64,000 nucleotides of DNA, from NCBI GenBank assembly GCA_017854255.1, contig JAFMIA010000006.1:1-64000 (forward strand), in the 5' to 3' direction. This DNA is from Pseudomonadales bacterium (GTDB lineage Bacteria > Pseudomonadota > Gammaproteobacteria > Pseudomonadales > Azotimanducaceae). The notes under the pieces are model-generated. The model worked only from the letters and a program-made list of their open reading frames with translations, had not been told where the DNA came from and ran no database searches. The position numbers and the translations under genes are program-made. This document shows positions 1 to 64,000 of the stretch, piece by piece. Position 1 is the first letter of the stretch, and each line of letters opens with the position of its first letter.

Positions 1-2
1 TT

Positions 3-437
3 GAGTATTGGCATCGGCCTGAGGCGACAGCCGACACGATTACCCAAGATGGTTGGCTGCGGACCGGCGATGTGGCGTCCATTGATGAAGAGGGCTTTGT
101 CTACATCCAGGATCGGATCAAAGATATGATCATCTCAGGGGGCGAAAACGTTTATCCCGCTGAAATCGAAAACGTGATTTTAAGTCATGCCGATGTGGTT
201 GAAGTTGCGGTCATTGGCCAGCCCAGTCAAAAATGGGGCGAAAGCCCTTTTGCGATAGTTGTGCCCACGTCAAAGGCGGTTTCAGCCGAGGCCATTCTGG
301 ATTTTTGCGATGGAAAACTCGCGCGTTTTAAATTGCCAAAAGGGGTTGCCTTTACAGATGTGATCCCAAGAAATGCGAATGGCAAAGTGCTCAAACGCGT
401 GTTGCGCGAATCCTACCCTGGCCCTGCTCCGCAGTAG
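3..437 (+). CDS. AMP-dependent acyl-CoA synthetase, C-terminal part (cut by window edge)
   Basis: The reading frame is open from the left edge (codons from base 3) and ends at TAG 435-437. The translation begins in the A8 hinge region of the ANL superfamily (WLRTGDV, then DRIKDMIISGGENVYPAEIE), followed by the small C-terminal lid domain. The conserved lysine near the end (NGKVLKR) is the one that completes adenylate formation in this family. The enzyme would activate a carboxylic acid to its CoA thioester using ATP. The substrate-binding N-terminal domain lies outside the window, so chain length cannot be inferred. The only in-window ATG is internal, not the real start. Confidence 0.93.
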   Translation, partial: EYWHRPEATADTITQDGWLRTGDVASIDEEGFVYIQDRIKDMIISGGENVYPAEIENVILSHADVVEVAVIGQPSQKWGESPFAIVVPTSKAVSAEAILDFCDGKLARFKLPKGVAFTDVIPRNANGKVLKRVLRESYPGPAPQ

Positions 438-482
438 CGGGCGGGTCTGAATGCGTCAGGGGTCAGGGTGTTGGCGGTTGAC

Positions 483-501
483 GCGCGCGGGTCTCGCGCG
501 C
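483..501. terminator. GC-rich hairpin after the synthetase gene
   Basis: A perfect 7-bp stem (GCGCGCG at 483-489, CGCGCGC at 495-501) closes a GGTCT loop about 45 bp after the synthetase stop. It has no T-run, so it may be a weak terminator or an mRNA 3'-end stabiliser. Confidence 0.3.
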
Positions 502-629
502 AATCCAAAGATCGATTAATAAACCGCTGTTGCAACGAGATTAATGATTTGATTACAGGGCGCTTGGCGTACTATCTTTAGACGGCCAGGTTGATGCATC
601 CGCTGGCTCGAAGGAAACCAGAGGTGAAT

Positions 630-3023
630 ATGAACCGAGCTGTTTTTGTCTTAGCGTTGCTGATCACCCTGCCCAGCCACGCACTGCAGGTGTCGGTGAG
701 TCCGACGGAAACCTTAGAAATTGCCGAACGCTCGGCGGTTGTGAAAATCGATGGTAAGTTGGACGAGGCGGTTTGGGCAAGCCTCGATCAGTACGATGAA
801 TTTGTGGTGATCGAGCCGGACACTCTGGTTAAGCCCGCTCATGCAACGTGGGTGAGTTTGTTCTATAACCAGCTTGGTCTGTATGTGGGCGTTCAAGTTG
901 AGCAACCGCCGGAGACTCGTATTGCGCGTTTGTCCAGCCGTGACAATCGTCAAATCAAACGAGACAGCGTGGGCATGGTACTGGATACCTCTGGCGAGGG
1001 GCGTTACGGTTATTGGTTTGGTATCAATTTGGGTGACGCGCAAATGGATGGCACCTTGTTGCCAGAAAAACAGTTTACCAGCGATTGGGACGGGGCTTGG
1101 GAGGGCGCAACCAGTGAAACGCAAACCGGGTGGACGGCGGAGATGTTCATCCCTTGGGGCGTGGTGTCGATGCCCAAGCAGGCCGGTGCGCGGCGCATTG
1201 GGCTGTATATGGAGCGTTTCGTTGCCTATAAAGATGAGCGCTGGAGTTGGCCGGCGCTACCAGACACGGTGCCGCAGTTTATCTCCGCCTTGCAATCGGT
1301 CTCGGTGAAGGACGTCCAGCCAAAGCAGCAATATAGTATTTTTCCATCAGCATCGGTCACCCAGGATCAAATTGACGGCAAGACAAACTATCGCGCCGGG
1401 GCCGATTTTTTCTGGCGGCCCTCCACCAATTTGCAATTAACCGCGACGATTAATCCAGACTTTGGGGTTGCGGAATCAGATGACGTGGTCATCAATTTGT
1501 CCGCAACCGAGACGTTCTTTCCAGAGAAGCGCCTGTTTTTTCTTGAGGGACAAGACGTGTTTACGGCCTCCCCTCGAGCCGACACGCGGGGGGCCGGTGT
1601 CGGTAACCGGGGCGCGCCTTACACGTTAGTGAATACGCGGCGGATAGGCGGCAAGCCGGTTTTGCCGGTGTTGGGTGCGGGTGAATCGGCCCGAACTAAG
1701 GATCAGATCCAGCCGAATGATTTGCTCGGGGCGGTTAAGGTCACCGGTCAAAATGGGCAAATTCGATATGGCGTACTGGCGGCGTTCGAGGACGACCCTG
1801 AATTTCTGGTTCAAGGCGCGCAAGGCGCGCGTCGGGTCGTGGGCTCTGGCAGTGAATATGGCGTTGCACGGATACTGTTTGAAGATCAGCCCGGCGGCGC
1901 TTACAAATCAGTCGGCGCATTGTCGACGATGGTGTTGAACGAATCAGGCGATGCGCTGGTTCAGAGTCTTGATGGACATTACCTCGGTGAAAACGGAAAG
2001 TTTAAAGCCGATGCTCAGGTGTTTACGTCCGACAAGGACGGCGTTGATCGTGGGTTTGGCGGGTTTGTGGACTTTGAATATGCCTTTCGGCAGGGTGTGA
2101 CCCAGCGGTTGGGGATCGAATACTTTGATGATGCGGTTGATGTCAGTGATCTTGGCTTTTTGCAGCGCAATGATAATTTTCGGATTCGCCAGGCGCACAC
2201 GCGAACGCGCTCTGATCTGAGTTGGGCTCGATCCAACCAGCTCGATATTCGAGGTTTTGTCCAAAAGAATTCTGAAGATCTTTTTACCCAGGGCGGTCTG
2301 TTTGTCTCGAACCAAAGTGTGCTGAATAATTTGTCGCAAGTTGTGTTTCGATTAGATCTGTTGGCAGCAAGCTATGACGATTTGAATAGTTTTGGCAACG
2401 GCGCCTATCGGGTCGAGGCGCGCCAAATGGCGAGCATTGGTTGGGCATCAAATCGCTCAAAGCCGTTGAGTTTTGGCGGGAAGTTGGGGTATCAAGGCGA
2501 GGAACTGGGCGGCGATAGCGCCGTTTATAGCTTGTATGCAACGTGGCGGCCAGATGATCGCTTGGTACTTGACTTGATGTTTAATTACTTAGATCGATCG
2601 GGTTGGCTGCTCCACAGTCGTGATCGAACGATGGGTACGTTCGATGCCGAGCAATGGGCGCCGGGCATTGGCGTGGAGTATTTTATTAGCGCGAAACAGC
2701 AACTCAAGTTCGTGGTGCAGTGGGTTGGGGTTAAAGCGCGCGCTCGAGACGCGTATGGCATTCTAGATGCGCCTGGACACCTCCAGCGGCGCTCTGACCT
2801 GGATGCGAGCGTACCCGATTTCGCGGTCTCTCAGGTCAGCCTGCAGGGGCGATACCGCTGGGAGATTGCGCCCTTGAGTGATCTGTTCGTCGTGTATACC
2901 CGTCAATCGAACCAGTCTGGCTTATTGCTTCAGCGAGATTTTCAAACCATCTTTTCAGACAGTTATCAGCAGCCGGTGACCGACGCCTTTGTGGTCAAAC
3001 TCAGATATCGTTTTGGCTCCTAG
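630..3023 (+). CDS. DUF5916 family outer-membrane protein with CBM9-like N-terminal domain
   Basis: The start is placed at ATG 630 because GAGGTGAAT lies just upstream and a typical signal peptide follows (MNRAVFVLALLITLPSHA). That gives 797 residues. After the signal, residues of about 30-200 resemble a family-9 carbohydrate-binding-like domain (IDGKLDEAVW, then a glycine/tryptophan-rich stretch with WTAEMFIPW). The remainder is a long run of alternating polar and apolar strands ending in aromatic KLRYRFGS, as expected for a C-terminal outer-membrane beta-barrel. DUF5916 proteins are common in marine Proteobacteria and Bacteroidetes; their function is not established. The gene converges on the DsbA-like gene with a 4-bp overlap. 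Confidence 0.85.
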   Translation: MNRAVFVLALLITLPSHALQVSVSPTETLEIAERSAVVKIDGKLDEAVWASLDQYDEFVVIEPDTLVKPAHATWVSLFYNQLGLYVGVQVEQPPETRIARLSSRDNRQIKRDSVGMVLDTSGEGRYGYWFGINLGDAQMDGTLLPEKQFTSDWDGAWEGATSETQTGWTAEMFIPWGVVSMPKQAGARRIGLYMERFVAYKDERWSWPALPDTVPQFISALQSVSVKDVQPKQQYSIFPSASVTQDQIDGKTNYRAGADFFWRPSTNLQLTATINPDFGVAESDDVVINLSATETFFPEKRLFFLEGQDVFTASPRADTRGAGVGNRGAPYTLVNTRRIGGKPVLPVLGAGESARTKDQIQPNDLLGAVKVTGQNGQIRYGVLAAFEDDPEFLVQGAQGARRVVGSGSEYGVARILFEDQPGGAYKSVGALSTMVLNESGDALVQSLDGHYLGENGKFKADAQVFTSDKDGVDRGFGGFVDFEYAFRQGVTQRLGIEYFDDAVDVSDLGFLQRNDNFRIRQAHTRTRSDLSWARSNQLDIRGFVQKNSEDLFTQGGLFVSNQSVLNNLSQVVFRLDLLAASYDDLNSFGNGAYRVEARQMASIGWASNRSKPLSFGGKLGYQGEELGGDSAVYSLYATWRPDDRLVLDLMFNYLDRSGWLLHSRDRTMGTFDAEQWAPGIGVEYFISAKQQLKFVVQWVGVKARARDAYGILDAPGHLQRRSDLDASVPDFAVSQVSLQGRYRWEIAPLSDLFVVYTRQSNQSGLLLQRDFQTIFSDSYQQPVTDAFVVKLRYRFGS

Positions 3024-3730
3024 GGTTGTGGTGCCTCGCGGCTGGCAAGGCGCTCAGCTTCAATTTTTTCGATCAGGTAGTCTGCAACTTCCAGCATACG
3101 GCTTGGGCCAACGTCAACCGTACTGCTGATGCGATAGCGACCTTGAACGACCAATTGCGGCACGGAGGTGATACGTGCTTGCCGAGACAGTCGATCCGCT
3201 AAGCTGACTTTCGCTTTAACCGCGTCTGACTCGATCTGAATGAGGTAGCGATCGAGCTCAATATCAGAATTACTGGCGACAAAATCCGCAAGGTCCTCAG
3301 GATTATTGAGTTTTCGCCCCAAGTCGTGAATCGCTCTAAAGGTGCCTTGATGGAGCGCGACCGGGGCATCAAGGTCTTGTAGCGCATAATAATGCGCGCC
3401 CAATAATCGCCATTGATCGGATCCGATGAGTGGGGTCTGGGTCAGCCGAACTTGATCGCCTTTGTCAGAAGCCCAATCTTGCAGGTCAGCGTCAAATCGA
3501 TAGCAGAAGATACAGCCGTAGGAAAAGAACTCCATTACCTCGATGGCATCGCCTCGAATGCGTCGGGGTTTATCCAGTTCGACGTAGTGGATGCCCGCAA
3601 TGAAATCACCCTGAGCGCCCTCATCGGTAACCGTCTCAAGGGTTAGGTAGGCGATAAGCGCCAAGATCGTGACAACGAAGCCGGCGACCATCAGTTTTTG
3701 TTGATGCACGAACGATTTTCTACGGACCAT
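3020..3730 (-). CDS. DsbA-like thiol:disulfide oxidoreductase, membrane-anchored
   Basis: This is a 236-residue protein with one N-terminal hydrophobic segment (residues about 13-32, no clear cleavage site), so it is probably anchored to the inner membrane facing the periplasm. A thioredoxin-fold DsbA domain follows with the redox motif CIFC (Cys73, Cys76) after EFFSYG, and the cis-proline loop TSVPQ (Pro191). The expected role is oxidation or isomerisation of disulfides in exported proteins. The start is supported by a perfect AAGGAGGT eight bases upstream of ATG. It is divergent from the globin gene and overlaps the DUF5916 stop tail-to-tail by 4 bp. Confidence 0.88.
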   Translation of the reverse strand: MVRRKSFVHQQKLMVAGFVVTILALIAYLTLETVTDEGAQGDFIAGIHYVELDKPRRIRGDAIEVMEFFSYGCIFCYRFDADLQDWASDKGDQVRLTQTPLIGSDQWRLLGAHYYALQDLDAPVALHQGTFRAIHDLGRKLNNPEDLADFVASNSDIELDRYLIQIESDAVKAKVSLADRLSRQARITSVPQLVVQGRYRISSTVDVGPSRMLEVADYLIEKIEAERLASREAPQP

Positions 3731-3786
3731 TAATTTGTACCTCCTTTAGAAATACGATTATAGTCAATTGGTCTGGGCTTAGCCTA

Positions 3787-3797
3787 CCTAAATTAGG
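3787..3797. promoter_or_regulatory. Small dyad CCTAA-A-TTAGG in the dsbA/globin divergent region
   Basis: A perfect 11-bp dyad (5-bp arms, central A) overlaps the ribosome-binding site of the globin gene. It could be an operator or simply the AT-rich Shine-Dalgarno context; no known regulator motif was recognised. Confidence 0.2.
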
Positions 3798-3806
3798 GTG
3801 ATTACA

Positions 3807-4217
3807 ATGTCGGTCGAACAAGAGCTGATTGAGCGTGCGCTCGAATGTGCGGCAGCGGATGACCCCAAGCTGAATGAGCGTATTTATAAGAATTTTTATG
3901 ACGCCATGCCAGACGCCGAACAACTTATGAGCCATGTTGACGAAGGCGTACGAGGCAAAATGATGGCGGAAATATATCGGCTTTTGTTAACGAAAGACGT
4001 CGCGGCAAGCGATAGCGATTACTTGGTGTTTGAAACAAAGACCCATGCCAATTCGTATTTTGTTCAGCCCGAAATGTATCGCCTCTTAAGCGACGTATTG
4101 TTACAAACACTCCGTTTGAGCGCTGCTCGGGTCTGGGGTCCAGCCGTTGAAGCGTCTGTATCACGACGCCTGAATGCAATGACGACGGCGATTAATAGTG
4201 CCTTAATCAATAACTGA
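3807..4217 (+). CDS. Globin-like haem protein
   Basis: ATG 3807 is preferred over the upstream GTG 3798 because TTAGGG sits about 8 bases before it; the product is 136 residues. The C-terminal half matches the globin F-G-H helix pattern: His80 as probable proximal haem ligand in ETKTHANSYFVQPEMY, then a leucine-rich G helix, then W110 with VEASVSRRL in the H helix. Length fits a single-domain globin with no reductase domain. Such proteins bind O2 or NO or act in redox sensing; which applies here cannot be told. It is transcribed away from the DsbA-like gene and followed 48 bp later by an LLM oxidoreductase. Confidence 0.75.
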   Translation: MSVEQELIERALECAAADDPKLNERIYKNFYDAMPDAEQLMSHVDEGVRGKMMAEIYRLLLTKDVAASDSDYLVFETKTHANSYFVQPEMYRLLSDVLLQTLRLSAARVWGPAVEASVSRRLNAMTTAINSALINN

Positions 4218-4265
4218 TGTGCGTCTGCGCACCAACATAATTTAGATCAAAACCAGGAGAATCTT

Positions 4266-5168
4266 ATGTCTCGTTTGCCTGCTTTAAGCCTAGCGGCCGT
4301 TCCCGGTCGCCGACAAGCAACCTTAGAACTTGCCCAGGAAATCGAAAAACGCGGTTATCCCGGTATTTATGCGCCGAGTCTTGGCGATTCGCTGGCGCTG
4401 TGTCAGTCGATCGCGCATGTGACCAATGAGATTGAGATTGGAACCAGTATTATGCCGATCTATTTCCGGCAGGTTGTCGATTTTGCCAGTACTGTCGGGT
4501 ACCTTAATGAAATTTCAGATGGCCGATTTCGTTTTGGCATCGGCGTGAGCCATGCGCCGGCCTTAAAGTCTCGGGGTCTGAGTAGCGGCAAGCCATTGTC
4601 CGATACCCGGACGTTTGTCGAGGCGCTCAAAGCCGTCCCGAGGGTGGGACCCATGCCGCCGGTTGTTCTGGCAACGCTTCGGCATAAGATGATCCAGCTG
4701 GCGGAAGAAATTGGCGATGGCATGGTGTTTGCCAATGGCGCTCGTTCGCATATGAGCACCTCTTTAGGCTATTTGACGGACGAAACGCTGGCCCGGGACG
4801 ATTTCTTTATCGGGAACATGATTCCAACCTGTATCTCAGATGACCTCGAGGCGGCTAAAGCGGTCAATCGTCGGACCTTAACCTCTTATGCGATGCTCCC
4901 AAATTATCGAGCCTACTGGAAAGCTGCGGGTTATGAAGAAGAAATGGACGGCATTGAAGCGGCGCTTGCCGCGGGGGATCGGGACCGTGTGCCGCACTTT
5001 TTAACTGATCGTTGGCTTGCGGATACGACGTTGTTTGGCACAGCCGAGATGGTTAGAGACGGGGTTGAGGCTTGGTTTGATGCCGGGATTAAAACGCCGA
5101 TCATCGTGCCCTCATCAGCGAGCGGCGGGCAAATGGTGGCATTTCAAGAATTCCTCTCGATTTATTGA
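4266..5168 (+). CDS. LLM-class (luciferase-like) flavin/F420-dependent oxidoreductase
   Basis: A 300-residue TIM-barrel protein of the bacterial luciferase superfamily. Family signatures are IEIGTSIMPIYFRQ in the second strand region and LNEISDGRFRFGIGVSHAP after it. A later strand region contains EEIGDGMVFA, the usual cofactor phosphate-binding area. Enzymes of this shape use FMN or F420, and the complete F420 pathway about 4 kb downstream makes F420 plausible. AGGAGA precedes ATG by a normal distance. The 48-bp gap after the globin gene suggests possible co-transcription. Substrate unknown. Confidence 0.87.
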   Translation: MSRLPALSLAAVPGRRQATLELAQEIEKRGYPGIYAPSLGDSLALCQSIAHVTNEIEIGTSIMPIYFRQVVDFASTVGYLNEISDGRFRFGIGVSHAPALKSRGLSSGKPLSDTRTFVEALKAVPRVGPMPPVVLATLRHKMIQLAEEIGDGMVFANGARSHMSTSLGYLTDETLARDDFFIGNMIPTCISDDLEAAKAVNRRTLTSYAMLPNYRAYWKAAGYEEEMDGIEAALAAGDRDRVPHFLTDRWLADTTLFGTAEMVRDGVEAWFDAGIKTPIIVPSSASGGQMVAFQEFLSIY

Positions 5169-5177
5169 GTCGGGCTT

Positions 5178-5858
5178 TTAAGTCTGCAGAATGGTTTGTG
5201 CGTTTTTGGCAAAGGTGTCAAGGGCGTCGCCCGTGAGGATTCTTTTCGGTGCGGGGGCCGGCACATTGATGCCGGCTCTGCAGGCGGGGCGGGATTTCAT
5301 TTGGGTGAGCCAACGGTCTAGATTCGGTAGGTCGTCTCGGGAAACACCGCTCCACCGATAAGTTCGAACCCAGCACCAGTTTGCGATATCCGCAATGGAG
5401 AAATCGCCGGCCAACCATTCGGTATCCTCGAGCGCGGTATCCAGCACTTCGAACAGTCGTCGGCTTTCGTTTTGATAACGGTCAATGGCAGGCTGAATTT
5501 TTTCTGGAAAGTATCGGTAGAACACATTGGCTTGACCCATCATCGGGCCAATGCCGCCCATTTGAAACATGAGCCATTGCAGAACCTGGTAACGCCGTGC
5601 CCCTGAGGTTGGCAAAAGCTGGCCCGCTTTTTCAGCCAGATAGATCATGATGGCGCCTGACTCAAAAACAACATGACCGGTTTCAGGATCTTGGATCACG
5701 GGAATTCTGCCGTTTGGATTCAGAGCTAGAAAGCCGGGCGTCTTTTGATCATTTGCCGACAAGTTGATGGCATGGCACTGATAGGGCAGGCCCAGTTCCT
5801 CTAAGGTAACAGAGACTTTATGGCCATTGGGTGTTGGTGCGGTATACAGGTTGATCAT
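5178..5858 (-). CDS. Glutathione S-transferase family protein (Nu/YghU-YfcG-like)
   Basis: 226 residues with an N-terminal thioredoxin-fold GST domain ([20 protein letters not shown], then the cis-proline segment GRIPVI and the glutathione-binding [12 protein letters not shown]). An all-alpha C-terminal domain follows with the GST N-capping box FSIADIANW. The TPNGHK and FQMGGIGPM motifs resemble YfcG/YghU-type disulfide-bond oxidoreductases rather than detoxifying GSTs, but this is by eye. It is convergent with the LLM gene with a 9-bp gap. No clear Shine-Dalgarno is seen before ATG 5858. Confidence 0.88.
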
Positions 5859-6134
5859 GTCATGACGCTTTGGTGCCTAAGGTCAATACTATCTTGACGC
5901 GCATTCAATGCAATACTGCTGGTTTAACAAATTCTAGGTCAGGTCATGAATTTTGATTGGGTGCACAAGGCGGAGTGCGGAATGGGTGTTCTTTTTGAAT
6001 ACACTCAGGTATTGGTAATAGGCTGATTTTAGTCATTTTATTAGGGTTCGATTCGGGTCAGACCTTGATTGAAGGCTTGATGGAGCGCCGTTTTTGACGA
6101 AATCGGTCCCTGGTTTTCTAACAAAATAGCTGAG

Positions 6135-6334
6135 TTATGCACATCTGACCCTTAGATTTCGACTTAGACTTATAAGCCAACATTGCGCTTACGAATGCCT
6201 CCTAACTAACTGTTTTAATTGAATTTAAACGAAATTGATCAAAAATTGAACAATCCGTGAATCACGGAAAACACTGGCTTTGAGGGTCGTTGGCAACAGT
6301 TATCACCAGACTTATCCACAGTTTTTGTGGACAA
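6135..6334. promoter_or_regulatory. Cluster of DnaA-box-like sites in an AT-richer gap (5859-6380)
   Basis: The 522-bp gap between the GST start and the MFS stop has no credible gene. It contains TTATGCACA (6135-6143) and TTATCCACA (6312-6320), both exact matches to the TTATNCACA DnaA-box consensus. TGTGGACAA (6326-6334) is an opposed near-match, and the last two form a 6-bp hairpin (TCCACA/TGTGGA). A perfect 15-bp dyad lies at 6254-6268 (TCCGTGA-A-TCACGGA), and 6200-6250 is AT-rich. It could be a DnaA-binding or titration locus or an origin; no dnaA, dnaN, gidA or parAB neighbours are present in the window. Confidence 0.4.
6254..6268. repeat. 15-bp perfect palindrome TCCGTGA-A-TCACGGA
   Basis: Seven-base arms around a single A, in the gap upstream of the GST gene and near the DnaA-box-like sites. 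The size fits the binding site of a dimeric regulator. No T-run follows, so it is not a convincing terminator. Confidence 0.45.
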
Positions 6335-6380
6335 ATGAGATGGGTTCAATGAAATTGGTGCTGGGCTGCCGCCACGAACA

Positions 6381-7649
6381 CTAAGCCGGGTCTGGCGCGG
6401 CTAGGACCGGACTGCGATATTGCCAGATATCGCTTCTTTTATAGCCGTAGTAAAAAATCATAATCGAGGCCAGCATGCCGGGGATCAAGGCATTGAGTTC
6501 GCCAAACTGACCGATGACGATGCCAAGCACCAAAGATCCCATAGGGGTTGCGCTCATAAGGCCAAGCGTGAAGACAGACATAAGGCGTGCTCTAAAGGCG
6601 GGTTCGGCGATCTCCTGGATCATGACCCGGGACATCGTATTGGTCACGCCCATATTGAATCCCCAAAATGCGGCGGCGATCCATAACCAAGTCATGCTGG
6701 GCTCATACCAGATGAGGTAGAGCACCAGGACCCGACTCAACTGCAGGATCAAGTAGACCTGCCCAGGCCGAGACAAAGGCATGAATTTGAGTAAACCAAA
6801 ATTGGCGATGAGCGAGCCAAAATAGAATACGACTGTGATGTTTGCCAGGAGTAGGGCATCGCCGGCATAAATACGGCTGATGATAAAAGGGATCGCGACC
6901 ATCCAGGCTCCGGCATTAAAAAAGCTGGAAAAGAAATTAAGCCCTACGAGGTCTCTTGCCAATTTAAATCGCCAGGTATAAACCAGCCCGGCTCGGATTA
7001 TTGAATAGGTGCTGGGCTGCGGCAAGGCGGTGCTGCTGGCGTTGGGATTAGGCGATGGGGCATCGGTTGATGGGCCACTTGCGCGCAATCCGATTAAAAA
7101 GATAGCGCCCACCCCAAAACACGCGCTTTGAAGTAGCAGCACTTGAACGAGCCCAATTTGATCGATGCTGCCGGCAACCCGAGTGCCCATCATGGTGGCG
7201 ATGGCGCCTATCCCAGTAGATAGACTGATCGCCCATTGTAGGCGCCCGCCAGCGACGAGATTCAAGATGGTATTGCGCGCGGGATTCGAGGCGCTATTGA
7301 GTAGGTTCGCAACGAGTGCCGTCAGGATCAAGATCCAAACGCCCAATTGGTCAAGGTAGACCGCGAGCGCAAGCACTAAAGGCGGAATGATGCTGAGCAA
7401 GTGGGATTGAATTAAAAGGCCTCGACCGTCAACTCGATCACCGATGACGCCGCCCCAGAGCATAAAAATGAGCGCTGGGACGCCGATCAGAAGCTGAGCG
7501 AGTCCGACCGTTTCCGGGGATTGGTCCAAAATACCGACCAAAATCCAGGTTACCAGCAGTTGCTGTATGCTAAAGCCTGCCATCCAGAGTGCGTGGCTGG
7601 TGTTGTACCAGGTCATTTGGAGATCGGTATTGGCAGGGAGTTTGAGCAT
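6381..7649 (-). CDS. MFS transporter (EntS/MFS_3-like exporter)
   Basis: 422 residues with about 12 hydrophobic segments. The early loop GGVIGDRVDGRGLL is the MFS motif-A region (G-x3-D-R-x-G/R) between helices 2 and 3, and NSASNPARNTILNLV follows helix 4 as in EntS-type exporters. It probably exports a small molecule across the inner membrane by proton antiport; the substrate cannot be inferred. AGAGG precedes the ATG by 6 bases. It stands alone, divergent from the TrmY-like gene with a 130-bp gap. Confidence 0.88.
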   Translation of the reverse strand: MLKLPANTDLQMTWYNTSHALWMAGFSIQQLLVTWILVGILDQSPETVGLAQLLIGVPALIFMLWGGVIGDRVDGRGLLIQSHLLSIIPPLVLALAVYLDQLGVWILILTALVANLLNSASNPARNTILNLVAGGRLQWAISLSTGIGAIATMMGTRVAGSIDQIGLVQVLLLQSACFGVGAIFLIGLRASGPSTDAPSPNPNASSTALPQPSTYSIIRAGLVYTWRFKLARDLVGLNFFSSFFNAGAWMVAIPFIISRIYAGDALLLANITVVFYFGSLIANFGLLKFMPLSRPGQVYLILQLSRVLVLYLIWYEPSMTWLWIAAAFWGFNMGVTNTMSRVMIQEIAEPAFRARLMSVFTLGLMSATPMGSLVLGIVIGQFGELNALIPGMLASIMIFYYGYKRSDIWQYRSPVLAAPDPA

Positions 7650-7779
7650 TTGAGCCTCTTATCTTTCGATCATAGCGAATTCCTAGCAACGTCGGTAAAT
7701 TTTTCACGCAGGCGTAACCGGTTTATCATTCACGCGCCTGCGGATTGCCGCCGTAAACGCTTTAATAAGGGTCTCTGTT

Positions 7780-8379
7780 ATGCCGAGCTTTGTAATTCGA
7801 TGTCGAAAAGCCCCGGTCCGTGCGGACCGCTTTCTTGCCGCGGTTGGTTCTGATGGGCACGTTGAATTTATTGCTGGCATGATTACTAACGCGCTGTTTA
7901 TCTCTAAAGGGCATCGCGCCAATGTGACGCTGCACTTGGTCTTTGAAGACAGCGCAGACTTTTCTCGAATATTGACCCTTGATGGCGCCCATATGGGTGA
8001 TTTGGGCGGACTCTCAGAGCAGGCTTTATTGGCCAGCTGTGCGCTCGCGCTCAAAGGCGCCGAGCGGTTGGGTAAGGAACAGCGCGTAACGGCGCCGAAC
8101 GGAATTGTGGTTGAAACCCTCAGTTTTGAAGGTCTGATCAAACGTCAATGCCTCACGTCACCTTGTTATCTGATGAGTCCAAAAGGTCAATCGTTAACCC
8201 AAACGCGTCCCGATGAGGCGGCAACCTTCATTTTAACCGACCAAGTGCCGCTGTCTAAAAATGCATTAAGTGGTTTAAAACGGCAGGGTGTGGGCCTTTT
8301 GTCGCTCGGTCGGAACATGCTGTTCGCCTCACAATGCTTGACGCTGATTCACGGTCACTTTGATTCAGCGCTCGATTGA
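7780..8379 (+). CDS. trmY: TrmY/DUF358-family SPOUT methyltransferase (tRNA pseudouridine-54 N1-type)
   Basis: 199 residues matching the TrmY family layout. FVIRCRKAP lies at the N-terminus, TNALFISKGHRANVTLHLVF follows (the family's N-ALF-S-x-G-x-R pattern), then GLSEQALL. The C-terminal trefoil-knot SAM site is represented by FILTDQVPLS and LLSLGRNMLFASQCLTLIHGHFD. In archaea TrmY makes N1-methylpseudouridine at tRNA position 54; bacterial members exist, for example in Vibrio and Shewanella relatives, with less certain function. The target here is therefore inference. The gene is monocistronic and is followed by a decayed TonB-receptor fragment. Confidence 0.8.
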   Translation: MPSFVIRCRKAPVRADRFLAAVGSDGHVEFIAGMITNALFISKGHRANVTLHLVFEDSADFSRILTLDGAHMGDLGGLSEQALLASCALALKGAERLGKEQRVTAPNGIVVETLSFEGLIKRQCLTSPCYLMSPKGQSLTQTRPDEAATFILTDQVPLSKNALSGLKRQGVGLLSLGRNMLFASQCLTLIHGHFDSALD

Positions 8380-8419
8380 TCCATTGCGCACGCCCGCTAG
8401 CAAGCGCTCTGAACGTTAG

Positions 8420-8799
8420 GCCAAGGTTGTGGTCGCCGATGGCGTCAAAACGGATGCGTTCTTCGAAATCGTGAAAAGCCAAGCGCTGGGTCCGGGTTCT
8501 GCTGAGCGACATGGCGCGATCGACGCGATGGCGGGATCGATCCGCTGTTTCTAACCTTCAGTGATCCTGTTCAGGGTAAGGGTTTCGTTAAGATCTTCAA
8601 TCTCACGAATCAGCGGAACAAAGATTGGGGTAATGCCAATGATGCACCGTGCTTCGCAGTGCAAGTGCTGGATTCTTCAGTCTATGATCAGGGTCGCTAT
8701 GTTTTTGAAGGCTCTAGTAAAAGCAGCGCCAATGACCGCTATGCGTCACGATCCTTTGGTCAGCATGGGGCGAGCTTGAATTTTCGTTCTGATGGGTAA
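8420..8799 (+). pseudogene. C-terminal remnant of an Oar-like TonB-dependent receptor, frameshifted
   Basis: Two short open stretches in different frames look like consecutive parts of one protein. In frame 2 (8420-8554) the text DGVKTDAFFEIV...GLGPG-type resembles the late barrel region of Oar/carboxypeptidase-regulatory-like TonB receptors. In frame 1 (8506-8799) KGFVKIFNLTNQRNKDWG, then QVLDSSVYDQGRYVFEG, matches the 'N-L-x-N-xx-N-x-DWG ... D-x-G-x-YV' ending of such receptors, stopping at TAA 8797-8799. No start codon or upstream barrel survives. The family call is by eye and moderately sure; that the stretch is broken former coding sequence is better supported. Confidence 0.55.
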
Positions 8800-8813
8800 T
8801 GGCTTTAACTTTA

Positions 8814-8840
8814 AGGTGGCCTCGGCCACCTGACTTTGTT
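8814..8840 (+). terminator. Probable terminator after the receptor remnant
   Basis: AGGTGGCC (8814-8821) pairs with GGCCACCT (8824-8831) and is followed by GACTTTGTT. It lies 15 bp past the remnant's stop, as expected if it once ended the receptor transcript. Confidence 0.5.
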
Positions 8841-9282
8841 TGGTCGTAATAATGGGCCAAGTTTTGTTGGTTGCGTACAGGATCAGAGGCCGAGGGTTTT
8901 ATAACAGCATCTCTCATGGCAGCCCGCGCCGAAGCGCGGCGACCATGAAATGCGTCAAAGGATGAAACCTTCGGCAAGCGCTAGATGAGTTTGGGTCGTT
9001 TAGGACAGGTTGAAGCAATCGATTCGGGCGTGATGTTGCGGTGATCAGTATTAAGGAGCGCGCTAGCGGGTGTACTGCCGAGCAAACTGCTTCATAATAC
9101 GGGTCTGGTCGGATCTCCCCATGAGGATTGATTGGCATTAGGGAGGCCCATTAGTCAGGTGGGGCTCGCGGACTGGCAAAGGTTTCAGGATTGAAATAGT
9201 TAGATCGCGGGGAACCTGATGTTCCGGCGGCGGAAAGAAAATAGAAGTAAGCAATTGAATCGTTTTATAAAAAGGAAAGATC
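8841..9282. other. Non-coding gap before the F420 operon
   Basis: I see no convincing gene. Short frames on both strands lack ribosome-binding sites and family features. Near the downstream end is a small inverted repeat GGAAC-CTGAT-GTTCC (9211-9225), 68 bp before the npdG start, a possible operator for the F420 operon. AAAGGAAAG then precedes ATG 9283. Confidence 0.35.
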
Positions 9283-9954
9283 ATGAGTGACAGTATTAAG
9301 ACCATTGCAATTTTAGGCGGAACCGGCGATTTGGGTGGCGGCCTTGCCAGACAATGGTCGAGAGCGGGTTATACCATCGTTATCGGCAGTCGGACGCTTG
9401 AGAAGGGCCAGGAAGCTGCTGCCGCCCTCCTGACCGAGTTTCCCGATCTCAATGTCACCGGTTTAGATAACCCTGCTGCAGCCGAACAGGCAGATCTGGT
9501 TGTGCTCACGGTGCCTTTTGCGCACCAACTCAGCACGCTCGATTCGGTTAAGCACGCTTTGATTGGTAAAGTGCTGATCGATGTCACGGTGCCTTTGGTG
9601 CCACCGAAGGTCGGCACCGTGCAGATGCCGGCATCCGGATCAGCGGGTCAGCAAGCCCAAGACCATCTTGGTGAAGACGTTTTCGTCGTGTCGGCGTTCC
9701 AAAATGTTGGCGCGATGCATTTACAAGAAGACCATTCGATTGCCTGTGATGTGCTTGTGACGGGTAATAAGCGTGCGGCGCGGGATACCGTGATCACGCT
9801 CATTGAGGCGCTTGGTCTGAAAGGTTGGCATGCGGGTCCAATACAGAATGCAGCAGCGGCAGAAGCCTTGACGTCGATTTTGATTACGATCAACCGACAC
9901 CACAAAATCAATGGGGCTGGGCTTGTGATCACCGGTGAGCCTGCCGCTGAATGA
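9283..9954 (+). CDS. npdG: F420-dependent NADP oxidoreductase (Fno/NpdG)
   Basis: 223 residues of the F420:NADP oxidoreductase family, which transfers hydride between NADPH and F420. The N-terminal Rossmann motif IAILGGTGDLGGGLA (residues 8-22) and GSRTLEKGQEAA are characteristic: the SR-x(3)-K tract reads the NADP 2'-phosphate. VVSAFQNVGAMHLQ lies in the F420-binding half. As first gene of the F420 operon it would supply reduced F420 (F420H2) to the LLM enzymes. Its TGA overlaps the ATG of cofE (ATGA), implying translational coupling. Confidence 0.92.
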   Translation: MSDSIKTIAILGGTGDLGGGLARQWSRAGYTIVIGSRTLEKGQEAAAALLTEFPDLNVTGLDNPAAAEQADLVVLTVPFAHQLSTLDSVKHALIGKVLIDVTVPLVPPKVGTVQMPASGSAGQQAQDHLGEDVFVVSAFQNVGAMHLQEDHSIACDVLVTGNKRAARDTVITLIEALGLKGWHAGPIQNAAAAEALTSILITINRHHKINGAGLVITGEPAAE

Positions 9955-10730
9955 AGCTGTCGCTCACGAGTATCGATAATATTCCCATGGTTGAGCCCGG
10001 AGATGATCTGGTTGAGATCATTCTTGCTGGGCTCGCCAGCATGGGTGAGACGCTTCAGTCCGGCGACGTGTTGGTCCTAGCTCAGAAAATCGTCTCGAAA
10101 GCTGAAAATCAGTATGTGAACCTCAACGATATTACCCCGACTGAGGCCGCCGTGCTGCTGGGTCAGGAGGTTGATAAGGACCCAAGAAAAGTACAAGTGA
10201 TCTTAAATGAGTCCAATGAGGTGGTTCGTAAACGACCGGGGGTGTTGATTGTTGAGCACCGTCTGGGTTTCGTTGCAGCCAATGCTGGGATTGATCAATC
10301 GAACATTTATCAAGCCGGTGTCGACGGCGATGATTTGTGTTTGCTGTTACCCCTTGACCCCGATGCGTCCGCGCAAGCGCTGCGGCGTGGCATTGCCGAT
10401 CGGCTAGACATCGACGTCGGCGTGATTATTAATGACTCGATCGGACGCGCCTGGCGCATTGGAACGGTGGGGCTGGCAATTGGTGTCGCCGGCCTTACGG
10501 CGTTAGAGGACTACGTCGGCGGCACGGACATTTTTGGCCGCGAATTGCTCGTGACCCAGGTCGCCGCGGCCGACGAGTTGGCGGCAGGCGCTTCCTTGGT
10601 GATGGGTCAAACCACCGAAAAAGCGCCTGTTGTGTTGATTCGCGGCTATCAGCCTCAGGCGCCGAGTGCGCCTGAGTTGATCGGGGTCAAACCGTTGCTT
10701 CGGCCCAAAGCCATGGATATGTTTCGATAA
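9951..10730 (+). CDS. cofE: Coenzyme F420-0:L-glutamate ligase CofE
   Basis: 259 residues, the single-domain size of archaeal CofE rather than mycobacterial FbiB, which has an extra C-terminal nitroreductase-like domain. The family signature NDSIGRAWR (161-169) followed by TVGLAIGVAGL is present, as are the N-terminal LAQKIVSKAEN and the central NAGIDQSN. It adds glutamate to F420-0 using GTP, building the F420 tail. It overlaps npdG by 4 bp and precedes cofD with an 86-bp gap. The lack of a fused reductase domain matters for which F420 precursor is made. Confidence 0.94.
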   Translation: MKLSLTSIDNIPMVEPGDDLVEIILAGLASMGETLQSGDVLVLAQKIVSKAENQYVNLNDITPTEAAVLLGQEVDKDPRKVQVILNESNEVVRKRPGVLIVEHRLGFVAANAGIDQSNIYQAGVDGDDLCLLLPLDPDASAQALRRGIADRLDIDVGVIINDSIGRAWRIGTVGLAIGVAGLTALEDYVGGTDIFGRELLVTQVAAADELAAGASLVMGQTTEKAPVVLIRGYQPQAPSAPELIGVKPLLRPKAMDMFR

Positions 10731-10816
10731 CTTGGCTGCAGGCTGAGTTTCAATAGCCGATAAAAAGGCTTTTGTGATAGCGTCCCACTGCAGCGTTAAA
10801 TAAGAGTGAGAGAATC

Positions 10817-11794
10817 ATGGTGCCGACGTCACCAAAAATTTTGGCGTTATCAGGTGGCGTTGGCGGCGCGAAGTTGGCGCTGGGTCTCGCCCAAGTCGTG
10901 CCGTCTGACGCGTTAACCGTTGTCGTGAACACGGGCGATGACTTTGAGCACCTGGGCCTCAAGGTGTGTCCGGATCTAGACACGTTGATGTACACCTTAT
11001 CGGGTCTTGCGAACCAAACCTTAGGCTGGGGTCAGCAGGATGAGACCTGGCAGTTTCTGGATGCGCTAAAGCGTCTTGGCGGGGATACATGGTTTGGGCT
11101 CGGCGATCGTGATCTGGCAACGCATGTTCATCGCACGGCCTTATTAGCGCAAGGCGACTCGCTGAGTGCCGTGACGGCTAGATTAATGCGGTCTCTGGGG
11201 GTGTTAACGCAAGTCGTGCCCATGACCGATGATTCCGTTGCAACCTTGATCCATTGCCAGAATGGCGAAACACTTTCCTTTCAACACTATTTTGTCCGCG
11301 ATCGTTGTGAGCCTTTGATCAAGGGGATCTCATTCCAAGGTATCGAGACGGCTCGCCGCGCGCCTGAATTTGAGCAGTTAATCGCCTACGGTGATTTGTC
11401 CCAGATCATTATCTGTCCGTCGAATCCCTTTGTGAGTGTCGCGCCCATTCTGGATTTGGCTGAAACCTGGAAAGCGCTGAAAGCGGCTGATTGCCCGGTT
11501 GTGCTGGTTTCGCCGATCGTGGCGGGAATGGCCTTAAAGGGGCCTGCCGCAAAAATGATGACGGAACTTAAGATGCCAAGCACGGCGCTGGCGGTCGCGC
11601 AGTTTTATGCAGACACCTATCCTGGATTAGTGGATGGGTTTGTCCTAGATGAGGCCGATGCGGTCAGCGCGGAGGCGGTTAGCGCCTTAGGGCTTACGCC
11701 ATTGGTCACTCAAACTGTGATGAGGAACCTCAACGACAAGCAGGCGCTCGCAGCAGCGGTATTACGATTTTCTGATGAGCTGTCGAGCCGATGA
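10817..11794 (+). CDS. cofD: 2-phospho-L-lactate (or analogue) transferase CofD
   Basis: 325 residues. The CofD/FbiA signatures are SGGVGGAKL (12-20) and NTGDDFEHLGL (38-48) followed by CPDLDTLMYTLSG; FVSVAPILDL is in the second half. It transfers a phospholactate, phosphoenolpyruvate or phosphoglycerate moiety from the CofC product onto Fo, giving F420-0 or its analogue. Which donor is used cannot be read reliably from sequence. A GAGAG-type Shine-Dalgarno precedes ATG. The stop TGA overlaps the ATG of cofC by 4 bp. Confidence 0.94.
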   Translation: MVPTSPKILALSGGVGGAKLALGLAQVVPSDALTVVVNTGDDFEHLGLKVCPDLDTLMYTLSGLANQTLGWGQQDETWQFLDALKRLGGDTWFGLGDRDLATHVHRTALLAQGDSLSAVTARLMRSLGVLTQVVPMTDDSVATLIHCQNGETLSFQHYFVRDRCEPLIKGISFQGIETARRAPEFEQLIAYGDLSQIIICPSNPFVSVAPILDLAETWKALKAADCPVVLVSPIVAGMALKGPAAKMMTELKMPSTALAVAQFYADTYPGLVDGFVLDEADAVSAEAVSALGLTPLVTQTVMRNLNDKQALAAAVLRFSDELSSR

Positions 11795-12480
11795 CAACGC
11801 GCGCGATTATTCCCGTTAAGGGGTTTGAGAATGCGAAGCAGCGCTTGTCGTCCCTATTGTCGAGCGAGGAGCGTCGCAGGCTCTGCCAAGCAATGGTGGA
11901 GGATGTTTTGATTGCGGTTGAAGCCTGCCCATTGGTCGATGAGATTATGGTGATTACGAATGATCCTGCTGCCATTGAATTGGCCGAAGGCTACGGCGCC
12001 TTGATTTTGCCAGAACCGGCCGAGGCGGGGCTCATTCCAGCGGTGGTGCATGCCAGTGAAACCTTAACTGAGGCGGGCATTGATCAAATGCTGTTCTTGC
12101 CCGGGGACGTGCCCTTGGTTACGCCTGAGGAACTCGAAGTGATTCTAGATGGTTTCTCCCCAAAAGGGCCGGGCTTGGCTTTGGTGCCAGCAGATGACCT
12201 GGGCGGTACGAACTGTCTGCTGGCTGCCCCGCCTGACGTTGTGGCATTCCAGTTTGGGATCGATAGTTTTCGGAAACATGTAAAAGCCGCCCAAAGGGTC
12301 GGCATTGAGCCGACCGTCTTAAAACTGCCAGGCCTGGGTTTGGATATTGATACGCCGGACGATCTTAAGCGGTTTATGGACCGGCTGGCATTTCTTGGGA
12401 CGGAGTCCCATACTTATCGCTATTGTGTGGCAATCGATGTGAGCGCCAGACTATTGCCGGTCACAGGAGGTGGGTTGTAA
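11791..12480 (+). CDS. cofC: 2-phospho-L-lactate (or analogue) guanylyltransferase CofC
   Basis: 229 residues with the nucleotidyltransferase opening IIPVKGFENAKQRLS (6-20), FLPGDVPLVTPEEL as the metal/substrate loop, ADDLGGTN and the end signature LDIDTPDDL. It activates 2-phospholactate, phosphoenolpyruvate or 3-phosphoglycerate with GTP for CofD. The tail after TPDDL (about 35 residues) is longer than in compact CofC proteins and shows no recognised motif. Its TAA shares one base with the fbiC ATG (TAATG). Confidence 0.93.
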   Translation: MTTRAIIPVKGFENAKQRLSSLLSSEERRRLCQAMVEDVLIAVEACPLVDEIMVITNDPAAIELAEGYGALILPEPAEAGLIPAVVHASETLTEAGIDQMLFLPGDVPLVTPEELEVILDGFSPKGPGLALVPADDLGGTNCLLAAPPDVVAFQFGIDSFRKHVKAAQRVGIEPTVLKLPGLGLDIDTPDDLKRFMDRLAFLGTESHTYRYCVAIDVSARLLPVTGGGL

Positions 12481-14975
12481 TGAGTGCCATAACAGAGATT
12501 CTTCAGAAGGCGGCAGTTGGCCAAGGCCTGGCCGATCATGAAGCGTTAGTGCTTGCCGATTATACCGATACCGATGCGCTGTTACGCCATGCGAGTGTTG
12601 TGCGAGATCTGAGTCACCCGAACGCCATGTCCTATTCCAGGAAAGTGTTTATTCCGCTCACCCATCTCTGTCGAGATGTCTGTCATTACTGCACCTTTGC
12701 CCAGGTCCCTCGAAAACTAAAAGCCCCGTACTTAACGCCCGACGAGGTGCTCAAGATAGCATCCGATGGCGCCAAAGCCGGATGCAAAGAAGCGCTGTTC
12801 ACCTTGGGTGACAAGCCTGAGGCGCGATATAAAGCAGCTCGCGATGGGCTCAAAGCATTGCGGCAAGATTCAACCCTGAGCTACCTGCACGATATGGCGG
12901 AACTGGTGCTCAAAGAAACGGGCTTGATGCCCCATCTGAATCCGGGGTTGATGACGGCGTCGGAGTTTACAGCGCTGCGTAAAGTATCCATCTCAATGGG
13001 CATTATGCTTGAGTCGGCATCCGAACGACTGACCGAAAAAGGCATGCCGCATTATGGCTCGCCCGACAAAGCGCCGGCCAAGCGACTCGAGACCATTCGT
13101 TTAGCGGGGGAAGCAGGCGTGCCGTTTACCTCCGGTATCTTAATTGGGATTGGCGAAACCCGTCGCGAGCGCATTGAGTCATTACTGGCGTTGCGTACAG
13201 CAAACGAGCCCTTCGGTCACATTCAAGAACTGATCATTCAGAATTTCCGCGCAAAGCCCGATACGTTGATGGTCAATGCGCCCGAACCCGATTTGAATGA
13301 ACTGCTCTGGACGATCGCGCAGGCACGCCTCATTTTTGGCAGCGAGATGAATCTCCAGGCGCCGCCAAATTTAAGTCCGGGTGTGTTTCATAGAATCATT
13401 GATTCAGGTATTAACGATTGGGGTGGGGTTTCGCCGGTTACGCCCGATTTTGTCAATCCTGAAGCGCCCTGGCCACATCTCAAAAATTTAGCTGAAGAAA
13501 CCGCGCGCGAAGGCAAAATTCTGGTTGAACGCCTAGCGGTTTATCCGTCGCATTTGAAACAAATGGATCGATGGATTGATGTTGAACTGCGGCCGATGGT
13601 GCTCGGCGCAATTGATGGCGAGGGCTATGTTCGCGGTGAAGATTGGGCGGCCGGTGAAACACCGAACCCACCGGCGGGTGATTTGGCCCGTGTGACGCAT
13701 ATTCCGAAGCTTCAGGCTACTGCGACCCTAGCGGCCATTCTTGATAAAGCGGTTGCGGGTAAGGCGTTGTCGGAAAGTGAGATTGTCAGGCTGTTCAAGG
13801 CGCGCGGGGACGAGATAACCCATATTGCGCAAGCCGCGGATACGGTCCGAAAGCAGTTGGTCGGCGATGAGGTGACCTATTGTGTTAACCGAAATATAAA
13901 TTATACCAACGTGTGTTATTTCAAATGCCAGTTCTGCGCGTTTTCGAAAGGTAAGATGAGCGAAAACCTTCGGGGCCGGCCCTATGATTTGTCGCATGAA
14001 GAAATTATGCGTCGAACGCGTGAAGCTTATGATCGCGGCGCGTCCGAGGTGTGCCTGCAGGGCGGGATCCATCCGGAATATACGGGCCAAACGTATTTAG
14101 ACATTTGTCACACCATCAAGCAGGTTGTGCCGGACATGCACATCCACGCGTTCTCGCCGCTCGAAGTGTGGCAGGGCGCGAAAACCCTAGGGCAGACGCT
14201 GCCTGAATATCTCACGGCGTTAAAAGAAGCCGGGCTTGGGACCTTGCCCGGTACGGCAGCAGAGATTCTGGATGATGAGGTTCGGGCGACGTTATGCCCG
14301 GATAAAATCAACACCGCGCAATGGTTAGAAGTGATGGAGGCCGCTCATGGGGTGGGCTTTAACACGACGGCCACCATTATGTATGGCCATATCGAGCAGT
14401 ATGAACATGTCGCCAGGCACTTATTGAGAGTGCGGGCGTTACAGGAAAAAACCGGCGGTTTCACCGAGTTCGTGATCTTGCCGTTTATCCATATGGAAGC
14501 GCCGATTTACTTGAAAGGTAATGCTCGAAAAGGGCCAACCTTTCGCGAGGCGATCCTGATCCATGCGATTGCTCGCCTGACGTTGAATCCGGTCTTCAAG
14601 AATATTCAAGCGTCTTGGACCAAGCTCGGTCATGAGGGCGTGAAAGCTTGCTTAAATGCAGGTGTTAATGACATCGGGGGCACCCTGATGAATGAGACCA
14701 TTACCCGCGCAGCGGGTGCAGCCCACGGCCAGGAAACCTCTCCAGAAGAGATGGAAGCGTTGATTCGGTCTGCGGGCCGAAACCCTCGGCAACGCGCGAC
14801 GAATTATGGTGTGGTTCCAGAAGTGCAGCGGCAAAAATCGTTTGGCGCATCGGTTTTAACCGAGCCAAGCTATACCTCTGCCAAACGCTACGATCGGGAT
14901 AAGACCAAAAAAGAGGCTTTAGTGCGTCCCGGTCTCAATTCAGAGGAAACCTTGTCGAGTGCGGAAATAATCTAA
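12480..14975 (+). CDS. fbiC: FbiC: fused CofG-CofH radical SAM Fo synthase
   Basis: 831 residues from ATG 12480, chosen because AGGAGGT (12465-12471) lies 8 bases upstream and the ATG overlaps the cofC stop. The N-terminal CofG half carries the radical SAM cluster CRDVCHYC (Cys64, 68, 71). The CofH half carries CYFKCQFC (Cys479, 483, 486). Together they make the deazaflavin Fo from tyrosine and the ribityl-uracil intermediate of riboflavin synthesis. Fusion in this order is known from Actinobacteria (FbiC); archaea use separate proteins. Both clusters are intact, so the enzyme should be active. It is the last gene of the biosynthetic run. Confidence 0.96.
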   Translation: MSAITEILQKAAVGQGLADHEALVLADYTDTDALLRHASVVRDLSHPNAMSYSRKVFIPLTHLCRDVCHYCTFAQVPRKLKAPYLTPDEVLKIASDGAKAGCKEALFTLGDKPEARYKAARDGLKALRQDSTLSYLHDMAELVLKETGLMPHLNPGLMTASEFTALRKVSISMGIMLESASERLTEKGMPHYGSPDKAPAKRLETIRLAGEAGVPFTSGILIGIGETRRERIESLLALRTANEPFGHIQELIIQNFRAKPDTLMVNAPEPDLNELLWTIAQARLIFGSEMNLQAPPNLSPGVFHRIIDSGINDWGGVSPVTPDFVNPEAPWPHLKNLAEETAREGKILVERLAVYPSHLKQMDRWIDVELRPMVLGAIDGEGYVRGEDWAAGETPNPPAGDLARVTHIPKLQATATLAAILDKAVAGKALSESEIVRLFKARGDEITHIAQAADTVRKQLVGDEVTYCVNRNINYTNVCYFKCQFCAFSKGKMSENLRGRPYDLSHEEIMRRTREAYDRGASEVCLQGGIHPEYTGQTYLDICHTIKQVVPDMHIHAFSPLEVWQGAKTLGQTLPEYLTALKEAGLGTLPGTAAEILDDEVRATLCPDKINTAQWLEVMEAAHGVGFNTTATIMYGHIEQYEHVARHLLRVRALQEKTGGFTEFVILPFIHMEAPIYLKGNARKGPTFREAILIHAIARLTLNPVFKNIQASWTKLGHEGVKACLNAGVNDIGGTLMNETITRAAGAAHGQETSPEEMEALIRSAGRNPRQRATNYGVVPEVQRQKSFGASVLTEPSYTSAKRYDRDKTKKEALVRPGLNSEETLSSAEII

Positions 14976-15169
14976 CGCATTGAAAATAATGTTGGGCGCT
15001 GATGATGGGGTATCACCGACCCATGAAGCGGCGCCTCGAAGACGATCCTTATGGCAAACTGTCGAGAGCGAGTAGAACCAGCGGTGTTAAGGGCGTCTTC
15101 TTCAATAAAATAGCTTGAGTGAGCAAAAACATCAGCCACCGGGACGAGGTGGTAGCAAGGAGAGATTTG

Positions 15170-16165
15170 ATGACAGTACCCCAAAGAACCGCATTAACCT
15201 TACCGGACCCCAGAGGGGTTGCCGGCACCATTGAGATGGCAAAGTGGGCGGAAGCCGAAGGCTATGATGACCTCTGGTTTGCAGACAGTTCGGGGGTTGA
15301 TGCGTTGACGACAGCGGCCGCGGTCGCGCTCAATACCAGCCGTTGCCGAATTGGTACGGCCATTATTCCTGTGTTTTCGAGAACCCCCGCGGTCTTGGCA
15401 TCAACCGCCCATGTGTTGCACCAGTTATCTCAGGGCCGTTTCATTTTGGGATTAGGCTCTTCAAGCCAAACCATGATGGAGAACTGGCATGGTTTGAATT
15501 TTGAAAAGCCGTTAACGCGGGTCAAAGAAACGGTCGAGCTCATTCAGAGCATGCTGCGGGGTGAGAAGTCAGATTATTCGGGTGAGACAGTATTTAGTCG
15601 GGGTTATCGACAGTTACCGCTTGAAGCGGGCGCCCAACCGGTCTACATGGCGGCGCTGAGAAGTAAGATGCTGGAAGCTGCTGCTGAGTGTAGTGATGGC
15701 GTGATCTTAAACTTGTTTCCGAAAGAGGCGTTGCCCCGAATGATGACCCACATTCGTGCGGGCGCAGAGCGCGCAGGGAAATCTGTCGAAGACGTCGAAA
15801 TTGTTTGCCGGCACCAGGTCATTGTCACCGATGATAAGGAAGCCGCTCGGAATATGATTCGAGCAGCCTTTGCACCTTATTATGCAACCCCCGTTTACAA
15901 CGCCTTTCTGGCGTGGGCAGGTTACGAGGACGTCGCATCCGCAATACGGGAAGGCTGGGCTGCAAAAGACCGAGACAAGACGACCTCGGCGCTGGATGAT
16001 CAATTGGTCGACGACATTGCCATTATTGGTACCCAAGAAGAGTGTCAGGACCGAATCAGAGCCTACGGCGAGGCGGGTATCACCACCCATATTATTTCGT
16101 GCGTTTCAGGGAAACATGCGCAAGCAACTTACAATGCCTTTACGGGCAACCAATTTAGCGTTTAG
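15170..16165 (+). CDS. LLM-class F420-dependent oxidoreductase
   Basis: 331 residues from ATG 15170, supported by AAGGAGAG just upstream; longer frames to 15119 lack a ribosome-binding site. Signatures are AKWAEAEGYDDLWFADSSG, IGTAIIPVFSRTP and LSQGRFILGLGSSSQTM, the last typical of F420-binding LLM proteins, and CSDGVILNLFP as the phosphate loop. It is the first of three LLM genes directly downstream of fbiC (195-bp gap), so F420 use is likely. The substrate is unknown; about 35-40% of the C-terminus is lineage-specific. Confidence 0.88.
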   Translation: MTVPQRTALTLPDPRGVAGTIEMAKWAEAEGYDDLWFADSSGVDALTTAAAVALNTSRCRIGTAIIPVFSRTPAVLASTAHVLHQLSQGRFILGLGSSSQTMMENWHGLNFEKPLTRVKETVELIQSMLRGEKSDYSGETVFSRGYRQLPLEAGAQPVYMAALRSKMLEAAAECSDGVILNLFPKEALPRMMTHIRAGAERAGKSVEDVEIVCRHQVIVTDDKEAARNMIRAAFAPYYATPVYNAFLAWAGYEDVASAIREGWAAKDRDKTTSALDDQLVDDIAIIGTQEECQDRIRAYGEAGITTHIISCVSGKHAQATYNAFTGNQFSV

Positions 16166-16174
16166 GAGACGATG

Positions 16175-17179
16175 ATGAAGATCGATGGCGGGATGATGGG
16201 CGATTTGGCACAGTCAGGGCAGCAGGCTGCTAAATTAGAAGCGTTAGGGTACAACGGGGTCGTGACAGCGGAGACGGCACATGATCCGTTTTTCCCGTTG
16301 TTGTTGGCCGCACAAGAAACCCAATCGGTTGAATTGACCACGTCGATCGCAGTGGCGTTTTCAAGAACGCCGATGAATCTGGCCAACATTGGTCATGACC
16401 TCAACAGCTTCTCGAAAGGCCGGTTTGTCCTTGGGCTGGGGTCGCAAATTAGACCGCACATCACCAAGCGTTTTAGTATGCCTTGGTCCAAACCTGCCGC
16501 TCGGATGCGAGAGTTCATCTCGGCAATGCGGGCCATCTGGGCTTGCTGGCATGAGGGCATGCCGTTACAGTTTGAGGGTGATTTTTACACTCATTCGTTG
16601 ATGACGCCGATGTTCACGCCGTTAGACACGCAGTATGGTGCGCCCAAGGTGTTTCTGGCGGCCGTTGGTCCCCTCATGACGGAAGTGGCTGGCGAAGTGG
16701 CGGACGGTGTCATCATCCACGCCTTCACAACGGAGAAGTATTTAAGAGAAGTAACGCTCCCAGCGATTGATCGAGGTCTGGCAAAAGCGGGTCGTTCACG
16801 CGCCGATTTTGAGATCAGCTATCCCGGATTTGTTGTGACCGGTCATACCGAAGAGGCGTTTAACGCCAATATGGCCGCCACCCGTAAACAGATTGCTTTT
16901 TATGGCTCAACACCCGCTTATGCGCCGGTATTGGGGGTGCATGGTTGGGGCGATCTGCAGCCGGAGCTGAATAAATTATCAAAGCAAGGCCTGTGGGATG
17001 ATATGGCTAATTTGATTACGGATGATATTCTCAATGAGTTTGCGGTTGTGGGTGAGCCTGAAGCGGCGGTTGATCTGTTTAAAGGTCGTTTTAGTAACGT
17101 GGTGGATCGAACGATGGGTAACTTTGCGGGTAAGGACGAGGATCACAGTCGAGCATTGCTTGCGCGATTGAACGCCTAA
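16175..17179 (+). CDS. LLM-class F420-dependent oxidoreductase
   Basis: Two adjacent ATGs exist (16172 and 16175); the second is better spaced from AGGAG at 16164-16168. The product is 334 residues. IDGGMMGDLAQS is followed by LEALGYNGVVTAET, then VELTTSIAVAFSRTPMNLA and FSKGRFVLGLGSQIRPH, an LLM subgroup with the 'LGSQ-x-x-xH' loop seen in predicted F420-dependent enzymes. It lies 9 bp after the preceding LLM gene, so the two are co-transcribed. Substrate unknown. Confidence 0.88.
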   Translation: MKIDGGMMGDLAQSGQQAAKLEALGYNGVVTAETAHDPFFPLLLAAQETQSVELTTSIAVAFSRTPMNLANIGHDLNSFSKGRFVLGLGSQIRPHITKRFSMPWSKPAARMREFISAMRAIWACWHEGMPLQFEGDFYTHSLMTPMFTPLDTQYGAPKVFLAAVGPLMTEVAGEVADGVIIHAFTTEKYLREVTLPAIDRGLAKAGRSRADFEISYPGFVVTGHTEEAFNANMAATRKQIAFYGSTPAYAPVLGVHGWGDLQPELNKLSKQGLWDDMANLITDDILNEFAVVGEPEAAVDLFKGRFSNVVDRTMGNFAGKDEDHSRALLARLNA

Positions 17180-17204
17180 CGCCAACTTAGCAAGGTCGTG
17201 CGTG

Positions 17205-17230
17205 CTTGCGAAACCGCAAGGGTCTTTTTT
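17205..17230 (+). terminator. Rho-independent terminator after the second LLM gene
   Basis: CTTGCG (17205-17210) pairs with CGCAAG (17215-17220) around AAAC, followed by GGTCTTTTTT. It ends the transcript after 17179, so the third LLM gene probably has its own promoter in 17231-17361. Confidence 0.75.
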
Positions 17231-17361
17231 GAGTCATACGCGTTGACTCAGAAAAATCAAAAAGAATGCAGCTTAAATCAAGGGCGTCAGCCTGCTGCAG
17301 GATGAACTAAAAATGGTCGTCCGATAAACGATAGTCGTTTGAATTAAAAAGGAAAGAAGGC

Positions 17362-18396
17362 ATGAAACTAGGAATACTCGCTGGCTATGGCGGCAAAGTA
17401 CTGAACATTGATATTCAACGGATCAAAATGGCGGAAAGCATGGGTTACGATTCGCTTTGGACGGCTGAAGCCTATGGCTCTGATGCGGTTACCCCAGCTG
17501 CCTGGATCCTCGCCCAAACCGATAAAATCAAGGTGGGTACTGCGATCATGCAAATGCCCGCACGCTCGCCGGCGTGTTCTGCGATGACGGCAATGACGTT
17601 GAATCAATTGTCTAATGGCCGGTTTATGGTTGGACTGGGGGCATCGGGTCCTCAGGTGGTCGAGGGTTGGCATGGCGTGGCGTATGGCCGTCCGGTGACT
17701 CGGGTGAAAGAGTATGTCAGCATCATGAAAAAGATCTTTGCTCGAGAGGCGCCGGTTGAGCACGAAGGCTTTCATTACAGCCTGCCCTACACTGGCGAGG
17801 ATGGCACTGGTCTTGGGAAGTCGTTAAAGAGTATTTTACAAGCCGATACGTCGATTCCAATTTACACCGCATCGATTACGCCCAATGGACTTGTTGGCAG
17901 CGCAGAAGTTGCCGATGGCGTCTTCCCCATTTGGATGAACCCATCCAAGCCAGAAGCGCTCCGCGGTCATATCGAAAAAGGCCTAACCAAGTCTGGTCGC
18001 ACCATGCTCGATTATGATGTAGCACCGTTTGTGACCTGCATTATGGGTGATGACATTGAGGCTTGCAGGATGCCGATCAAGGGCAATATGGCGCTTTATA
18101 TCGGTGGTATGGGCGCGCGAGACAAGAACTTTTACAATGATTACACCAAAGCCCTGGGCTATGAAGACGCAGCAGCGACGATTCAGGACCTCTATCTGTC
18201 AGGTCGTAAGGACGAGGCGATGGCGGCGGTGCCGGATGAGTTGGTCGATGCCTGTCATCTGGTTGGGCCTGCCGAACACATTAAAGAGCAGCTGAAGCAC
18301 TGGAAAGCCGCCGGGCTCAATGGCGACGTTGGCTCGATGCTCATTGGCGCCGGTCAGCCTGAAGCGCTGGAGCTGATTGCCTCGGAAATGCTGTAA
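17362..18396 (+). CDS. LLM-class F420-dependent oxidoreductase
   Basis: 344 residues starting with KLGILAGYGG, then MAESMGYDSLWTAEAYGSDA, IKVGTAIMQMPARSPA and LSNGRFMVGLGASGPQVVEGWHG. This pattern is typical of a mycobacterial-type F420-dependent LLM subgroup with the VGLG-x-SGPQ-x-x-EGWHG loop. AAAGGAAAG precedes ATG. The gene is separated from its LLM neighbour by a terminator. Enzymes with this loop are annotated as F420-dependent oxidoreductases of lipid or xenobiotic metabolism, mostly without a proven substrate. Confidence 0.9.
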   Translation: MKLGILAGYGGKVLNIDIQRIKMAESMGYDSLWTAEAYGSDAVTPAAWILAQTDKIKVGTAIMQMPARSPACSAMTAMTLNQLSNGRFMVGLGASGPQVVEGWHGVAYGRPVTRVKEYVSIMKKIFAREAPVEHEGFHYSLPYTGEDGTGLGKSLKSILQADTSIPIYTASITPNGLVGSAEVADGVFPIWMNPSKPEALRGHIEKGLTKSGRTMLDYDVAPFVTCIMGDDIEACRMPIKGNMALYIGGMGARDKNFYNDYTKALGYEDAAATIQDLYLSGRKDEAMAAVPDELVDACHLVGPAEHIKEQLKHWKAAGLNGDVGSMLIGAGQPEALELIASEML

Positions 18397-18412
18397 TATA
18401 AGAGCGTTTTAG

Positions 18413-19555
18413 ATGGTCTTGAGTGTTCGAGCCGTTGAGAGTCTCAGCGAGATTGGCGAGGCAACTTGGCAACGATTTGCCAACCGTGAAGGGTCCCCTC
18501 GGGACCCTTTTCTGTCCTATGCCTTCCTTAGCGCGCTAGAGCAAAGCGGCTCGGTGTCGGCTGAGGTGGGTTGGCTGCCCTACCATCTCGTTTTAGAAGA
18601 TGAGGCGAAGCAGCCGCTGGGCGTTATGCCTTTGTATCTCAAAGGGCATTCTCAGGGGGAATACATTTTTGACTATAGTTGGGCGGATGCGTTCGAGCGC
18701 GCCGGCGGGCGATATTATCCCAAGATGTTGTCCGCTATTCCGTTCACGCCGGCCACCGGCCAAAGGTTATTGGTCGCGTCGAGCGAACACGAGTCGGCGC
18801 TGGTTGCAGGCGCCGCACAAATTGCCGGCGAGATGAATATCTCATCAGTCCACCTGAATTTTTTGGATCAAGCCGCCTGGCAGCGCCGGGGTGATGAGGG
18901 ATGGCTGCTGCGGACGCATAAGCAGTATCACTGGCAAAATCAAGGTTACAAAACCTTTGATGATTTTCTGGATTGCTTGTCGAGTAAAAAGCGCAAAAAT
19001 ATTAAACGCGAGCGCCGTGATGCTTTAGCCAATGATTTGGAGATACAGCGATTAACCGGCGCTGAGATCACCGAAGCCCATTGGGATGCGTTTTATCAGT
19101 TCTATATCGATACGGGGTCCCGAAAATGGGGATCGGCTTATTTAACCCGATCCTTTTTTAGCTTAATTGGTGCCACGATGGCCGAGGATATCTTGCTCGT
19201 GATGGTTCGCCGCGACGGGCGCTATATTGCGGGCGCGATCAATTTCATTGGCGGCGACTGTTTGTTTGGGCGAAATTGGGGCTGTATCGAACATCATCCC
19301 TTTCTTCATTTCGAGGTTTGTTATTATCAGGCCATTGAATTCGCCATAGAGCATGGGTTATCAAGGGTCGAAGCGGGGGCTCAGGGCGAGCATAAGTTGG
19401 CTCGAGGGTATATGCCCAGTCACACCTATAGTGCGCATTGGATTGTGCATGATGGCTTCAGAGATGCGGTGGGTCGTTATTTGGAAGAAGAGCGAACCCA
19501 CATATCAGAAGAGATTGATTATCTGGAACAGTTCTCGCCTTTTAAAGCGAGCTGA
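18413..19555 (+). CDS. FemAB-like/GNAT acyltransferase (COG3146-type)
   Basis: 380 residues matching the 'peptidogalycan biosynthesis/recognition' GNAT-like family. Characteristic features are GSPRDPFLSYAFLSALE at the N-terminus, DYSWADAFERAG, SSKKRKNIKRER in the middle, and RVEAGAQGEHKLARGY near the C-terminus. The fold is a double GNAT domain as in FemA/B aminoacyltransferases, but members are functionally uncharacterised. It begins 17 bp after the LLM gene with only a weak ribosome-binding site, so it is probably in the same transcript. Confidence 0.83.
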   Translation: MVLSVRAVESLSEIGEATWQRFANREGSPRDPFLSYAFLSALEQSGSVSAEVGWLPYHLVLEDEAKQPLGVMPLYLKGHSQGEYIFDYSWADAFERAGGRYYPKMLSAIPFTPATGQRLLVASSEHESALVAGAAQIAGEMNISSVHLNFLDQAAWQRRGDEGWLLRTHKQYHWQNQGYKTFDDFLDCLSSKKRKNIKRERRDALANDLEIQRLTGAEITEAHWDAFYQFYIDTGSRKWGSAYLTRSFFSLIGATMAEDILLVMVRRDGRYIAGAINFIGGDCLFGRNWGCIEHHPFLHFEVCYYQAIEFAIEHGLSRVEAGAQGEHKLARGYMPSHTYSAHWIVHDGFRDAVGRYLEEERTHISEEIDYLEQFSPFKAS

Positions 19556-19591
19556 TTCCGGGTTGATACCACAACGTTAAAGGAGATTATA

Positions 19592-20353
19592 ATGTCCACC
19601 GTTACCGCAACCGTCGCCAATGATATCTGTTTGGTCACCCTGAATCGCCCGGAGGCCTTGAACGCGTTTAGCACGGAGATGATGGACGATCTGTGCGAGG
19701 CGTTTTTGGCCGCGGCAGCAGACCCCAAGACCAAGGTGCTGGTGTTAACCGGCGCGGGTAGGGCCTTCAGTTCAGGGGCAGATTTAAAATCAATGGGCAC
19801 CCAAGGCGCGCCGCCCAAGCATGATTTGAAAGGTTTGTTAGAGACAATTATCGATTTCCCCAAACCCTTTTTAATCGCAGCGAATGGTTTGGGTGTGGGG
19901 ATTGGGTGCACCATCCTAGGACTCGCTGATGTTGCATTTGCAGGGTCGTCGGCCAAGTTTAAATGTCCGTTCTCAGCATTGGGTTTGACCGCGGAAGCCG
20001 CGAGTACGATCACCTTCCCGAATTTGATGGGCCATCAGCAGGCCAGTTGGACATTACTGTCGTCAGAATGGTTGAGCGCCGAGCGCGCGCAAGCGGTGGG
20101 GCTGGTGTTGTCCGTTTTTCCAGATGAAGACCTTATGACAGGCGCGATGGGCCATGCCGAGACGCTGGCTGCGCTGCCCTTGGCCTCGCTTATTCAGACA
20201 AAAGCGCTGCTCATGCGGACGCGTAAAGAAGGGCTCAAAGCGGCGGTCGCCGAAGAAAATGCGGCCTTGGACCGGCTCGTGGGTGGCGCGGCGAATCGAG
20301 AAGCCGTCACAGCCTTTCAAGAAAAACGCTTGCCAGATTTTAAGGGGCTCTAG
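19592..20353 (+). CDS. Enoyl-CoA hydratase/isomerase (crotonase) family
   Basis: 253 residues with the crotonase signatures LVTLNRPEALNAFS, GRAFSSGADLKSM (first oxyanion-hole region) and ANGLGVGIGCTIL (second). At the position of the second catalytic Glu of enoyl-CoA hydratase the text reads LTAEAASTITFP; the Glu in TAEA may serve, as in isomerase-type members. It likely acts on unsaturated acyl-CoA in beta-oxidation-like catabolism. AAAGGAG precedes ATG. It follows the FemAB-like gene by 36 bp. Confidence 0.88.
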   Translation: MSTVTATVANDICLVTLNRPEALNAFSTEMMDDLCEAFLAAAADPKTKVLVLTGAGRAFSSGADLKSMGTQGAPPKHDLKGLLETIIDFPKPFLIAANGLGVGIGCTILGLADVAFAGSSAKFKCPFSALGLTAEAASTITFPNLMGHQQASWTLLSSEWLSAERAQAVGLVLSVFPDEDLMTGAMGHAETLAALPLASLIQTKALLMRTRKEGLKAAVAEENAALDRLVGGAANREAVTAFQEKRLPDFKGL

Positions 20354-20555
20354 GCCGCGCAGAGCCTAGGACGCATACTGCAGTTTTTGGCGCTGGATTG
20401 GATGGCTTCAGGCACGGCATCAACTCGTTGGCGAATAATCGCAACCGTTATGCTGCAGGCCAGTGCTCATCATCGCGACTTGCGCGGTCATCAAGGCGCG
20501 AGCCTGGTTGTGAAGAAGGCAGGTGAAGATTGAAAATTTAGAAGGGAGTGGGTCA

Positions 20556-21338
20556 GTGACCTTTACATTTAACGCCACAACAGCGCTTGTTACAGGGGCC
20601 TCATCGGGGATTGGATACGCGCTCGCGGCGGGTTTGGCGGCCCGGGGTGTGAACCTGATTATTACAGCCCGGCGGAAGGATCGCCTGGAGGCGTTGGCTG
20701 AGCAGCTAGGCGAGCAGGTGACAGTGGTGCCGATTGCAGCCGACTTGTCTAGCCAGAGCGGCGTCGATGATTTGCTGAAGGCGATGCAAAATTTATCGGT
20801 GACGGTTGATGTGCTGGTTAATTGCGCAGGTCTTGCGCCCCATGGAAAGTTTCTGGAGACCACAGACCTTGATCAACAAGCCTTAGTGCAATTGAACGTG
20901 CTGACCCCAACCCGCTTGATTCGACACTTTTTACCCAACATGCAAAGCCGAGGATTCGGTCGTATTTTGAACGTGTGTTCAATAGCCGGTTTTCATGCAG
21001 TGCCGGGAATGGCCCAATATGGGGCAACCAAAGCGTATCTGTTGTCATTGACGGAAGCGCTGAGCGAGGAGATTAAAGGCTCTGGCGTCGCAATTTCGGC
21101 ATTGTGTCCGGGTGTGACTCGGACCGATAGCGTGATTCAGGCGGCGGTTGAGGCATTGCCTGATGCCCTGGTGCTGGATCCGGATGTGGTGGCTGAAGCC
21201 GGGCTTGAAGCCCTCGCGAAAGGCGAGGTGGTGTGTATTCCCGGTCGACTCAATCAGGCCGCCGTAACCGCGGCACAGTTTCAGCCGAGGTGGTTGATTC
21301 GGTCTTTCGGTGGACTGCTTGCCAAATTCGGTTCGTAA
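20556..21338 (+). CDS. Short-chain dehydrogenase/reductase (SDR)
   Basis: GTG 20556 is chosen because GAAGGGAG lies 7 bases upstream; an in-frame GTG at 20523 would add 11 residues. The product is about 260 residues of the classical SDR type: TGASSGIG NAD(P) motif near residue 15, LVNCAG, catalytic Ser in NVCSIAGFHAVPG, and YGATK (YxxxK). The arginine pair after strand 2 (TARRKDR) suggests NADPH preference. The LDPD-x-VAEAGLEAL end is seen in DltE/YqjQ-like SDRs. Substrate unknown. Confidence 0.9.
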   Translation: MTFTFNATTALVTGASSGIGYALAAGLAARGVNLIITARRKDRLEALAEQLGEQVTVVPIAADLSSQSGVDDLLKAMQNLSVTVDVLVNCAGLAPHGKFLETTDLDQQALVQLNVLTPTRLIRHFLPNMQSRGFGRILNVCSIAGFHAVPGMAQYGATKAYLLSLTEALSEEIKGSGVAISALCPGVTRTDSVIQAAVEALPDALVLDPDVVAEAGLEALAKGEVVCIPGRLNQAAVTAAQFQPRWLIRSFGGLLAKFGS

Positions 21339-21397
21339 GGCAGCAATAAACGAATCCAATGGGTGGATTCGACTTGGGTCAAAAAAAGGAGCGCGCG

Positions 21398-22441
21398 ATG
21401 GATATTCGATCAAATCCTGACCAGATCGACCCGGCTTGGATGACCAATGTGCTGCAAGCACGTTGCCCGGGTTGTGAAGTCACGGGCCTATCGGGTGAAT
21501 CAATTGGGACGGGCCAGGTTGGCGAAAATGTACGATTTACCTTAACCGGCCATGGGGTGCCCACTTCTGTGGTCGGTAAGTTCCCGTCTCTGGATCCTGT
21601 GAGTAAGCAAACGGGAATCCTGCAGCGTAATTACGTTCGGGAAGTGTTTTTCTACCAAAGCTTACAAGAGGCGGTCAATATTCAGACGCCTTTAATTTAT
21701 TATGCCGAAATTGATCCAGCCTCCCATGAATTTGTCTTGTTGATGGAAGACCTAGCGCCCGGCGTCCAGGGAGATCAATTGCAGGGCTGCAGCGTGGATC
21801 AAGCGGCGCTGGCGCTTGAACAGCTGGCGCATTTGCAGGGTCCAAAGTGGGGTGATGAGGCCTTGGCCAAGCATGACCTGTTGCTCGGCTCGACCGATCG
21901 GCAAGATAGCACCATGATTACCGAGCTCTACAAAGGGTTGATGCCGGGCTACCTCGACCGGTACGGCGCCCAATTGACGGATGGCGAGGTCGCCGCCACC
22001 GAGCAATTGCTCGAGTTGATCCCAACCTATCAAGCGTTGTACGGCAATAAGCCACCTGTTCTGATTCATGTTGATTATCGGTTGGACAACATGATGTTCG
22101 GCGGGCCCTATCCGCTTACGGTTGTTGATTGGCAATCGTTAACGATGGGCTGTCCGCTGAACGATGTAAGCTATTTTATGGGAACGTCGCTCTTGGGCCC
22201 CGATCGAGATCAAGAAGAGGCTGCTTTGATACGGCATTACTTAGGCGTTCTAAAAAGCTATGGTGTTGACCTTAAATTTGATGATGCGTTTGCCTATTAT
22301 CGTAACTACGCCCCGGCGGGCATGATTATGGCGCTGATTGCTTCCATGATTGTGGGTGAAACTGAGCGCGGCAATGACATGTTTATGGTGATGGCAAAAC
22401 GTAGCATCGAGATGAGCCGGTCCTTGGGCGTTTTAAACTAG
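21398..22441 (+). CDS. APH/ecdysteroid-kinase-like phosphotransferase
   Basis: ATG 21398 is chosen for the AAGGAG 5 bases upstream; the product is 347 residues. The kinase catalytic loop is H224-V-D226-YRLDN with the metal-binding VVDWQS further on, and GESIGTGQVGENVRF as the glycine-rich loop. This is the APH fold related to EcKinase/DUF1679 proteins rather than true aminoglycoside kinases. Given the acyl-CoA neighbours it may phosphorylate a hydroxyacyl or alcohol group; that is inference. It converges with the following LLM gene with a 4-bp overlap. Confidence 0.83.
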   Translation: MDIRSNPDQIDPAWMTNVLQARCPGCEVTGLSGESIGTGQVGENVRFTLTGHGVPTSVVGKFPSLDPVSKQTGILQRNYVREVFFYQSLQEAVNIQTPLIYYAEIDPASHEFVLLMEDLAPGVQGDQLQGCSVDQAALALEQLAHLQGPKWGDEALAKHDLLLGSTDRQDSTMITELYKGLMPGYLDRYGAQLTDGEVAATEQLLELIPTYQALYGNKPPVLIHVDYRLDNMMFGGPYPLTVVDWQSLTMGCPLNDVSYFMGTSLLGPDRDQEEAALIRHYLGVLKSYGVDLKFDDAFAYYRNYAPAGMIMALIASMIVGETERGNDMFMVMAKRSIEMSRSLGVLN

Positions 22442-23535
22442 GCGCGGCTTGGGGCGAGGGCTGGGTTTGCCGGCAGGTGGTTAAACCGCTCTGAATCCCT
22501 TTGCGCGGCATAAGCCTGCACGATCGGTTCAAGTTCTTGAGGGGATGCGCCGTGCAGAATGACGCCGTCGCAGCCTAGGTCAAACTGGTGGTTGATCGCA
22601 GTGACGCACGCTGTGGGCGACCCGTAGGCCGCTGGTGCCAGCCAGGCATCTGGAATCAGGGTCGCCACAATTTCAAGCGCTTCGGTTGTGGCATTTTGAT
22701 CCAGGGCGCCTTGGAAATTCCGTACCAATTCATGGGCTCGAAAACGCGCCAGCACGGCGGGGTCCCATTGGTTGGTTGAGACCATGAGGTCGCCATAGGC
22801 CTGCAAATAAGTTGCCATTCGGCCGACGCGTTTTTTCAACTGCAGCGGTGCAGGCAAATGATCGCCAATGGTTGCCAGGCAAGACCAAACGCGAACATCG
22901 TCCGGATTTCGACCGGCTTTGATCGCGGCATGCTTAACGGTCTCTACCGCCCTTTTGGTGGTTTCATCTGTGAAAAAGGTGTGTAGCACGACGGCGTCAA
23001 AGGCCCGGCCACCGAGGGCGAGGGAATTCGGGCCAAAGGCGGTAAGCGTGAGCGGGATATGTTCGTCAAAGTTGGGATCAAGTCGGAGCGCCGGCCACGC
23101 GCCCGCCGGGCCTGCGTGATTTACAATGGTTTCACCCAGGTGGAGGCGGCGCATAATACCCGCGAAATCCTCCATCGCTCGAGTGGTGATAGGCGGCAAT
23201 CCAAAGGCTTTAAAGACCGGCTCAATGCCGCGCCCGAGACCCAGTGAAAACCGCCCGCCTGTTAAAAAATGCATGGTGCTCGCAAACGAGGCAGTCACCA
23301 TCGGGTGACGGGTGTTTTGATTGGTTGCGGCAGTTGCGATCCCGATTTTGCTTGAGATGGCGCCAACGGCGCCCGAGAGGGTTGCGATCTCCTTAATATT
23401 GAACCGCTCTGATATGAAACATGCCCCCAGGCCAAGACGTTCCGCCATTTGAACTTCAGCAATTAAATCCCGTGGGGATTCCGGTGCGCCGGCTAGCGTA
23501 TAAAAACCCAATTCATTCATGGAAGGTGTTGTCAT
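22438..23535 (-). CDS. LLM-class F420-dependent oxidoreductase
   Basis: 365 residues of the luciferase-like family. ELGFYTLAGAPESPRDL at the N-terminus, MAERLGLGACFISERFN, IGIATAATNQNTRHP and LTGGRFSLGLGRGIEPVF are typical of an F420-dependent subgroup with the LGRG loop. The C-terminal GCDGVILHGASPQEL is also conserved in that group. AGGAA precedes ATG 23535. It overlaps the kinase stop by 4 bp tail-to-tail. Substrate unknown. Confidence 0.88.
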   Translation of the reverse strand: MTTPSMNELGFYTLAGAPESPRDLIAEVQMAERLGLGACFISERFNIKEIATLSGAVGAISSKIGIATAATNQNTRHPMVTASFASTMHFLTGGRFSLGLGRGIEPVFKAFGLPPITTRAMEDFAGIMRRLHLGETIVNHAGPAGAWPALRLDPNFDEHIPLTLTAFGPNSLALGGRAFDAVVLHTFFTDETTKRAVETVKHAAIKAGRNPDDVRVWSCLATIGDHLPAPLQLKKRVGRMATYLQAYGDLMVSTNQWDPAVLARFRAHELVRNFQGALDQNATTEALEIVATLIPDAWLAPAAYGSPTACVTAINHQFDLGCDGVILHGASPQELEPIVQAYAAQRDSERFNHLPANPALAPSRA

Positions 23536-23675
23536 CGAGCGATTCCTAGTGGGTTTTTGGGGCGCGTTCTGCTGAGCACTCAGGGTGCCAGTTCTGTATA
23601 TTTTTGTCTAGAAATGGGTTTTACTACTTTTCGTTTAATCCGCCAGAGCGCGTCGCGCGTTGAAGTGAAACCCCG

Positions 23676-24146
23676 ATGTCCCTATTTTTGAAATCGTTAA
23701 AGGAGTTGCCGCCTTTTGGTCAGGCCCTGGGTATGGTCTTGGATGAAGCCGATACAGGTCCTGGGGTTGCGGTCTTGCTGCCCGGCGCGGCGCGACTCAG
23801 TGGCGACGATCAAGACGAGGTTTTTCATACCGGCGTGATTCTCGCAACCCTCGACAATACGGCGGGCTGGTGTATCCGGGACCACCCGGATTATGTGGAA
23901 GGCACATCGATGGCGACCCTCGATCTGCGGGTCGATTTTGTAACCCCTGCCAGTCTGCGTGAGACCCTTCGGGTGCGGGCAGTTTGTGAAGGGTTTGATG
24001 GGGACATTGCGTTTGTGCGGGCAACAGCAGAAACCCTGAATACCAAGGTTCTGATTGCAACCGGTCAAGCAACCTTTATGTTGGGGACGCCCAGTGGGCC
24101 AAATCCGGCAACGCCTGCAAACCCGGTAGGCGGTTCCCTTGAATAA
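23676..24146 (+). CDS. PaaI-like hotdog-fold thioesterase
   Basis: 156 residues with the hotdog layout of PaaI thioesterases: FHTGVILATLDNTAGW (the helix that carries the catalytic acid), STMATLDLRVDFV-like central strand and a terminal strand ATGQATFMLGT. Members hydrolyse short or aromatic acyl-CoA. The last eight bases overlap the start of a second hotdog protein, suggesting a co-translated, possibly heteromeric pair. The Shine-Dalgarno before ATG is weak. Confidence 0.8.
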   Translation: MSLFLKSLKELPPFGQALGMVLDEADTGPGVAVLLPGAARLSGDDQDEVFHTGVILATLDNTAGWCIRDHPDYVEGTSMATLDLRVDFVTPASLRETLRVRAVCEGFDGDIAFVRATAETLNTKVLIATGQATFMLGTPSGPNPATPANPVGGSLE

Positions 24147-24612
24147 GCCGGTTCAGGCGGGTGGTTCATTGCCAAGCCTTGCGTTAGCGCAGCAACAATT
24201 GATCAAAATGCCCTATGCCGCGTTTCTGGGGGTGTCGCTTAGGGTGGGGCCAGATGGCCTAGAAACTTCGACCCGGAGTCGCGCTGATTTGATTGGCAAT
24301 ACCAACTTGCCCGCATTGCACGGCGGGGTCATCGGCAGTTTGCTGGATATTACTGGGATGCTAACCCTTGTGTTTCTGAAAGCCCTTGATCAGTCGCCGC
24401 GACTCATCGATATGGACATCGATTATTTGCGCTCTGGACAAGCGCAGCCAACCCTTGGCCGGGCGGAAATTGTTCGGGGTGGTCGCCGAATGGCCAACCT
24501 TCGAGCGGTGCTCTGGCAGGATGACCCGGAGCGGCCGATCGCAATTGGCCGCCTGCAGTTTTTGCTTCCCAAAACCGAGACGACACGCGGCGGCCTTGAA
24601 GTTAGTCGGTGA
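24139..24612 (+). CDS. Second PaaI-like hotdog-fold thioesterase
   Basis: 157 residues from TTG 24139, inside the end of the previous gene; a shorter start at ATG 24208 is possible but would cut the fold's first helix. ALHGGVIGSLLDITGML is the hotdog catalytic helix with the HGG-x-x motif, followed by SPRLIDMDIDYLRSG as the central strand. It probably hydrolyses acyl-CoA and may pair with its overlapping neighbour. It converges with ilvD with an 11-bp overlap. Confidence 0.8.
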   Translation: MNKPVQAGGSLPSLALAQQQLIKMPYAAFLGVSLRVGPDGLETSTRSRADLIGNTNLPALHGGVIGSLLDITGMLTLVFLKALDQSPRLIDMDIDYLRSGQAQPTLGRAEIVRGGRRMANLRAVLWQDDPERPIAIGRLQFLLPKTETTRGGLEVSR

Positions 24613-26272
24613 CCGCCCCGGTTGAGGCAGAACTCACAAGTTTTGCATACTTTGCGAGCACGCCGCGCTCAGTATAAGGTTTTGGCGCTTGCCATTGCGC
24701 CCGGCGCTCAGCCAATTCCGCGTCACTGACGAGCACGTTCATTTCGTTGGCGTCGGCATCGATCTCAATTCGATCGCCGTCTTGTAAAAGTGCGATGGGC
24801 CCGCCGTCAAAGGCCTCTGGCGTGATGTGACCAATCACAAAACCGTGGGAGCCACCGCTAAAGCGGCCATCGGTGATGAGGGCAACCTCTGATGACAAGC
24901 CGCGGCCATTGATAGCGCTGGTCGGTGAGAGCATCTCGCGCATACCGGGGCCACCTTTTGGGCCCTCATAACGAACCACCACCACATCGCCCGGTTCGAC
25001 CGTGCCATCTAAAATTGCCGCAAGGGCTGCTTCTTCACCATGGAAGCAGCGGGCGCTTCCCGAGAATTTTAAGCCCTCATGGCCGGTGATTTTTGCCACC
25101 GCGCCGCCGGGTGCAACGTTACCCTTCAAGACAACCAAGTGGCTGTCTTTCTTAATCGGATTGGAAAGTGGGCGGATGATATTTTGGTCCGCCGGGTAAG
25201 GCGCAACCGATGCTAGGTTTTCGGCCAAGGTTTTACCCGTGACCGTTAAGCAGTCACCGTGCAGTAAGCCGGCCTCGAGCAGGGTTTTCATGAGCGGTTG
25301 AATCCCGCCAATGGCAATCAGTTCGCTCATTGAATACAGTCCGGCTGGGCGCATATCGGCCAGAACGGGTACTCGTTTTCCGATCGTTGTGAAGTCGTCA
25401 ATCGACAGGGGCACGTTTGCTGCATGGGCGATGGCCAGCAAATGCAGTACCGCGTTGGTTGAACCTTCAAGGGCAATGGTGACAGTGATGGCATTTTCAA
25501 AGGCTTCGCGGCAAAGAATGTCGCTGGGCTTAATGTCCGCTTGAATGAGCTTAACAACCGCTTCTCCTGCCGCTAGGCAGTCCTGACGCTTTTGCGGAGA
25601 AATCGCTTCTTGGGCCGATGAATTCGGTAAGGATAATCCCAGGGCTTCGATGGCGGAGGCCATCGTGTTGGCGGTATACATGCCGCCGCAAGAGCCCGGG
25701 CCTGGGATTGAGGTGGCTTCGATATCTTTTAGCGCGAGCTCGGATAGATTGCCGCTGGCGTATTGGCCAACGGCCTCAAACACAGAAACCACATCGCGTC
25801 GATCTTTACCGGGTTGGATCGTGCCGCCGTAGACGAACACGCTGGGTCTATTGAGTCGGGCCATCGCAATGGCGCAGCCGGGCATGTTTTTATCGCAGCC
25901 GCCAATGGCGACGAAACCGTCAAAGCCTTGACCTGCGACCACCGTTTCGATCGAGTCTGCAATGACTTCTCGTGAGACTAAGGAATAGCGCATCCCGGGC
26001 GAACCCATGGAGATACCATCGCTGACGGTAATGGTATTAAAGGTAATGGCTTTGGCGTTGGCATCTTCGGCGCCAATCGCCGCCGCTTCAGCGAGTTCGT
26101 TGATGTGGACGTTGCAGGGCGTCAGATTGCTCCAGGTTGAGGCAATGCCCACCTGAGGCTTTGAAAAATCCGCTTCTGAAAAGCCGACAGCATGGAGCAT
26201 TGCCCTGGCGGCGGCTTTCTCGAGTCCGTCAACAACTTGAGAGGAATAGGGTCTTTTAGTTGGGCCGCTCAT
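24602..26272 (-). CDS. ilvD: Dihydroxy-acid dehydratase
   Basis: 556 residues, the usual IlvD length. It dehydrates 2,3-dihydroxy-isovalerate and 2,3-dihydroxy-3-methylvalerate in valine and isoleucine synthesis using an Fe-S cluster. Signatures are IGGCDKNMPGC (cluster Cys and metal site), GPGSCGGMYTANTM (second cluster Cys) and TDGRFSGGSHGFVIGHITPEA near the C-terminus. AGGAAA precedes ATG. It stands alone, convergent with the hotdog gene and divergent from the aminotransferase. Confidence 0.96.
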   Translation of the reverse strand: MSGPTKRPYSSQVVDGLEKAAARAMLHAVGFSEADFSKPQVGIASTWSNLTPCNVHINELAEAAAIGAEDANAKAITFNTITVSDGISMGSPGMRYSLVSREVIADSIETVVAGQGFDGFVAIGGCDKNMPGCAIAMARLNRPSVFVYGGTIQPGKDRRDVVSVFEAVGQYASGNLSELALKDIEATSIPGPGSCGGMYTANTMASAIEALGLSLPNSSAQEAISPQKRQDCLAAGEAVVKLIQADIKPSDILCREAFENAITVTIALEGSTNAVLHLLAIAHAANVPLSIDDFTTIGKRVPVLADMRPAGLYSMSELIAIGGIQPLMKTLLEAGLLHGDCLTVTGKTLAENLASVAPYPADQNIIRPLSNPIKKDSHLVVLKGNVAPGGAVAKITGHEGLKFSGSARCFHGEEAALAAILDGTVEPGDVVVVRYEGPKGGPGMREMLSPTSAINGRGLSSEVALITDGRFSGGSHGFVIGHITPEAFDGGPIALLQDGDRIEIDADANEMNVLVSDAELAERRAQWQAPKPYTERGVLAKYAKLVSSASTGAVTD

Positions 26273-26472
26273 GGCATGTTTCCTGTGCTAAGGGGAGAGG
26301 CAAAATAGCATAATTGCGCGTCGGTATCGACTCATCAACGCGCGAGGGGTGAATGCCGAAACGTTGGCGTCGAGCGCTTTGGTTAATCTGATGCCCTGCT
26401 GGCAAAGCATGAAATCATTTCATGGAACGCCCGAAATCATGGGATACTGCGATTTAGAATGGGAGTCGCAAC

Positions 26473-27789
26473 ATGAATAAAATGAGTTGGCCCTACACCG
26501 CCGGGGCTTTCCCAACGATCTGTCGGACCGAAGGCTTGTATCTGTTTGATGAGGCTAACAGACCGATCTTAGATGCAGCTGGCGGCGCAGTCGTGACCAA
26601 TATTGGCCATGGACGACAGCGGGTTGCGAACGCTTTGGGTCGCGCCGCGGAAGCAACCAGTTATGTGGTCCCGCCGTTTGTTACCCCCAGTCGCCAAGCC
26701 CTCGTCGATACCCTTGCCGCGGATTGGTTGTCACCAACGCTGACCCGGGCGCATTTTACGTCTGGCGGTACGGAAGCCAATGAAGCGGCTATGAAGCTCG
26801 CGCTGCAATATCAGCAGGGGATTGGCGAGGTTCAAAGAACCAAGCTCATTGGGCGCTCCATTTCATACCATGGCACAACCTTAGCAACCGCCGCGATCAG
26901 CGGTCATCCAACGCGCAAACGGGGCTTGGAGCAGGCGCTGCCGAGCTACCTGAGCGTGCCAGCGCCGTACCCCTTACGTGCGCCGAGTGGTGTGAATTCC
27001 GTTTCGCTCGGTCAGTATTATGTGGATCAAATGCGGGATGTGATCTTGGCGGAAGGCCCTCGGACCATCGCTGGATTTATTGCTGAGCCCATAACGGGCT
27101 CCTCCGGCGGGGCGATCGTGCCGCCTGATGATTACTGGCCCAAAGTACGGGCGTTGTGCGATGAATTTGGTCTGATCTTGATTCTGGATGAGGTGATGAC
27201 GGGCTTTGGTAGAACCGGTACCCCCTTTGGCTATCAGCATTGGCCCATAGAACCTGATATTTTAGTCAGCGGTAAAGGGCTTGCTGGTGGATATGCGCCC
27301 TTGGGGGGTGTGTTTACCAATGAGCGGGTTGGTGCGGTCATCGAGGAAAATGGCTTTCAAGTGATGTTCAATACCTTTGGCGCGCATCCTGCGGCTTGCG
27401 CAGCGGCTGTGGAGGTTTTGAATATCCTGAAAGAAGAAGGGCTTGTTGCCGAAGCGGCTCAAAAAGGGGCCTATTTGCACGCGCAATTGCATGCTGCGTT
27501 TGACGAGCATCCTCATGTTGCTGAAGTTCGAGGACGCGGCCTTCTGGCCGCCATTGAAGTGGTTGCGGATCGATCTGATTTGACCCAATTTGACCCGGCG
27601 CTGGGCATGACGAGCGCGATTGTCAATGAAGGGCTTGAGCGCGGTGTGTTTTACTATGCTGGCGGCACGGGTGTGGTGCGAGACGTGGTTTGCCTAGGGC
27701 CGGCGTTCATTGTCACGACGGATCAGATTGATGAGATGGTCTCAACGCTGGTTGCCTCTGTGGATGCGGCGATCGCAAAGCTGCCTTGA
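26473..27789 (+). CDS. Class III PLP-dependent aminotransferase
   Basis: 438 residues of the ornithine/beta-alanine:pyruvate/GABA transaminase family. FTSGGTEANEAAMKLA binds PLP phosphate, ILDEVMTGFGRTG holds the aspartate contacting the pyridine nitrogen, and SGKGLAGGYAPLGGV contains the Schiff-base lysine. Substrate cannot be fixed; the permease that follows may import the amine or amino acid. GGGAG precedes ATG. Confidence 0.92.
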   Translation: MNKMSWPYTAGAFPTICRTEGLYLFDEANRPILDAAGGAVVTNIGHGRQRVANALGRAAEATSYVVPPFVTPSRQALVDTLAADWLSPTLTRAHFTSGGTEANEAAMKLALQYQQGIGEVQRTKLIGRSISYHGTTLATAAISGHPTRKRGLEQALPSYLSVPAPYPLRAPSGVNSVSLGQYYVDQMRDVILAEGPRTIAGFIAEPITGSSGGAIVPPDDYWPKVRALCDEFGLILILDEVMTGFGRTGTPFGYQHWPIEPDILVSGKGLAGGYAPLGGVFTNERVGAVIEENGFQVMFNTFGAHPAACAAAVEVLNILKEEGLVAEAAQKGAYLHAQLHAAFDEHPHVAEVRGRGLLAAIEVVADRSDLTQFDPALGMTSAIVNEGLERGVFYYAGGTGVVRDVVCLGPAFIVTTDQIDEMVSTLVASVDAAIAKLP

Positions 27790-27819
27790 CCTGCCCCCCA
27801 GCGCTGCTTTTGGGTGGGT

Positions 27820-27872
27820 AAGATCGATCAGTTTTAAGATCGATCAGGTTGATCAGTTTCAAGATCGATCAG
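27820..27872. repeat. Three direct copies of AAGATCGATCAG
   Basis: The 12-mer occurs at 27820-27831, 27836-27847 and 27861-27872, with a partial GATCAGTTTC in between. It lies in the 180-bp gap between aminotransferase and permease. Purpose unknown; it could be a replication-slippage product or a multi-site operator. Confidence 0.7.
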
Positions 27873-27969
27873 CTTTAAGACCTTTTAATGAGGTCCGTTT
27901 CAAGATGGTTTAATTCGATCAAGATCGCGCCGGCTCAGGCGCCATTAAAGATTCAACTGGAGGGAGCCT

Positions 27970-29340
27970 ATGAGCACGGGTTTTGCCAAAACATTGTTAA
28001 ATCGAGAAGTCTTGGCGCTGTCCTGTGGCGCCATGATCGGTTGGAGTTGGGTTTTGCTGACCGGCGAGTGGTTGGCCCGCGCCGGGACGCTGGGCACGCT
28101 GGTGGCGTTTGTGATTGGCTCAGGCATCGTGCTGCTGATCAGTTTGACCTATGCCGAACTGGCCGCGGCGATGCCGTTAACGGGTGGTGAGCATCATTAC
28201 ACCAAGCGGGCGCTGGGGTACACGGCATCATTTGTTGCGAGCTGGGCGGTGGTGGTCGCGTATGTCACGGTCTGCGTCTTCGAGTCGGCTGCGTTGCCGA
28301 CGGCGCTCGAATATCTATTCCCAAATTTAGCCGTTGGTTTGCTCTGGGAAGTGGCGGATTCGCCAGTTTATCTGTCGATGGTGTTGATTGGCGCGTTGGC
28401 CACCGCGCTGATGACCTATATTAACTACCTGGGAATTCGGTTTGCCGCCTTTGTTCAAACGGTGATCACGGTGCTATTTATCACCGTTGGGGTCTTGTTT
28501 TTTTTCGGCGTGAGCCTGCACCCGTCACCCGAACCCGCAGTACCGCAGTGGACAAACGGCATCCCGGGTATTTTGAGCGTTCTGGTAATGGTGCCCGCCT
28601 TGATGGTTGGGTTCGACGTGATTCCGCAGAGTGCTGAAGAGATCAATTTGCCGCCAAACCGAATTGGGCGACTCTTGGTGTTGTCGGTTGGGCTCGCGGG
28701 CGCTTGGTATATTGCCATCTCTCTCGCGGTTGGCAGCGCGCTGACCTTCGATGGGCTTGGCGCCTCGACGATGCCGACAGCCGATGCAATGGCTGCGGTA
28801 TGGGGAAGCTCGCTGATGGGGCAGATCATGCTGCTGGCCGGCGTGGGTGGGATATTAACCAGTTGGAACGCGTTTATTATTGGCGGCAGTCGTATTCTCT
28901 ATGCGCTCTCTGCATCGGGGATGATTCCTCGTGTATTTTCACGATTGCATCCTAAATACCAAACGCCTTACGTGAGCATTCTCACCATTGGCGCACTGAG
29001 CTTGTTGTCGCCGTTATTTGGGCGTGCGGTGTTGGTTTGGTTAGTGGATGCGGGTAGCTTTGCCATTGTTGTGGCCTATTTGCTGGTCGTTGTGTCTTTT
29101 TTAAAATTGCGACGGGCAGAGCCTTCGATGCCGCGGCCATTTCGGGTGCCGCTGGGCGGCCTCGTCGGCGCCTTGGCGCTGATCCTAACGTTTTGTTTAT
29201 TACTGCTGTATTTGCCAGGTAGCCCGGCAGCATTGCTTTGGCCTGAGGAGTGGCTGATGTTGCTGGTTTCGGCGGCGGTGGGCGCGGTGTTTTATTGGCG
29301 TGGCCCGGCTAGGCGGCAAGCGGCGCAGACCGCAAAATGA
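27970..29340 (+). CDS. APC-family amino acid/amine permease
   Basis: 456 residues with about 12 hydrophobic segments. The opening VLALSCGAMIGWSWVLLTGEWL is the APC helix-1 substrate-binding break (GxxIG), followed by TYAELAAAMPLTGGEHHYTKRALG (helix 2-3 signature). Near the middle is PALMVGFDVIPQSAEEI, typical of the amino acid-polyamine-organocation family. It likely imports an amino acid or amine, perhaps the substrate of the upstream aminotransferase. GGAGGG precedes ATG. Confidence 0.9.
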   Translation: MSTGFAKTLLNREVLALSCGAMIGWSWVLLTGEWLARAGTLGTLVAFVIGSGIVLLISLTYAELAAAMPLTGGEHHYTKRALGYTASFVASWAVVVAYVTVCVFESAALPTALEYLFPNLAVGLLWEVADSPVYLSMVLIGALATALMTYINYLGIRFAAFVQTVITVLFITVGVLFFFGVSLHPSPEPAVPQWTNGIPGILSVLVMVPALMVGFDVIPQSAEEINLPPNRIGRLLVLSVGLAGAWYIAISLAVGSALTFDGLGASTMPTADAMAAVWGSSLMGQIMLLAGVGGILTSWNAFIIGGSRILYALSASGMIPRVFSRLHPKYQTPYVSILTIGALSLLSPLFGRAVLVWLVDAGSFAIVVAYLLVVVSFLKLRRAEPSMPRPFRVPLGGLVGALALILTFCLLLLYLPGSPAALLWPEEWLMLLVSAAVGAVFYWRGPARRQAAQTAK

Positions 29341-29462
29341 CAGCGTGCGGGTTGCAGGTGCCCTTATGGCCCCTTAAAGTAGAGCGCTGACATCGCTTAA
29401 TCGACAAATGCATTAAGCGGATTTTGAACCGAGTAGAAGTTAACGCAATTAAGGAACAGAAC

Positions 29463-30629
29463 ATGGGTGAGGTATATATCGTTGAAGCGTGCAGGAGTGC
29501 AATTGGTAAGCGCGGCAAAGGGCTTGCAGGCTTAAAACCGGCAGATTTGTTGGGCAAGGTCCAAAAAGCGGCACTCGATCGGTCTGGCATCAACCCATCG
29601 GAAATCGACCAAGTTGTGGGTGGGTGCGTCTCTCAAGTGGGTGAGCAGTCCTTTAACATTGCTCGGATTGCCTGGCTCTCACAAGGCTTGCCTTTAGAGG
29701 TCGCCTCAACCACCGTTGACTCCCAATGCGGTTCGAGCCAACAAGCGACGTCCATGGCAGCCTCGATGATTGGTGCGGGAATTGAAGAGGTTGTGATGAG
29801 TTGCGGCGTTGAAATGATGAGTCGGGTGCCACTGGGTTCGAATATGAAAGATGGCTCGCCAATGGGCGAGTCCTACAGCCAGCATTATCAACCCACAAGC
29901 CAGTTTATGGGCGCGGCGATGATTGCTGAAGAGTATCAAATTACGCGCGGCGATACGGATCAATTTGGATTAGAGAGTCAGCAAAAGGCCATTCAAGCCT
30001 GGGCTGAAGGTCGGTTTGACCGGGAAGTCGCGGCCATTGAGGCGCCTATTTTGAACGAAAAGTTCGAGCCAACCGGAGAGATGCGAATTGTTGATCGAGA
30101 TGAAGGGTTGCGGGAAACAACGCTTGAGTCGCTTGCAGGTTTGAGCGCGGTGCCGGGTCAAGAGATCCATACGGCCGGTTCTAGTTCTCAAGTATCCGAT
30201 GGCGCAGCGGCGGTCATCATGGCCAGTGGGCCTGCCTGTGAGCGGTTAGGGTTGAAACCGCGTGCAAAGATCAAAGCCACGACGTTGGTGGGCGTCGATC
30301 CGGTCACAATGCTAAAAGGCCCAATTCCAGCGACACGTAAGGTGCTCGAGCGAGCAGGCCTTTCCTTGGAGGATATCGATGTCTTTGAGGTGAACGAGGC
30401 ATTTGCCTCGGTGGTCCTAGCCTGGGAGAAAGACCTAGGGGTCGATCACAGTAAAGTGAATGTGAATGGCGGCGCGATTGCCTTGGGGCATCCAACGGGG
30501 AGCACCGGAGCACGCTTAATCACCACCGCCCTGCACGAACTCGAGCGGACGGGTGGACGATATGCTTTGATCGCGATGTGTTGCGGCGGCGGGATTGGCA
30601 CCGGGACCATTATTGAACGGTTAGATTAG
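29463..30629 (+). CDS. Acetyl-CoA acyltransferase (thiolase)
   Basis: 388 residues from ATG 29463, where AAGGAA provides the Shine-Dalgarno. The catalytic Cys89 lies in VDSQCGSSQQATSMAA. NVNGGAIALGHPTGSTGARL carries the active-site histidine and IAMCCGGGIGTGT the second cysteine. It either cleaves 3-ketoacyl-CoA in beta-oxidation or condenses acetyl-CoA; the lack of a biosynthetic partner nearby makes degradation more likely. A strong terminator follows. Confidence 0.92.
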   Translation: MGEVYIVEACRSAIGKRGKGLAGLKPADLLGKVQKAALDRSGINPSEIDQVVGGCVSQVGEQSFNIARIAWLSQGLPLEVASTTVDSQCGSSQQATSMAASMIGAGIEEVVMSCGVEMMSRVPLGSNMKDGSPMGESYSQHYQPTSQFMGAAMIAEEYQITRGDTDQFGLESQQKAIQAWAEGRFDREVAAIEAPILNEKFEPTGEMRIVDRDEGLRETTLESLAGLSAVPGQEIHTAGSSSQVSDGAAAVIMASGPACERLGLKPRAKIKATTLVGVDPVTMLKGPIPATRKVLERAGLSLEDIDVFEVNEAFASVVLAWEKDLGVDHSKVNVNGGAIALGHPTGSTGARLITTALHELERTGGRYALIAMCCGGGIGTGTIIERLD

Positions 30630-30639
30630 GAGCCGCGCA

Positions 30640-30672
30640 AGCCCAGTGCCAAGAGGCGCTGGGCTGGTTTTG
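30640..30672 (+). terminator. Rho-independent terminator after the thiolase gene
   Basis: An 11-bp stem (AGCCCAGTGCC 30640-30650, GGCGCTGGGCT 30655-30665, one G-U pair) with an AAGA tetraloop is followed by GGTTTTG. Confidence 0.75.
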
Positions 30673-30730
30673 TCATGCCGCCAGAGTCGCCTGTATTGTC
30701 ACCAAGCGCCTGTTTGAGCGTCCGAGTGCG

Positions 30731-32533
30731 TCAGGCGACCTGTTCACCCGATGCGAGTAAACGTTGCTTTAAGTCCTGCAGTTGCTCCCACAGTGCGCCC
30801 GGTACCTTCTCCCCGAAGCTCTGGTAGTAAGCCTCAATCAGCGGGATCTCAGCTAGCCAGCCCTCGACATCCACCTTCAGTAACGTTGAGATGGCGTCAT
30901 CGGATAGATTAAGGTTTGTGAAATTAATGCCGTCGAGGGTGGGTAGGCGCCCGATAGGGGTATCAATGGCGTCGGCGCGGCCCGCGCAGCGCTCAAAAAC
31001 CCATTCTAGGACCCGGGCGTTTTCTCCAAATCCGGGCCAAACGAAACCGCCGTCATCGTCTTTTCGGAACCAATTCACGTAAAAAATCTTAGGCAATTTT
31101 GCGCCAGGCGTCTGACCAATGTTGATCCAGTGCTGCCAATAGTCGGCCATGTTGTAGCCGCAGAAAGGGAGCATTGCCATCGGGTCTCGTCGCAGTTCGC
31201 CGATTTTTCCAGCGGCTGCCGCGGTTTTTTCAGAGGATACGATCGAGCCGAAGAAAGTGCCTTGGGCCCAGTCTTTGGCTTCGTTCACCAAGGGTACGAC
31301 GGATGCTCGACGGCCTCCGAACAAAATTGCACTAATGGGAACGCCTTTTAAGTCTTCCCATTCATCGGCAATGGCAGGGCATTGAGCCGCCGACACGGTG
31401 AAGCGTGCATTGGGGTGCGCCGCTGGGGTTCCGCTGTCAGGTGTCCAAGGGTTGCCAAGCCAGTCGGTTAACCGTGCGGGCAGTTCCGGGGTCATCCCTT
31501 CCCACCAAATATCACCATCCTCGGTTTCGGCAACATTGGTAAAGATGCAGTTGCCATGAAGGGCTGCCATTGCATTGGGGTTGGTCTCCATGCCGGTTCC
31601 TGGCGCAACGCCAAAAAAGCCGGCTTCGGGATTTATGGCGTAAAGCTGGCCATCATCCCCAAATTTCATCCAGCAGATATCATCACCGACGGTCTCAACG
31701 GTCCAGCCTGGAATGCTGGGTACGAGCATCGCGAGATTGGTTTTACCGCACGCACTTGGAAAAGCGCCAGCGACATAACGGTATTCACCTTCTGCATTGG
31801 TGAGTTTCAAAATAAGCATGTGCTCGGCTAACCAGCCTTCTTGTTTGGCCATCGCGGAGGCGATTCGAAGTGCGAAACACTTTTTACCCAGCAAGGCATT
31901 GCCGCCATAGCCGGAGCCAAAACTCCAAATTTCTCGTGTTTCGGGAAAATGCGCAACGTACAGGTTCTCCGGGTTGCAAGGCCAAGCGGCCCCAGCCGTG
32001 CCATCGGTTAAGGGTTGCCCGACTGAATGCAAACAGGGAACGAACGCACCGTCAGTGCCCAGTTCTGTAAGGACCGCCCGTCCGACCCGCGTCATAATGT
32101 GCATGCTGGCAACGACATAAGGCGAATCTGAGATTTCAACACCGATATGAGCGATTGGGGAGCCCACGGGTCCCATGCTGAAGGGAATGACGTACATCGT
32201 TCTGCCGCGCATGCAGCCTTTAAACAGGTCAGTCAGGGTGCTGCGCATTTGATCCGGATCAGCCCAATGATTGGTAGGGCCTGCGTCAGCCTCTTGTGCG
32301 CTACAAATGAAGGTTCTGCTTTCCACTCGGGCAACATCAGCTGGATCTGATCGGACAAGATAACTGTTAGGGCGAATTTCGGGATTCAGTGGCTTTGCCA
32401 CACCCGCGTCGGTGAGTGCGATCATCATTTGACGATATTCTTCTGGGCTGCCATCGCAAAGAACCAACTCGTCTGGTTCGCACAAGGCTTTGATCTCTTC
32501 AATCCATCGATTTAGGCGGGGGTGTTGCGTCAT
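30731..32533 (-). CDS. pckG: Phosphoenolpyruvate carboxykinase (GTP)
   Basis: 600 residues, the normal size of GTP-dependent PEPCK. The GTP-type kinase-1 motif [14 protein letters not shown] (about 257-270) and the metal-binding [11 protein letters not shown] are intact. [34 protein letters not shown] and the substrate loop [16 protein letters not shown] are also family hallmarks. It interconverts oxaloacetate and PEP, usually in gluconeogenesis; many gammaproteobacteria use the ATP type, so this one is less common. Its leader (32534-32750) is long and contains inverted repeats. Confidence 0.96.
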
Positions 32534-32613
32534 GATTTCGGGTCCATAATGTTTTGCTTTGGCTTTTGGCCTTTGCAGTTCGGCGCCAGAAGTTCTCCGG
32601 AGCCGTTTACCTT

Positions 32614-32696
32614 CCTGTCATTAAAACAGGATCATCTTGCCTTGGCGACCCTGGTTTAGGGGTTCCAGCGTGCCTTTTAGTGAGGCAAGAGATGAT
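32614..32696 (-). promoter_or_regulatory. Structured leader of pckG with nested inverted repeats
   Basis: In the 388-bp gap between pckG and ygiQ, ATCATCTTGCCT (32631-32642) pairs with AGGCAAGAGATGAT (32683-32696), leaving a two-base bulge. CCTGT-CATTAAA-ACAGG (32614-32630) forms a second hairpin nearer pckG. Read on the minus strand both would lie in the pckG 5' leader. Farther upstream is an A+T-rich stretch (32725-32765) that could hold promoters. The role is unknown; no riboswitch class was recognised. Confidence 0.35.
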
Positions 32697-32921
32697 GTGA
32701 TTCGGGACGATAGCAAGGGTTAAAGCAATAAAAAAAAGAATAAAAGTAGAATAATATATTCTAAATGCTCAACGATTAGACGCCGGTGACATCGCCCCAG
32801 TCAGCTCATAAAATCACCCGATTGGCGATCCTGTCAGACGGATTTAGACTGAGCGTTGAGGAACCGCTTAAAACGGCTACAATAGGCGCCTTTGTCCCAG
32901 TCCTTTGCACGAGTGCGATCA

Positions 32922-35090
32922 ATGTCAACAGATTCCCGTCAAGGCTTGTTCGACTACCAACCCTATTGGGCTGAATGCTTCGGAACAGCGCCCTTCTTAC
33001 CCACCTCGAGGGCCGAAATGGATGCCCTGGGTTGGGATCAGTGCGATGTGATCATCGTGACGGGCGACGCCTATGTTGATCACCCCAGTTTTGGCATGGC
33101 GGTGATCGGCCGCGTGCTGGAGTCGCATGGCTTTAGAGTCGGGATTATTGCCCAGCCGGACTGGCAATCGGCGGCGGCCTTCCAAGCGTTGGGTGAGCCC
33201 AGTCTGTATTTTGGTGTGGCTGCTGGCAACATGGACTCCTTAATTAATCATTACACGGCGGACCGAAAACGAAGAAACGATGACGCTTACTCGCCAGCAG
33301 GTGCGCCCGGTCTGCGACCGGATCGAGCGGTGATTGTTTATGCCCAACGCTGCCGCGAGGCTTATGGGCAGGTCCCATTGGTGATCGGGTCGATCGAGGC
33401 CAGTCTGCGGCGAATTGCACATTACGATTATTGGAGCGACAAAGTACGGCGCTCCATTTTGCTGGACTCGGGCGCAGACCTTTTGTTGTACGGCAATGCA
33501 GAGCGCGCGTTGGTTGAGATGACGCACCGGCTTGCTGCCGGGGACACGATTAAAGACCTCAAAGATATTCGAGGAACGGCCTTTGTGACCTCAACGCTGC
33601 CGGACGCGTATTCGGTGATTGATGAGAGTCAACTGCCTGAGGCCAAGGTTGCAGGGGGCGCGTCTGTGCAGTTGATTGCTCGGTCTGGTCCGATGGCGCA
33701 ACCTGTGCCGGCAGAACAGCCCGTCGTCAAACCCCATGTCAGAATCAAGTCACACGCCGTGGATGAGATACTGCAGCCGTTACCCACGAAGGCCCTGAGT
33801 GTTATTCAATTGCCGAGCTTTGAGTCCGCTAAAGCGGACGATTTACTCTACGCGCACGCTTCTCGCATTTTGCATCGCGAGACGAACCCCTTAAATGCGA
33901 AGCCATTGGTGCAACAACACGGCAACCGGTGGGTTTGGCTTAATCCGCCACCCATCCCGCTGTCGACACCGGAAATTGATCGGGTTTTTGAATTGCCTTA
34001 TCAACGGGTGCCACATCCCCGTTACGGCGATGCCAAAATCCCAGCGTACGAGATGATTCGGTTTTCGGTGAACATTATGCGGGGCTGTTTTGGGGGCTGC
34101 AGTTTCTGTTCGATCACAGAACATGAAGGCCGGATTATCCAAAGTCGCAGCGAAGCGTCTATCCTCAATGAGATCGAACAGATTCGAGATAAAACCCCTG
34201 GTTTCACCGGCGTCATCTCGGATCTGGGTGGACCAACAGCGAATATGTGGCGGCTGGCCTGTAAAGACCGCGCGATCGAGGCCAGTTGTAAACGACCTTC
34301 CTGCGTCTATCCCGGGATTTGCAAGAATTTGAATACGGATCAAACGCCGTTGATTGGCTTGTACCGAAAGGCGCGGGCAATCCCTGGCGTAAAAAAGGTC
34401 TTGATTGCCTCCGGCCTGCGCTATGACCTCGCGGTTGAAACACCAGAGTATGTAGAAGAGTTGGTGAAGCACCACGTCGGCGGCTATCTCAAAATTGCGC
34501 CGGAACATACCGAGAGCGGACCGTTATCAAAGATGATGAAGCCGGGCATTGGCACTTATGATGCCTTCAAGGCCTTGTTTGATCGGTTCTCCGCCGAGGC
34601 TGAAAAAGAGCAATACCTCATCCCCTATTTTATTGCAGGCCACCCTGGCACCACTGATGACGATATGATGAATCTTGCGCTGTGGTTAAAGTCCAATGGC
34701 TTTCGGGCGGATCAAGTGCAGTCGTTTTATCCGTCGCCGATGGCAACCGCGACTGCGATGTACCATAGCGGCTCTGACCCCTTGCATCGGGTGGGGCGTC
34801 GCGCCGTGCCAGTTGATAGTGTTAAGAATCCAGAGCAACGCCGATTGCATAAGGCATTCTTGAGATACCACGACGCCAATAATTGGCCGATGTTAAGACA
34901 AGCGCTTAGGCGGATGGGACGAGCAGATCTAATTGGTAATACACGCTCGCATCTTGTGCCGCGAACCCAGTTTGGAGGTCCCATTGCGATGGGACAACCC
35001 TTCAAAACCCAGCATTTGGGCTTGCCGAAAGTGCCGAAAGCGCCGAAACATCGTGCAAAAGCCAAGCCCAAGCCATCCGGGCGGCGCTAG
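32922..35090 (+). CDS. ygiQ: YgiQ family radical SAM protein
   Basis: 722 residues from ATG 32922, matching YgiQ (UPF0313). [20 protein letters not shown] at the start and [11 protein letters not shown] are family hallmarks. The radical SAM cluster is [12 protein letters not shown] (Cys389, 393, 396), and [10 protein letters not shown] is in the C-terminal part, with a basic, disordered tail rich in Lys and Pro. The biochemical function is not established. The Shine-Dalgarno is weak. Confidence 0.95.
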
Positions 35091-35101
35091 GTCCACCCTG
35101 T

Positions 35102-36793
35102 TTAAACCGCGTCGCTGAGCGCGAGGTGATCCCGCAGTTCGCGTTTCAAGAATTTACCGCTCGCATTGCGGGGCAGGGGGGCTTCCAATATCCAGAGATA
35201 GCGAGGGATCTTGTGCTTTGCCATGAGCGTGGCACAGAAGCTGCGGATATCATCAGGCGTGGCTTTCTGGTTTGGCTTTAAGTAGATTGCCGCCCCAACT
35301 TCTTCGCCCAGTCGATCATCCGGCACGCCAAATACGCTGCACTCCGCGAGCGCGTCAATTTGGAACAAGACGCTTTCAACCTCAGAGCAGTAGATATTTT
35401 CACCGCCGCGCAAGACCATGTCTTTAACCCGGTCGACGATGAAAATAAACCCAGTGTCATCAATGGTTGCAACATCTCCAGTATGCAGCCAGCCCTCTGT
35501 GATCGACTCCTTGGTCGCCTCGACTCGGTTTAAATACCCTTTAATCACAGGCGCGCCTCGCACAAGCAGTTCCCCTGGGGTGCCGTGGGTCTGATTGCCC
35601 TCGCTATCGATTGTTTTGACTTCAAAGGACGGCATCGCTGGACCACAGCTATCAGGCTTGTCGACGAAGAAATCGCCGCCGACGGAGGTAATGATGCCGC
35701 AGGTTTCGGTCATACCATAGCCCGTGCTGGGCCGAGCATTGGTGATGGATTGATCGATTTTCCCAACGAGGTCGGGTTGCAATTGCGCGCCGCCACCGCC
35801 GACCGAAATGAGGCTCGAGGTGTCATATTTATCGAAATCTGGGTGGGTGATCAGTTCCCGACTCATAACCGGCACGCCGGTCAGGTTCGTCACCTTTTCG
35901 CGTTCGATCAATGCCAAGGCAGCGCCAGCATCCCACTTGTACATGTGCACTAACTTACCGCCCCCAAGGGTCATGGCGTGTGCAAGACAATTGTTGGCGG
36001 TGACGTGGAATAAGGGCGTTGTCACCAGTGCGGATCCTGGAGGCGCTGTGGTCGGGTCCGGTAGGGGCGTGCCTTTAACCAGGTGCATGGTCTGGGCGAG
36101 GCAACCACCCCAAAAACCCATATTAAGAATGTTATGAACACAGCCGCGGTGGGTTTGTTGCGCGCCCTTGGGTCGTCCGGTGGTGCCAGAGGTGTAAAAA
36201 ATGCAGGCATCACTGTCAGGATCAATAACCAGATCAGGCAGGCTGGGTTCGCTCTGCATGATTGATTCGAAGGGCGTCACCCAGTCCCGGGCCTCACACC
36301 GAATACCCACAACGGGCAAGTCCGGATAGTGCGCCCGAAGGCCTTCAAATCGGGCCAATCGCTCCTCATCCGCAAACAAGAGTTTTGGACTCGCATCCTT
36401 CAAGGCGTAGTCCATTTCGTCTTCAACCCACCAGGCATTCATCCCGACAACGGTGAGCCCGGATGAGACTACGGCCCAATAGCATTGCATCCACTCTGGG
36501 AAATTACGCAGGGCAATCGCAACCCGGTCCCCTGGTTTTAAGCCCGATGCCCGCATCCAAGCAGCCATTCGATTGACTCGGTCGTGGGTCTCTCCGTACG
36601 TTAACGTTTCGTCTTCGAACACCAAGTAGGGCCGCTCTGAAAAGGCAAGCGAGCTTAACCATACCTCGCGAAGCGATGGCGGCGCTGCTTTATAGGTGCG
36701 CATCGGGAAGCCGCGAACATTGATTTCTTCAATCTCAAAGGCGCCCCCTGGCCCGGTCATTTCAGTCCATACTTTTTTTAACACGTCGTACAT
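35102..36793 (-). CDS. AMP-dependent acyl-CoA synthetase
   Basis: 563 residues from ATG 36793; an in-frame GTG three codons upstream is also possible. ANL superfamily motifs are FYTSGTTGRPKGAQQTH (phosphate loop), STGYGMTET, WLHTGDVATID and DRVKDMVLRGGENIY, with the C-terminal lysine in NASGKFLKREL. It activates a carboxylic acid, probably a medium or long-chain or aromatic acid, to its CoA ester. It is divergent from a CoA-transferase gene (61-bp gap), which fits a shared acyl-CoA pathway. Confidence 0.92.
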   Translation of the reverse strand: MYDVLKKVWTEMTGPGGAFEIEEINVRGFPMRTYKAAPPSLREVWLSSLAFSERPYLVFEDETLTYGETHDRVNRMAAWMRASGLKPGDRVAIALRNFPEWMQCYWAVVSSGLTVVGMNAWWVEDEMDYALKDASPKLLFADEERLARFEGLRAHYPDLPVVGIRCEARDWVTPFESIMQSEPSLPDLVIDPDSDACIFYTSGTTGRPKGAQQTHRGCVHNILNMGFWGGCLAQTMHLVKGTPLPDPTTAPPGSALVTTPLFHVTANNCLAHAMTLGGGKLVHMYKWDAGAALALIEREKVTNLTGVPVMSRELITHPDFDKYDTSSLISVGGGGAQLQPDLVGKIDQSITNARPSTGYGMTETCGIITSVGGDFFVDKPDSCGPAMPSFEVKTIDSEGNQTHGTPGELLVRGAPVIKGYLNRVEATKESITEGWLHTGDVATIDDTGFIFIVDRVKDMVLRGGENIYCSEVESVLFQIDALAECSVFGVPDDRLGEEVGAAIYLKPNQKATPDDIRSFCATLMAKHKIPRYLWILEAPLPRNASGKFLKRELRDHLALSDAV

Positions 36794-36854
36794 AACAACC
36801 ACCGTCTCGCAGAAATAAATAGAACTGGGCTAAGATAGGGGTTTACCTGAAACG

Positions 36855-38084
36855 ATGCAAATTGAAATGGAAAGCCTCTTTAAGGATCTTGTGGTCATTG
36901 ACGCCGCCTCGTTTGTTGCGGGCCCGGGTGCTGCGACGATTTTTGCCGATTTTGGCGCTCGGGTGATCAAGGTTGAGGCGCCCGCAGGGGATGCCTACCG
37001 ATTACTGCATGGCCGGCATCGATTCGACTTTAATTGGGCACTGACATCCCGGCACAAAGAGGCCATCTCAGTGGATCTCAACACCGAGGCGGGTCGCGAC
37101 ATTCTGCATCAGTTGATTCAAACCGCCGATATCTTCGTGCACAATTTTAGATCCGATCAAATCGATCGCTATGATGTAGCCTATGAGCGTCTTCGAGCTT
37201 TAAATCCGCGGTTAATTTATGGTCAATTAACCGGCTTTGGAACGAAGGGCCCAGATGCCGATAAACGCGGTTACGACACGACGGCCTGGTGGTCGAGTGC
37301 GGGCATTTTAGATCTGATGAAAAAAGGGCAGGCCGCGCCAAACTTTCCGGTCGGCGGGGTTGGCGACCATGCCTCTGCGATGACGCTGTTTGCGGGCATT
37401 ATGATGGCGCTGTATCAGCGTGAGAAAACGGGTCTCGGTGATTTCGTTGAAACCTCGCTCGTGGCGAACGGAGCTTGGTCGAATGGAATGCATTTGCAGG
37501 GCGCGATTGCGGGGTTTGATCTGAGTCAGATTTTGGAAGAAAAAGGGTATCGCTCGCCGTTTGCGATGATTTATGAAACCGCAGATCATCGGTTCTTGAT
37601 TTTAGTTTCACCAAATCCAGATAAAGAGTGGCCCGCGATTGCCCGCGCTCTGGGGCATCCTGAATGGTTAGAAGACCCACGGTTTGTCACGTTGCGCGCC
37701 ATCATGAAACTGCGCGATGAGGTTCGGCAGTTGTTTCAAGATGCGATCGGGGCCCTTACGATGGTCGAGGCCTGCCAGGCGCTGGATGCTGAGGCCTTAA
37801 GTTATAGCGTGATCGAAAAAATCTCCGAGGTGGTTCAAAGCGCACAACTGATTGAAAATGAGGTGATCATTGAAACGCATTCGGAGGATCCCGATTTCCA
37901 GTGGACGGTTGCTAATCCCATTAAACTGTCATCACTGACCCATCGCCCGGTTGGCGACCCGCCAAAGTTGGGTGAACACACTTACGCCATCTTGAAAGAC
38001 TTGGGCCTATCCGAGGCGCGGATCGATGAATTAATTGCCTCGAAGGTGGTGCGCCTCAGTCAGGCGGTTGATCCCGCCTCATAA
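36855..38084 (+). CDS. CaiB/BaiF-type CoA transferase
   Basis: 409 residues of family III CoA transferases. Hallmarks are the opening LVVIDAASFVAGPGAATIFADFGA, RVIKVEAPAGD, then GQLTGFGTKGPDADKRGYD, and Asp171 in GGVGDHASAM, the position of the catalytic aspartate. It moves CoA between carboxylic acids, for example in carnitine, formate or steroid-side-chain metabolism; the substrate is unknown. An internal ATG at 36867 is an alternative start. Tail-to-tail overlap of 25 bp with the quinone reductase gene. Confidence 0.92.
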   Translation: MQIEMESLFKDLVVIDAASFVAGPGAATIFADFGARVIKVEAPAGDAYRLLHGRHRFDFNWALTSRHKEAISVDLNTEAGRDILHQLIQTADIFVHNFRSDQIDRYDVAYERLRALNPRLIYGQLTGFGTKGPDADKRGYDTTAWWSSAGILDLMKKGQAAPNFPVGGVGDHASAMTLFAGIMMALYQREKTGLGDFVETSLVANGAWSNGMHLQGAIAGFDLSQILEEKGYRSPFAMIYETADHRFLILVSPNPDKEWPAIARALGHPEWLEDPRFVTLRAIMKLRDEVRQLFQDAIGALTMVEACQALDAEALSYSVIEKISEVVQSAQLIENEVIIETHSEDPDFQWTVANPIKLSSLTHRPVGDPPKLGEHTYAILKDLGLSEARIDELIASKVVRLSQAVDPAS

Positions 38085-39085
38085 CCATTCATGGTTAGAA
38101 CGGCTTTACCGATCACGGCGCGTGACTGTAGCGAGGTCATGGCGGCAATGCCGTCTTCAAGCGGGTAGGTCCTATGGATATACGGATCGATATGACCGTT
38201 ACATAACAGCTCAAACACCGCATCCCGACAGGCTTGGCCGAGCGCCGGATCGCGCCGACCAATTTCTCCCGCCCGAACCCCAATCACCGAAATCTGCTTA
38301 ATCAGAATGTGATTAACGGCGGCTTTAGGCCAGACGCCACTTGTAAAGCCGATTGATAAGAGACGCCCGCCCCAATTAATACATCGCATGGATTCATCAA
38401 AAACGCTGCCGCCTACGGGGTCGAAAATCACGTCCGCGCCGTTGCCGTCGGTTAAGGCCTTCACGGTTTCTCGGAAACCGCCGAGGCTACCATCGGCTTG
38501 CGTATAGTTAATCACGCCGTCCACGCCGCGCTCGTCGAGCACGCGCAGTTTTTCATCGGTGCCTGCCGTTGCGATGACCCGCGCGCCAAAATACTGTCCT
38601 AAATCGGCCGCGGCCATCCCAACGCCTCCGGCTGCACCGTGAACCAACAGGGTTTCTGATGCGGCCAATTGGCCTCTGACTTTAAGGGCAACATAGGCGG
38701 TTAAATAGGCGGTTGCGTAGCTTGCCGCTTTGGCGAAGCTCACATGCTCTGGGAGCACGCGGACACTCTCAACGGGCACGTTGGCATGCTCGCTGAAGCC
38801 GCCAAATCGTGTGCCTGCAACGACGCGGTCACCGACCTTAAGATGGATGACGTCCGGACCGACCTTGGACACGACGCCTGAGAATTCTCCTCCTGGCGCG
38901 AAGGGCATCGGCGGCTTGAATTGATAACGGCCCTGTATCATCAGAATGTCTGGAAAATTGACGGCGCACGCCTTGATTTCAATTTGAACTTCACCGGGCG
39001 CAGGATCTGCCAACGTCATGTCAACGAGGGTTAATCCATCAATGGAATCGGCTATTTCATGACATAAAAAGGATCGGGTTTTCAT
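38060..39085 (-). CDS. Zinc-type/quinone oxidoreductase-like MDR dehydrogenase
   Basis: Start at ATG 39085 (341 residues); the frame continues upstream to 39205 but without family sequence. The medium-chain reductase layout is clear: QIEIKACAVNFPDILMIQGRYQ, PFAPGGEFSGVVSKVG, then VHGAAGGVGMAAADL as the nucleotide-binding motif. No zinc-ligand cysteines are at the usual places, so it is of the quinone oxidoreductase (QOR) subgroup using NADPH. Substrate unknown. Overlaps the CoA transferase stop by 25 bp. Confidence 0.9.
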   Translation of the reverse strand: MKTRSFLCHEIADSIDGLTLVDMTLADPAPGEVQIEIKACAVNFPDILMIQGRYQFKPPMPFAPGGEFSGVVSKVGPDVIHLKVGDRVVAGTRFGGFSEHANVPVESVRVLPEHVSFAKAASYATAYLTAYVALKVRGQLAASETLLVHGAAGGVGMAAADLGQYFGARVIATAGTDEKLRVLDERGVDGVINYTQADGSLGGFRETVKALTDGNGADVIFDPVGGSVFDESMRCINWGGRLLSIGFTSGVWPKAAVNHILIKQISVIGVRAGEIGRRDPALGQACRDAVFELLCNGHIDPYIHRTYPLEDGIAAMTSLQSRAVIGKAVLTMNGYEAGSTA

Positions 39086-39558
39086 CAGGACTCGCTGAGG
39101 ATTGAGGCTGGCAAAAGATAGCATAAAACGGCAATGCCTCGAGACTTGTCGTCGATTTATCGACGCGGCAGAACGGCGTGTGTTGAGCCTGCACCTGTCC
39201 GGCATCTGTCCTGCATCTGTAAATAAGGGGCCTTTGAATTTCGGGACAAGGCAAGCTTTAGAAATGGGGTCAACAACCCGATCACGTTATCAGCGAAGGA
39301 GAATCTTGGTTCTCGGGTGAGATTCGAGTCTTCGGCTTGCGGGGTCAAACCGGCTTGGTGAGGGCCGAAACATCACTTTAAATTGCCCTCGTTCGAGCCA
39401 GCCTTGCCCGACAGGTGGTGAAAAAGGTGTCAGGGCGAGCCCTGTAACGCTGATTGATAAAAAACAGGCGGGCCGATCGAGACGGGCGCGGCCTATAGGA
39501 TTTCACCGGTTAATGGGGTTATGGTTTAAGCTTCGTACAGATGAAACAAGGAGTTGGA
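39086..39558. other. Non-coding gap between quinone reductase and kinase genes
   Basis: This 473-bp divergent gap holds the promoters of both flanking genes. Short frames exist but lack family features. No strong hairpin, repeat or RNA gene was recognised. Confidence 0.5.
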
Positions 39559-40581
39559 ATGATCGAAGGTATTGATGAGGCCGCTGTTACGGCATGGATT
39601 AGATCCAAGATTCCTGATTTGGCAGACCCCGTTGAGTATGACTTGATTACCGGTGGGCACTCGAACCTAACCTATCGCTGTCGCGACGCGCAAGGGCAAT
39701 GCTATGTGCTGCGCCGGCCGCCTTTAGGGCATGTACTTGAAAGCGCCCATGATATGAGCCGGGAGCATAAAATTATCCATGCATTGCAAGGCAATACGGT
39801 GCCGGTTCCGAAGACTTACGGTTTGTGTCAGGACGCAAGCGTCAATGGCGCTGATTTTTACGTCATGGGGTTTGTTGACGGCTTGGTGCTGAATGACAGT
39901 GTTGTGGGTGAACAGGTACTGGCCAGTCATCGGGCGGCCCTCAGTCAACATGTTGTGAATATTCTGTGCGATCTGCACGAGGTCGATGTCGATGGCGTCG
40001 GCCTAGGTGATCTCGGCCGTAAAGAGGCCTATTTGTCCCGGCAGTTGAATCGTTGGACCAAACAATGGGTCGCCTCGAAAACCCATCCCATTCCAGAAAT
40101 GGAAGCCAGCCAACAATTACTCGCCGAGCGAATGCCTGAGCAGATTGGCTCGAGCATTGTTCATGGGGATTTTAGGTTGGGCAATATGATTGTCTCTGAT
40201 GATCGGGTTGAAGCTATTTTAGATTGGGAACTGTGCACATTAGGTGATCCGCTCGCCGATGTCGGTTACTTGCTCAACAACTGGGTCAGCCCTGGCGAGA
40301 TCGAAGCCCCCGGTGAGGGCGATCAATCGCCCACAGCGGTTGGGGGGTATCTGTCGCGGGACGCGCTTTGCGATATTTACCAAACCCGGACGGGACGAGA
40401 TTTATCACAGATCAATTACTATCGCGCCTTCCAGCACTGGCGCTTGGCCGCCATTGGACAGGGCGTTTACAAGCGTTATCTGATGGGCGCTATGGGCGAG
40501 TCAAGAGACGTCGATTTAGAGAAACAAAAACTGGGTGTAACGCGACGTGCTGAAGCGGCGCTTGCGTTGCTTGAAGCTTAA
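39559..40581 (+). CDS. APH-like phosphotransferase (ACAD10/LvaA-like kinase)
   Basis: ATG 39559 is favoured by AAGGAG upstream; ATG 39541 lacks one. The product is 340 residues. ITGGHSNLTYR is the glycine-rich loop, SSIVH202-G-D204-FRLGN the catalytic loop and AILDWELCTLGDPLADVGYLL the metal-binding region. This is the pattern of the kinase half of mammalian ACAD10/11 and bacterial LvaA, which phosphorylate 4-hydroxyacyl-CoA. A similar role here is plausible but not shown. Confidence 0.87.
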   Translation: MIEGIDEAAVTAWIRSKIPDLADPVEYDLITGGHSNLTYRCRDAQGQCYVLRRPPLGHVLESAHDMSREHKIIHALQGNTVPVPKTYGLCQDASVNGADFYVMGFVDGLVLNDSVVGEQVLASHRAALSQHVVNILCDLHEVDVDGVGLGDLGRKEAYLSRQLNRWTKQWVASKTHPIPEMEASQQLLAERMPEQIGSSIVHGDFRLGNMIVSDDRVEAILDWELCTLGDPLADVGYLLNNWVSPGEIEAPGEGDQSPTAVGGYLSRDALCDIYQTRTGRDLSQINYYRAFQHWRLAAIGQGVYKRYLMGAMGESRDVDLEKQKLGVTRRAEAALALLEA

Positions 40582-40626
40582 GGCGGCCTGCTTCGGGTCG
40601 TCTTAGCCTCGGGTTTTGGCGAGGGC

Positions 40627-41439
40627 TCAGTGAAGATGACGTCTTGAGTGGCCCATCGCCATTAGGCGTTGTGCTGCGAGTTTGCCAACATCCGAGTCTT
40701 TTGTGGTTTCGATCAGGCCAGTGTAGAGGGTTTTTGCAGATTCTAAGTCGCCCCGCAATTCCCGAATGTTGGCCAATTGTAATTTTAGCGCCGCTTGGTT
40801 TGGCCGAAGCAGACGCTGCTGCTCAAGACACAGTTCTGCCGCCTGCCAGGCTCGGGCACGCCAAAACCCTTGCTTTAGGTTTTCGATCAAGCGCATGAGC
40901 AGATCGCGCCGGTTGGCAGGCTCAAGGTGGGCCGCCTCAAGGGTTGCGCCGGGGCCGAGGTTCTGGCGAAGCAAAGTTTGGCAGTCTGATTGGCTGAGCG
41001 CACGGCCTGCGAAAGGATCAATTAAAATAGTGTCTTGCTCAGGGAAGCGAATTAAGAAGTGCCCCGGGAAGTTAATGCCGGTTGCGGCAATACCAACCCG
41101 CTCTGCAACGGACAAATAAATCAGTGCCAACGTGATGGGGATCCCGCGCCGAACGGCGAGCACGCGGTTCAGATAACTGTTGTCGGCAAGACCATAGTCT
41201 TGGGTATTGCCCATGAATTGCTGTGTATCGGCAAGGAATGTGACTAATTGTTCTGCTCGAATGGGCTGATCCGTTGCTAAGAAATCGTTCGCAAGGGTGT
41301 CCAATTTATGAAGACAACCATCAAGGTCGATGTCTTGGGCTTGATGTTCTGCTGCGAACAACAGCGCCAACCGATCGAGCGGCAGGTCCTCATCATTCAA
41401 AAGGCAAAGCGCTGCTATTTTGGTTCGAGTGGTTGACAT
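40627..41439 (-). CDS. SirB1 family protein (transglutaminase-like plus TPR)
   Basis: 270 residues. The N-terminal half is the SirB1 transglutaminase-like domain: NSYLNRVLAVRRGIPITLALIYLSVAERVG then GINFPGHFLIRF. The C-terminal part is a short tetratricopeptide-like helical repeat (LLMRLIENLKQGFWRARAWQ, then NQAALKLQLANIRELRGD). The role is unknown; in many proteobacteria the gene sits near prmC and hemA, which is not the case here. The Shine-Dalgarno is weak. Confidence 0.9.
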   Translation of the reverse strand: MSTTRTKIAALCLLNDEDLPLDRLALLFAAEHQAQDIDLDGCLHKLDTLANDFLATDQPIRAEQLVTFLADTQQFMGNTQDYGLADNSYLNRVLAVRRGIPITLALIYLSVAERVGIAATGINFPGHFLIRFPEQDTILIDPFAGRALSQSDCQTLLRQNLGPGATLEAAHLEPANRRDLLMRLIENLKQGFWRARAWQAAELCLEQQRLLRPNQAALKLQLANIRELRGDLESAKTLYTGLIETTKDSDVGKLAAQRLMAMGHSRRHLH

Positions 41440-41524
41440 GCGTTCACTTTACAAGAGATCTTGGGCTATGCAAGTTGGCCGTAGTCGCGCGCGAGCAATC
41501 GGTTTATCAAGGAGTAATAGCCCC

Positions 41525-42139
41525 ATGGCGTTGACGTTGTATCATGTTCCTGGCGCCCGATCGCTTCGGGTGATTTGGTTGTGTCTCGAGTTGGATCTGC
41601 CTTTAACCATTGAAACCATCGATTTTTCGCCAAAGTTTCGGGATTCAGAAAGCTGGCGGGCGCTCAGTCCAACTGGAAAAGTGCCGGTCCTGCGCGACGA
41701 CGGCTTTACGATGTTTGAATCGGGTGCAATGTTGCAGTATCTACTCGATGCTTATGGGGCGGGGCAACTCCAACCTGCAGCGGGTACCCAAGCGGCTGCA
41801 ATGTTTCAGCAATGGAGTTGGTTTGCGGAGGCGACTTTTGCGAGGCCCTTAGGGGATATTGCGCAGCATACTGTTGTGCGCCCTGAAGCTCAGCGGATAC
41901 CGGCCGTCGTCGATGATGCCCGACAGCGGGCGAGCATCTGTTTGCAAGCGCTTGAAGTAGGAATGGGCGCAGGGCCTTACTTGCTCGGGAACGCCTTTAC
42001 GGCAGCAGACATCAATATGGGCTACTCGTTGGTGCTCGCCGAACGCTTTGGGCTGATCGAGCCCGGGTTGAGTCGGGTTGTTTCTTATTTCGACGGCCTC
42101 AAAACACGGCCCCATTTTTTGAAGGCATTAACGTTATAA
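41525..42139 (+). CDS. Glutathione S-transferase family protein
   Basis: 204 residues from ATG 41525, with AAGGAG ten bases upstream. LTLYHVPGARSLRVIWLCLELDL, GKVPVLRDDG (cis-proline) and FESGAMLQYLLDAYG are the GST N-terminal domain, and FTAADINMGY is the N-capping box of the alpha domain. It may conjugate or reduce electrophiles with glutathione. It is convergent with trhO. Confidence 0.9.
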   Translation: MALTLYHVPGARSLRVIWLCLELDLPLTIETIDFSPKFRDSESWRALSPTGKVPVLRDDGFTMFESGAMLQYLLDAYGAGQLQPAAGTQAAAMFQQWSWFAEATFARPLGDIAQHTVVRPEAQRIPAVVDDARQRASICLQALEVGMGAGPYLLGNAFTAADINMGYSLVLAERFGLIEPGLSRVVSYFDGLKTRPHFLKALTL

Positions 42140-42244
42140 GGCGGGTTTGATTCTGACGCGCTGGTCGCCCTTTTGGGTGAGCCTTGATGGCGCTGGCTCA
42201 GCAGTCTGCTAATGGCGGCTGTTAATGAGGCCTGGTCTGGGTGG

Positions 42245-43270
42245 TTATTCCGGTAGATCGTTTTGGGCGCCTGGGGGCGCTGATTGAGCGTGCTTTCGTG
42301 CGATTTTACGCGCTTTGCGTTTTTCCTGATCTTTGCGAGCGGCATCGCCAATGTGGGCGTCGCCTCGAGCCTTAGCGAGTTGGACTTGTTTTTCGCGTTC
42401 AGCAAATCGCGCTTGTTGATCCGGCGTTAATTGGCCGATGCAGTACCGACAGGACAAACCCTGTGTATAAGATGCCAGGGTCAAATCGGCGTCGGTTAGT
42501 GGTCGGCGACAGGCATGACACTGAGTGTAGCCAGCAGGTTGTAAGTTATGATCAACCGCCACGCGCTCGTCGAAGACGAAACAGGCTCCCTGCCAAAGCG
42601 ATTCTGCCTTTGGCACAGTTTCCAAATACTTCAGGATTCCGCCATCAAGGTGATAGACCTCAGCGTATCCTTGTGACTTGAGGTAGGCGGTTGATTTTTC
42701 GCACCGAATACCGCCCGTGCAAAACATCGCAATTTTCTGATCCTTGTTGGCAGGTAGGGTGCGCGCGGCGTAATCAGGAAAGTCGCGAAAGGACTGGGTT
42801 TCTGGGTTCAAAGCGCCTTGAAAGGTCCCCACTTCCACTTCGTAATCATTGCGCGTATCGATCAACATGACAGAGGGGTCTTGAATCAACGCGTTCCAGT
42901 CTTCTGGCGCGACGTACTTGCCGGCGTCGTGAACAGGGTCTAGGTCGGGTTGTCCCATGGTGACGATTTCTTTTTTTAACTTCACCTTTGCGCGCAAAAA
43001 CGGTGCCTCAGCACAGTAGGACTCTTTGGTTTGCAGATTCCGCAAACGCGGATCTTCTCGAATGGCGTCAAATAACTGATCCGTTTCGCGCCGAGCGCCT
43101 GCAACGGTGCCATTAATGCCTTCTGGGGCGACCAACATTGTGCCGAGGATATTAAAGCGGCCGACTAATCTTAATAGGGTCTTTCGCAGCGCTTCAGGCG
43201 ATTCAATTCTGGCAAAGAGGTAAAAGGCCGAGACAACAAAGGGCTCGGCGTCGCCGGCGTCATGAGGCAT
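42245..43270 (-). CDS. trhO: tRNA uridine(34) hydroxylase TrhO (YceA)
   Basis: 341 residues with a central rhodanese domain: MLIDTRNDYEVEVGTFQGALNP and the catalytic cysteine loop FCTGGIRCEKSTAYL. The N-terminal FNILGTMLVAPEGINGTVAG and the C-terminal Cys-rich segment (CHACRRP, CRYC) are TrhO hallmarks. TrhO hydroxylates wobble U34 of tRNA to 5-hydroxyuridine. The C-terminus is an unusually basic tail (RKDQEKRKARKIARKH). It overlaps the upstream nitroreductase by 11 bp. Confidence 0.94.
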   Translation of the reverse strand: MPHDAGDAEPFVVSAFYLFARIESPEALRKTLLRLVGRFNILGTMLVAPEGINGTVAGARRETDQLFDAIREDPRLRNLQTKESYCAEAPFLRAKVKLKKEIVTMGQPDLDPVHDAGKYVAPEDWNALIQDPSVMLIDTRNDYEVEVGTFQGALNPETQSFRDFPDYAARTLPANKDQKIAMFCTGGIRCEKSTAYLKSQGYAEVYHLDGGILKYLETVPKAESLWQGACFVFDERVAVDHNLQPAGYTQCHACRRPLTDADLTLASYTQGLSCRYCIGQLTPDQQARFAEREKQVQLAKARGDAHIGDAARKDQEKRKARKIARKHAQSAPPGAQNDLPE

Positions 43271-43928
43271 CGAGTGGCGCTCCCGAAAAATGATTCAGGG
43301 CCGTAAAAGCGGTCACCGGATGACGTTTTAATTTGGTGAGTTGCCGAGTCGGTTCACCAATGCCGACCAGTGCTGCGATGGCATGGTCGGTTGGAATGCC
43401 TAAAAGGCGCTTTGCTTCGGGCTCTGAATGGCTGAGAAAGGTTGTCAGGACCCCGCCTAAACCTTCGTTACGCGCAGCGAGCAGGATGTTCCAGACAAAG
43501 GGGTAGATAGAGGCGCCAGCGATGACGCCAACGCGGTCGAGATCCTTGTCGAACGCGGTCACAAGGTTTAAATCGACGGTAACCACCAACACGACCGGTG
43601 CTTGCGTGAGTTGTCCGGTAAAGGGCATGTCAGGGGACATAGCATCGATGCTGGCCTGAGGCACAGCAGAGGGTGAAATACTGTTAAAAGGCGTTTCGCC
43701 GGCGACGGCCATGGCTTTGTAAGCTTGAATTGTCGGCGCCATAAGGGTTTGTAAATCAGTTCTCAAGGAGGGCTCGGTGATCACCAAGACTTTCCAGCCC
43801 TGGCGATTACCACCACTGGGGGCAAATCTGGCATGGTCTAATATCCGGTACAGGGTCTCATTGGAGATGACGCGATCTGTAAAGGATCGCGCAGCAAAAG
43901 TGGTTTTCATGACCTCGTAAGTTTCCAT
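43260..43928 (-). CDS. Nitroreductase family flavoprotein
   Basis: 222 residues. FAARSFTDRVISNETLYRIL followed by ARFAPSGGNRQGWK is the FMN-binding start of the family, and EGLGGVLTTF the C-terminal flavin contact. It would be a homodimeric NAD(P)H- or F420H2-dependent reductase. The substrate is unknown; because CofE here lacks the reductase domain found in FbiB, this protein could be considered as a separate dehydro-F420-0 reductase, though it is 28 kb away from the operon. Co-transcribed with trhO (overlapping). Confidence 0.85.
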   Translation of the reverse strand: METYEVMKTTFAARSFTDRVISNETLYRILDHARFAPSGGNRQGWKVLVITEPSLRTDLQTLMAPTIQAYKAMAVAGETPFNSISPSAVPQASIDAMSPDMPFTGQLTQAPVVLVVTVDLNLVTAFDKDLDRVGVIAGASIYPFVWNILLAARNEGLGGVLTTFLSHSEPEAKRLLGIPTDHAIAALVGIGEPTRQLTKLKRHPVTAFTALNHFSGAPLDAS

Positions 43929-44203
43929 CAGGTTGGCTCCAGATTGGCGGTTCAGGCGTCGTTATTATCGCCCAATCTATTCGAGATTGGCATCTTTGCA
44001 TTGGTCTGGTTCGTCCACCGACTGACTAGGACCTTGGGTGCGACAGTGATAGCATCAAGACCGAATCAGGGCCTTGCCAAGGCTCGATTAGGGTTTGTGC
44101 GAGGCGATCAAGTCAAATGAAGACCTGCGAATACGCGGTCCTCGGTTAGATGCTATTGAATGTGGGCGATAAACTTATTGGTTCAAAAAATTGAGGAAGC
44201 GCA

Positions 44204-44668
44204 ATGTTAAAATCAGGGGATACAGCGCCAGCATTTTCGCTACCAGATCAGTCGGGTAATCTAATTAGTCTGGCAGACTTCATGAGCAGTCGGGCTTTGG
44301 TTTTGTACTTTTATCCAGCGGACTTCACGCCGGGATGAACGAAACAAGCTTGTGGCATACGTGATATGCACGAAGACTTTGAAGCCCTTTCACTACCGGT
44401 GCTGGCGATTAGCCCACAGAGTGAGGACAGCCATGCTCGGTTTGCGAGCCAGCACCAATTGCCGTTTCCGTTGTTGGTGGACGCCGATAAAACCGTCATC
44501 AAGGCCTATAAAGTGAACGGGCCGCTGGGGCTAGGGGTGCGCCGAGTCACTTATTTGATCAGTCCTGAGGGCGTTATTATCGACGCGCTGCAGGCAGATT
44601 TTCGAGTGAACGAACACTTGCGCTTTTTGAAGCGGTTCATTGAATCTCAAGCTCAGTTGAATGGTTAA
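44204..44668 (+). CDS. BCP-type peroxiredoxin with in-frame UGA at the peroxidatic site (probable selenoprotein)
   Basis: ATG 44204 has GAGGAAG at the right distance. The frame runs 44 codons, meets TGA at 44336-44338, and continues to TAA 44666-44668, giving 154 residues if the TGA is read through. The text before it (LKSGDTAPAFSLPDQSGN, LVLYFYPADFTPG) and after it (TKQACGIRDMHEDFEAL, then SHARFASQHQLPFPLLVDAD) is one intact AhpC/TSA-family peroxiredoxin. The UGA is exactly where the peroxidatic Cys stands in the family (TPGC-T-K), and resolving Cys50 is kept (U-x4-C). A hairpin at 44350-44373 with loop CGTGA, 21 bases past the UGA, fits a bacterial SECIS. It would reduce peroxides with thiols. 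An ordinary stop or sequence error is the alternative. Confidence 0.8.
44350..44373 (+). promoter_or_regulatory. Candidate bacterial SECIS hairpin
   Basis: Just after the in-frame TGA (44336-44338), TTGT(G)GCATA pairs with TATGCACGA around the loop CGTGA (44360-44364); one G is bulged and one pair is G-U. The loop starts 21 bases after the UGA and has G at its second position, both within the usual bacterial SECIS range. Found by eye, not by folding software. Confidence 0.5.
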
Positions 44669-44688
44669 CAAGACTCAGGTGGAAAAAG

Positions 44689-45609
44689 ATGATCACGGTT
44701 AAGGCCATAAAACCTCGGTTTCAAAATAGGGTTAAGCCGACCCTCGCGCGGCAAACACGGCGCGCGATCGCGGGTGTGATAGCCCTTACCAGTTGCTTTT
44801 GGTTGCCCGCCGCGTTGGGTTGGTCGGCAACAGGTCATCAACTGACCTGCGAGGTTGCGGCAAGTCAATTGACTGACCCAGTCAAGACTCGAATACAGGC
44901 GTTGATGCAGGCGCTGCCCGATGCGCAGCGAGACGATTTATTCGACGGCAAGGCGCTGACGTTTGCCGACTTGTGTACTTGGGCGGATCAGGTTCGGCCC
45001 CTAAAACAGTACAGGTCGGTTGCGTCTTGGCACTATGTCAATGTTGCGCGCGATGCGTCCAGCGTCAACTACGACAAGTGTGTAACGGGCTGTCTTTTAA
45101 CCGCAATCGAAACCCATATTGGTTTGCTGCAACAGACTGAGTTGTCGCCTTGGCCGAGATTGCAATCGCTGATGTTTTTGAGTCATTGGATCGGAGATCT
45201 CCATCAACCCCTCCACGTGAGTTTTTTTGAGGATTTAGGCGGCAATCGCACTCAGGTCACGGGGTATGACGATTGCGCCAATCTTCATGGGGTTTGGGAT
45301 TTTTGCTTGGTGTCCACAACCGGGAAATCACGCTCGGATCTTTTGGTCGAATTACTCGCCCTGCCCGGCGCCGACGGCTTTGACCAGGGGACTGCGCTGA
45401 GTTGGGCGCAAGAGTCTTTGGATTTGGTGACCCATCCAAGGGTGCAGTACTGTCGTAAATCCGAGGTTGGGTGCGCGCCTTGGTCGACCCAGCGCTATGC
45501 CCTAAGTCCCGATTACCAAGCGATTAATTGGCCTGTCGCTAAGCTGCGTCTTGCACAAGCGGGGTACCGGTTGGCGGGACTGATGAACACCTTGATGGCG
45601 GCGCCCTGA
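44689..45609 (+). CDS. S1/P1-type zinc nuclease, secreted
   Basis: 306 residues. A basic N-terminus and hydrophobic core (AIAGVIALTSCFWLPAAL) form a signal peptide, predicted to be cut before Trp45. WSATGHQ then gives the mature N-terminal Trp and His50 that bind the trinuclear zinc cluster in P1 nuclease. Further ligands are in SWHYVNV, HWIGDLHQPLH and NLHGVWD. It should degrade single-stranded DNA/RNA in the periplasm or outside. It starts 20 bp after the peroxiredoxin, probably in the same transcript. Confidence 0.9.
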   Translation: MITVKAIKPRFQNRVKPTLARQTRRAIAGVIALTSCFWLPAALGWSATGHQLTCEVAASQLTDPVKTRIQALMQALPDAQRDDLFDGKALTFADLCTWADQVRPLKQYRSVASWHYVNVARDASSVNYDKCVTGCLLTAIETHIGLLQQTELSPWPRLQSLMFLSHWIGDLHQPLHVSFFEDLGGNRTQVTGYDDCANLHGVWDFCLVSTTGKSRSDLLVELLALPGADGFDQGTALSWAQESLDLVTHPRVQYCRKSEVGCAPWSTQRYALSPDYQAINWPVAKLRLAQAGYRLAGLMNTLMAAP

Positions 45610-45683
45610 AGGTGAGGTGTGGGCGTGAGCATTTAAAAAGAGGATGCGAATAAGGCCCTGGTTGCGCCGCGTCGGGCCGCCCA

Positions 45684-45711
45684 TCCGGACGACGCCGGAG
45701 CCTGTTTTTTT
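45684..45711 (+). terminator. Probable terminator after the nuclease gene
   Basis: TCCGG-ACGACG-CCGGA (45684-45699) followed by GCCTGTTTTTTT. The stem is short but the T-run is good. The rest of the 368-bp gap (45610-45977) shows no gene. Confidence 0.5.
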
Positions 45712-45977
45712 GGGGCTAAAGCGTTTTTGTAGGGCAGGCGGGGCGGGGTCATGATCGCGGGGTTTTGAATAAATATTGGACTGAAAGCGTTGCCTTAAGG
45801 ACGCCCGGCGGGCAAATAATGGGCGGCGCGATTAGCCTGTTTGGCTTAGGTGAGGCGATGGGCAGACGGGGCCCCTATAAGCGGCTTTTATCAAAGCTGG
45901 TCAGGGGTAATAAAGCGTTGATGATTAACAGATAAAAAACAGACAAGAAACAGATAAGAAACACAGGGGAGTTAAGG

Positions 45978-46847
45978 ATGTCGAAAAACGCGATTTGGGT
46001 CACGGGTACGTTGTTTGCGATCCTGCTGGGCTTGGCAATGGGCTACATGGGATCAGATGAGGGGGTCTTGGTGCAGGGGTTGCCGCTTTTTGCTGGTTGT
46101 GTTGCTTTGAGCTTTGCTGTCCAGTGGTGCGCGTTTGTTCCAGCTTATGGTTTCAGTACGGAAAAATTTTATGACCTGGCTGGCAGTTTGACCTATATCA
46201 CGCTGGTTTTGATTGCCTGGATTTTTGTGCCTGTTTCAAATCCGCGAGACTATTTAATTGGGGCGCTGGTGCTGATCTGGGCGACCCGACTCGGTCAATT
46301 TTTGTTCCGGCGAGTTTTGTCCGCTGGTGAAGATCGCCGCTTCCGTGAAATGAAAACGGATTTTTTGCAATTTTTCATGACTTGGACGCTGCAAGGCTTG
46401 TGGGTTGCCATTACGCTTTCGGCGGCCTTGGCGGCGATGACCGCGTCAGAGAAGTTGCCGTTAGATTATTGGGCTCTGATGGGTGGGCTGGTTTGGATTG
46501 TTGGATTTGGTCTCGAAGTGGTCGCAGATGCGCAAAAGACGCGATTTCGCCAGGACCCAGCGAATCGTGATCAGTTTATCCAGTCAGGCCTTTGGGCTTG
46601 GTCGAGGCACCCTAACTATTTTGGCGAGATTCTGTTGTGGTTTGGGATTGCTCTAATTGCTTACCCAGTGCTTCAGGGACTCCAGCATTTTGCCTTGATT
46701 TCACCCATTTTTGTCTTCGTTCTGATGAACTACGTCAGTGGTGTGCGCATGCTCGAGGCCCGCGCCGATCGAAAATGGGGTCGAGAAGAAGCCTATCAGG
46801 CTTATAAAGCTCGTACGCCCTCGCTACTCCTGAAAAAGCCGGCTTAA
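45978..46847 (+). CDS. DUF1295 integral membrane protein (steroid 5-alpha-reductase-like)
   Basis: 289 residues with about seven hydrophobic segments. The family hallmark SRHPNYFGEILLWFG lies in the C-terminal third, followed by LMNYVSGVRMLEARADRKWG; ATRLGQFLFRRV is the earlier conserved loop. DUF1295 proteins are related to steroid 5-alpha-reductases and isoprenylcysteine methyltransferases; function in bacteria is unproven. GGGGAG precedes ATG. Confidence 0.9.
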   Translation: MSKNAIWVTGTLFAILLGLAMGYMGSDEGVLVQGLPLFAGCVALSFAVQWCAFVPAYGFSTEKFYDLAGSLTYITLVLIAWIFVPVSNPRDYLIGALVLIWATRLGQFLFRRVLSAGEDRRFREMKTDFLQFFMTWTLQGLWVAITLSAALAAMTASEKLPLDYWALMGGLVWIVGFGLEVVADAQKTRFRQDPANRDQFIQSGLWAWSRHPNYFGEILLWFGIALIAYPVLQGLQHFALISPIFVFVLMNYVSGVRMLEARADRKWGREEAYQAYKARTPSLLLKKPA

Positions 46848-47114
46848 ATTTTCGGCGTTGAAGCACTCCGCCTGGCCTGAGATACGCCCTTGACGCAGTC
46901 GTAAGATTCGGCTTAATCTTGTCAGAAAGCCTTAAATATTGTTATTTTCGCGCGAAATGGACGCCTTTCGTTGCTTTTTTTGCGTCGATTAAACGTAAAG
47001 TGACGTTCGGTTGAAGGGCTCGCAGTCTCTTGATGACGAAGGGGTGCGACCTGCTTTGGTGTTTGCAAAAAGGTTCAAGCAAGGTTGTAAGGGCCTAATA
47101 AAAGGACAGGTTCG

Positions 47115-48182
47115 TTGAAAGAAGCAGGTTCCAAGGGGGCAGGCGGTAATAAGCCGCAACAATTTGTCTGGTTTTATGGCCCGGCTGTTATCTCGATCTA
47201 TCAGTTCGGTCGAGATCGTGGTTTTTTACAACCATCGATCTATGAAAAGGTTTTGTCAGACGGTGGCTCAAGTGTCGACCCGAACTTCTCCTTGAGTTTC
47301 GAGCAAGTTAACCGCGATATGGAAACGATTTTAGAGAAGGACCCCAGCGCATTTGATGCGTTCTGGCGAGAAACCGGGCTCAAACAGCCGATGGTTGCCC
47401 GGATCAGTTATGCGGTGACCCAAGCCACGATCAAGTCCGCGATTCAGTGTGTCGCGGATACTCGGCTGATGGACACCAATGTGGTTTACAACACAACGAT
47501 TGAAACCCCTGAGACCTTTTCGATTCGAATTCTGCCGCGGATTCCGATTTACGATTGGCAGCATCATTTTTTTGTCGCCCAGTTCCTATCGGGTATCACG
47601 AGATTGTCAAAGTCTGGGGCGCTGCCGATTCAGGCGCTGATCTATCGTGGTCGGCCAATGGCCGTGACCGATTACCTGAATCGTCAAGTTGAGCTTGGGG
47701 TTACGAGTGATCAAGTGACCGAGGTCGTCTGGGCTAAAGATCAGGTCGAGCAGCCGTCTATTTTGGCGAATGAGGGCATAGCGTCACACTTTAAGGCCCT
47801 GATTCAGCCAACCTTGCAGGCTCGGGCTGATTCTGATGGGGTTGGTGGACGGGTACTGAATTACATTGATCAGGCGTGTCGATCCTTTGAGAAGGTCTCT
47901 ATGCCACTCGCGGCCGAGGCGTTTCAGATGGAGACCTCGACCTTGCGCCGACGCCTTGCGTTAGAGGACACGAAGTTTAGTGAAATTCTTCAGGATTATC
48001 GGCGTAAAGAGTCTATGCGGTTGTTGAGTCACGGCCATCCGGTCAAAGACGTGAGCAAGATGCTTGGTTACTCTGAGCCCAGCTCCTTTCAGCACGCGTT
48101 CAGGATTTGGTACTCAGCCTCGCCAAAACGTTTTTTGAGGAATCCAGCGGTCAGCAGCCCGTCGACGCCTGATGTGAAATAG
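47115..48182 (+). CDS. AraC-family transcriptional regulator (OruR/ArgR-like, AraC_N type)
   Basis: 355 residues from a TTG start with AGGACAGG before it; no ATG occurs before residue 50, so TTG is likely. The N-terminal domain (about 20-230) resembles the arabinose-operon-regulator-like effector domain of OruR-type regulators. The C-terminal double HTH includes AAEAFQMETSTLRRRLA and VSKMLGYSEPSSFQHAFRIWYSASPKRFL, the second being the AraC signature. It may control the flanking epoxide hydrolase or DUF1295 genes. Confidence 0.9.
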   Translation: MKEAGSKGAGGNKPQQFVWFYGPAVISIYQFGRDRGFLQPSIYEKVLSDGGSSVDPNFSLSFEQVNRDMETILEKDPSAFDAFWRETGLKQPMVARISYAVTQATIKSAIQCVADTRLMDTNVVYNTTIETPETFSIRILPRIPIYDWQHHFFVAQFLSGITRLSKSGALPIQALIYRGRPMAVTDYLNRQVELGVTSDQVTEVVWAKDQVEQPSILANEGIASHFKALIQPTLQARADSDGVGGRVLNYIDQACRSFEKVSMPLAAEAFQMETSTLRRRLALEDTKFSEILQDYRRKESMRLLSHGHPVKDVSKMLGYSEPSSFQHAFRIWYSASPKRFLRNPAVSSPSTPDVK

Positions 48183-48199
48183 ACCGCTCAGGCGCTGGG

Positions 48200-49345
48200 T
48201 TAATCACGCATTTGGTCAAAGGCTGTGCGGAGTTCCTGCACAAATAAGTCGGGTTGTTCAAAGGCCGCAAAATGGCCACCTTTTGGTAATTCATTGAAGT
48301 AGCGAAGGTCCTGATAGCGTAGCCTTGCCCATCGCTCAGACGTTTTGAAGATCTCTTTCGGAAAGATGCTGATCGCAGATGGTACGGTGACCGGCAAGGA
48401 TGACAAAGTGCTGCTGCCAAAACTTTCCCAGTAAATCCGAGCAGAAGAAGCGCCCGCATTCGGTAACCAATAGAGCATGACGTTATCCAGCAGTTCATCG
48501 AGACTTACGATGTTCTGGGGCAGTCCATCGCAATCCATCCACTGATAGAATTTTTCCAAAATCCACGCCGCCTGTCCCATGGGGGAATCGGCAAGACCAT
48601 AGCCTAGCGTTTGAGGGCGCGTGCTTTGCTGCTTGGAGTATCCGGAGTCATGGTTTTGATAGAACTGCATGGCAGCAAGGCTGTCGCGTTCCGCATCGGT
48701 TAGGTCATTCATTGTCTCGGGATCCGGTGTAACGATTGGCATGGTGACGTGGATGCCTTGACAATGTCCTAGGTTTTGAACGCCGATGGCTGTTGTAACA
48801 ATGGCGCCCCAGTCGCCGCCTTGGGCGAGATATTGGGTATAGCCAAGCCGCAGCATAAGCTCATCCCAGGCCTCGGCGATCTTTTCAATGCCCCAGCCCG
48901 GCTGAGTGGGTTGACCCGAAAAGCCGAAGCCGGGTAGCGTCGGGCACACCAGATGAAAGGCCTGTTCGGCGGTGCCGCCATGGGCGCAAGGATCCGTTAA
49001 GGCTTCGATGACCTTTTGAAACTCCACAATTGATCCGGGCCAGCCATGGGTCATTAAAAGTGGTCGAGCGTCATCATGTTTAGACCGAATATGCAAAAAG
49101 TGTATGTCCACTTCCGATAAGGTCGTCTTAAACCCGGGCCAACGATTGAGCCGCGTTTGCCGATCTGGCCAGTGATAGGATTTTTCCCAATAGTCCTTCA
49201 CCTCAATCATATAAGCGAGCGGAACGCCCTGAGACCAATCACCAGGGGTTTCCGCATCAGGCATCCGGGTCATCGCCAAACGCAGCTTTAGATCGGTGAG
49301 TTGTTCGACCGGGATATCAATTTTGAAAGGGGTGACGTCGGACAT
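48200..49345 (-). CDS. Epoxide hydrolase (EHN domain plus alpha/beta hydrolase)
   Basis: 381 residues. The N-terminal EHN domain (FKIDIPVEQLTDLKLRLA, then DWSQGVPLAYM) caps an alpha/beta hydrolase. HGWPGS (100-105) supplies the oxyanion-hole region, GGD178WG the nucleophilic aspartate, and GGHFAAFEQPDLF the catalytic histidine. It hydrolyses epoxides to diols. CAGGAGT precedes ATG. It is convergent with the AraC regulator (17-bp gap). Confidence 0.93.
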   Translation of the reverse strand: MSDVTPFKIDIPVEQLTDLKLRLAMTRMPDAETPGDWSQGVPLAYMIEVKDYWEKSYHWPDRQTRLNRWPGFKTTLSEVDIHFLHIRSKHDDARPLLMTHGWPGSIVEFQKVIEALTDPCAHGGTAEQAFHLVCPTLPGFGFSGQPTQPGWGIEKIAEAWDELMLRLGYTQYLAQGGDWGAIVTTAIGVQNLGHCQGIHVTMPIVTPDPETMNDLTDAERDSLAAMQFYQNHDSGYSKQQSTRPQTLGYGLADSPMGQAAWILEKFYQWMDCDGLPQNIVSLDELLDNVMLYWLPNAGASSARIYWESFGSSTLSSLPVTVPSAISIFPKEIFKTSERWARLRYQDLRYFNELPKGGHFAAFEQPDLFVQELRTAFDQMRD

Positions 49346-49405
49346 GGTTTACTCCTGGGTAATAATGATAACAACCTAAATTATTCGCAAATAACTTAAA
49401 AAATA

Positions 49406-49419
49406 CGAGTGTGAAGCAA
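49406..49419. repeat. Left copy of 14-bp direct repeat flanking the A+T-richer island
   Basis: CGAGTGTGAAGCAA here is repeated exactly and in the same orientation at 52116-52129. The two copies bracket the genes at 49620-51919, whose base composition and content differ from the surroundings. Confidence 0.6.
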
Positions 49420-49619
49420 TTGTGAACCTGTTTTTGAGTGACAATGCCTTCTTTACTTAGCGTTTTGCCCTCTGCACCGCTCAAACTAATATTTGCGCTT
49501 ACAGACTACATAGAAGACCCCAGCAACTTCTCTGACGAAGCGTGATGGATTGTCTCTCGCAATATACTCACTCTGTTATACGCTAAACCCTGCAACCCAA
49601 GCAACGCAACCCAAATAGG

Positions 49620-50555
49620 ATGCTGCTTAGGACTGATGTGGAGGGCTATCTGGCTTTAGTGATTTCTGCCATATTGAGCGATAGTTGGCAGTTGCTGATA
49701 CAAATGCGTACAGGAGATATTGTGGTGCCTAAAAATCTTGCCAGAAGATCTATTGGTGTTATCGCAACCTGTTTTGTGATGCTGGCAATGACGGGCGAAG
49801 GGTTTGATCCAGCAACGCTCTACTCTCATCAGTGGACGTTGGGATTGTTCGGTGGGCTTATCGCCATCTGCTTATACCTTTATCTCCAATATCAGGTGAA
49901 TGCCGGTGTGGTGCTCAAGTTCGTGGCAATGCCATTTGGTTTTTATGTTTCGCTGATCTTTTTGGTTGATCTCGTTGATGGCGGTAGTGCTGCGATATCA
50001 CTGGCTCTGGTTCCTGCTGTTGTCGGCGGAGCGCTATCAGCCTTCTTTCTGGACAGAGAGTTGCCCGCATCCTTTAGCCCGAAATGGGATAAGAGATTTG
50101 ATTACTTGTTTTTCGTTGGCTGTATTCTGGTAATCCCCTTTGTGGTGTCTAAAGATCCCATCTGGATCCTTTTACATCCTTTTGGTTGGATTATTGCTTG
50201 TGGGTCCGCAATTGCGATTTTCTGTTTTTTTTTGGTGGAGCGACCGCTGGAAGAAAGGCTGTTAGAGGCGACCCTCTTCGGGTTTCTTATCGTGACAGCG
50301 ATCGCCATACTTGCTTACCTCAGTCTGGTTGTAGCGGATGTAAGTAGCGCCGAGATCCAACGAGCACAAAGGGGTGTAGCGACGCTATTGTGCTCCAGCA
50401 TTTACAGTATGGTCTTTTACTTCTTTGCGCTGCTGTATTGCTTGTCGGTTGGAAAAACGGAAAAAGTTGTTAGATCCAACTGGCATTTGGCTGAGGGTTT
50501 CGTGTTCATCGTGTTTATATTCTTTGCGCCAGCAAGTTTGCTGGAAGGTATGTAG
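49620..50555 (+). CDS. Uncharacterised multi-pass membrane protein
   Basis: 311 residues from ATG 49620; an internal ATG at 49704-49707 is an alternative. About eight hydrophobic segments alternate with short loops. No family was recognised. The A+T content is visibly higher and codon use differs from flanking chromosome genes, suggesting acquisition. It is the first gene within the repeat-bracketed stretch. A duplicated GCAACCCAA lies just upstream (49592-49614). Confidence 0.65.
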   Translation: MLLRTDVEGYLALVISAILSDSWQLLIQMRTGDIVVPKNLARRSIGVIATCFVMLAMTGEGFDPATLYSHQWTLGLFGGLIAICLYLYLQYQVNAGVVLKFVAMPFGFYVSLIFLVDLVDGGSAAISLALVPAVVGGALSAFFLDRELPASFSPKWDKRFDYLFFVGCILVIPFVVSKDPIWILLHPFGWIIACGSAIAIFCFFLVERPLEERLLEATLFGFLIVTAIAILAYLSLVVADVSSAEIQRAQRGVATLLCSSIYSMVFYFFALLYCLSVGKTEKVVRSNWHLAEGFVFIVFIFFAPASLLEGM

Positions 50556-50717
50556 GGTAGGTTTTTACGGGAGAAGTTTCGTGTCTTCTAATCGTCCGCG
50601 AAGGGTGTCTATGACAACCCCTTCATATTTCTAATTTAAGGAACCCGCTATCGACAGAGCTGCCCCTAGATTTATAGACGCTCTGTTTGGTAATTTTGGA
50701 ACCAAGGAGAGACGGAT

Positions 50718-50819
50718 ATGAGCCACCGGATTCGATATACTGATGGGTTCAAGCAGGATGCTGTGGCGCAGGTTGTTGCGCGCGGTTGTGCGCCTAGAGT
50801 GAACTTAAGGGTTAGCTAG
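50718..50819 (+). pseudogene. Truncated IS3-family transposase OrfA (N-terminal 33 residues)
   Basis: ATG 50718 has AAGGAGAG in front. The translation MSHRIRYTDGFKQDAVAQVV followed by ARG matches the start of IS3/IS911-type OrfA (HTH domain), where homologues continue with the rest of the helix-turn-helix. Here the similarity stops after about 23 residues and TAG follows at 50817-50819. It is a solo remnant with no OrfB or inverted repeats identified. The stop abuts the ATG of the next small gene. Confidence 0.75.
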
Positions 50820-51005
50820 ATGGATAAACAAACTTCTTACCTTGGTCTTTCAGCGACGCTTTTGTTCGCGTTCTGGTCTTTTGGAAGTGGTCTCCACAGA
50901 GAGTACGCAGGATTGAGTGACAATCTATTCTTCATCTTTCTTACTTTGCCGTTAGTTGTGTTTGGAGTTCCATTGATTAAGAAGAGAAAAGAAGACGAGA
51001 AATAA
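50820..51005 (+). CDS. Small membrane protein, unknown
   Basis: 61 residues with two hydrophobic segments (about 7-22 and 37-53) and a basic, charged C-terminus (KKRKEDEK). AAGGG lies about ten bases upstream, and the ATG directly follows the transposase remnant's stop, so it may be expressed by translational coupling to that fragment. No family recognised. Confidence 0.5.
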   Translation: MDKQTSYLGLSATLLFAFWSFGSGLHREYAGLSDNLFFIFLTLPLVVFGVPLIKKRKEDEK

Positions 51006-51008
51006 CGA

Positions 51009-51422
51009 GTGGAACTTAGTTACTTTGAAACCTTACAAATGATCAACCTGTCGATCGATCGGTTGGAATCGGTCTTCGAATTTTGGTTATCCGCGACCTT
51101 TGCGGCGATTGTGGCAAGTCACCTTGCCGGGGAAAAATTGACAAAAATTTATGCGGGGATGCTGACAAGCATCTATCTGATTTTCACATTCTCAGTGGTC
51201 GTTAGGTCGATGGCGTGGAGTGATGCATTAGAGAGATATTCTAAAATGCTTCGCACCTTGCGGGGTGATGTGAGTGAATCCGCAACTTTAGACCTTGTAA
51301 GTGTCAGTATCTGGGCAACGATAATCTTGGGAACGTTGGCGACCGTGATCTTTATCTGGCACGCCTATGCGACTAACAAAACTGCTGGACCGGTTATCTC
51401 TTCTGACACAAAACGAGATTAG
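51009..51422 (+). CDS. Membrane protein, unknown
   Basis: 137 residues from GTG 51009, three bases after the previous gene's stop. Three hydrophobic segments (about 25-42, 49-66 and 98-118). No family recognised. Low-GC composition matches its island neighbours, and spacing implies co-transcription with the 61-residue protein. Confidence 0.5.
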   Translation: MELSYFETLQMINLSIDRLESVFEFWLSATFAAIVASHLAGEKLTKIYAGMLTSIYLIFTFSVVVRSMAWSDALERYSKMLRTLRGDVSESATLDLVSVSIWATIILGTLATVIFIWHAYATNKTAGPVISSDTKRD

Positions 51423-51484
51423 TAATAGCGCCGTTTTGATAGCGTAAACCTTCTAGTCCTCTCTCGAAATTGAAATAAGGAAAA

Positions 51485-51919
51485 ATGATGCGGTTCATAG
51501 CGTTGATGCTCCTCTTAGTTGGTGTGAACACATTTGCTGATAACCATTTATCGCCAATGATGGCGATAGAGCATTATTTTTCATCCTTCAACAAAGAAGA
51601 CCGGGATGCCCTCAACCAAGCGGCAGATAGTCCTTTCATATTCGTTATCGGGGGAGAACCCAATTCTTACGACCGGTATGGAGACGCAGTTGATTTTGAA
51701 AGATTGAAGGCGTCCGGATGGTCGTATTCTCTCATCAACAGTAAAGAACTCATTTATGCAGACGATCTAACCGCAGCAGTCCGTGTGAATTTTTCTCGGT
51801 TTAACGAAAGTGATGCAGTTATCTCGACGACGGATTCCGTGTACTGATTGGTCCGTCGTGATGGCGAATGGAAGGTTAAGGGTGGGTTTATGAATGGCAC
51901 ACTCACTTTAGGCAAATAG
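51485..51919 (+). pseudogene. Secreted SnoaL/DUF4440-like protein interrupted by in-frame TGA
   Basis: The frame starts with ATGATG (51485) after AAGGA and encodes a signal peptide (RFIALMLLLVGVNTFA) and a SnoaL-like core (MAIEHYFSSFNKEDRDALNQ). It meets TGA at 51845-51847 and would continue to TAG 51917-51919 as LVRRDGEWKVKGGF, the usual end of this fold. In relatives the interrupted position is typically Trp or another apolar residue (VY-W-LVRRDG), so a TGG-to-TGA nonsense change is the simplest reading. A truncated 120-residue product may still be made. Confidence 0.55.
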
Positions 51920-52115
51920 TCTCTTCTTCCGGCTCTACGAAATGATCGCGAGGGCAAGACTCGTCATAGCGCCGTATTGGTTGCTTGCGTCCTGTAACGC
52001 CATCGTCTTTCTGATTGGGTATTTTTAGATACAAAAGACTGATCGCTGTGAAATAAAGTGTGCAGAATCCAGGTTATTGAGATCTAAAAGCCAATCACTG
52101 ACGTGTTATGTGCGG

Positions 52116-52129
52116 CGAGTGTGAAGCAA
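52116..52129. repeat. Right copy of 14-bp direct repeat flanking the A+T-richer island
   Basis: CGAGTGTGAAGCAA, identical to 49406-49419. It lies 36 bp before the 3' end of the quinone reductase gene. Confidence 0.6.
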
Positions 52130-52164
52130 AAATAGTTATTAAAACAATAATTTATATGATTGTT

Positions 52165-53142
52165 TTATTCTTGGGTAATGACAATTTTGCCAATCGCTTG
52201 GCGGTCTAACATGGCGGTCATCGCTAAACCCGCATCTGCCAAAGCGAAGCATTGCCCTGCCTCGGGATTGAGTTGACGCGTTTGGATGCGACTCAGCAAG
52301 TGATCTATGACGGGTTGCGACGCCTCTGGATGGATCATTATGTGGCCACCCCAATTGACGCCAACGATGCTGATCTGTTTTAACAAGGTCAAATTGGCTG
52401 CGAATTTTGGAATACTGCCGCTGGCAAATCCGATCACCAGATAACGTCCTCCGGGGCTCAGGGATCGCAGGGCTGGGTCCGCGAAATCGCCGCCAACGGG
52501 GTCATAAACCACGGTCAAAGCGCGTCCGGCAAGCAGTGTTTTGAGTTGATCCCGCCAGTCGGCGGCTGAATACAAAAGGCCCTCATCGGCGCCGGCTGTG
52601 ATCGCTGCCTGCACCTTTTCAGGTGTTGATGCCGCTGCAATCACGTGCGCGCCGTGGCTTTTTGCGACATCAATCGCGGCAACACCAACCCCGCCGCTTG
52701 CGCCGAGTATTAAGACCGTATCGGAGGCCGTCAAAGCCCCGCAGGTAACGAGGCCATGGTGGGCCGTACAATAATTGACTAAAAACGAGGCGGCAGCAGA
52801 AAAACTCAAATGATCCGGAATGACCAGGCAACGACTGGCTGAAAGACTGATTTGTTCCGCGAGTCCGCCGTTTGACGGCATGGCAAGAACCCGATCGCCA
52901 ACCTTGAGGGTTTGAACGAAAGCGCCAACTTCGATCACGGTGCCGGCGATTTCATTCCCTGGAATGAAAGGTAAGGGGGGCTTGATCTGATACAGGCCCG
53001 ACACGGTCAAGGCATCAACATACCCCAAGCCAGTGGCAGCAATATCGATTAAGACTTCATGATCGGCAAGCGCTGGCGCCTCGGTTTCGGACAAGGTGAG
53101 GTTGCTGGGATGATCAAAGCTTTGGCAAATAATGGCTTTCAA
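52165..53142 (-). CDS. Quinone oxidoreductase-like MDR dehydrogenase
   Basis: 325 residues from a TTG start (53142) preceded by AGGAA. The medium-chain dehydrogenase layout is clear: VLIDIAATGLGYVDALTVSG, PFIPGNEIAGTVIEVG and LILGASGGVGVAAIDVAKSHGA (NADPH motif). No structural zinc cysteines are seen. It is a paralogue of the protein at 38060-39085. Substrate unknown. Confidence 0.9.
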   Translation of the reverse strand: MKAIICQSFDHPSNLTLSETEAPALADHEVLIDIAATGLGYVDALTVSGLYQIKPPLPFIPGNEIAGTVIEVGAFVQTLKVGDRVLAMPSNGGLAEQISLSASRCLVIPDHLSFSAAASFLVNYCTAHHGLVTCGALTASDTVLILGASGGVGVAAIDVAKSHGAHVIAAASTPEKVQAAITAGADEGLLYSAADWRDQLKTLLAGRALTVVYDPVGGDFADPALRSLSPGGRYLVIGFASGSIPKFAANLTLLKQISIVGVNWGGHIMIHPEASQPVIDHLLSRIQTRQLNPEAGQCFALADAGLAMTAMLDRQAIGKIVITQE

Positions 53143-53353
53143 GTTGGGTTCCTGACGATAACGATCTGAACAGAATACTCTAAAATCAAACCTCGATGCG
53201 ACTCTGAACCGCGTCGATTCTGAGTTACCATGGGTTGCGCCCGCTGGATTGCCTGAGTCGCTCAGAGGGGTTGTTGATCTGTTTGGCTGGCGCTGATGCC
53301 GTGGGTCATGCGAGCTGAATCGAGGGTCTTAACTGAATGTTGGAGGTTCCCTA

Positions 53354-54190
53354 ATGTTGTTGGAAGCACTCAATCGCGGGCAGTGTTTTTCGCTGCCCGG
53401 CGTCTTTGATCCGTTCTCTGCAAGGATCGCGGCGCACTATGTCAAAGGGCCGCTCTACATGACGGGTTATGGCGTATCCGCGACCCTGCTGGGTAAGCCT
53501 GATGCGGGACTTGTTTCCTACTCGCAAATGGTCGAGCGCCTCGCGCAGATTACGGCGGTTATTGACGTGCCGGTTGTTGCCGATGGCGACACGGGGTTTG
53601 GTGGTTTGGCGAACGTTGCGCAAACCGTTGCAGGCTATGAACGCGCTGGCGCAGCCGCTATCCAGCTCGAAGATCAGGAATTTCCGAAACGGTGCGGCCA
53701 TACCCGCGATCGACGCGTCATTGACGTGGCGGATATGCAAAAAAAAATAAAGATCGCCGCATCAACTCGAGACCAGCAAGCCTTTATGATCATTGCTCGA
53801 ACCGATGCGCGGACCCAACTGGGCTTGGATGATGCGCTGCGGCGGGCCGAGGCGTATCTTGCGGCTGGGGCGGATGCTTTGTTTGTTGAGTCCCCAGAGA
53901 CCGAAGACGAACTGCGTCAGATTGCGGCGGCCTTTAAGGGGGTGCCACTGGTTGCGAATATGGTGGCGGGGGGGCGGACCCCCATGTTGCCGGATCAAAC
54001 CTTGTTCGAGCTTGGTTTTCAAATTGTGATTCACCCAACCTATTTGCTCGGCGCGCTCACCTCGGGTCTTGAACAGGGGCTTGCCGAGTTGGTGGCAACG
54101 GGTCAAGAAAGTAGCGAGATTGCGCAGTTTGATCGGTTAAATCACTGGGTGGACTTTGACGCCATCTGGGCATTGGATGAGGAGGTTTAA
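53354..54190 (+). CDS. Isocitrate lyase/PEP mutase family enzyme
   Basis: 278 residues. LPGVFDPFSARIA, VVADGDTGFGG (metal-binding DGDTG, Asp78 on) and the catalytic-loop cysteine motif PKRCGH (111-116) with EDQ before it are hallmarks of methylisocitrate lyases, oxaloacetate decarboxylases and PEP-mutase relatives. KRCGH favours a C-C lyase rather than a mutase. It is followed with no gap by an LLM gene (TAA then ATG), so the two are translationally linked. GGAGG precedes ATG. Confidence 0.91.
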   Translation: MLLEALNRGQCFSLPGVFDPFSARIAAHYVKGPLYMTGYGVSATLLGKPDAGLVSYSQMVERLAQITAVIDVPVVADGDTGFGGLANVAQTVAGYERAGAAAIQLEDQEFPKRCGHTRDRRVIDVADMQKKIKIAASTRDQQAFMIIARTDARTQLGLDDALRRAEAYLAAGADALFVESPETEDELRQIAAAFKGVPLVANMVAGGRTPMLPDQTLFELGFQIVIHPTYLLGALTSGLEQGLAELVATGQESSEIAQFDRLNHWVDFDAIWALDEEV

Positions 54191-55102
54191 ATGGCCATTG
54201 GGATTGGCATGGGCCTTGGACGATTTTCCTTGGATAAAGGCCCCGATTATTTTAAGTGGATCCAGCAGTGCGAGCAGGGCTCGGTTGATTCGATTTGGCA
54301 AACGGATCGGTTGATTTCGAAAGAACCGAACCTTGAAACCCTATCAACCATGGCGGCAATTGCCGGCGCGACCGACTCAATGCGCTTTGGTATGAACGTG
54401 GCAAGTATTGCGCTCCGGGATCCGCTATTAACGGCGAAACAGTGCGCCACGATCGACTTTTTAAGCGGCGGGCGCTTGTTGCCCGCATTTGGGATTGGCA
54501 GTGCCCTCAGTCGAGATTACACCGCAACCGGGACACCGACCCAAGGGCGTGGAAAAAAAGCCGACGAAGCGCTCACGCTGCTGCGTCGACTTTGGACGGA
54601 AGAGGAGGTGTCCTTCGAAGGCACGTTCTTTAACTATGACCGGGCAAGCATTTCTCCCAAGCCAGCCAATGCCAAGATGCCGCTTTGGATTGGCGGGTCG
54701 TCAGCCAAGGCCATTGAGCGAACTGCTCGGATTGGTACCGGTTGGCTCGCTGGGATTGATACCCCAAGTCAAACTCAGAAGGTGATTGCGGGTATCCGCG
54801 CGGCGCTGCCGCAGTACCAAAGGTCGATCGATGAGGACCACTACGGCGCCACGTTTTCGTTTCGGTTTGGGTCAGCCGATGAGCCCATTGCGCAGCAAGC
54901 TATGAAAGGCATCAGCGCGCGACTCAGCCAAGACCCGACCGACTACTTGGCAATTGGATCAGCCGATGTCATTGCCAATCGCGTCCAGGCCTTTATCGAG
55001 GCGGGTTGCTCGAAGTTCGTGCTCATTCCCATTGCACAAGGCACGAAAGACCTGATGGCGCAAACGCAGCGATTGGTTGAGGAAGTCATTCCACGCTTCT
55101 GA
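54191..55102 (+). CDS. LLM-class F420/FMN-dependent oxidoreductase
   Basis: 303 residues. MGLGRFSLDKGPDYFKWIQQ-type start, RFGMNVASIALRDPLLTAKQ, SGGRLLPAFGIGSALSRDY and MPLWIGGSSAKAIERTARIGTGWL are typical of the LLM class, the last resembling F420-dependent glucose-6-phosphate dehydrogenase-like and coenzyme F420-binding subgroups. It starts directly after the PEP-mutase family gene and ends one base before the convergent LLM gene. Confidence 0.88.
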   Translation: MAIGIGMGLGRFSLDKGPDYFKWIQQCEQGSVDSIWQTDRLISKEPNLETLSTMAAIAGATDSMRFGMNVASIALRDPLLTAKQCATIDFLSGGRLLPAFGIGSALSRDYTATGTPTQGRGKKADEALTLLRRLWTEEEVSFEGTFFNYDRASISPKPANAKMPLWIGGSSAKAIERTARIGTGWLAGIDTPSQTQKVIAGIRAALPQYQRSIDEDHYGATFSFRFGSADEPIAQQAMKGISARLSQDPTDYLAIGSADVIANRVQAFIEAGCSKFVLIPIAQGTKDLMAQTQRLVEEVIPRF

Positions 55103-56017
55103 TCAACACTCGCTAGCAAGAAAGGCCCGGGTTCGTGCCGCATCTTCTGCATTGTCTGCCGCGATCGCCGCTGTAAAGTCCGTTATGCCAATGGCGCGCA
55201 GGTCATCGAGGCGGGCACGGACTTCGGTTTCATTGCCGACAATCGCTAAATCGCCAGGACCCTTTAAACCTTCTTTGTCGAGCATGGCGCGATAGGACGG
55301 CAAGGTGCCGTAGATGGCCAAGCTTTGATCGATGCGGGCCCTGGTTTCAGCGACCTGATCGGTTAGAAGAATCGGAAAACCCGCCACGACCCGGGGTGTT
55401 TTGCGACCCGCTTTTTCGGCGCTGTCATTGATTTTTGGCATAATATGGGTCTCAAGGGTTTTCGCCCCGGTCATCCAAGTAATCGTGCCATCGGCCATAG
55501 CGCCAGCGAGATTCAGCATAACGGGTCCAAGGGCAGCAATTAGCGTTGGCACCATGGGCTGCCCGGGCATTGTGAGCCGGACCCCATTCACGTTGTAATG
55601 CTCGCCCGTGAACTGAACCGCGTCTCCCGCAAGCAGCGGCATTAAGACCGAGAGGTACTCACGCATATGCTGGGCCGGCTTGTCGTAGGAAAACCCAAAC
55701 ATATTTTCAATAACGACTTTATGCGATAACCCGATGCCAAGGTTAAATCGATTGCCAGATGCGACCGCTGCCGTTAACGCTTGCTGCGCGAGGGCCGTTG
55801 GATGTCGTGGGTAGGTTGGCGTGACAGCCGTACCCAATTCAATGGTTTTGGTGGCGCGGCCAATAATAGAGAGCGTTGAGATGGCATCGAGCCCAAAAAT
55901 ATTCGCCATCCAAATGGCTGAAAACCCTTCCGCTTCCGCACGCTGCGCATCGATAACAATATCGTCGAAGGAAGCCTCTGGTGAATCTGTTACCGCTGTC
56001 ATTAAACCGATTTTCAT
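55103..56017 (-). CDS. LLM-class F420-dependent oxidoreductase
   Basis: 304 residues. KIGLMTAVTDS, AEAEGFSAIWMANIFGLDAIS, IELGTAVTPTYPRHP and ASGNRFNLGIGLSHKVVIENMFG form the pattern of an F420-dependent LLM subgroup known mostly from Actinobacteria. GEHYNVNG and ALGPVMLNLAGAMADGTITWMTG follow as substrate and phosphate loops. GAGGA precedes ATG. It abuts the previous LLM gene tail-to-tail with no gap. Confidence 0.9.
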   Translation of the reverse strand: MKIGLMTAVTDSPEASFDDIVIDAQRAEAEGFSAIWMANIFGLDAISTLSIIGRATKTIELGTAVTPTYPRHPTALAQQALTAAVASGNRFNLGIGLSHKVVIENMFGFSYDKPAQHMREYLSVLMPLLAGDAVQFTGEHYNVNGVRLTMPGQPMVPTLIAALGPVMLNLAGAMADGTITWMTGAKTLETHIMPKINDSAEKAGRKTPRVVAGFPILLTDQVAETRARIDQSLAIYGTLPSYRAMLDKEGLKGPGDLAIVGNETEVRARLDDLRAIGITDFTAAIAADNAEDAARTRAFLASEC

Positions 56018-56151
56018 TGAATGTCCTCAAGCACGTGCGCATTAAAAGATAAATAAACGCATAGGCCACTTTTAATTGCAAGTTTGGGGCTTGGACACCC
56101 TGTGCGAAGGGGGTGTTAAACTGATTGGATTGAAATAAGGAGTTGCAAGCG

Positions 56152-56325
56152 ATGCGGACGGGGGTCTTTTGGGATCAATCTCGGGAGCAGGTGCTGGTTT
56201 ATTGGCGGGATCAACTGGTTGCGCAATATCCCTCGATGGCGGCTTTTGTGGCGGCTCACCTTGAGCTGGTTAATGCGCTGGACGAGCAGCAACAGCAAGT
56301 ACTCTTGGCAGAATATCAGCCCTGA
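56152..56325 (+). CDS. Small protein of unknown function (57 residues)
   Basis: ATG 56152 follows AAGGAG by ten bases. The peptide (FWDQSREQVLVYWRDQLVAQ, then helical with a QQQQ run) has no signal or membrane segment. It overlaps the tesB stop tail-to-tail by 10 bp. No family recognised, but ribosome-binding site and reading frame look genuine. Confidence 0.45.
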   Translation: MRTGVFWDQSREQVLVYWRDQLVAQYPSMAAFVAAHLELVNALDEQQQQVLLAEYQP

Positions 56326-57176
56326 TCCGGTATCGGTGCAACCCGCATCAGCCCTTCTTGAATGACCGAGGCAACCAGTCGGCCCTCTTGGTCAAAAAAA
56401 CTACCCCGATTCAGGCCGCGATTACTGTGGCTGACGGGCGTATCTTTTACATACAGCAGCCAATCGTTGAGGTCTAAATCGTCATGGAACCAAAGACTGT
56501 GATCGAGGCTGGCCATTTGCAGGCGGTCCCGCGGTATATTCGGCCGATGCGGCAACGCGGCCGTGCTGACCAAGCCCATATCTGAGGCATAAGCCAGGAG
56601 TTGTTGCTGGGTGGTGGTGTTCAGGATTGGCGCCGAAAATCGGATCCAAACGGCTTGGCTGGTTTTCGCTGTCGGCGCTTGGTCAATGGGCGCTACCGAG
56701 CGGATTTGAAAGGGCCGTTCCCGGGTCATCCAGGCGGCATGGGGGCCAAGGTCGGTCATTCTCAAGGCCACTAGCCGATCGTCTTCAAGCGCCTCTGGGG
56801 GTGGAACCGGCTGACGTTCCATTTGGTGATGCAGTCCTGCTTCCTTGACCTGAAAAGAGGCATCCATACTAAAAATCGCTTGGCCATTTTGAATGCCCAT
56901 AATGCGCCGGGTGCTGAAACTCTTGCCATCTCGAATGCGTTCGACTTGGAAAATGACCGGGATATCGACTTTGCCGGGTCTGAGAAAATAGCCGTGCAAC
57001 GAGTGGCAAGGTCTTTCCTCGATGGTTTGCTGGGCGGCCGACAAGGCTTGCGCTAGGACCTGCCCACCGAATAAGCGATTCCCAAGGGTTGCCTCGTTTT
57101 GAGCCCTAAAGAGGTCTAGATCGAGCTGCTCGAGGGATAATTTATCGCGGAGCGCGATCGCTGCGGCCTCACTCAT
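56316..57176 (-). CDS. tesB: Acyl-CoA thioesterase II (TesB)
   Basis: 286 residues of the double-hotdog TesB family. NRLFGGQVLAQALSAAQQT and HSLHGYFLRPGKVDIPVIFQVERIRDGKSFSTR are the N-terminal hotdog; ASLDHSLWFHDDLDLNDWLLY carries the catalytic Asp region and SHSNRGLNRGSFFDQEGRLVASVIQEGLMR ends the fold. It hydrolyses medium and long acyl-CoA. Its ATG overlaps the TGA of the upstream Rieske gene (ATGA). Confidence 0.94.
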   Translation of the reverse strand: MSEAAAIALRDKLSLEQLDLDLFRAQNEATLGNRLFGGQVLAQALSAAQQTIEERPCHSLHGYFLRPGKVDIPVIFQVERIRDGKSFSTRRIMGIQNGQAIFSMDASFQVKEAGLHHQMERQPVPPPEALEDDRLVALRMTDLGPHAAWMTRERPFQIRSVAPIDQAPTAKTSQAVWIRFSAPILNTTTQQQLLAYASDMGLVSTAALPHRPNIPRDRLQMASLDHSLWFHDDLDLNDWLLYVKDTPVSHSNRGLNRGSFFDQEGRLVASVIQEGLMRVAPIPDQG

Positions 57177-57493
57177 ACTGGGTCAAGACACAGCTTGATC
57201 AGATCATCTTCGACTTTAACGGGGTAAACCCGAATATCTTCCCAGGCGGGTGAGGCCATGACCTTGCCAGAACGCAAGCAAAACTCAGCGCCATGGTAGG
57301 GGCAAGTGATGCAGTCATTTTCGATACTGCCCCCTTCTAAGCCCAGCGCATCGTGGCTGCAGTAGTAGTCTATGGCGAAGTATTCGCCTGAGACGTTGCA
57401 GATCAGCACTTCTTGGTCAGGTAATTCAAGCCGTAATTGGCCACCGTCAGGCACTTCGCTGATGTGGGCTGCAATGATGAACTCTGATGTCAT
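57173..57493 (-). CDS. Rieske-type [2Fe-2S] ferredoxin
   Basis: 106 residues, a free-standing Rieske domain. The cluster ligands are CSH (Cys45, His47) and CPYH (Cys64, His67), with EGG-S-I-E-N-D between; the C-terminal GKVMASPAWEDIRVYPV is typical of NirD/ferredoxin-like Rieske proteins. It should carry electrons to an oxygenase or other enzyme not obvious nearby. Overlaps tesB by 4 bp. Confidence 0.91.
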   Translation of the reverse strand: MTSEFIIAAHISEVPDGGQLRLELPDQEVLICNVSGEYFAIDYYCSHDALGLEGGSIENDCITCPYHGAEFCLRSGKVMASPAWEDIRVYPVKVEDDLIKLCLDPV

Positions 57494-57628
57494 AACCTGC
57501 TCTTACAAGGTCTTTAAGACCAAAATTTGGCTGTCAATCCAGCGCGGACTTGTCCCCAAGCCATGCGGCCAACGCGGCACTAGCCTTTGGAGCTCGGCCA
57601 GTGCCGTACTGGGCCGCATTGCTCGGGG

Positions 57629-59272
57629 TTAAGAGGCGCTTCTTAAGTCTGGTAGTAAGTAGTCCTCGGATTCCAATTGACTACGAATGACTTTTTTGTC
57701 GATTTTGCCGGTCGAAGTTAGCGGGATCTCATGCACAAAAATCACATCATCTGGCAACTGCCATTTCGCAAAAATCTCAGCACAGTGATCTAGGATTAAA
57801 TCCTTCGTCACATTGGCGCCTTCCAGCAGAATCACTAACGCCACCGGCCGCTCGTCCCATTTTGGATGGGGTTGGGCAACAACGGCCGCTTGTCTTACGC
57901 CCGGTAATGCCACGATATGGTTCTCGAGATCAACCGATGAAATCCACTCCCCGCCTGACTTGATCAGGTCTTTCGAGCGATCTGCAATGATGAGATATTC
58001 TTCTTGATCAATTTTTGCGACATCACCCGTTACCAGCCAGCCATCGTGGAATTTATCGGGCTGAGGGTCGTTGTAATACTCAGAACAAATCCAGGGGCCT
58101 CGAATCAACAGCTCTCCGACGGCTTCACCGTCGTGGGGAAGGGTTTCCCAATTCTCATCAAAAATTTCGATCTCAAGACCTGGGCTTGCGAGTCCTGCCT
58201 TGGCGATGTTGTCGAATTGTTGATCCTCACTGAGGGTCAAATGCGAGCGTTTAGCGACTTTGCGCGACAGGGTGCCCAATGGGTTGGTTTCGGTCATGCC
58301 CCAGCCTTGGATCATTTCAATACCGTGTTCTTGCCAGTACCACCGCATCATCGAGACCGGGGGCGCTGAGCCGCCGCAGGTGAGTCTGGCCAGCAATTGG
58401 GTATCGTATTTGCCTGGGTTGTTTTCAAGGACGGTTTTAACCCCTTGCCAGATCGTGGGCACGCCAGCCGACAGCGTAACTTCTTCATCGCACATCAATT
58501 GCAGCAAACGCTCTGGGTCCATAAAACGGTGCGGCATAACTTGTTTACAGCCCAGCATGGACGCCGTGAAGGGCACACCCCAGCCCATCGCATGGAACAT
58601 CGGAACGATCCCGCATACCGCGTCTAGAGCCGAGAGATTCATCGAATCGGTCATGGCCTGGTTAATCGTGTGCAGGTAGGTCGAGCGATGGGTGTACATC
58701 ACGCCTTTGGGCTTGCCGGTGGTGCCGCTGGTATAACACAAGCCCATCGGGGCGTGTTCATCAATATCTGGCCAGGCATATTGCGTCGGTTGGTCCTGGA
58801 TGAATGCTTCGTAATCTTCTGTCTCGCCAAAGCTCGTTTCACCGCCTTCGCCATGACGACAGATGATGATCTTCTCAACCGTGGGCATTTTATCGAGCAA
58901 CGGCTCCAGGAGTGGTAGGAGGTCTTCATCGGCAAAAATGACGCGATCACCGGCATGGTTGATAATGTATTCAAGGTCCGCTGCGCCCAAACGAATGTTC
59001 AGAGTATGCAGAACGGCGCCCATCGACGGCACGGCTTGGTATAGCTCTAAATGGCGGTAGTTGTTCCACATAAAGCTTCCGACGCGGTCGCCCTCTTGAA
59101 TCCCCATCGCGCTCAGAGCGCCCGCTACTTGATTGGCGCGCTGCCAGGTTGCTTTCAGGGTTTGGCGGTGGGTGCCATTCGGCATCAAGGTCACCACCTC
59201 TTCGTTGGGATCAAGCTGAGCCCCTCGACCGAGGATTCTGGACATCAATAATTGAGTTCGCGACATGGTCAT
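57629..59272 (-). CDS. AMP-dependent acyl-CoA synthetase (medium/long-chain)
   Basis: 547 residues. ANL motifs are CYTSGTTGKPKGVMYTH, IQGWGMTET, WLVTGDVAKID, and DRSKDLIKSGGEWISS, with the C-terminal STGKIDKKVIR lysine. The GEWISSVDLEN form is typical of medium- and long-chain fatty-acyl-CoA ligases. CAGGAG precedes ATG. Together with the downstream Rieske-TesB pair (135-bp gap) it may form a fatty-acyl module. Confidence 0.93.
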   Translation of the reverse strand: MTMSRTQLLMSRILGRGAQLDPNEEVVTLMPNGTHRQTLKATWQRANQVAGALSAMGIQEGDRVGSFMWNNYRHLELYQAVPSMGAVLHTLNIRLGAADLEYIINHAGDRVIFADEDLLPLLEPLLDKMPTVEKIIICRHGEGGETSFGETEDYEAFIQDQPTQYAWPDIDEHAPMGLCYTSGTTGKPKGVMYTHRSTYLHTINQAMTDSMNLSALDAVCGIVPMFHAMGWGVPFTASMLGCKQVMPHRFMDPERLLQLMCDEEVTLSAGVPTIWQGVKTVLENNPGKYDTQLLARLTCGGSAPPVSMMRWYWQEHGIEMIQGWGMTETNPLGTLSRKVAKRSHLTLSEDQQFDNIAKAGLASPGLEIEIFDENWETLPHDGEAVGELLIRGPWICSEYYNDPQPDKFHDGWLVTGDVAKIDQEEYLIIADRSKDLIKSGGEWISSVDLENHIVALPGVRQAAVVAQPHPKWDERPVALVILLEGANVTKDLILDHCAEIFAKWQLPDDVIFVHEIPLTSTGKIDKKVIRSQLESEDYLLPDLRSAS

Positions 59273-59547
59273 GGTTTGACGCTCCTGTTGTTAGGGATTG
59301 TGTTCGGTTTTCGCCGCGTGCGGTCTCGATGAGTGTTGGCGCTGGGTTGATCCATCTTTAACCAGATGGCCGGGTATAAGGGCTCAGCCGGGTTAAGTGC
59401 TCGGCGCCGCGACACGCGCAATTGCAGCGCAAGGATAATCAATTGCGGGCCAAATTTATAGAGCCCTGCTGCCTTGAAAGCCTGCCCCAATCCTGCCAGA
59501 GTTGCGAGCAGTGGTAAGAGGTAAGCTTGATTCAAAAAGAGACACAG

Positions 59548-60921
59548 ATGAGCACGGCGAGTCCGTTGCACTGGTTACAAATCGTCGCCTATTCGGCGCC
59601 GACCGTTGGCGTTGGGTACATGTATCTGCTCATCGGGCTTTATATTATGAAGTTCTCAACGGATGTGCTGCTGATCTCGCCCGCGATCATGGGGACTATT
59701 TTCGGGATATCGCGCGTTTGGGATGCGATCTCGGACCCCTTGGTGGGCTATGTCAGCGATCGCACGCAATCGAGCTTGGGGCGTCGTCGCAGTTGGTTGC
59801 TCTGGAGTATTGTGCCGGTTGCGGGCATGTTTATCATGGTGTTCTCACCACCGGCAGGCCTACAAGGCACGGCTTTGGTGATTTGGATGGCGATTGGCGT
59901 TATTGGGTTTTACTCTGCGATGACCCTGTTTATGGTGCCGCATTTGTCACTGGGCCCCGAGCTTACGAACGACTACCACGAGCGGAGCCGACTCTACGGC
60001 TTTCGACATGCCGCTTACACCGTGGGGTCGATTATTGCCTTGATCAGCATGCAGCTTTTGATTGATGCCGAACAGGTCTCATCGGAAAAGGTGCGCGAAA
60101 CGGCGTTTGAGCTGAGCACGCTGGCCGGCCTGATCACGGCGGCCTTGATTACGTTTGCGGTTATTAAACTGCGTGAGCGGCACGATCTTAAAGTGCGAGT
60201 CGGTCAAACGCCTTTTGGGGCTTTTAAAGATGTTTGGTCTAATCCTCACGCTCGGTTGGTGTTGGTGGTCACGTTCATCGAGAACATCGGCAGTGCTGTT
60301 ATCGCCTTACTGACCTTGTACATTTGTCAGTACGTGGTGGGTAAGCCGAGTCTCGCCCCATTGATTATTTTGGCCTACATGGTGCCGTCGAGTTTGTCCG
60401 TGCCGCTCTGGATACCGCTTTCAAAGCGCTTTGGTAAGATTCGGCTCTGGATGTTTTCGATGATGCTCACCGGTTTGTCCTTTGGCGGTATGTTCGCGCT
60501 GCCCTTTATGGAAAGCGTTTCGGATCGAACCTGGCTTATTTTTATTCTGGCCTTCTTTGCCGGTCTGTCTGCCGGTTGCGGCGGCACGATTGCCCCGTCG
60601 GTACAAAGCGATATCATCGATTTTGATGAATTTAAAACCGGCGAGCGTAAAGAGGGCTCTTATTTTGCTGCCTTCAACTTTGTCCAAAAGAGCGCCATCG
60701 GAGTGATGATTTTGGTCACCGGTTGGGTGCTCGAATTCAGCGGCTTTGTGCCCAATGAAGTGCAGACCTTCGGGGTGCAGCTGGCCATGGTGACCCTCTA
60801 TGGTTTGTCGCCGCTCATTTGCTACACCTTGGGCACCTGGCTGTTCTCAAGATTTTCGTTAGACGCAGTTGAGCACCAACGCATTCGATCGTTGATTGAT
60901 GCGCGTAACGAGGGCGCTTAG
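59548..60921 (+). CDS. MFS transporter of the GPH/MFS_2 sugar:cation symporter type
   Basis: 457 residues from ATG 59548, preceded by AAAGAG; the frame opens at TTG 59527. About 12 membrane segments. The helix 2-3 loop ISDPLVGYVSDRTQSSLGRRRSWLL is the MFS_2 signature, and APSVQSDIIDFDEFKTGERKEGSYFAAF is the typical cytoplasmic loop of GPH symporters. The substrate may be a sugar, glycoside or lipid-like molecule; not determinable here. Confidence 0.92.
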   Translation: MSTASPLHWLQIVAYSAPTVGVGYMYLLIGLYIMKFSTDVLLISPAIMGTIFGISRVWDAISDPLVGYVSDRTQSSLGRRRSWLLWSIVPVAGMFIMVFSPPAGLQGTALVIWMAIGVIGFYSAMTLFMVPHLSLGPELTNDYHERSRLYGFRHAAYTVGSIIALISMQLLIDAEQVSSEKVRETAFELSTLAGLITAALITFAVIKLRERHDLKVRVGQTPFGAFKDVWSNPHARLVLVVTFIENIGSAVIALLTLYICQYVVGKPSLAPLIILAYMVPSSLSVPLWIPLSKRFGKIRLWMFSMMLTGLSFGGMFALPFMESVSDRTWLIFILAFFAGLSAGCGGTIAPSVQSDIIDFDEFKTGERKEGSYFAAFNFVQKSAIGVMILVTGWVLEFSGFVPNEVQTFGVQLAMVTLYGLSPLICYTLGTWLFSRFSLDAVEHQRIRSLIDARNEGA

Positions 60922-61003
60922 CCGCGGCTAGAGGGCGCAATGGGCCTGCCGCCGCCGCTCGGCGCGTCTTCGCGAAGGGTTCGATGTCGGCTTTGGGTTA
61001 GAT

Positions 61004-61066
61004 CGCAGGCTATCTATTACGCCGCAGGCTATTAACTCGCCGCAGGCTATTCATTTCGCCGCAGGC
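61004..61066. repeat. Tandem 18-19-bp repeats with core CGCAGGCTAT
   Basis: The core occurs at 61004-61013, 61023-61032 and 61041-61050, with a shortened fourth (CGCAGGC, 61060-61066) inside the last codons of the thioesterase gene. The array seems to have grown from the 3' end of that gene, extending it into the intergenic gap. Confidence 0.7.
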
Positions 61067-61917
61067 GCTTCAGGCTCAAACTGCACCATCGCCGCCATCT
61101 GTCGCGAGACCGCGATGAGCGCGCCGCTGCTGGAAAACATCCGACCGTTTTCAACCAGGTAGCCGTCTTGGGCGAGTTCGGTCGAGAATTCAAACAAGGT
61201 GTAAGCATCATCGGGCAGTGCCGAAAAATCGTTTTGTAAAAAATGTACCGTGTGATCGATGGTGGGCACATGCACGTCATAATCCAGATGCCTTGAAATG
61301 ATGCTGGGGTACCAGGCGTCGCTCATGGCGAGCAGGCCTATGTCATCAAGGGGCCTGCAATCCATGAAGCGCATCCAGCCGCCAATGCGTCCGGAGCCAT
61401 CGCGCGTACCCGGCGTTGGACCGATCGCAATGCGTTGATCAAAATGCTGCCGAAACGGCACGGCAAATTTCGAATCGGTTTGTTGCCAGTCCGTTGGCGC
61501 GATCTGGGATGCGGGCGAAACATCGGGCATCACCTGATCACAAAAGGCAGCGTCGAGGCGTTTGGCGGCAAAATGGGCATTGGCCATGGCAATGGTTCGG
61601 TCATTCTGGATAAGTTCTGCGGTATACATGCTGGTCGTTCGGCCCGCTTTAACGCAGCGCAGGGACATTGAGGCGGGGCCAGGCACCGAGGGGCTGATGA
61701 AGCTCAGCGCCACCGAACGGACCGTTTGATTACTTTGGATGGGCAGGGTTTTGATGCAGCCCAGCAGCAGCGCGCCGAGATAGCCGCCGTTTGGCCCAAC
61801 GATCACCTGCCAGCGATCTGAAATCGTAACGGGTAGCGTCCAGGTTTGATCAGTCAACGCAAGGAGTTGTGTTGGATCGACGCGAATATCATGGTCGAGT
61901 TGAAAAGCATGAGACAT
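61051..61917 (-). CDS. Acyl-CoA thioesterase family protein (double hotdog)
   Basis: 288 residues. VGPNGGYLGALLLGCIKTL is the first hotdog helix, LSFISPSVPGPASMSLRCVKAGRTTSMYTAEL its sheet, and DHTVHFLQNDFSALPDDAYTLFEF the second hotdog strand region; GYLVENGRMFSSSGALIAVSRQM ends the fold. This resembles the TesB-related 4HBT_3 thioesterase family. AGGAA precedes ATG. The last residues (EAPAAK) fall in a tandem DNA repeat. Confidence 0.87.
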   Translation of the reverse strand: MSHAFQLDHDIRVDPTQLLALTDQTWTLPVTISDRWQVIVGPNGGYLGALLLGCIKTLPIQSNQTVRSVALSFISPSVPGPASMSLRCVKAGRTTSMYTAELIQNDRTIAMANAHFAAKRLDAAFCDQVMPDVSPASQIAPTDWQQTDSKFAVPFRQHFDQRIAIGPTPGTRDGSGRIGGWMRFMDCRPLDDIGLLAMSDAWYPSIISRHLDYDVHVPTIDHTVHFLQNDFSALPDDAYTLFEFSTELAQDGYLVENGRMFSSSGALIAVSRQMAAMVQFEPEAPAAK

Positions 61918-61952
61918 AACAGTTCCTAAGGTTTGTCGTCTGGATACGACGG

Positions 61953-62888
61953 CTAGGAGGCGTCGTTTGAGGCGCGTGCGTGATCCCGATAGTGTTTTCG
62001 ATGATACCCGAGGGACTCGGTTGTAAAAATCACAATCGAGACCCAGACGCAGAAAAAGGTCGCAAATTGAACGCGGTTAAACGGCTCTTCGAAATAGAAG
62101 ACGGCTAAGAGCAGGGTTAGGCTGGGCGCAAGATACTGAAAGATCCCAACGGTTGTTAGGCTCAACCGCGTGACGGCGCCGGCAAAAAATAAAAGCGGCA
62201 AAGAGGTGACCACGCCGCCAAGGACCAATAACAGATCGGTTTCGAGTGATAGGTTGCTAAAGGCCAATGCGCCTTGGGCTTGCTGCCACACGAGATAGCC
62301 CAGCGCGAAGGGTAAAATAATGAGGGTTTCAAGGGCCAGGCCCGACACGGCGGGTAGGTTGAGGTTTTTACGGATGAGCCCATAAAAACCAAAACTAAAC
62401 GCAAGGGCCAGCGAGATGAGGGGTAGGTGGCCAAGCACAACAAGCTGGATCATAACGCCTAAAAATGCAATGGACAGGGCGAGCCATTGCAGTGGTCGCA
62501 AACGCTCACCGAGGAAAAAAATGCCGAGAAAGACACTGACCAGCGGATTGATGAAATACCCGAGGGATGTGTCGATAATCTGATCGTTGAGAACGGCAAA
62601 GACAAAGATCAGCCAGTTACAAGCCAGCAGCATTGCGCTGAGTAGCAGCCAACCCAAGCTTTTAAGGGGCAATCGGAGTTCGCCAAGTTTGCCAGACAAG
62701 GCGAGCACCGCCATGAGTAAAATCGCAGACCAGGTTACGCGGTGAGCAATGATCTCAAGGGGTTGTACGTGACCCACGAGTTTGAAATAGATCGGTGCAA
62801 CGCCCCAGATGCAATAGGCGGCCAAGGCGAAATAGCCGCCTTGTCGCGTTTGTCGATCAAACATGGCGCTTTGGCCAAGCACTCGCAT
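61953..62888 (-). CDS. rarD: EamA-family transporter RarD
   Basis: 311 residues from ATG 62888, or 303 from ATG 62864; neither has a clear Shine-Dalgarno. The RarD signature is GYFALAAYCIWGVAPIYFKL, IIAHRVTWSAILL and LNDQIIDTSLGYFINPLVSVFLG, with ten predicted membrane helices. RarD proteins are drug/metabolite exporters of uncertain substrate. It follows the thioesterase gene in the opposite reading neighbourhood as a separate unit (35-bp gap, same strand). Confidence 0.92.
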   Translation of the reverse strand: MRVLGQSAMFDRQTRQGGYFALAAYCIWGVAPIYFKLVGHVQPLEIIAHRVTWSAILLMAVLALSGKLGELRLPLKSLGWLLLSAMLLACNWLIFVFAVLNDQIIDTSLGYFINPLVSVFLGIFFLGERLRPLQWLALSIAFLGVMIQLVVLGHLPLISLALAFSFGFYGLIRKNLNLPAVSGLALETLIILPFALGYLVWQQAQGALAFSNLSLETDLLLVLGGVVTSLPLLFFAGAVTRLSLTTVGIFQYLAPSLTLLLAVFYFEEPFNRVQFATFFCVWVSIVIFTTESLGYHRKHYRDHARASNDAS

Positions 62889-62926
62889 GGGTTAGTGGGT
62901 CCACCAGCATATCAATGCTCAAGACG

Positions 62927-63547
62927 CTAAGGGTCTGCGCGCACAATGAGTAGGGCGCCGGTCGCTTTGGTCGGTCTTGAAATGCCGGCCTCAATGCGCT
63001 CAACCGATTTGAAGGCCGCGGCGCTGCGCGCTGCCAACGTTTCGAAAGGAGATCTGCAGGGGTCGGCCAGGATTGTTTGTGAAACCCCGGCGCCTTGTGC
63101 GCGGCGGATCAGGTTAAATAACTGCTGACTGAGTTCATCCCAAAAACAAATATCGGCGCCGATAATGACGTCAAAGTTCGCCAAATAGGCTTTTGTGAGT
63201 TGATTGAAGGATTTTTGTTCAAAGGTCATCGATTGATGATTGAGTTGCGCATGCAGGTCTAGGTAGGGTCCCACATTGGCGTCGGCATCAATGCCGGTGA
63301 CCGCCGCATCAAACGCTTTGGCACAATATAAGCCCAGCAGCCCCCAGCCGCAGCCAACTTCTAAAACCCGGGTGCCTTGGGGTAATGGGTTCCGCTTTAA
63401 GTAGTCCATCACCAAGAAGCTAGAGTTCCAAAATTTATTGCCATGGATTTCTGCTTGGAAGCCCTGGGATTTGAGTTTCCGGATCGACGGGTGTCCAGCA
63501 TTGAGAATTTTTAGACCAAAGGCCTGGCGTTGTATCGGGGTGGGCAT
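62927..63547 (-). CDS. Class I SAM-dependent methyltransferase
   Basis: 206 residues. RVLEVGCGWGLLGLYCAK is SAM motif I and TGIDADANVGPYLDLHAQLN motif II; FDVIIGADICFWDELSQQLF is motif III with a helical partner. The layout is like NNT1/METTL-type protein or small-molecule methyltransferases, but the target cannot be told. It is upstream of rarD on the same strand (38-bp gap). Confidence 0.87.
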   Translation of the reverse strand: MPTPIQRQAFGLKILNAGHPSIRKLKSQGFQAEIHGNKFWNSSFLVMDYLKRNPLPQGTRVLEVGCGWGLLGLYCAKAFDAAVTGIDADANVGPYLDLHAQLNHQSMTFEQKSFNQLTKAYLANFDVIIGADICFWDELSQQLFNLIRRAQGAGVSQTILADPCRSPFETLAARSAAAFKSVERIEAGISRPTKATGALLIVRADP

Positions 63548-63678
63548 AATGACTCGCTTTGACAGGATGCCGCAAGCACGCGGGCAATTTACGAGGCAGC
63601 ATACCCATACCGGGTGCGTTTTCCAACGACCAGATCACATTGATGGTTTATGCGCGCGCTCGATCTATACTGATGATC

Positions 63679-63710
63679 GACAATTCGACAATTCGACAAT
63701 TCGACCATTC
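63679..63710. repeat. 8-bp tandem repeat, unit GACAATTC (three exact copies plus one variant)
   Basis: Copies at 63679-63686, 63687-63694 and 63695-63702, with a fourth GACCATTC at 63703-63710. The array lies 31 bp before the start of the next gene, in the probable promoter region. Confidence 0.75.
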
Positions 63711-63741
63711 TAGGTCTCAACAAAGCGTAATCGGAGGCAGT

Positions 63742-64000
63742 GTGACAGGATTAGATAAAGCATTCAGACGTGGGTTCATCAAAATTGGGGTGGGTCCGGT
63801 CTTGCTGATCTTGCTGGTTGTGCTGCCCGCGCCGGGTCAGCAACTGACCGCCCGTGAGCGCGTCGTTCTGGCAACGCCTGAGCTGACCCTTTATGCAAAT
63901 CATGCGATGGTGAGCGGCGAGCTGCCAGAGACCTCGGTTCAGGCAGGCGCAATTGTTGAGGTGCCCATTCCGGAAACGACGACGCTTGCTGGGGTTTATG
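63742..64000 (+). CDS. Exported protein, N-terminal part (cut by window edge)
   Basis: GTG 63742 follows CGGAGG by four to five bases. The product opens with a basic stretch (RRGFIKIG) and a hydrophobic core (PVLLILLVVLPAPG), a signal peptide or anchor, so it is sent to the membrane or periplasm. The remaining 60 residues (ARERVVLATPELTLYA and so on) match no family I recognise. The frame is open to the right edge. Confidence 0.75.
   Translation, partial: MTGLDKAFRRGFIKIGVGPVLLILLVVLPAPGQQLTARERVVLATPELTLYANHAMVSGELPETSVQAGAIVEVPIPETTTLAGVY

Follow-up and report, generated by a model that had tools for sequence, protein, structure and literature searches.

Genes and features at the locus

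In the window, i.e., the whole 64,000-nucleotide stretch of DNA that was analysed, a small islet lies between two host genes of the minus strand, a zinc-type alcohol dehydrogenase / quinone oxidoreductase-like (QOR) gene upstream and an epoxide hydrolase gene downstream (Table 1). Both host genes are intact, with a protein identity of 94–97% to the nearest strain that has an empty site.

An earlier reading made from the sequence only had described four unknown or broken genes in the islet, and this description holds. None of the open reading frames (311, 61, 137, and 120 aa) matches a Pfam family above the cut-off, and the 120-aa frame is closed early, its NTF2-like protein being 144 aa long in two sister genomes (G005 and G012). 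No integrase match was found among these four frames, and no transposase was found beyond an IS3 stub. For the 311-aa protein there is no match in phages. For the 137-aa protein there is no match in plasmids, and a wider search returned it in 6 of 293 genomes including its own, with the others at 24–31% identity. Distant paralogues of the 311-aa and NTF2-like proteins are separated by ~1–2 kb at a single locus in G002, G003, and further members of the genus (L105–L108: G002:C108, G003:C3, G000:C92 and C14).

No Rfam family was found, and the promoter scan gave 3 promoter-like sites against 4.1 expected. Since such sites are no commoner than expected, we do not claim that the insert supplies a promoter. 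Elsewhere in the window, an 18-bp unit around CGCCGCAGGCTATT is repeated in tandem over a short stretch at positions 61020–61070.

Table 1 Features of the islet and its two host genes, in order of position in the window
Feature	Position	Strand	Basis or remark
Epoxide hydrolase, host gene downstream (EHN and alpha/beta hydrolase), intact	48200–49345	-	Domain match and relatives
Duplicated host junction, left copy of 19 bp, with the epoxide-hydrolase ribosome-binding site	49345–49363		Alignment to L004–L006
Insert, ~2.8 kb, absent from relatives	49364–52160		Empty-site comparison and low G+C
Left 14-mer, 42 bp inside the left insert end	49406–49419	+	Exact match
Hydrophobic protein of 311 aa, no family	49620–50555	+	Genus has only distant paralogues, 21–27% for long matches
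IS3-family left-end stub, cut at IS position ~136	50657–50792	+	89.7% to intact copies L097 and L098
Hydrophobic protein of 61 aa	50820–51005	+	Close homologues, both preceded by an IS3 remnant, in G005:C322 and G012:C22
Protein of 137 aa, GTG start	51009–51422	+	97% in G005; 72% over the C-terminal 60 residues in G012; relative in UBA4475
Shared post-gene motif, copy 1, short form, overlapping the end of the 137-aa gene	51391–51472	+	Model R1
NTF2-like gene (DUF4440/DUF6841-like, below cut-off), frame closes early	51485–51847	+	Longer copies in G005 and G012
Shared post-gene motif, copy 2	51919–52011	+	Model R1
Right 14-mer, 31 bp inside the right insert end	52116–52129	+	Exact match; present in G005:C322 too
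Right copy of the duplicated host junction, with the QOR-like stop codon	52161–52179		Empty-site alignment; also in G005:C322
Zinc-type alcohol dehydrogenase / QOR-like, host gene upstream, intact	52165–53142	-	Domain match and relatives

Empty sites and the duplicated junction

The proposal that the islet is an insertion is borne out by the relatives. The QOR-like gene was searched in 38 genomes including its own, and the neighbour count is limited to the 19 relatives with a returned locus (L004–L022), in 13 of which the QOR-like and epoxide hydrolase genes are adjacent and the island is absent. In these empty sites, the gap from the QOR stop to the epoxide hydrolase gene is 3–25 nt. For 6 of the 19, the epoxide hydrolase gene was not found in the locus stretch examined, and the QOR match there is at most 48% identical.

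The closest empty sites are those of G003, G005, and G002, whose junctions were aligned base by base (L004–L006). In all three the junction sequence is present as a single copy, which provides both the QOR stop and, for the gene that follows, the ribosome-binding site. In the window, the QOR stop is retained by the right copy and the ribosome-binding site by the left copy. Because each gene retains its own signal, at least 15 bp must have been duplicated, and it is owing to this duplication that neither host gene is broken. The two copies are identical at 16 of 19 positions, a score that was equalled in 4 of 5000 shuffles, and the changes of the right copy inside QOR are all synonymous, as read from the aligned sequences. 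That is, a direct repeat of host DNA stands at both ends of the insert with one copy in the empty site, as in a target duplication, and this applies to the 19-bp sequence, not to the 14-bp repeat inside it. Since the duplicated junction lies outside, the bounds of the insert can be set at about the positions given in Table 1, with the left junction known from one assembly only.

The lower G+C that had been noticed is also found in the composition check, with 44.8% over the insert versus 52.8% and 54.4% in the 10-kb flanks. Actually, this value is below that of all 613 sliding windows of equal length, and the base composition falls sharply from ~49360 to 52160. Overall, the comparison of sequences confirms the islet as a real, derived, and small insertion of an ordinary kind.

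The 14-bp direct repeat

The exact 14-bp direct repeat seen in the sequence-only reading, CGAGTGTGAAGCAA, is present on the plus strand at both positions. No third copy exists in the window at up to 2 mismatches, nor a further exact copy in the 3.36-Mb genome. When 15 genomes of the genus were searched for exact matches, only G000 (2) and G005 (1, within its copy of the right half of the island) were returned. The role first given to this repeat, a host target duplication or attachment site, has to be abandoned, since the 14-mer is absent from the three closest empty sites.

Instead, the 14-mer could have arisen as a target duplication when a second insertion took place inside the first. In such a history, a gene block of ~2.7 kb would have entered a short A+T-rich insert already present, copying 14 bp. 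This nested insertion is the simplest reading of where the 14-mers are placed, not a proven one, and taken alone we hold it tentatively, with the balance somewhat against it. The intermediate that it implies, a short A+T-rich insert of ~87 bp with one 14-mer, was looked for in two ways. Among the collected loci, its joined form matches only the window and the right half in G005, plus one weak A+T-rich match, and the exact search of the 15 genomes gave no single site outside the island.

An A+T-rich stretch in G012:C10, considered as similar to the outer arms of the insert, lies beside a tRNA-like sequence and was judged a chance resemblance. A reading of the A+T-rich outer arms as inverted repeats of a MITE-like kind was rejected, with p 0.12 for the alignment score in 5000 shuffles and a fold z of −0.4.

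It is rather unlikely, in our judgement, that the insertion was a single one, in which the 14-mer is a recombinase binding site that is directly repeated near the two ends of the element itself, the target duplication is 15–19 bp long, and there is no second layer. One event would then explain both repeats, and the 14-mers are similarly placed relative to the two ends. However, subterminal sites of transposons are usually inverted, whereas the 14-mers are direct, and no other element with these ends was found in the 58 genomes searched with island DNA, the right end being seen only in the right half in G005.

We regard it as improbable that the 14-mer is a chance match and that only the 19-bp duplication matters. 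A match of this length flanking the stretch had been called unlikely by chance. Seen over the window at large the repeat is unremarkable, whereas against the insert ends as fixed by comparison it is unlikely to be chance. The window has 4 direct repeats of at least 14 bp whose copies are within 5 kb of each other, versus 0–6 in 40 shuffles, which average 1.5, so that, for a search of the whole window, it is no great surprise that one of them lies by the island. On the other hand, a 14-mer common to two 100-bp end segments turned up in 3 of 20,000 shuffles, and 9 of the 199,992 pairs of real segments compared in the window had one, i.e., a rate of ~5e-5 to 1.5e-4. Because sharing near both of the comparatively fixed ends is this rare, the pair is probably the trace of some event.

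Islet pieces in sister genomes

The contents of the islet are a mosaic of a membrane-protein gene, the IS3 stub, and three small genes, which is observed directly rather than deduced. Contig C322 of G005 holds window positions 50820–52256 at 97.4% identity (1399/1437), including the right 14-mer, the right junction copy, and 76 bp of QOR. There, the right half adjoins not the epoxide hydrolase gene but a gene that we take to encode a cytochrome c from its CxxCH motif, and the relatives of this gene in the window's genome and in G008 have no islet adjoining within contig reach. In G012, contig C28 carries the NTF2-like gene together with the C-terminal portion of the 137-aa gene (90% at DNA level), and contig C22 has the 61-aa gene (96% at DNA level). 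Thus, two sister genomes have the three small islet genes in different surroundings. A sequence of ~120 bp on G005:C322 (L062:7318–7442) is also seen at several places in G000, G002, G003, and G005, with ~68–81% identity.

Since G005 carries its empty QOR/epoxide hydrolase pair on another contig (C248), the explanation is either a mixture of strains in its bin or a move of the right half with a piece of QOR. The arrangement on C322, where an unrelated gene adjoins the right half with its attached QOR end, would suit a history in which homologous recombination on the QOR side brought the islet from a strain of this type, with an illegitimate join near the epoxide hydrolase start. We give this history little probability. 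It leaves the junction duplication unexplained, and because QOR adjoins the epoxide hydrolase gene in 13 of the 19 relatives, the C322 piece is more likely to derive from a window-like arrangement.

The IS3 stub

The solo IS3 start that had been noted is real: it is 136 bp long and matches the left end of an IS of ~1,245 bp with the ends TGAGATGCCCCTAG. Two intact copies of this parent are present in G003, and the products of one of them (L097) match HTH_Tnp_1 and rve. Unlike the parent, the copy in the window is a truncated stub whose transposase is gone. A full IS3 element or an IS3-bounded transposon was considered and rejected, since the similarity is confined to the left stub. IS3-family elements make target duplications of ~3–5 bp, so such an element is probably not the maker of the 15–19-bp duplication.

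The IS3 remnant ahead of the 61-aa gene is cut at nearly the same IS position in the window, in G005:C322, and in G012:C22, and because of this likeness the joint between the remnant and the gene is probably old. More left-end fragments of this IS3-type element occur in the genus (L103:4885–5015, L099:4530–4663, L100:6731–6797, L101:5649–5701, and L063:1323–1366 and 2875–2919).

A shared motif behind accessory genes

The two copies of a ~95-bp motif in the islet belong to a wider set. The motif starts at or just past the stop of three unrelated genes (NTF2-like, T5orf172, and DUF805), and it overlaps the coding end of the 137-aa gene and of its UBA4475 relative. With model R1, 8 copies were detected in 4 of 58 genomes, own included. 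Six of these copies match by construction, since the model was built from six rows, two of them from the window. Among genome contigs there are 12 stretches, of which R1 supports four from the genus (L119, L120, L123, and L130) and L128 from UBA4475; the other 7 score at most 16.9 bits with R1 or not at all. The number in viral contigs is 0.

In G003:C4 (L095:4831–6143), a gene that we presume to be GMP-synthase-like directly precedes a broken tyrosine recombinase, behind which come an IS3 end, the motif, and some hypothetical genes, and this stretch is probably another island. A T5orf172-domain gene of G012:C28 is flanked by 23-bp direct repeats that equal the motif start and are identical at 22 of 23 positions (L063:2084–2106 and 2748–2770).

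A gene followed by a shared 3' motif recalls an integron cassette, and the gene block might consist of such cassettes, each with an attC-like site and moved by an integron integrase. The same motif behind unrelated small genes, the T5orf172 gene flanked by two copies of its first 23 bp, and the different order of the modules between genomes all resemble cassettes, and candidate R''/R' boxes pair in 71% of cells versus 20–43% when slid. However, these boxes were picked on one of five rows, and their pairing and covariation are no better than in shuffles, 156 to 388 of 500 of which reach them. The conservation also extends ~20 bp beyond the supposed crossover box, and the few copies form no array. 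We consider integron cassettes improbable here. There is only a slight chance that the motif serves an undescribed gene-cassette system as its recombination site, with the islet as a fossil of one such insertion outside an array.

Relation to known systems

The islet is most readily set beside small genomic islets, i.e., lateral-gene inserts between conserved genes. As in these, its G+C is low, its genes are hypothetical, it contains an IS remnant, it is absent from relatives, and both neighbours are intact; an empty site in close relatives together with atypical composition marks it as acquired. It differs from them in its recognisable 15–19-bp duplication of the host junction and its inner 14-bp repeat. 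Mobile insertion cassettes (MICs) consist of passenger genes between IS ends, with the transposase missing. The islet likewise has passenger genes, an internal IS end, and no transposase, but its only IS3 end lies in the middle rather than at the borders, neither border is an end of that IS, and the borders show no significant inverted repeats.

For a transposon, neither significant terminal inverted repeats nor a transposase beyond the stub is seen at the islet, and for a site-specific integrative element, the supposed attachment core (the 14-mer) is absent from the empty sites and no integrase match occurs in the four frames. That is, no terminal inverted repeat or recombinase that would explain the 15–19-bp duplication was found at the insert.

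Proposed history and implications

Based on the above analyses, we propose that a small genomic islet, now degraded, entered the 3-nt gap of a two-gene operon on the minus strand (QOR-like, then epoxide hydrolase) in an ancestor of this strain. The insertion duplicated ~19 bp of the junction, with at least 15 bp needed, and thereby spared both genes. At the outer ends this may have been one transposition-like act, whose enzyme was lost or supplied from elsewhere. The content would be accessory modules traded within the genus, now without a recombinase. Taken as a whole, this history, with a derived insertion, a junction duplication, and a mosaic content, is probable in our view, the inner 14-mers as a second layer being its tentative part.

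This case also indicates that a perfect internal repeat can mislead, since the true scar is decayed and lies outside the repeat. The motif common to several accessory genes is the sole lead of wider interest. The sister genomes are marine or unspecified Pseudomonadales bins, where "marine" is deduced from the names of the bins. With an insert that sits in a 3-nt operon gap without harm to either gene, the islet provides a clean case of gene gain in a marine lineage known from metagenome bins.
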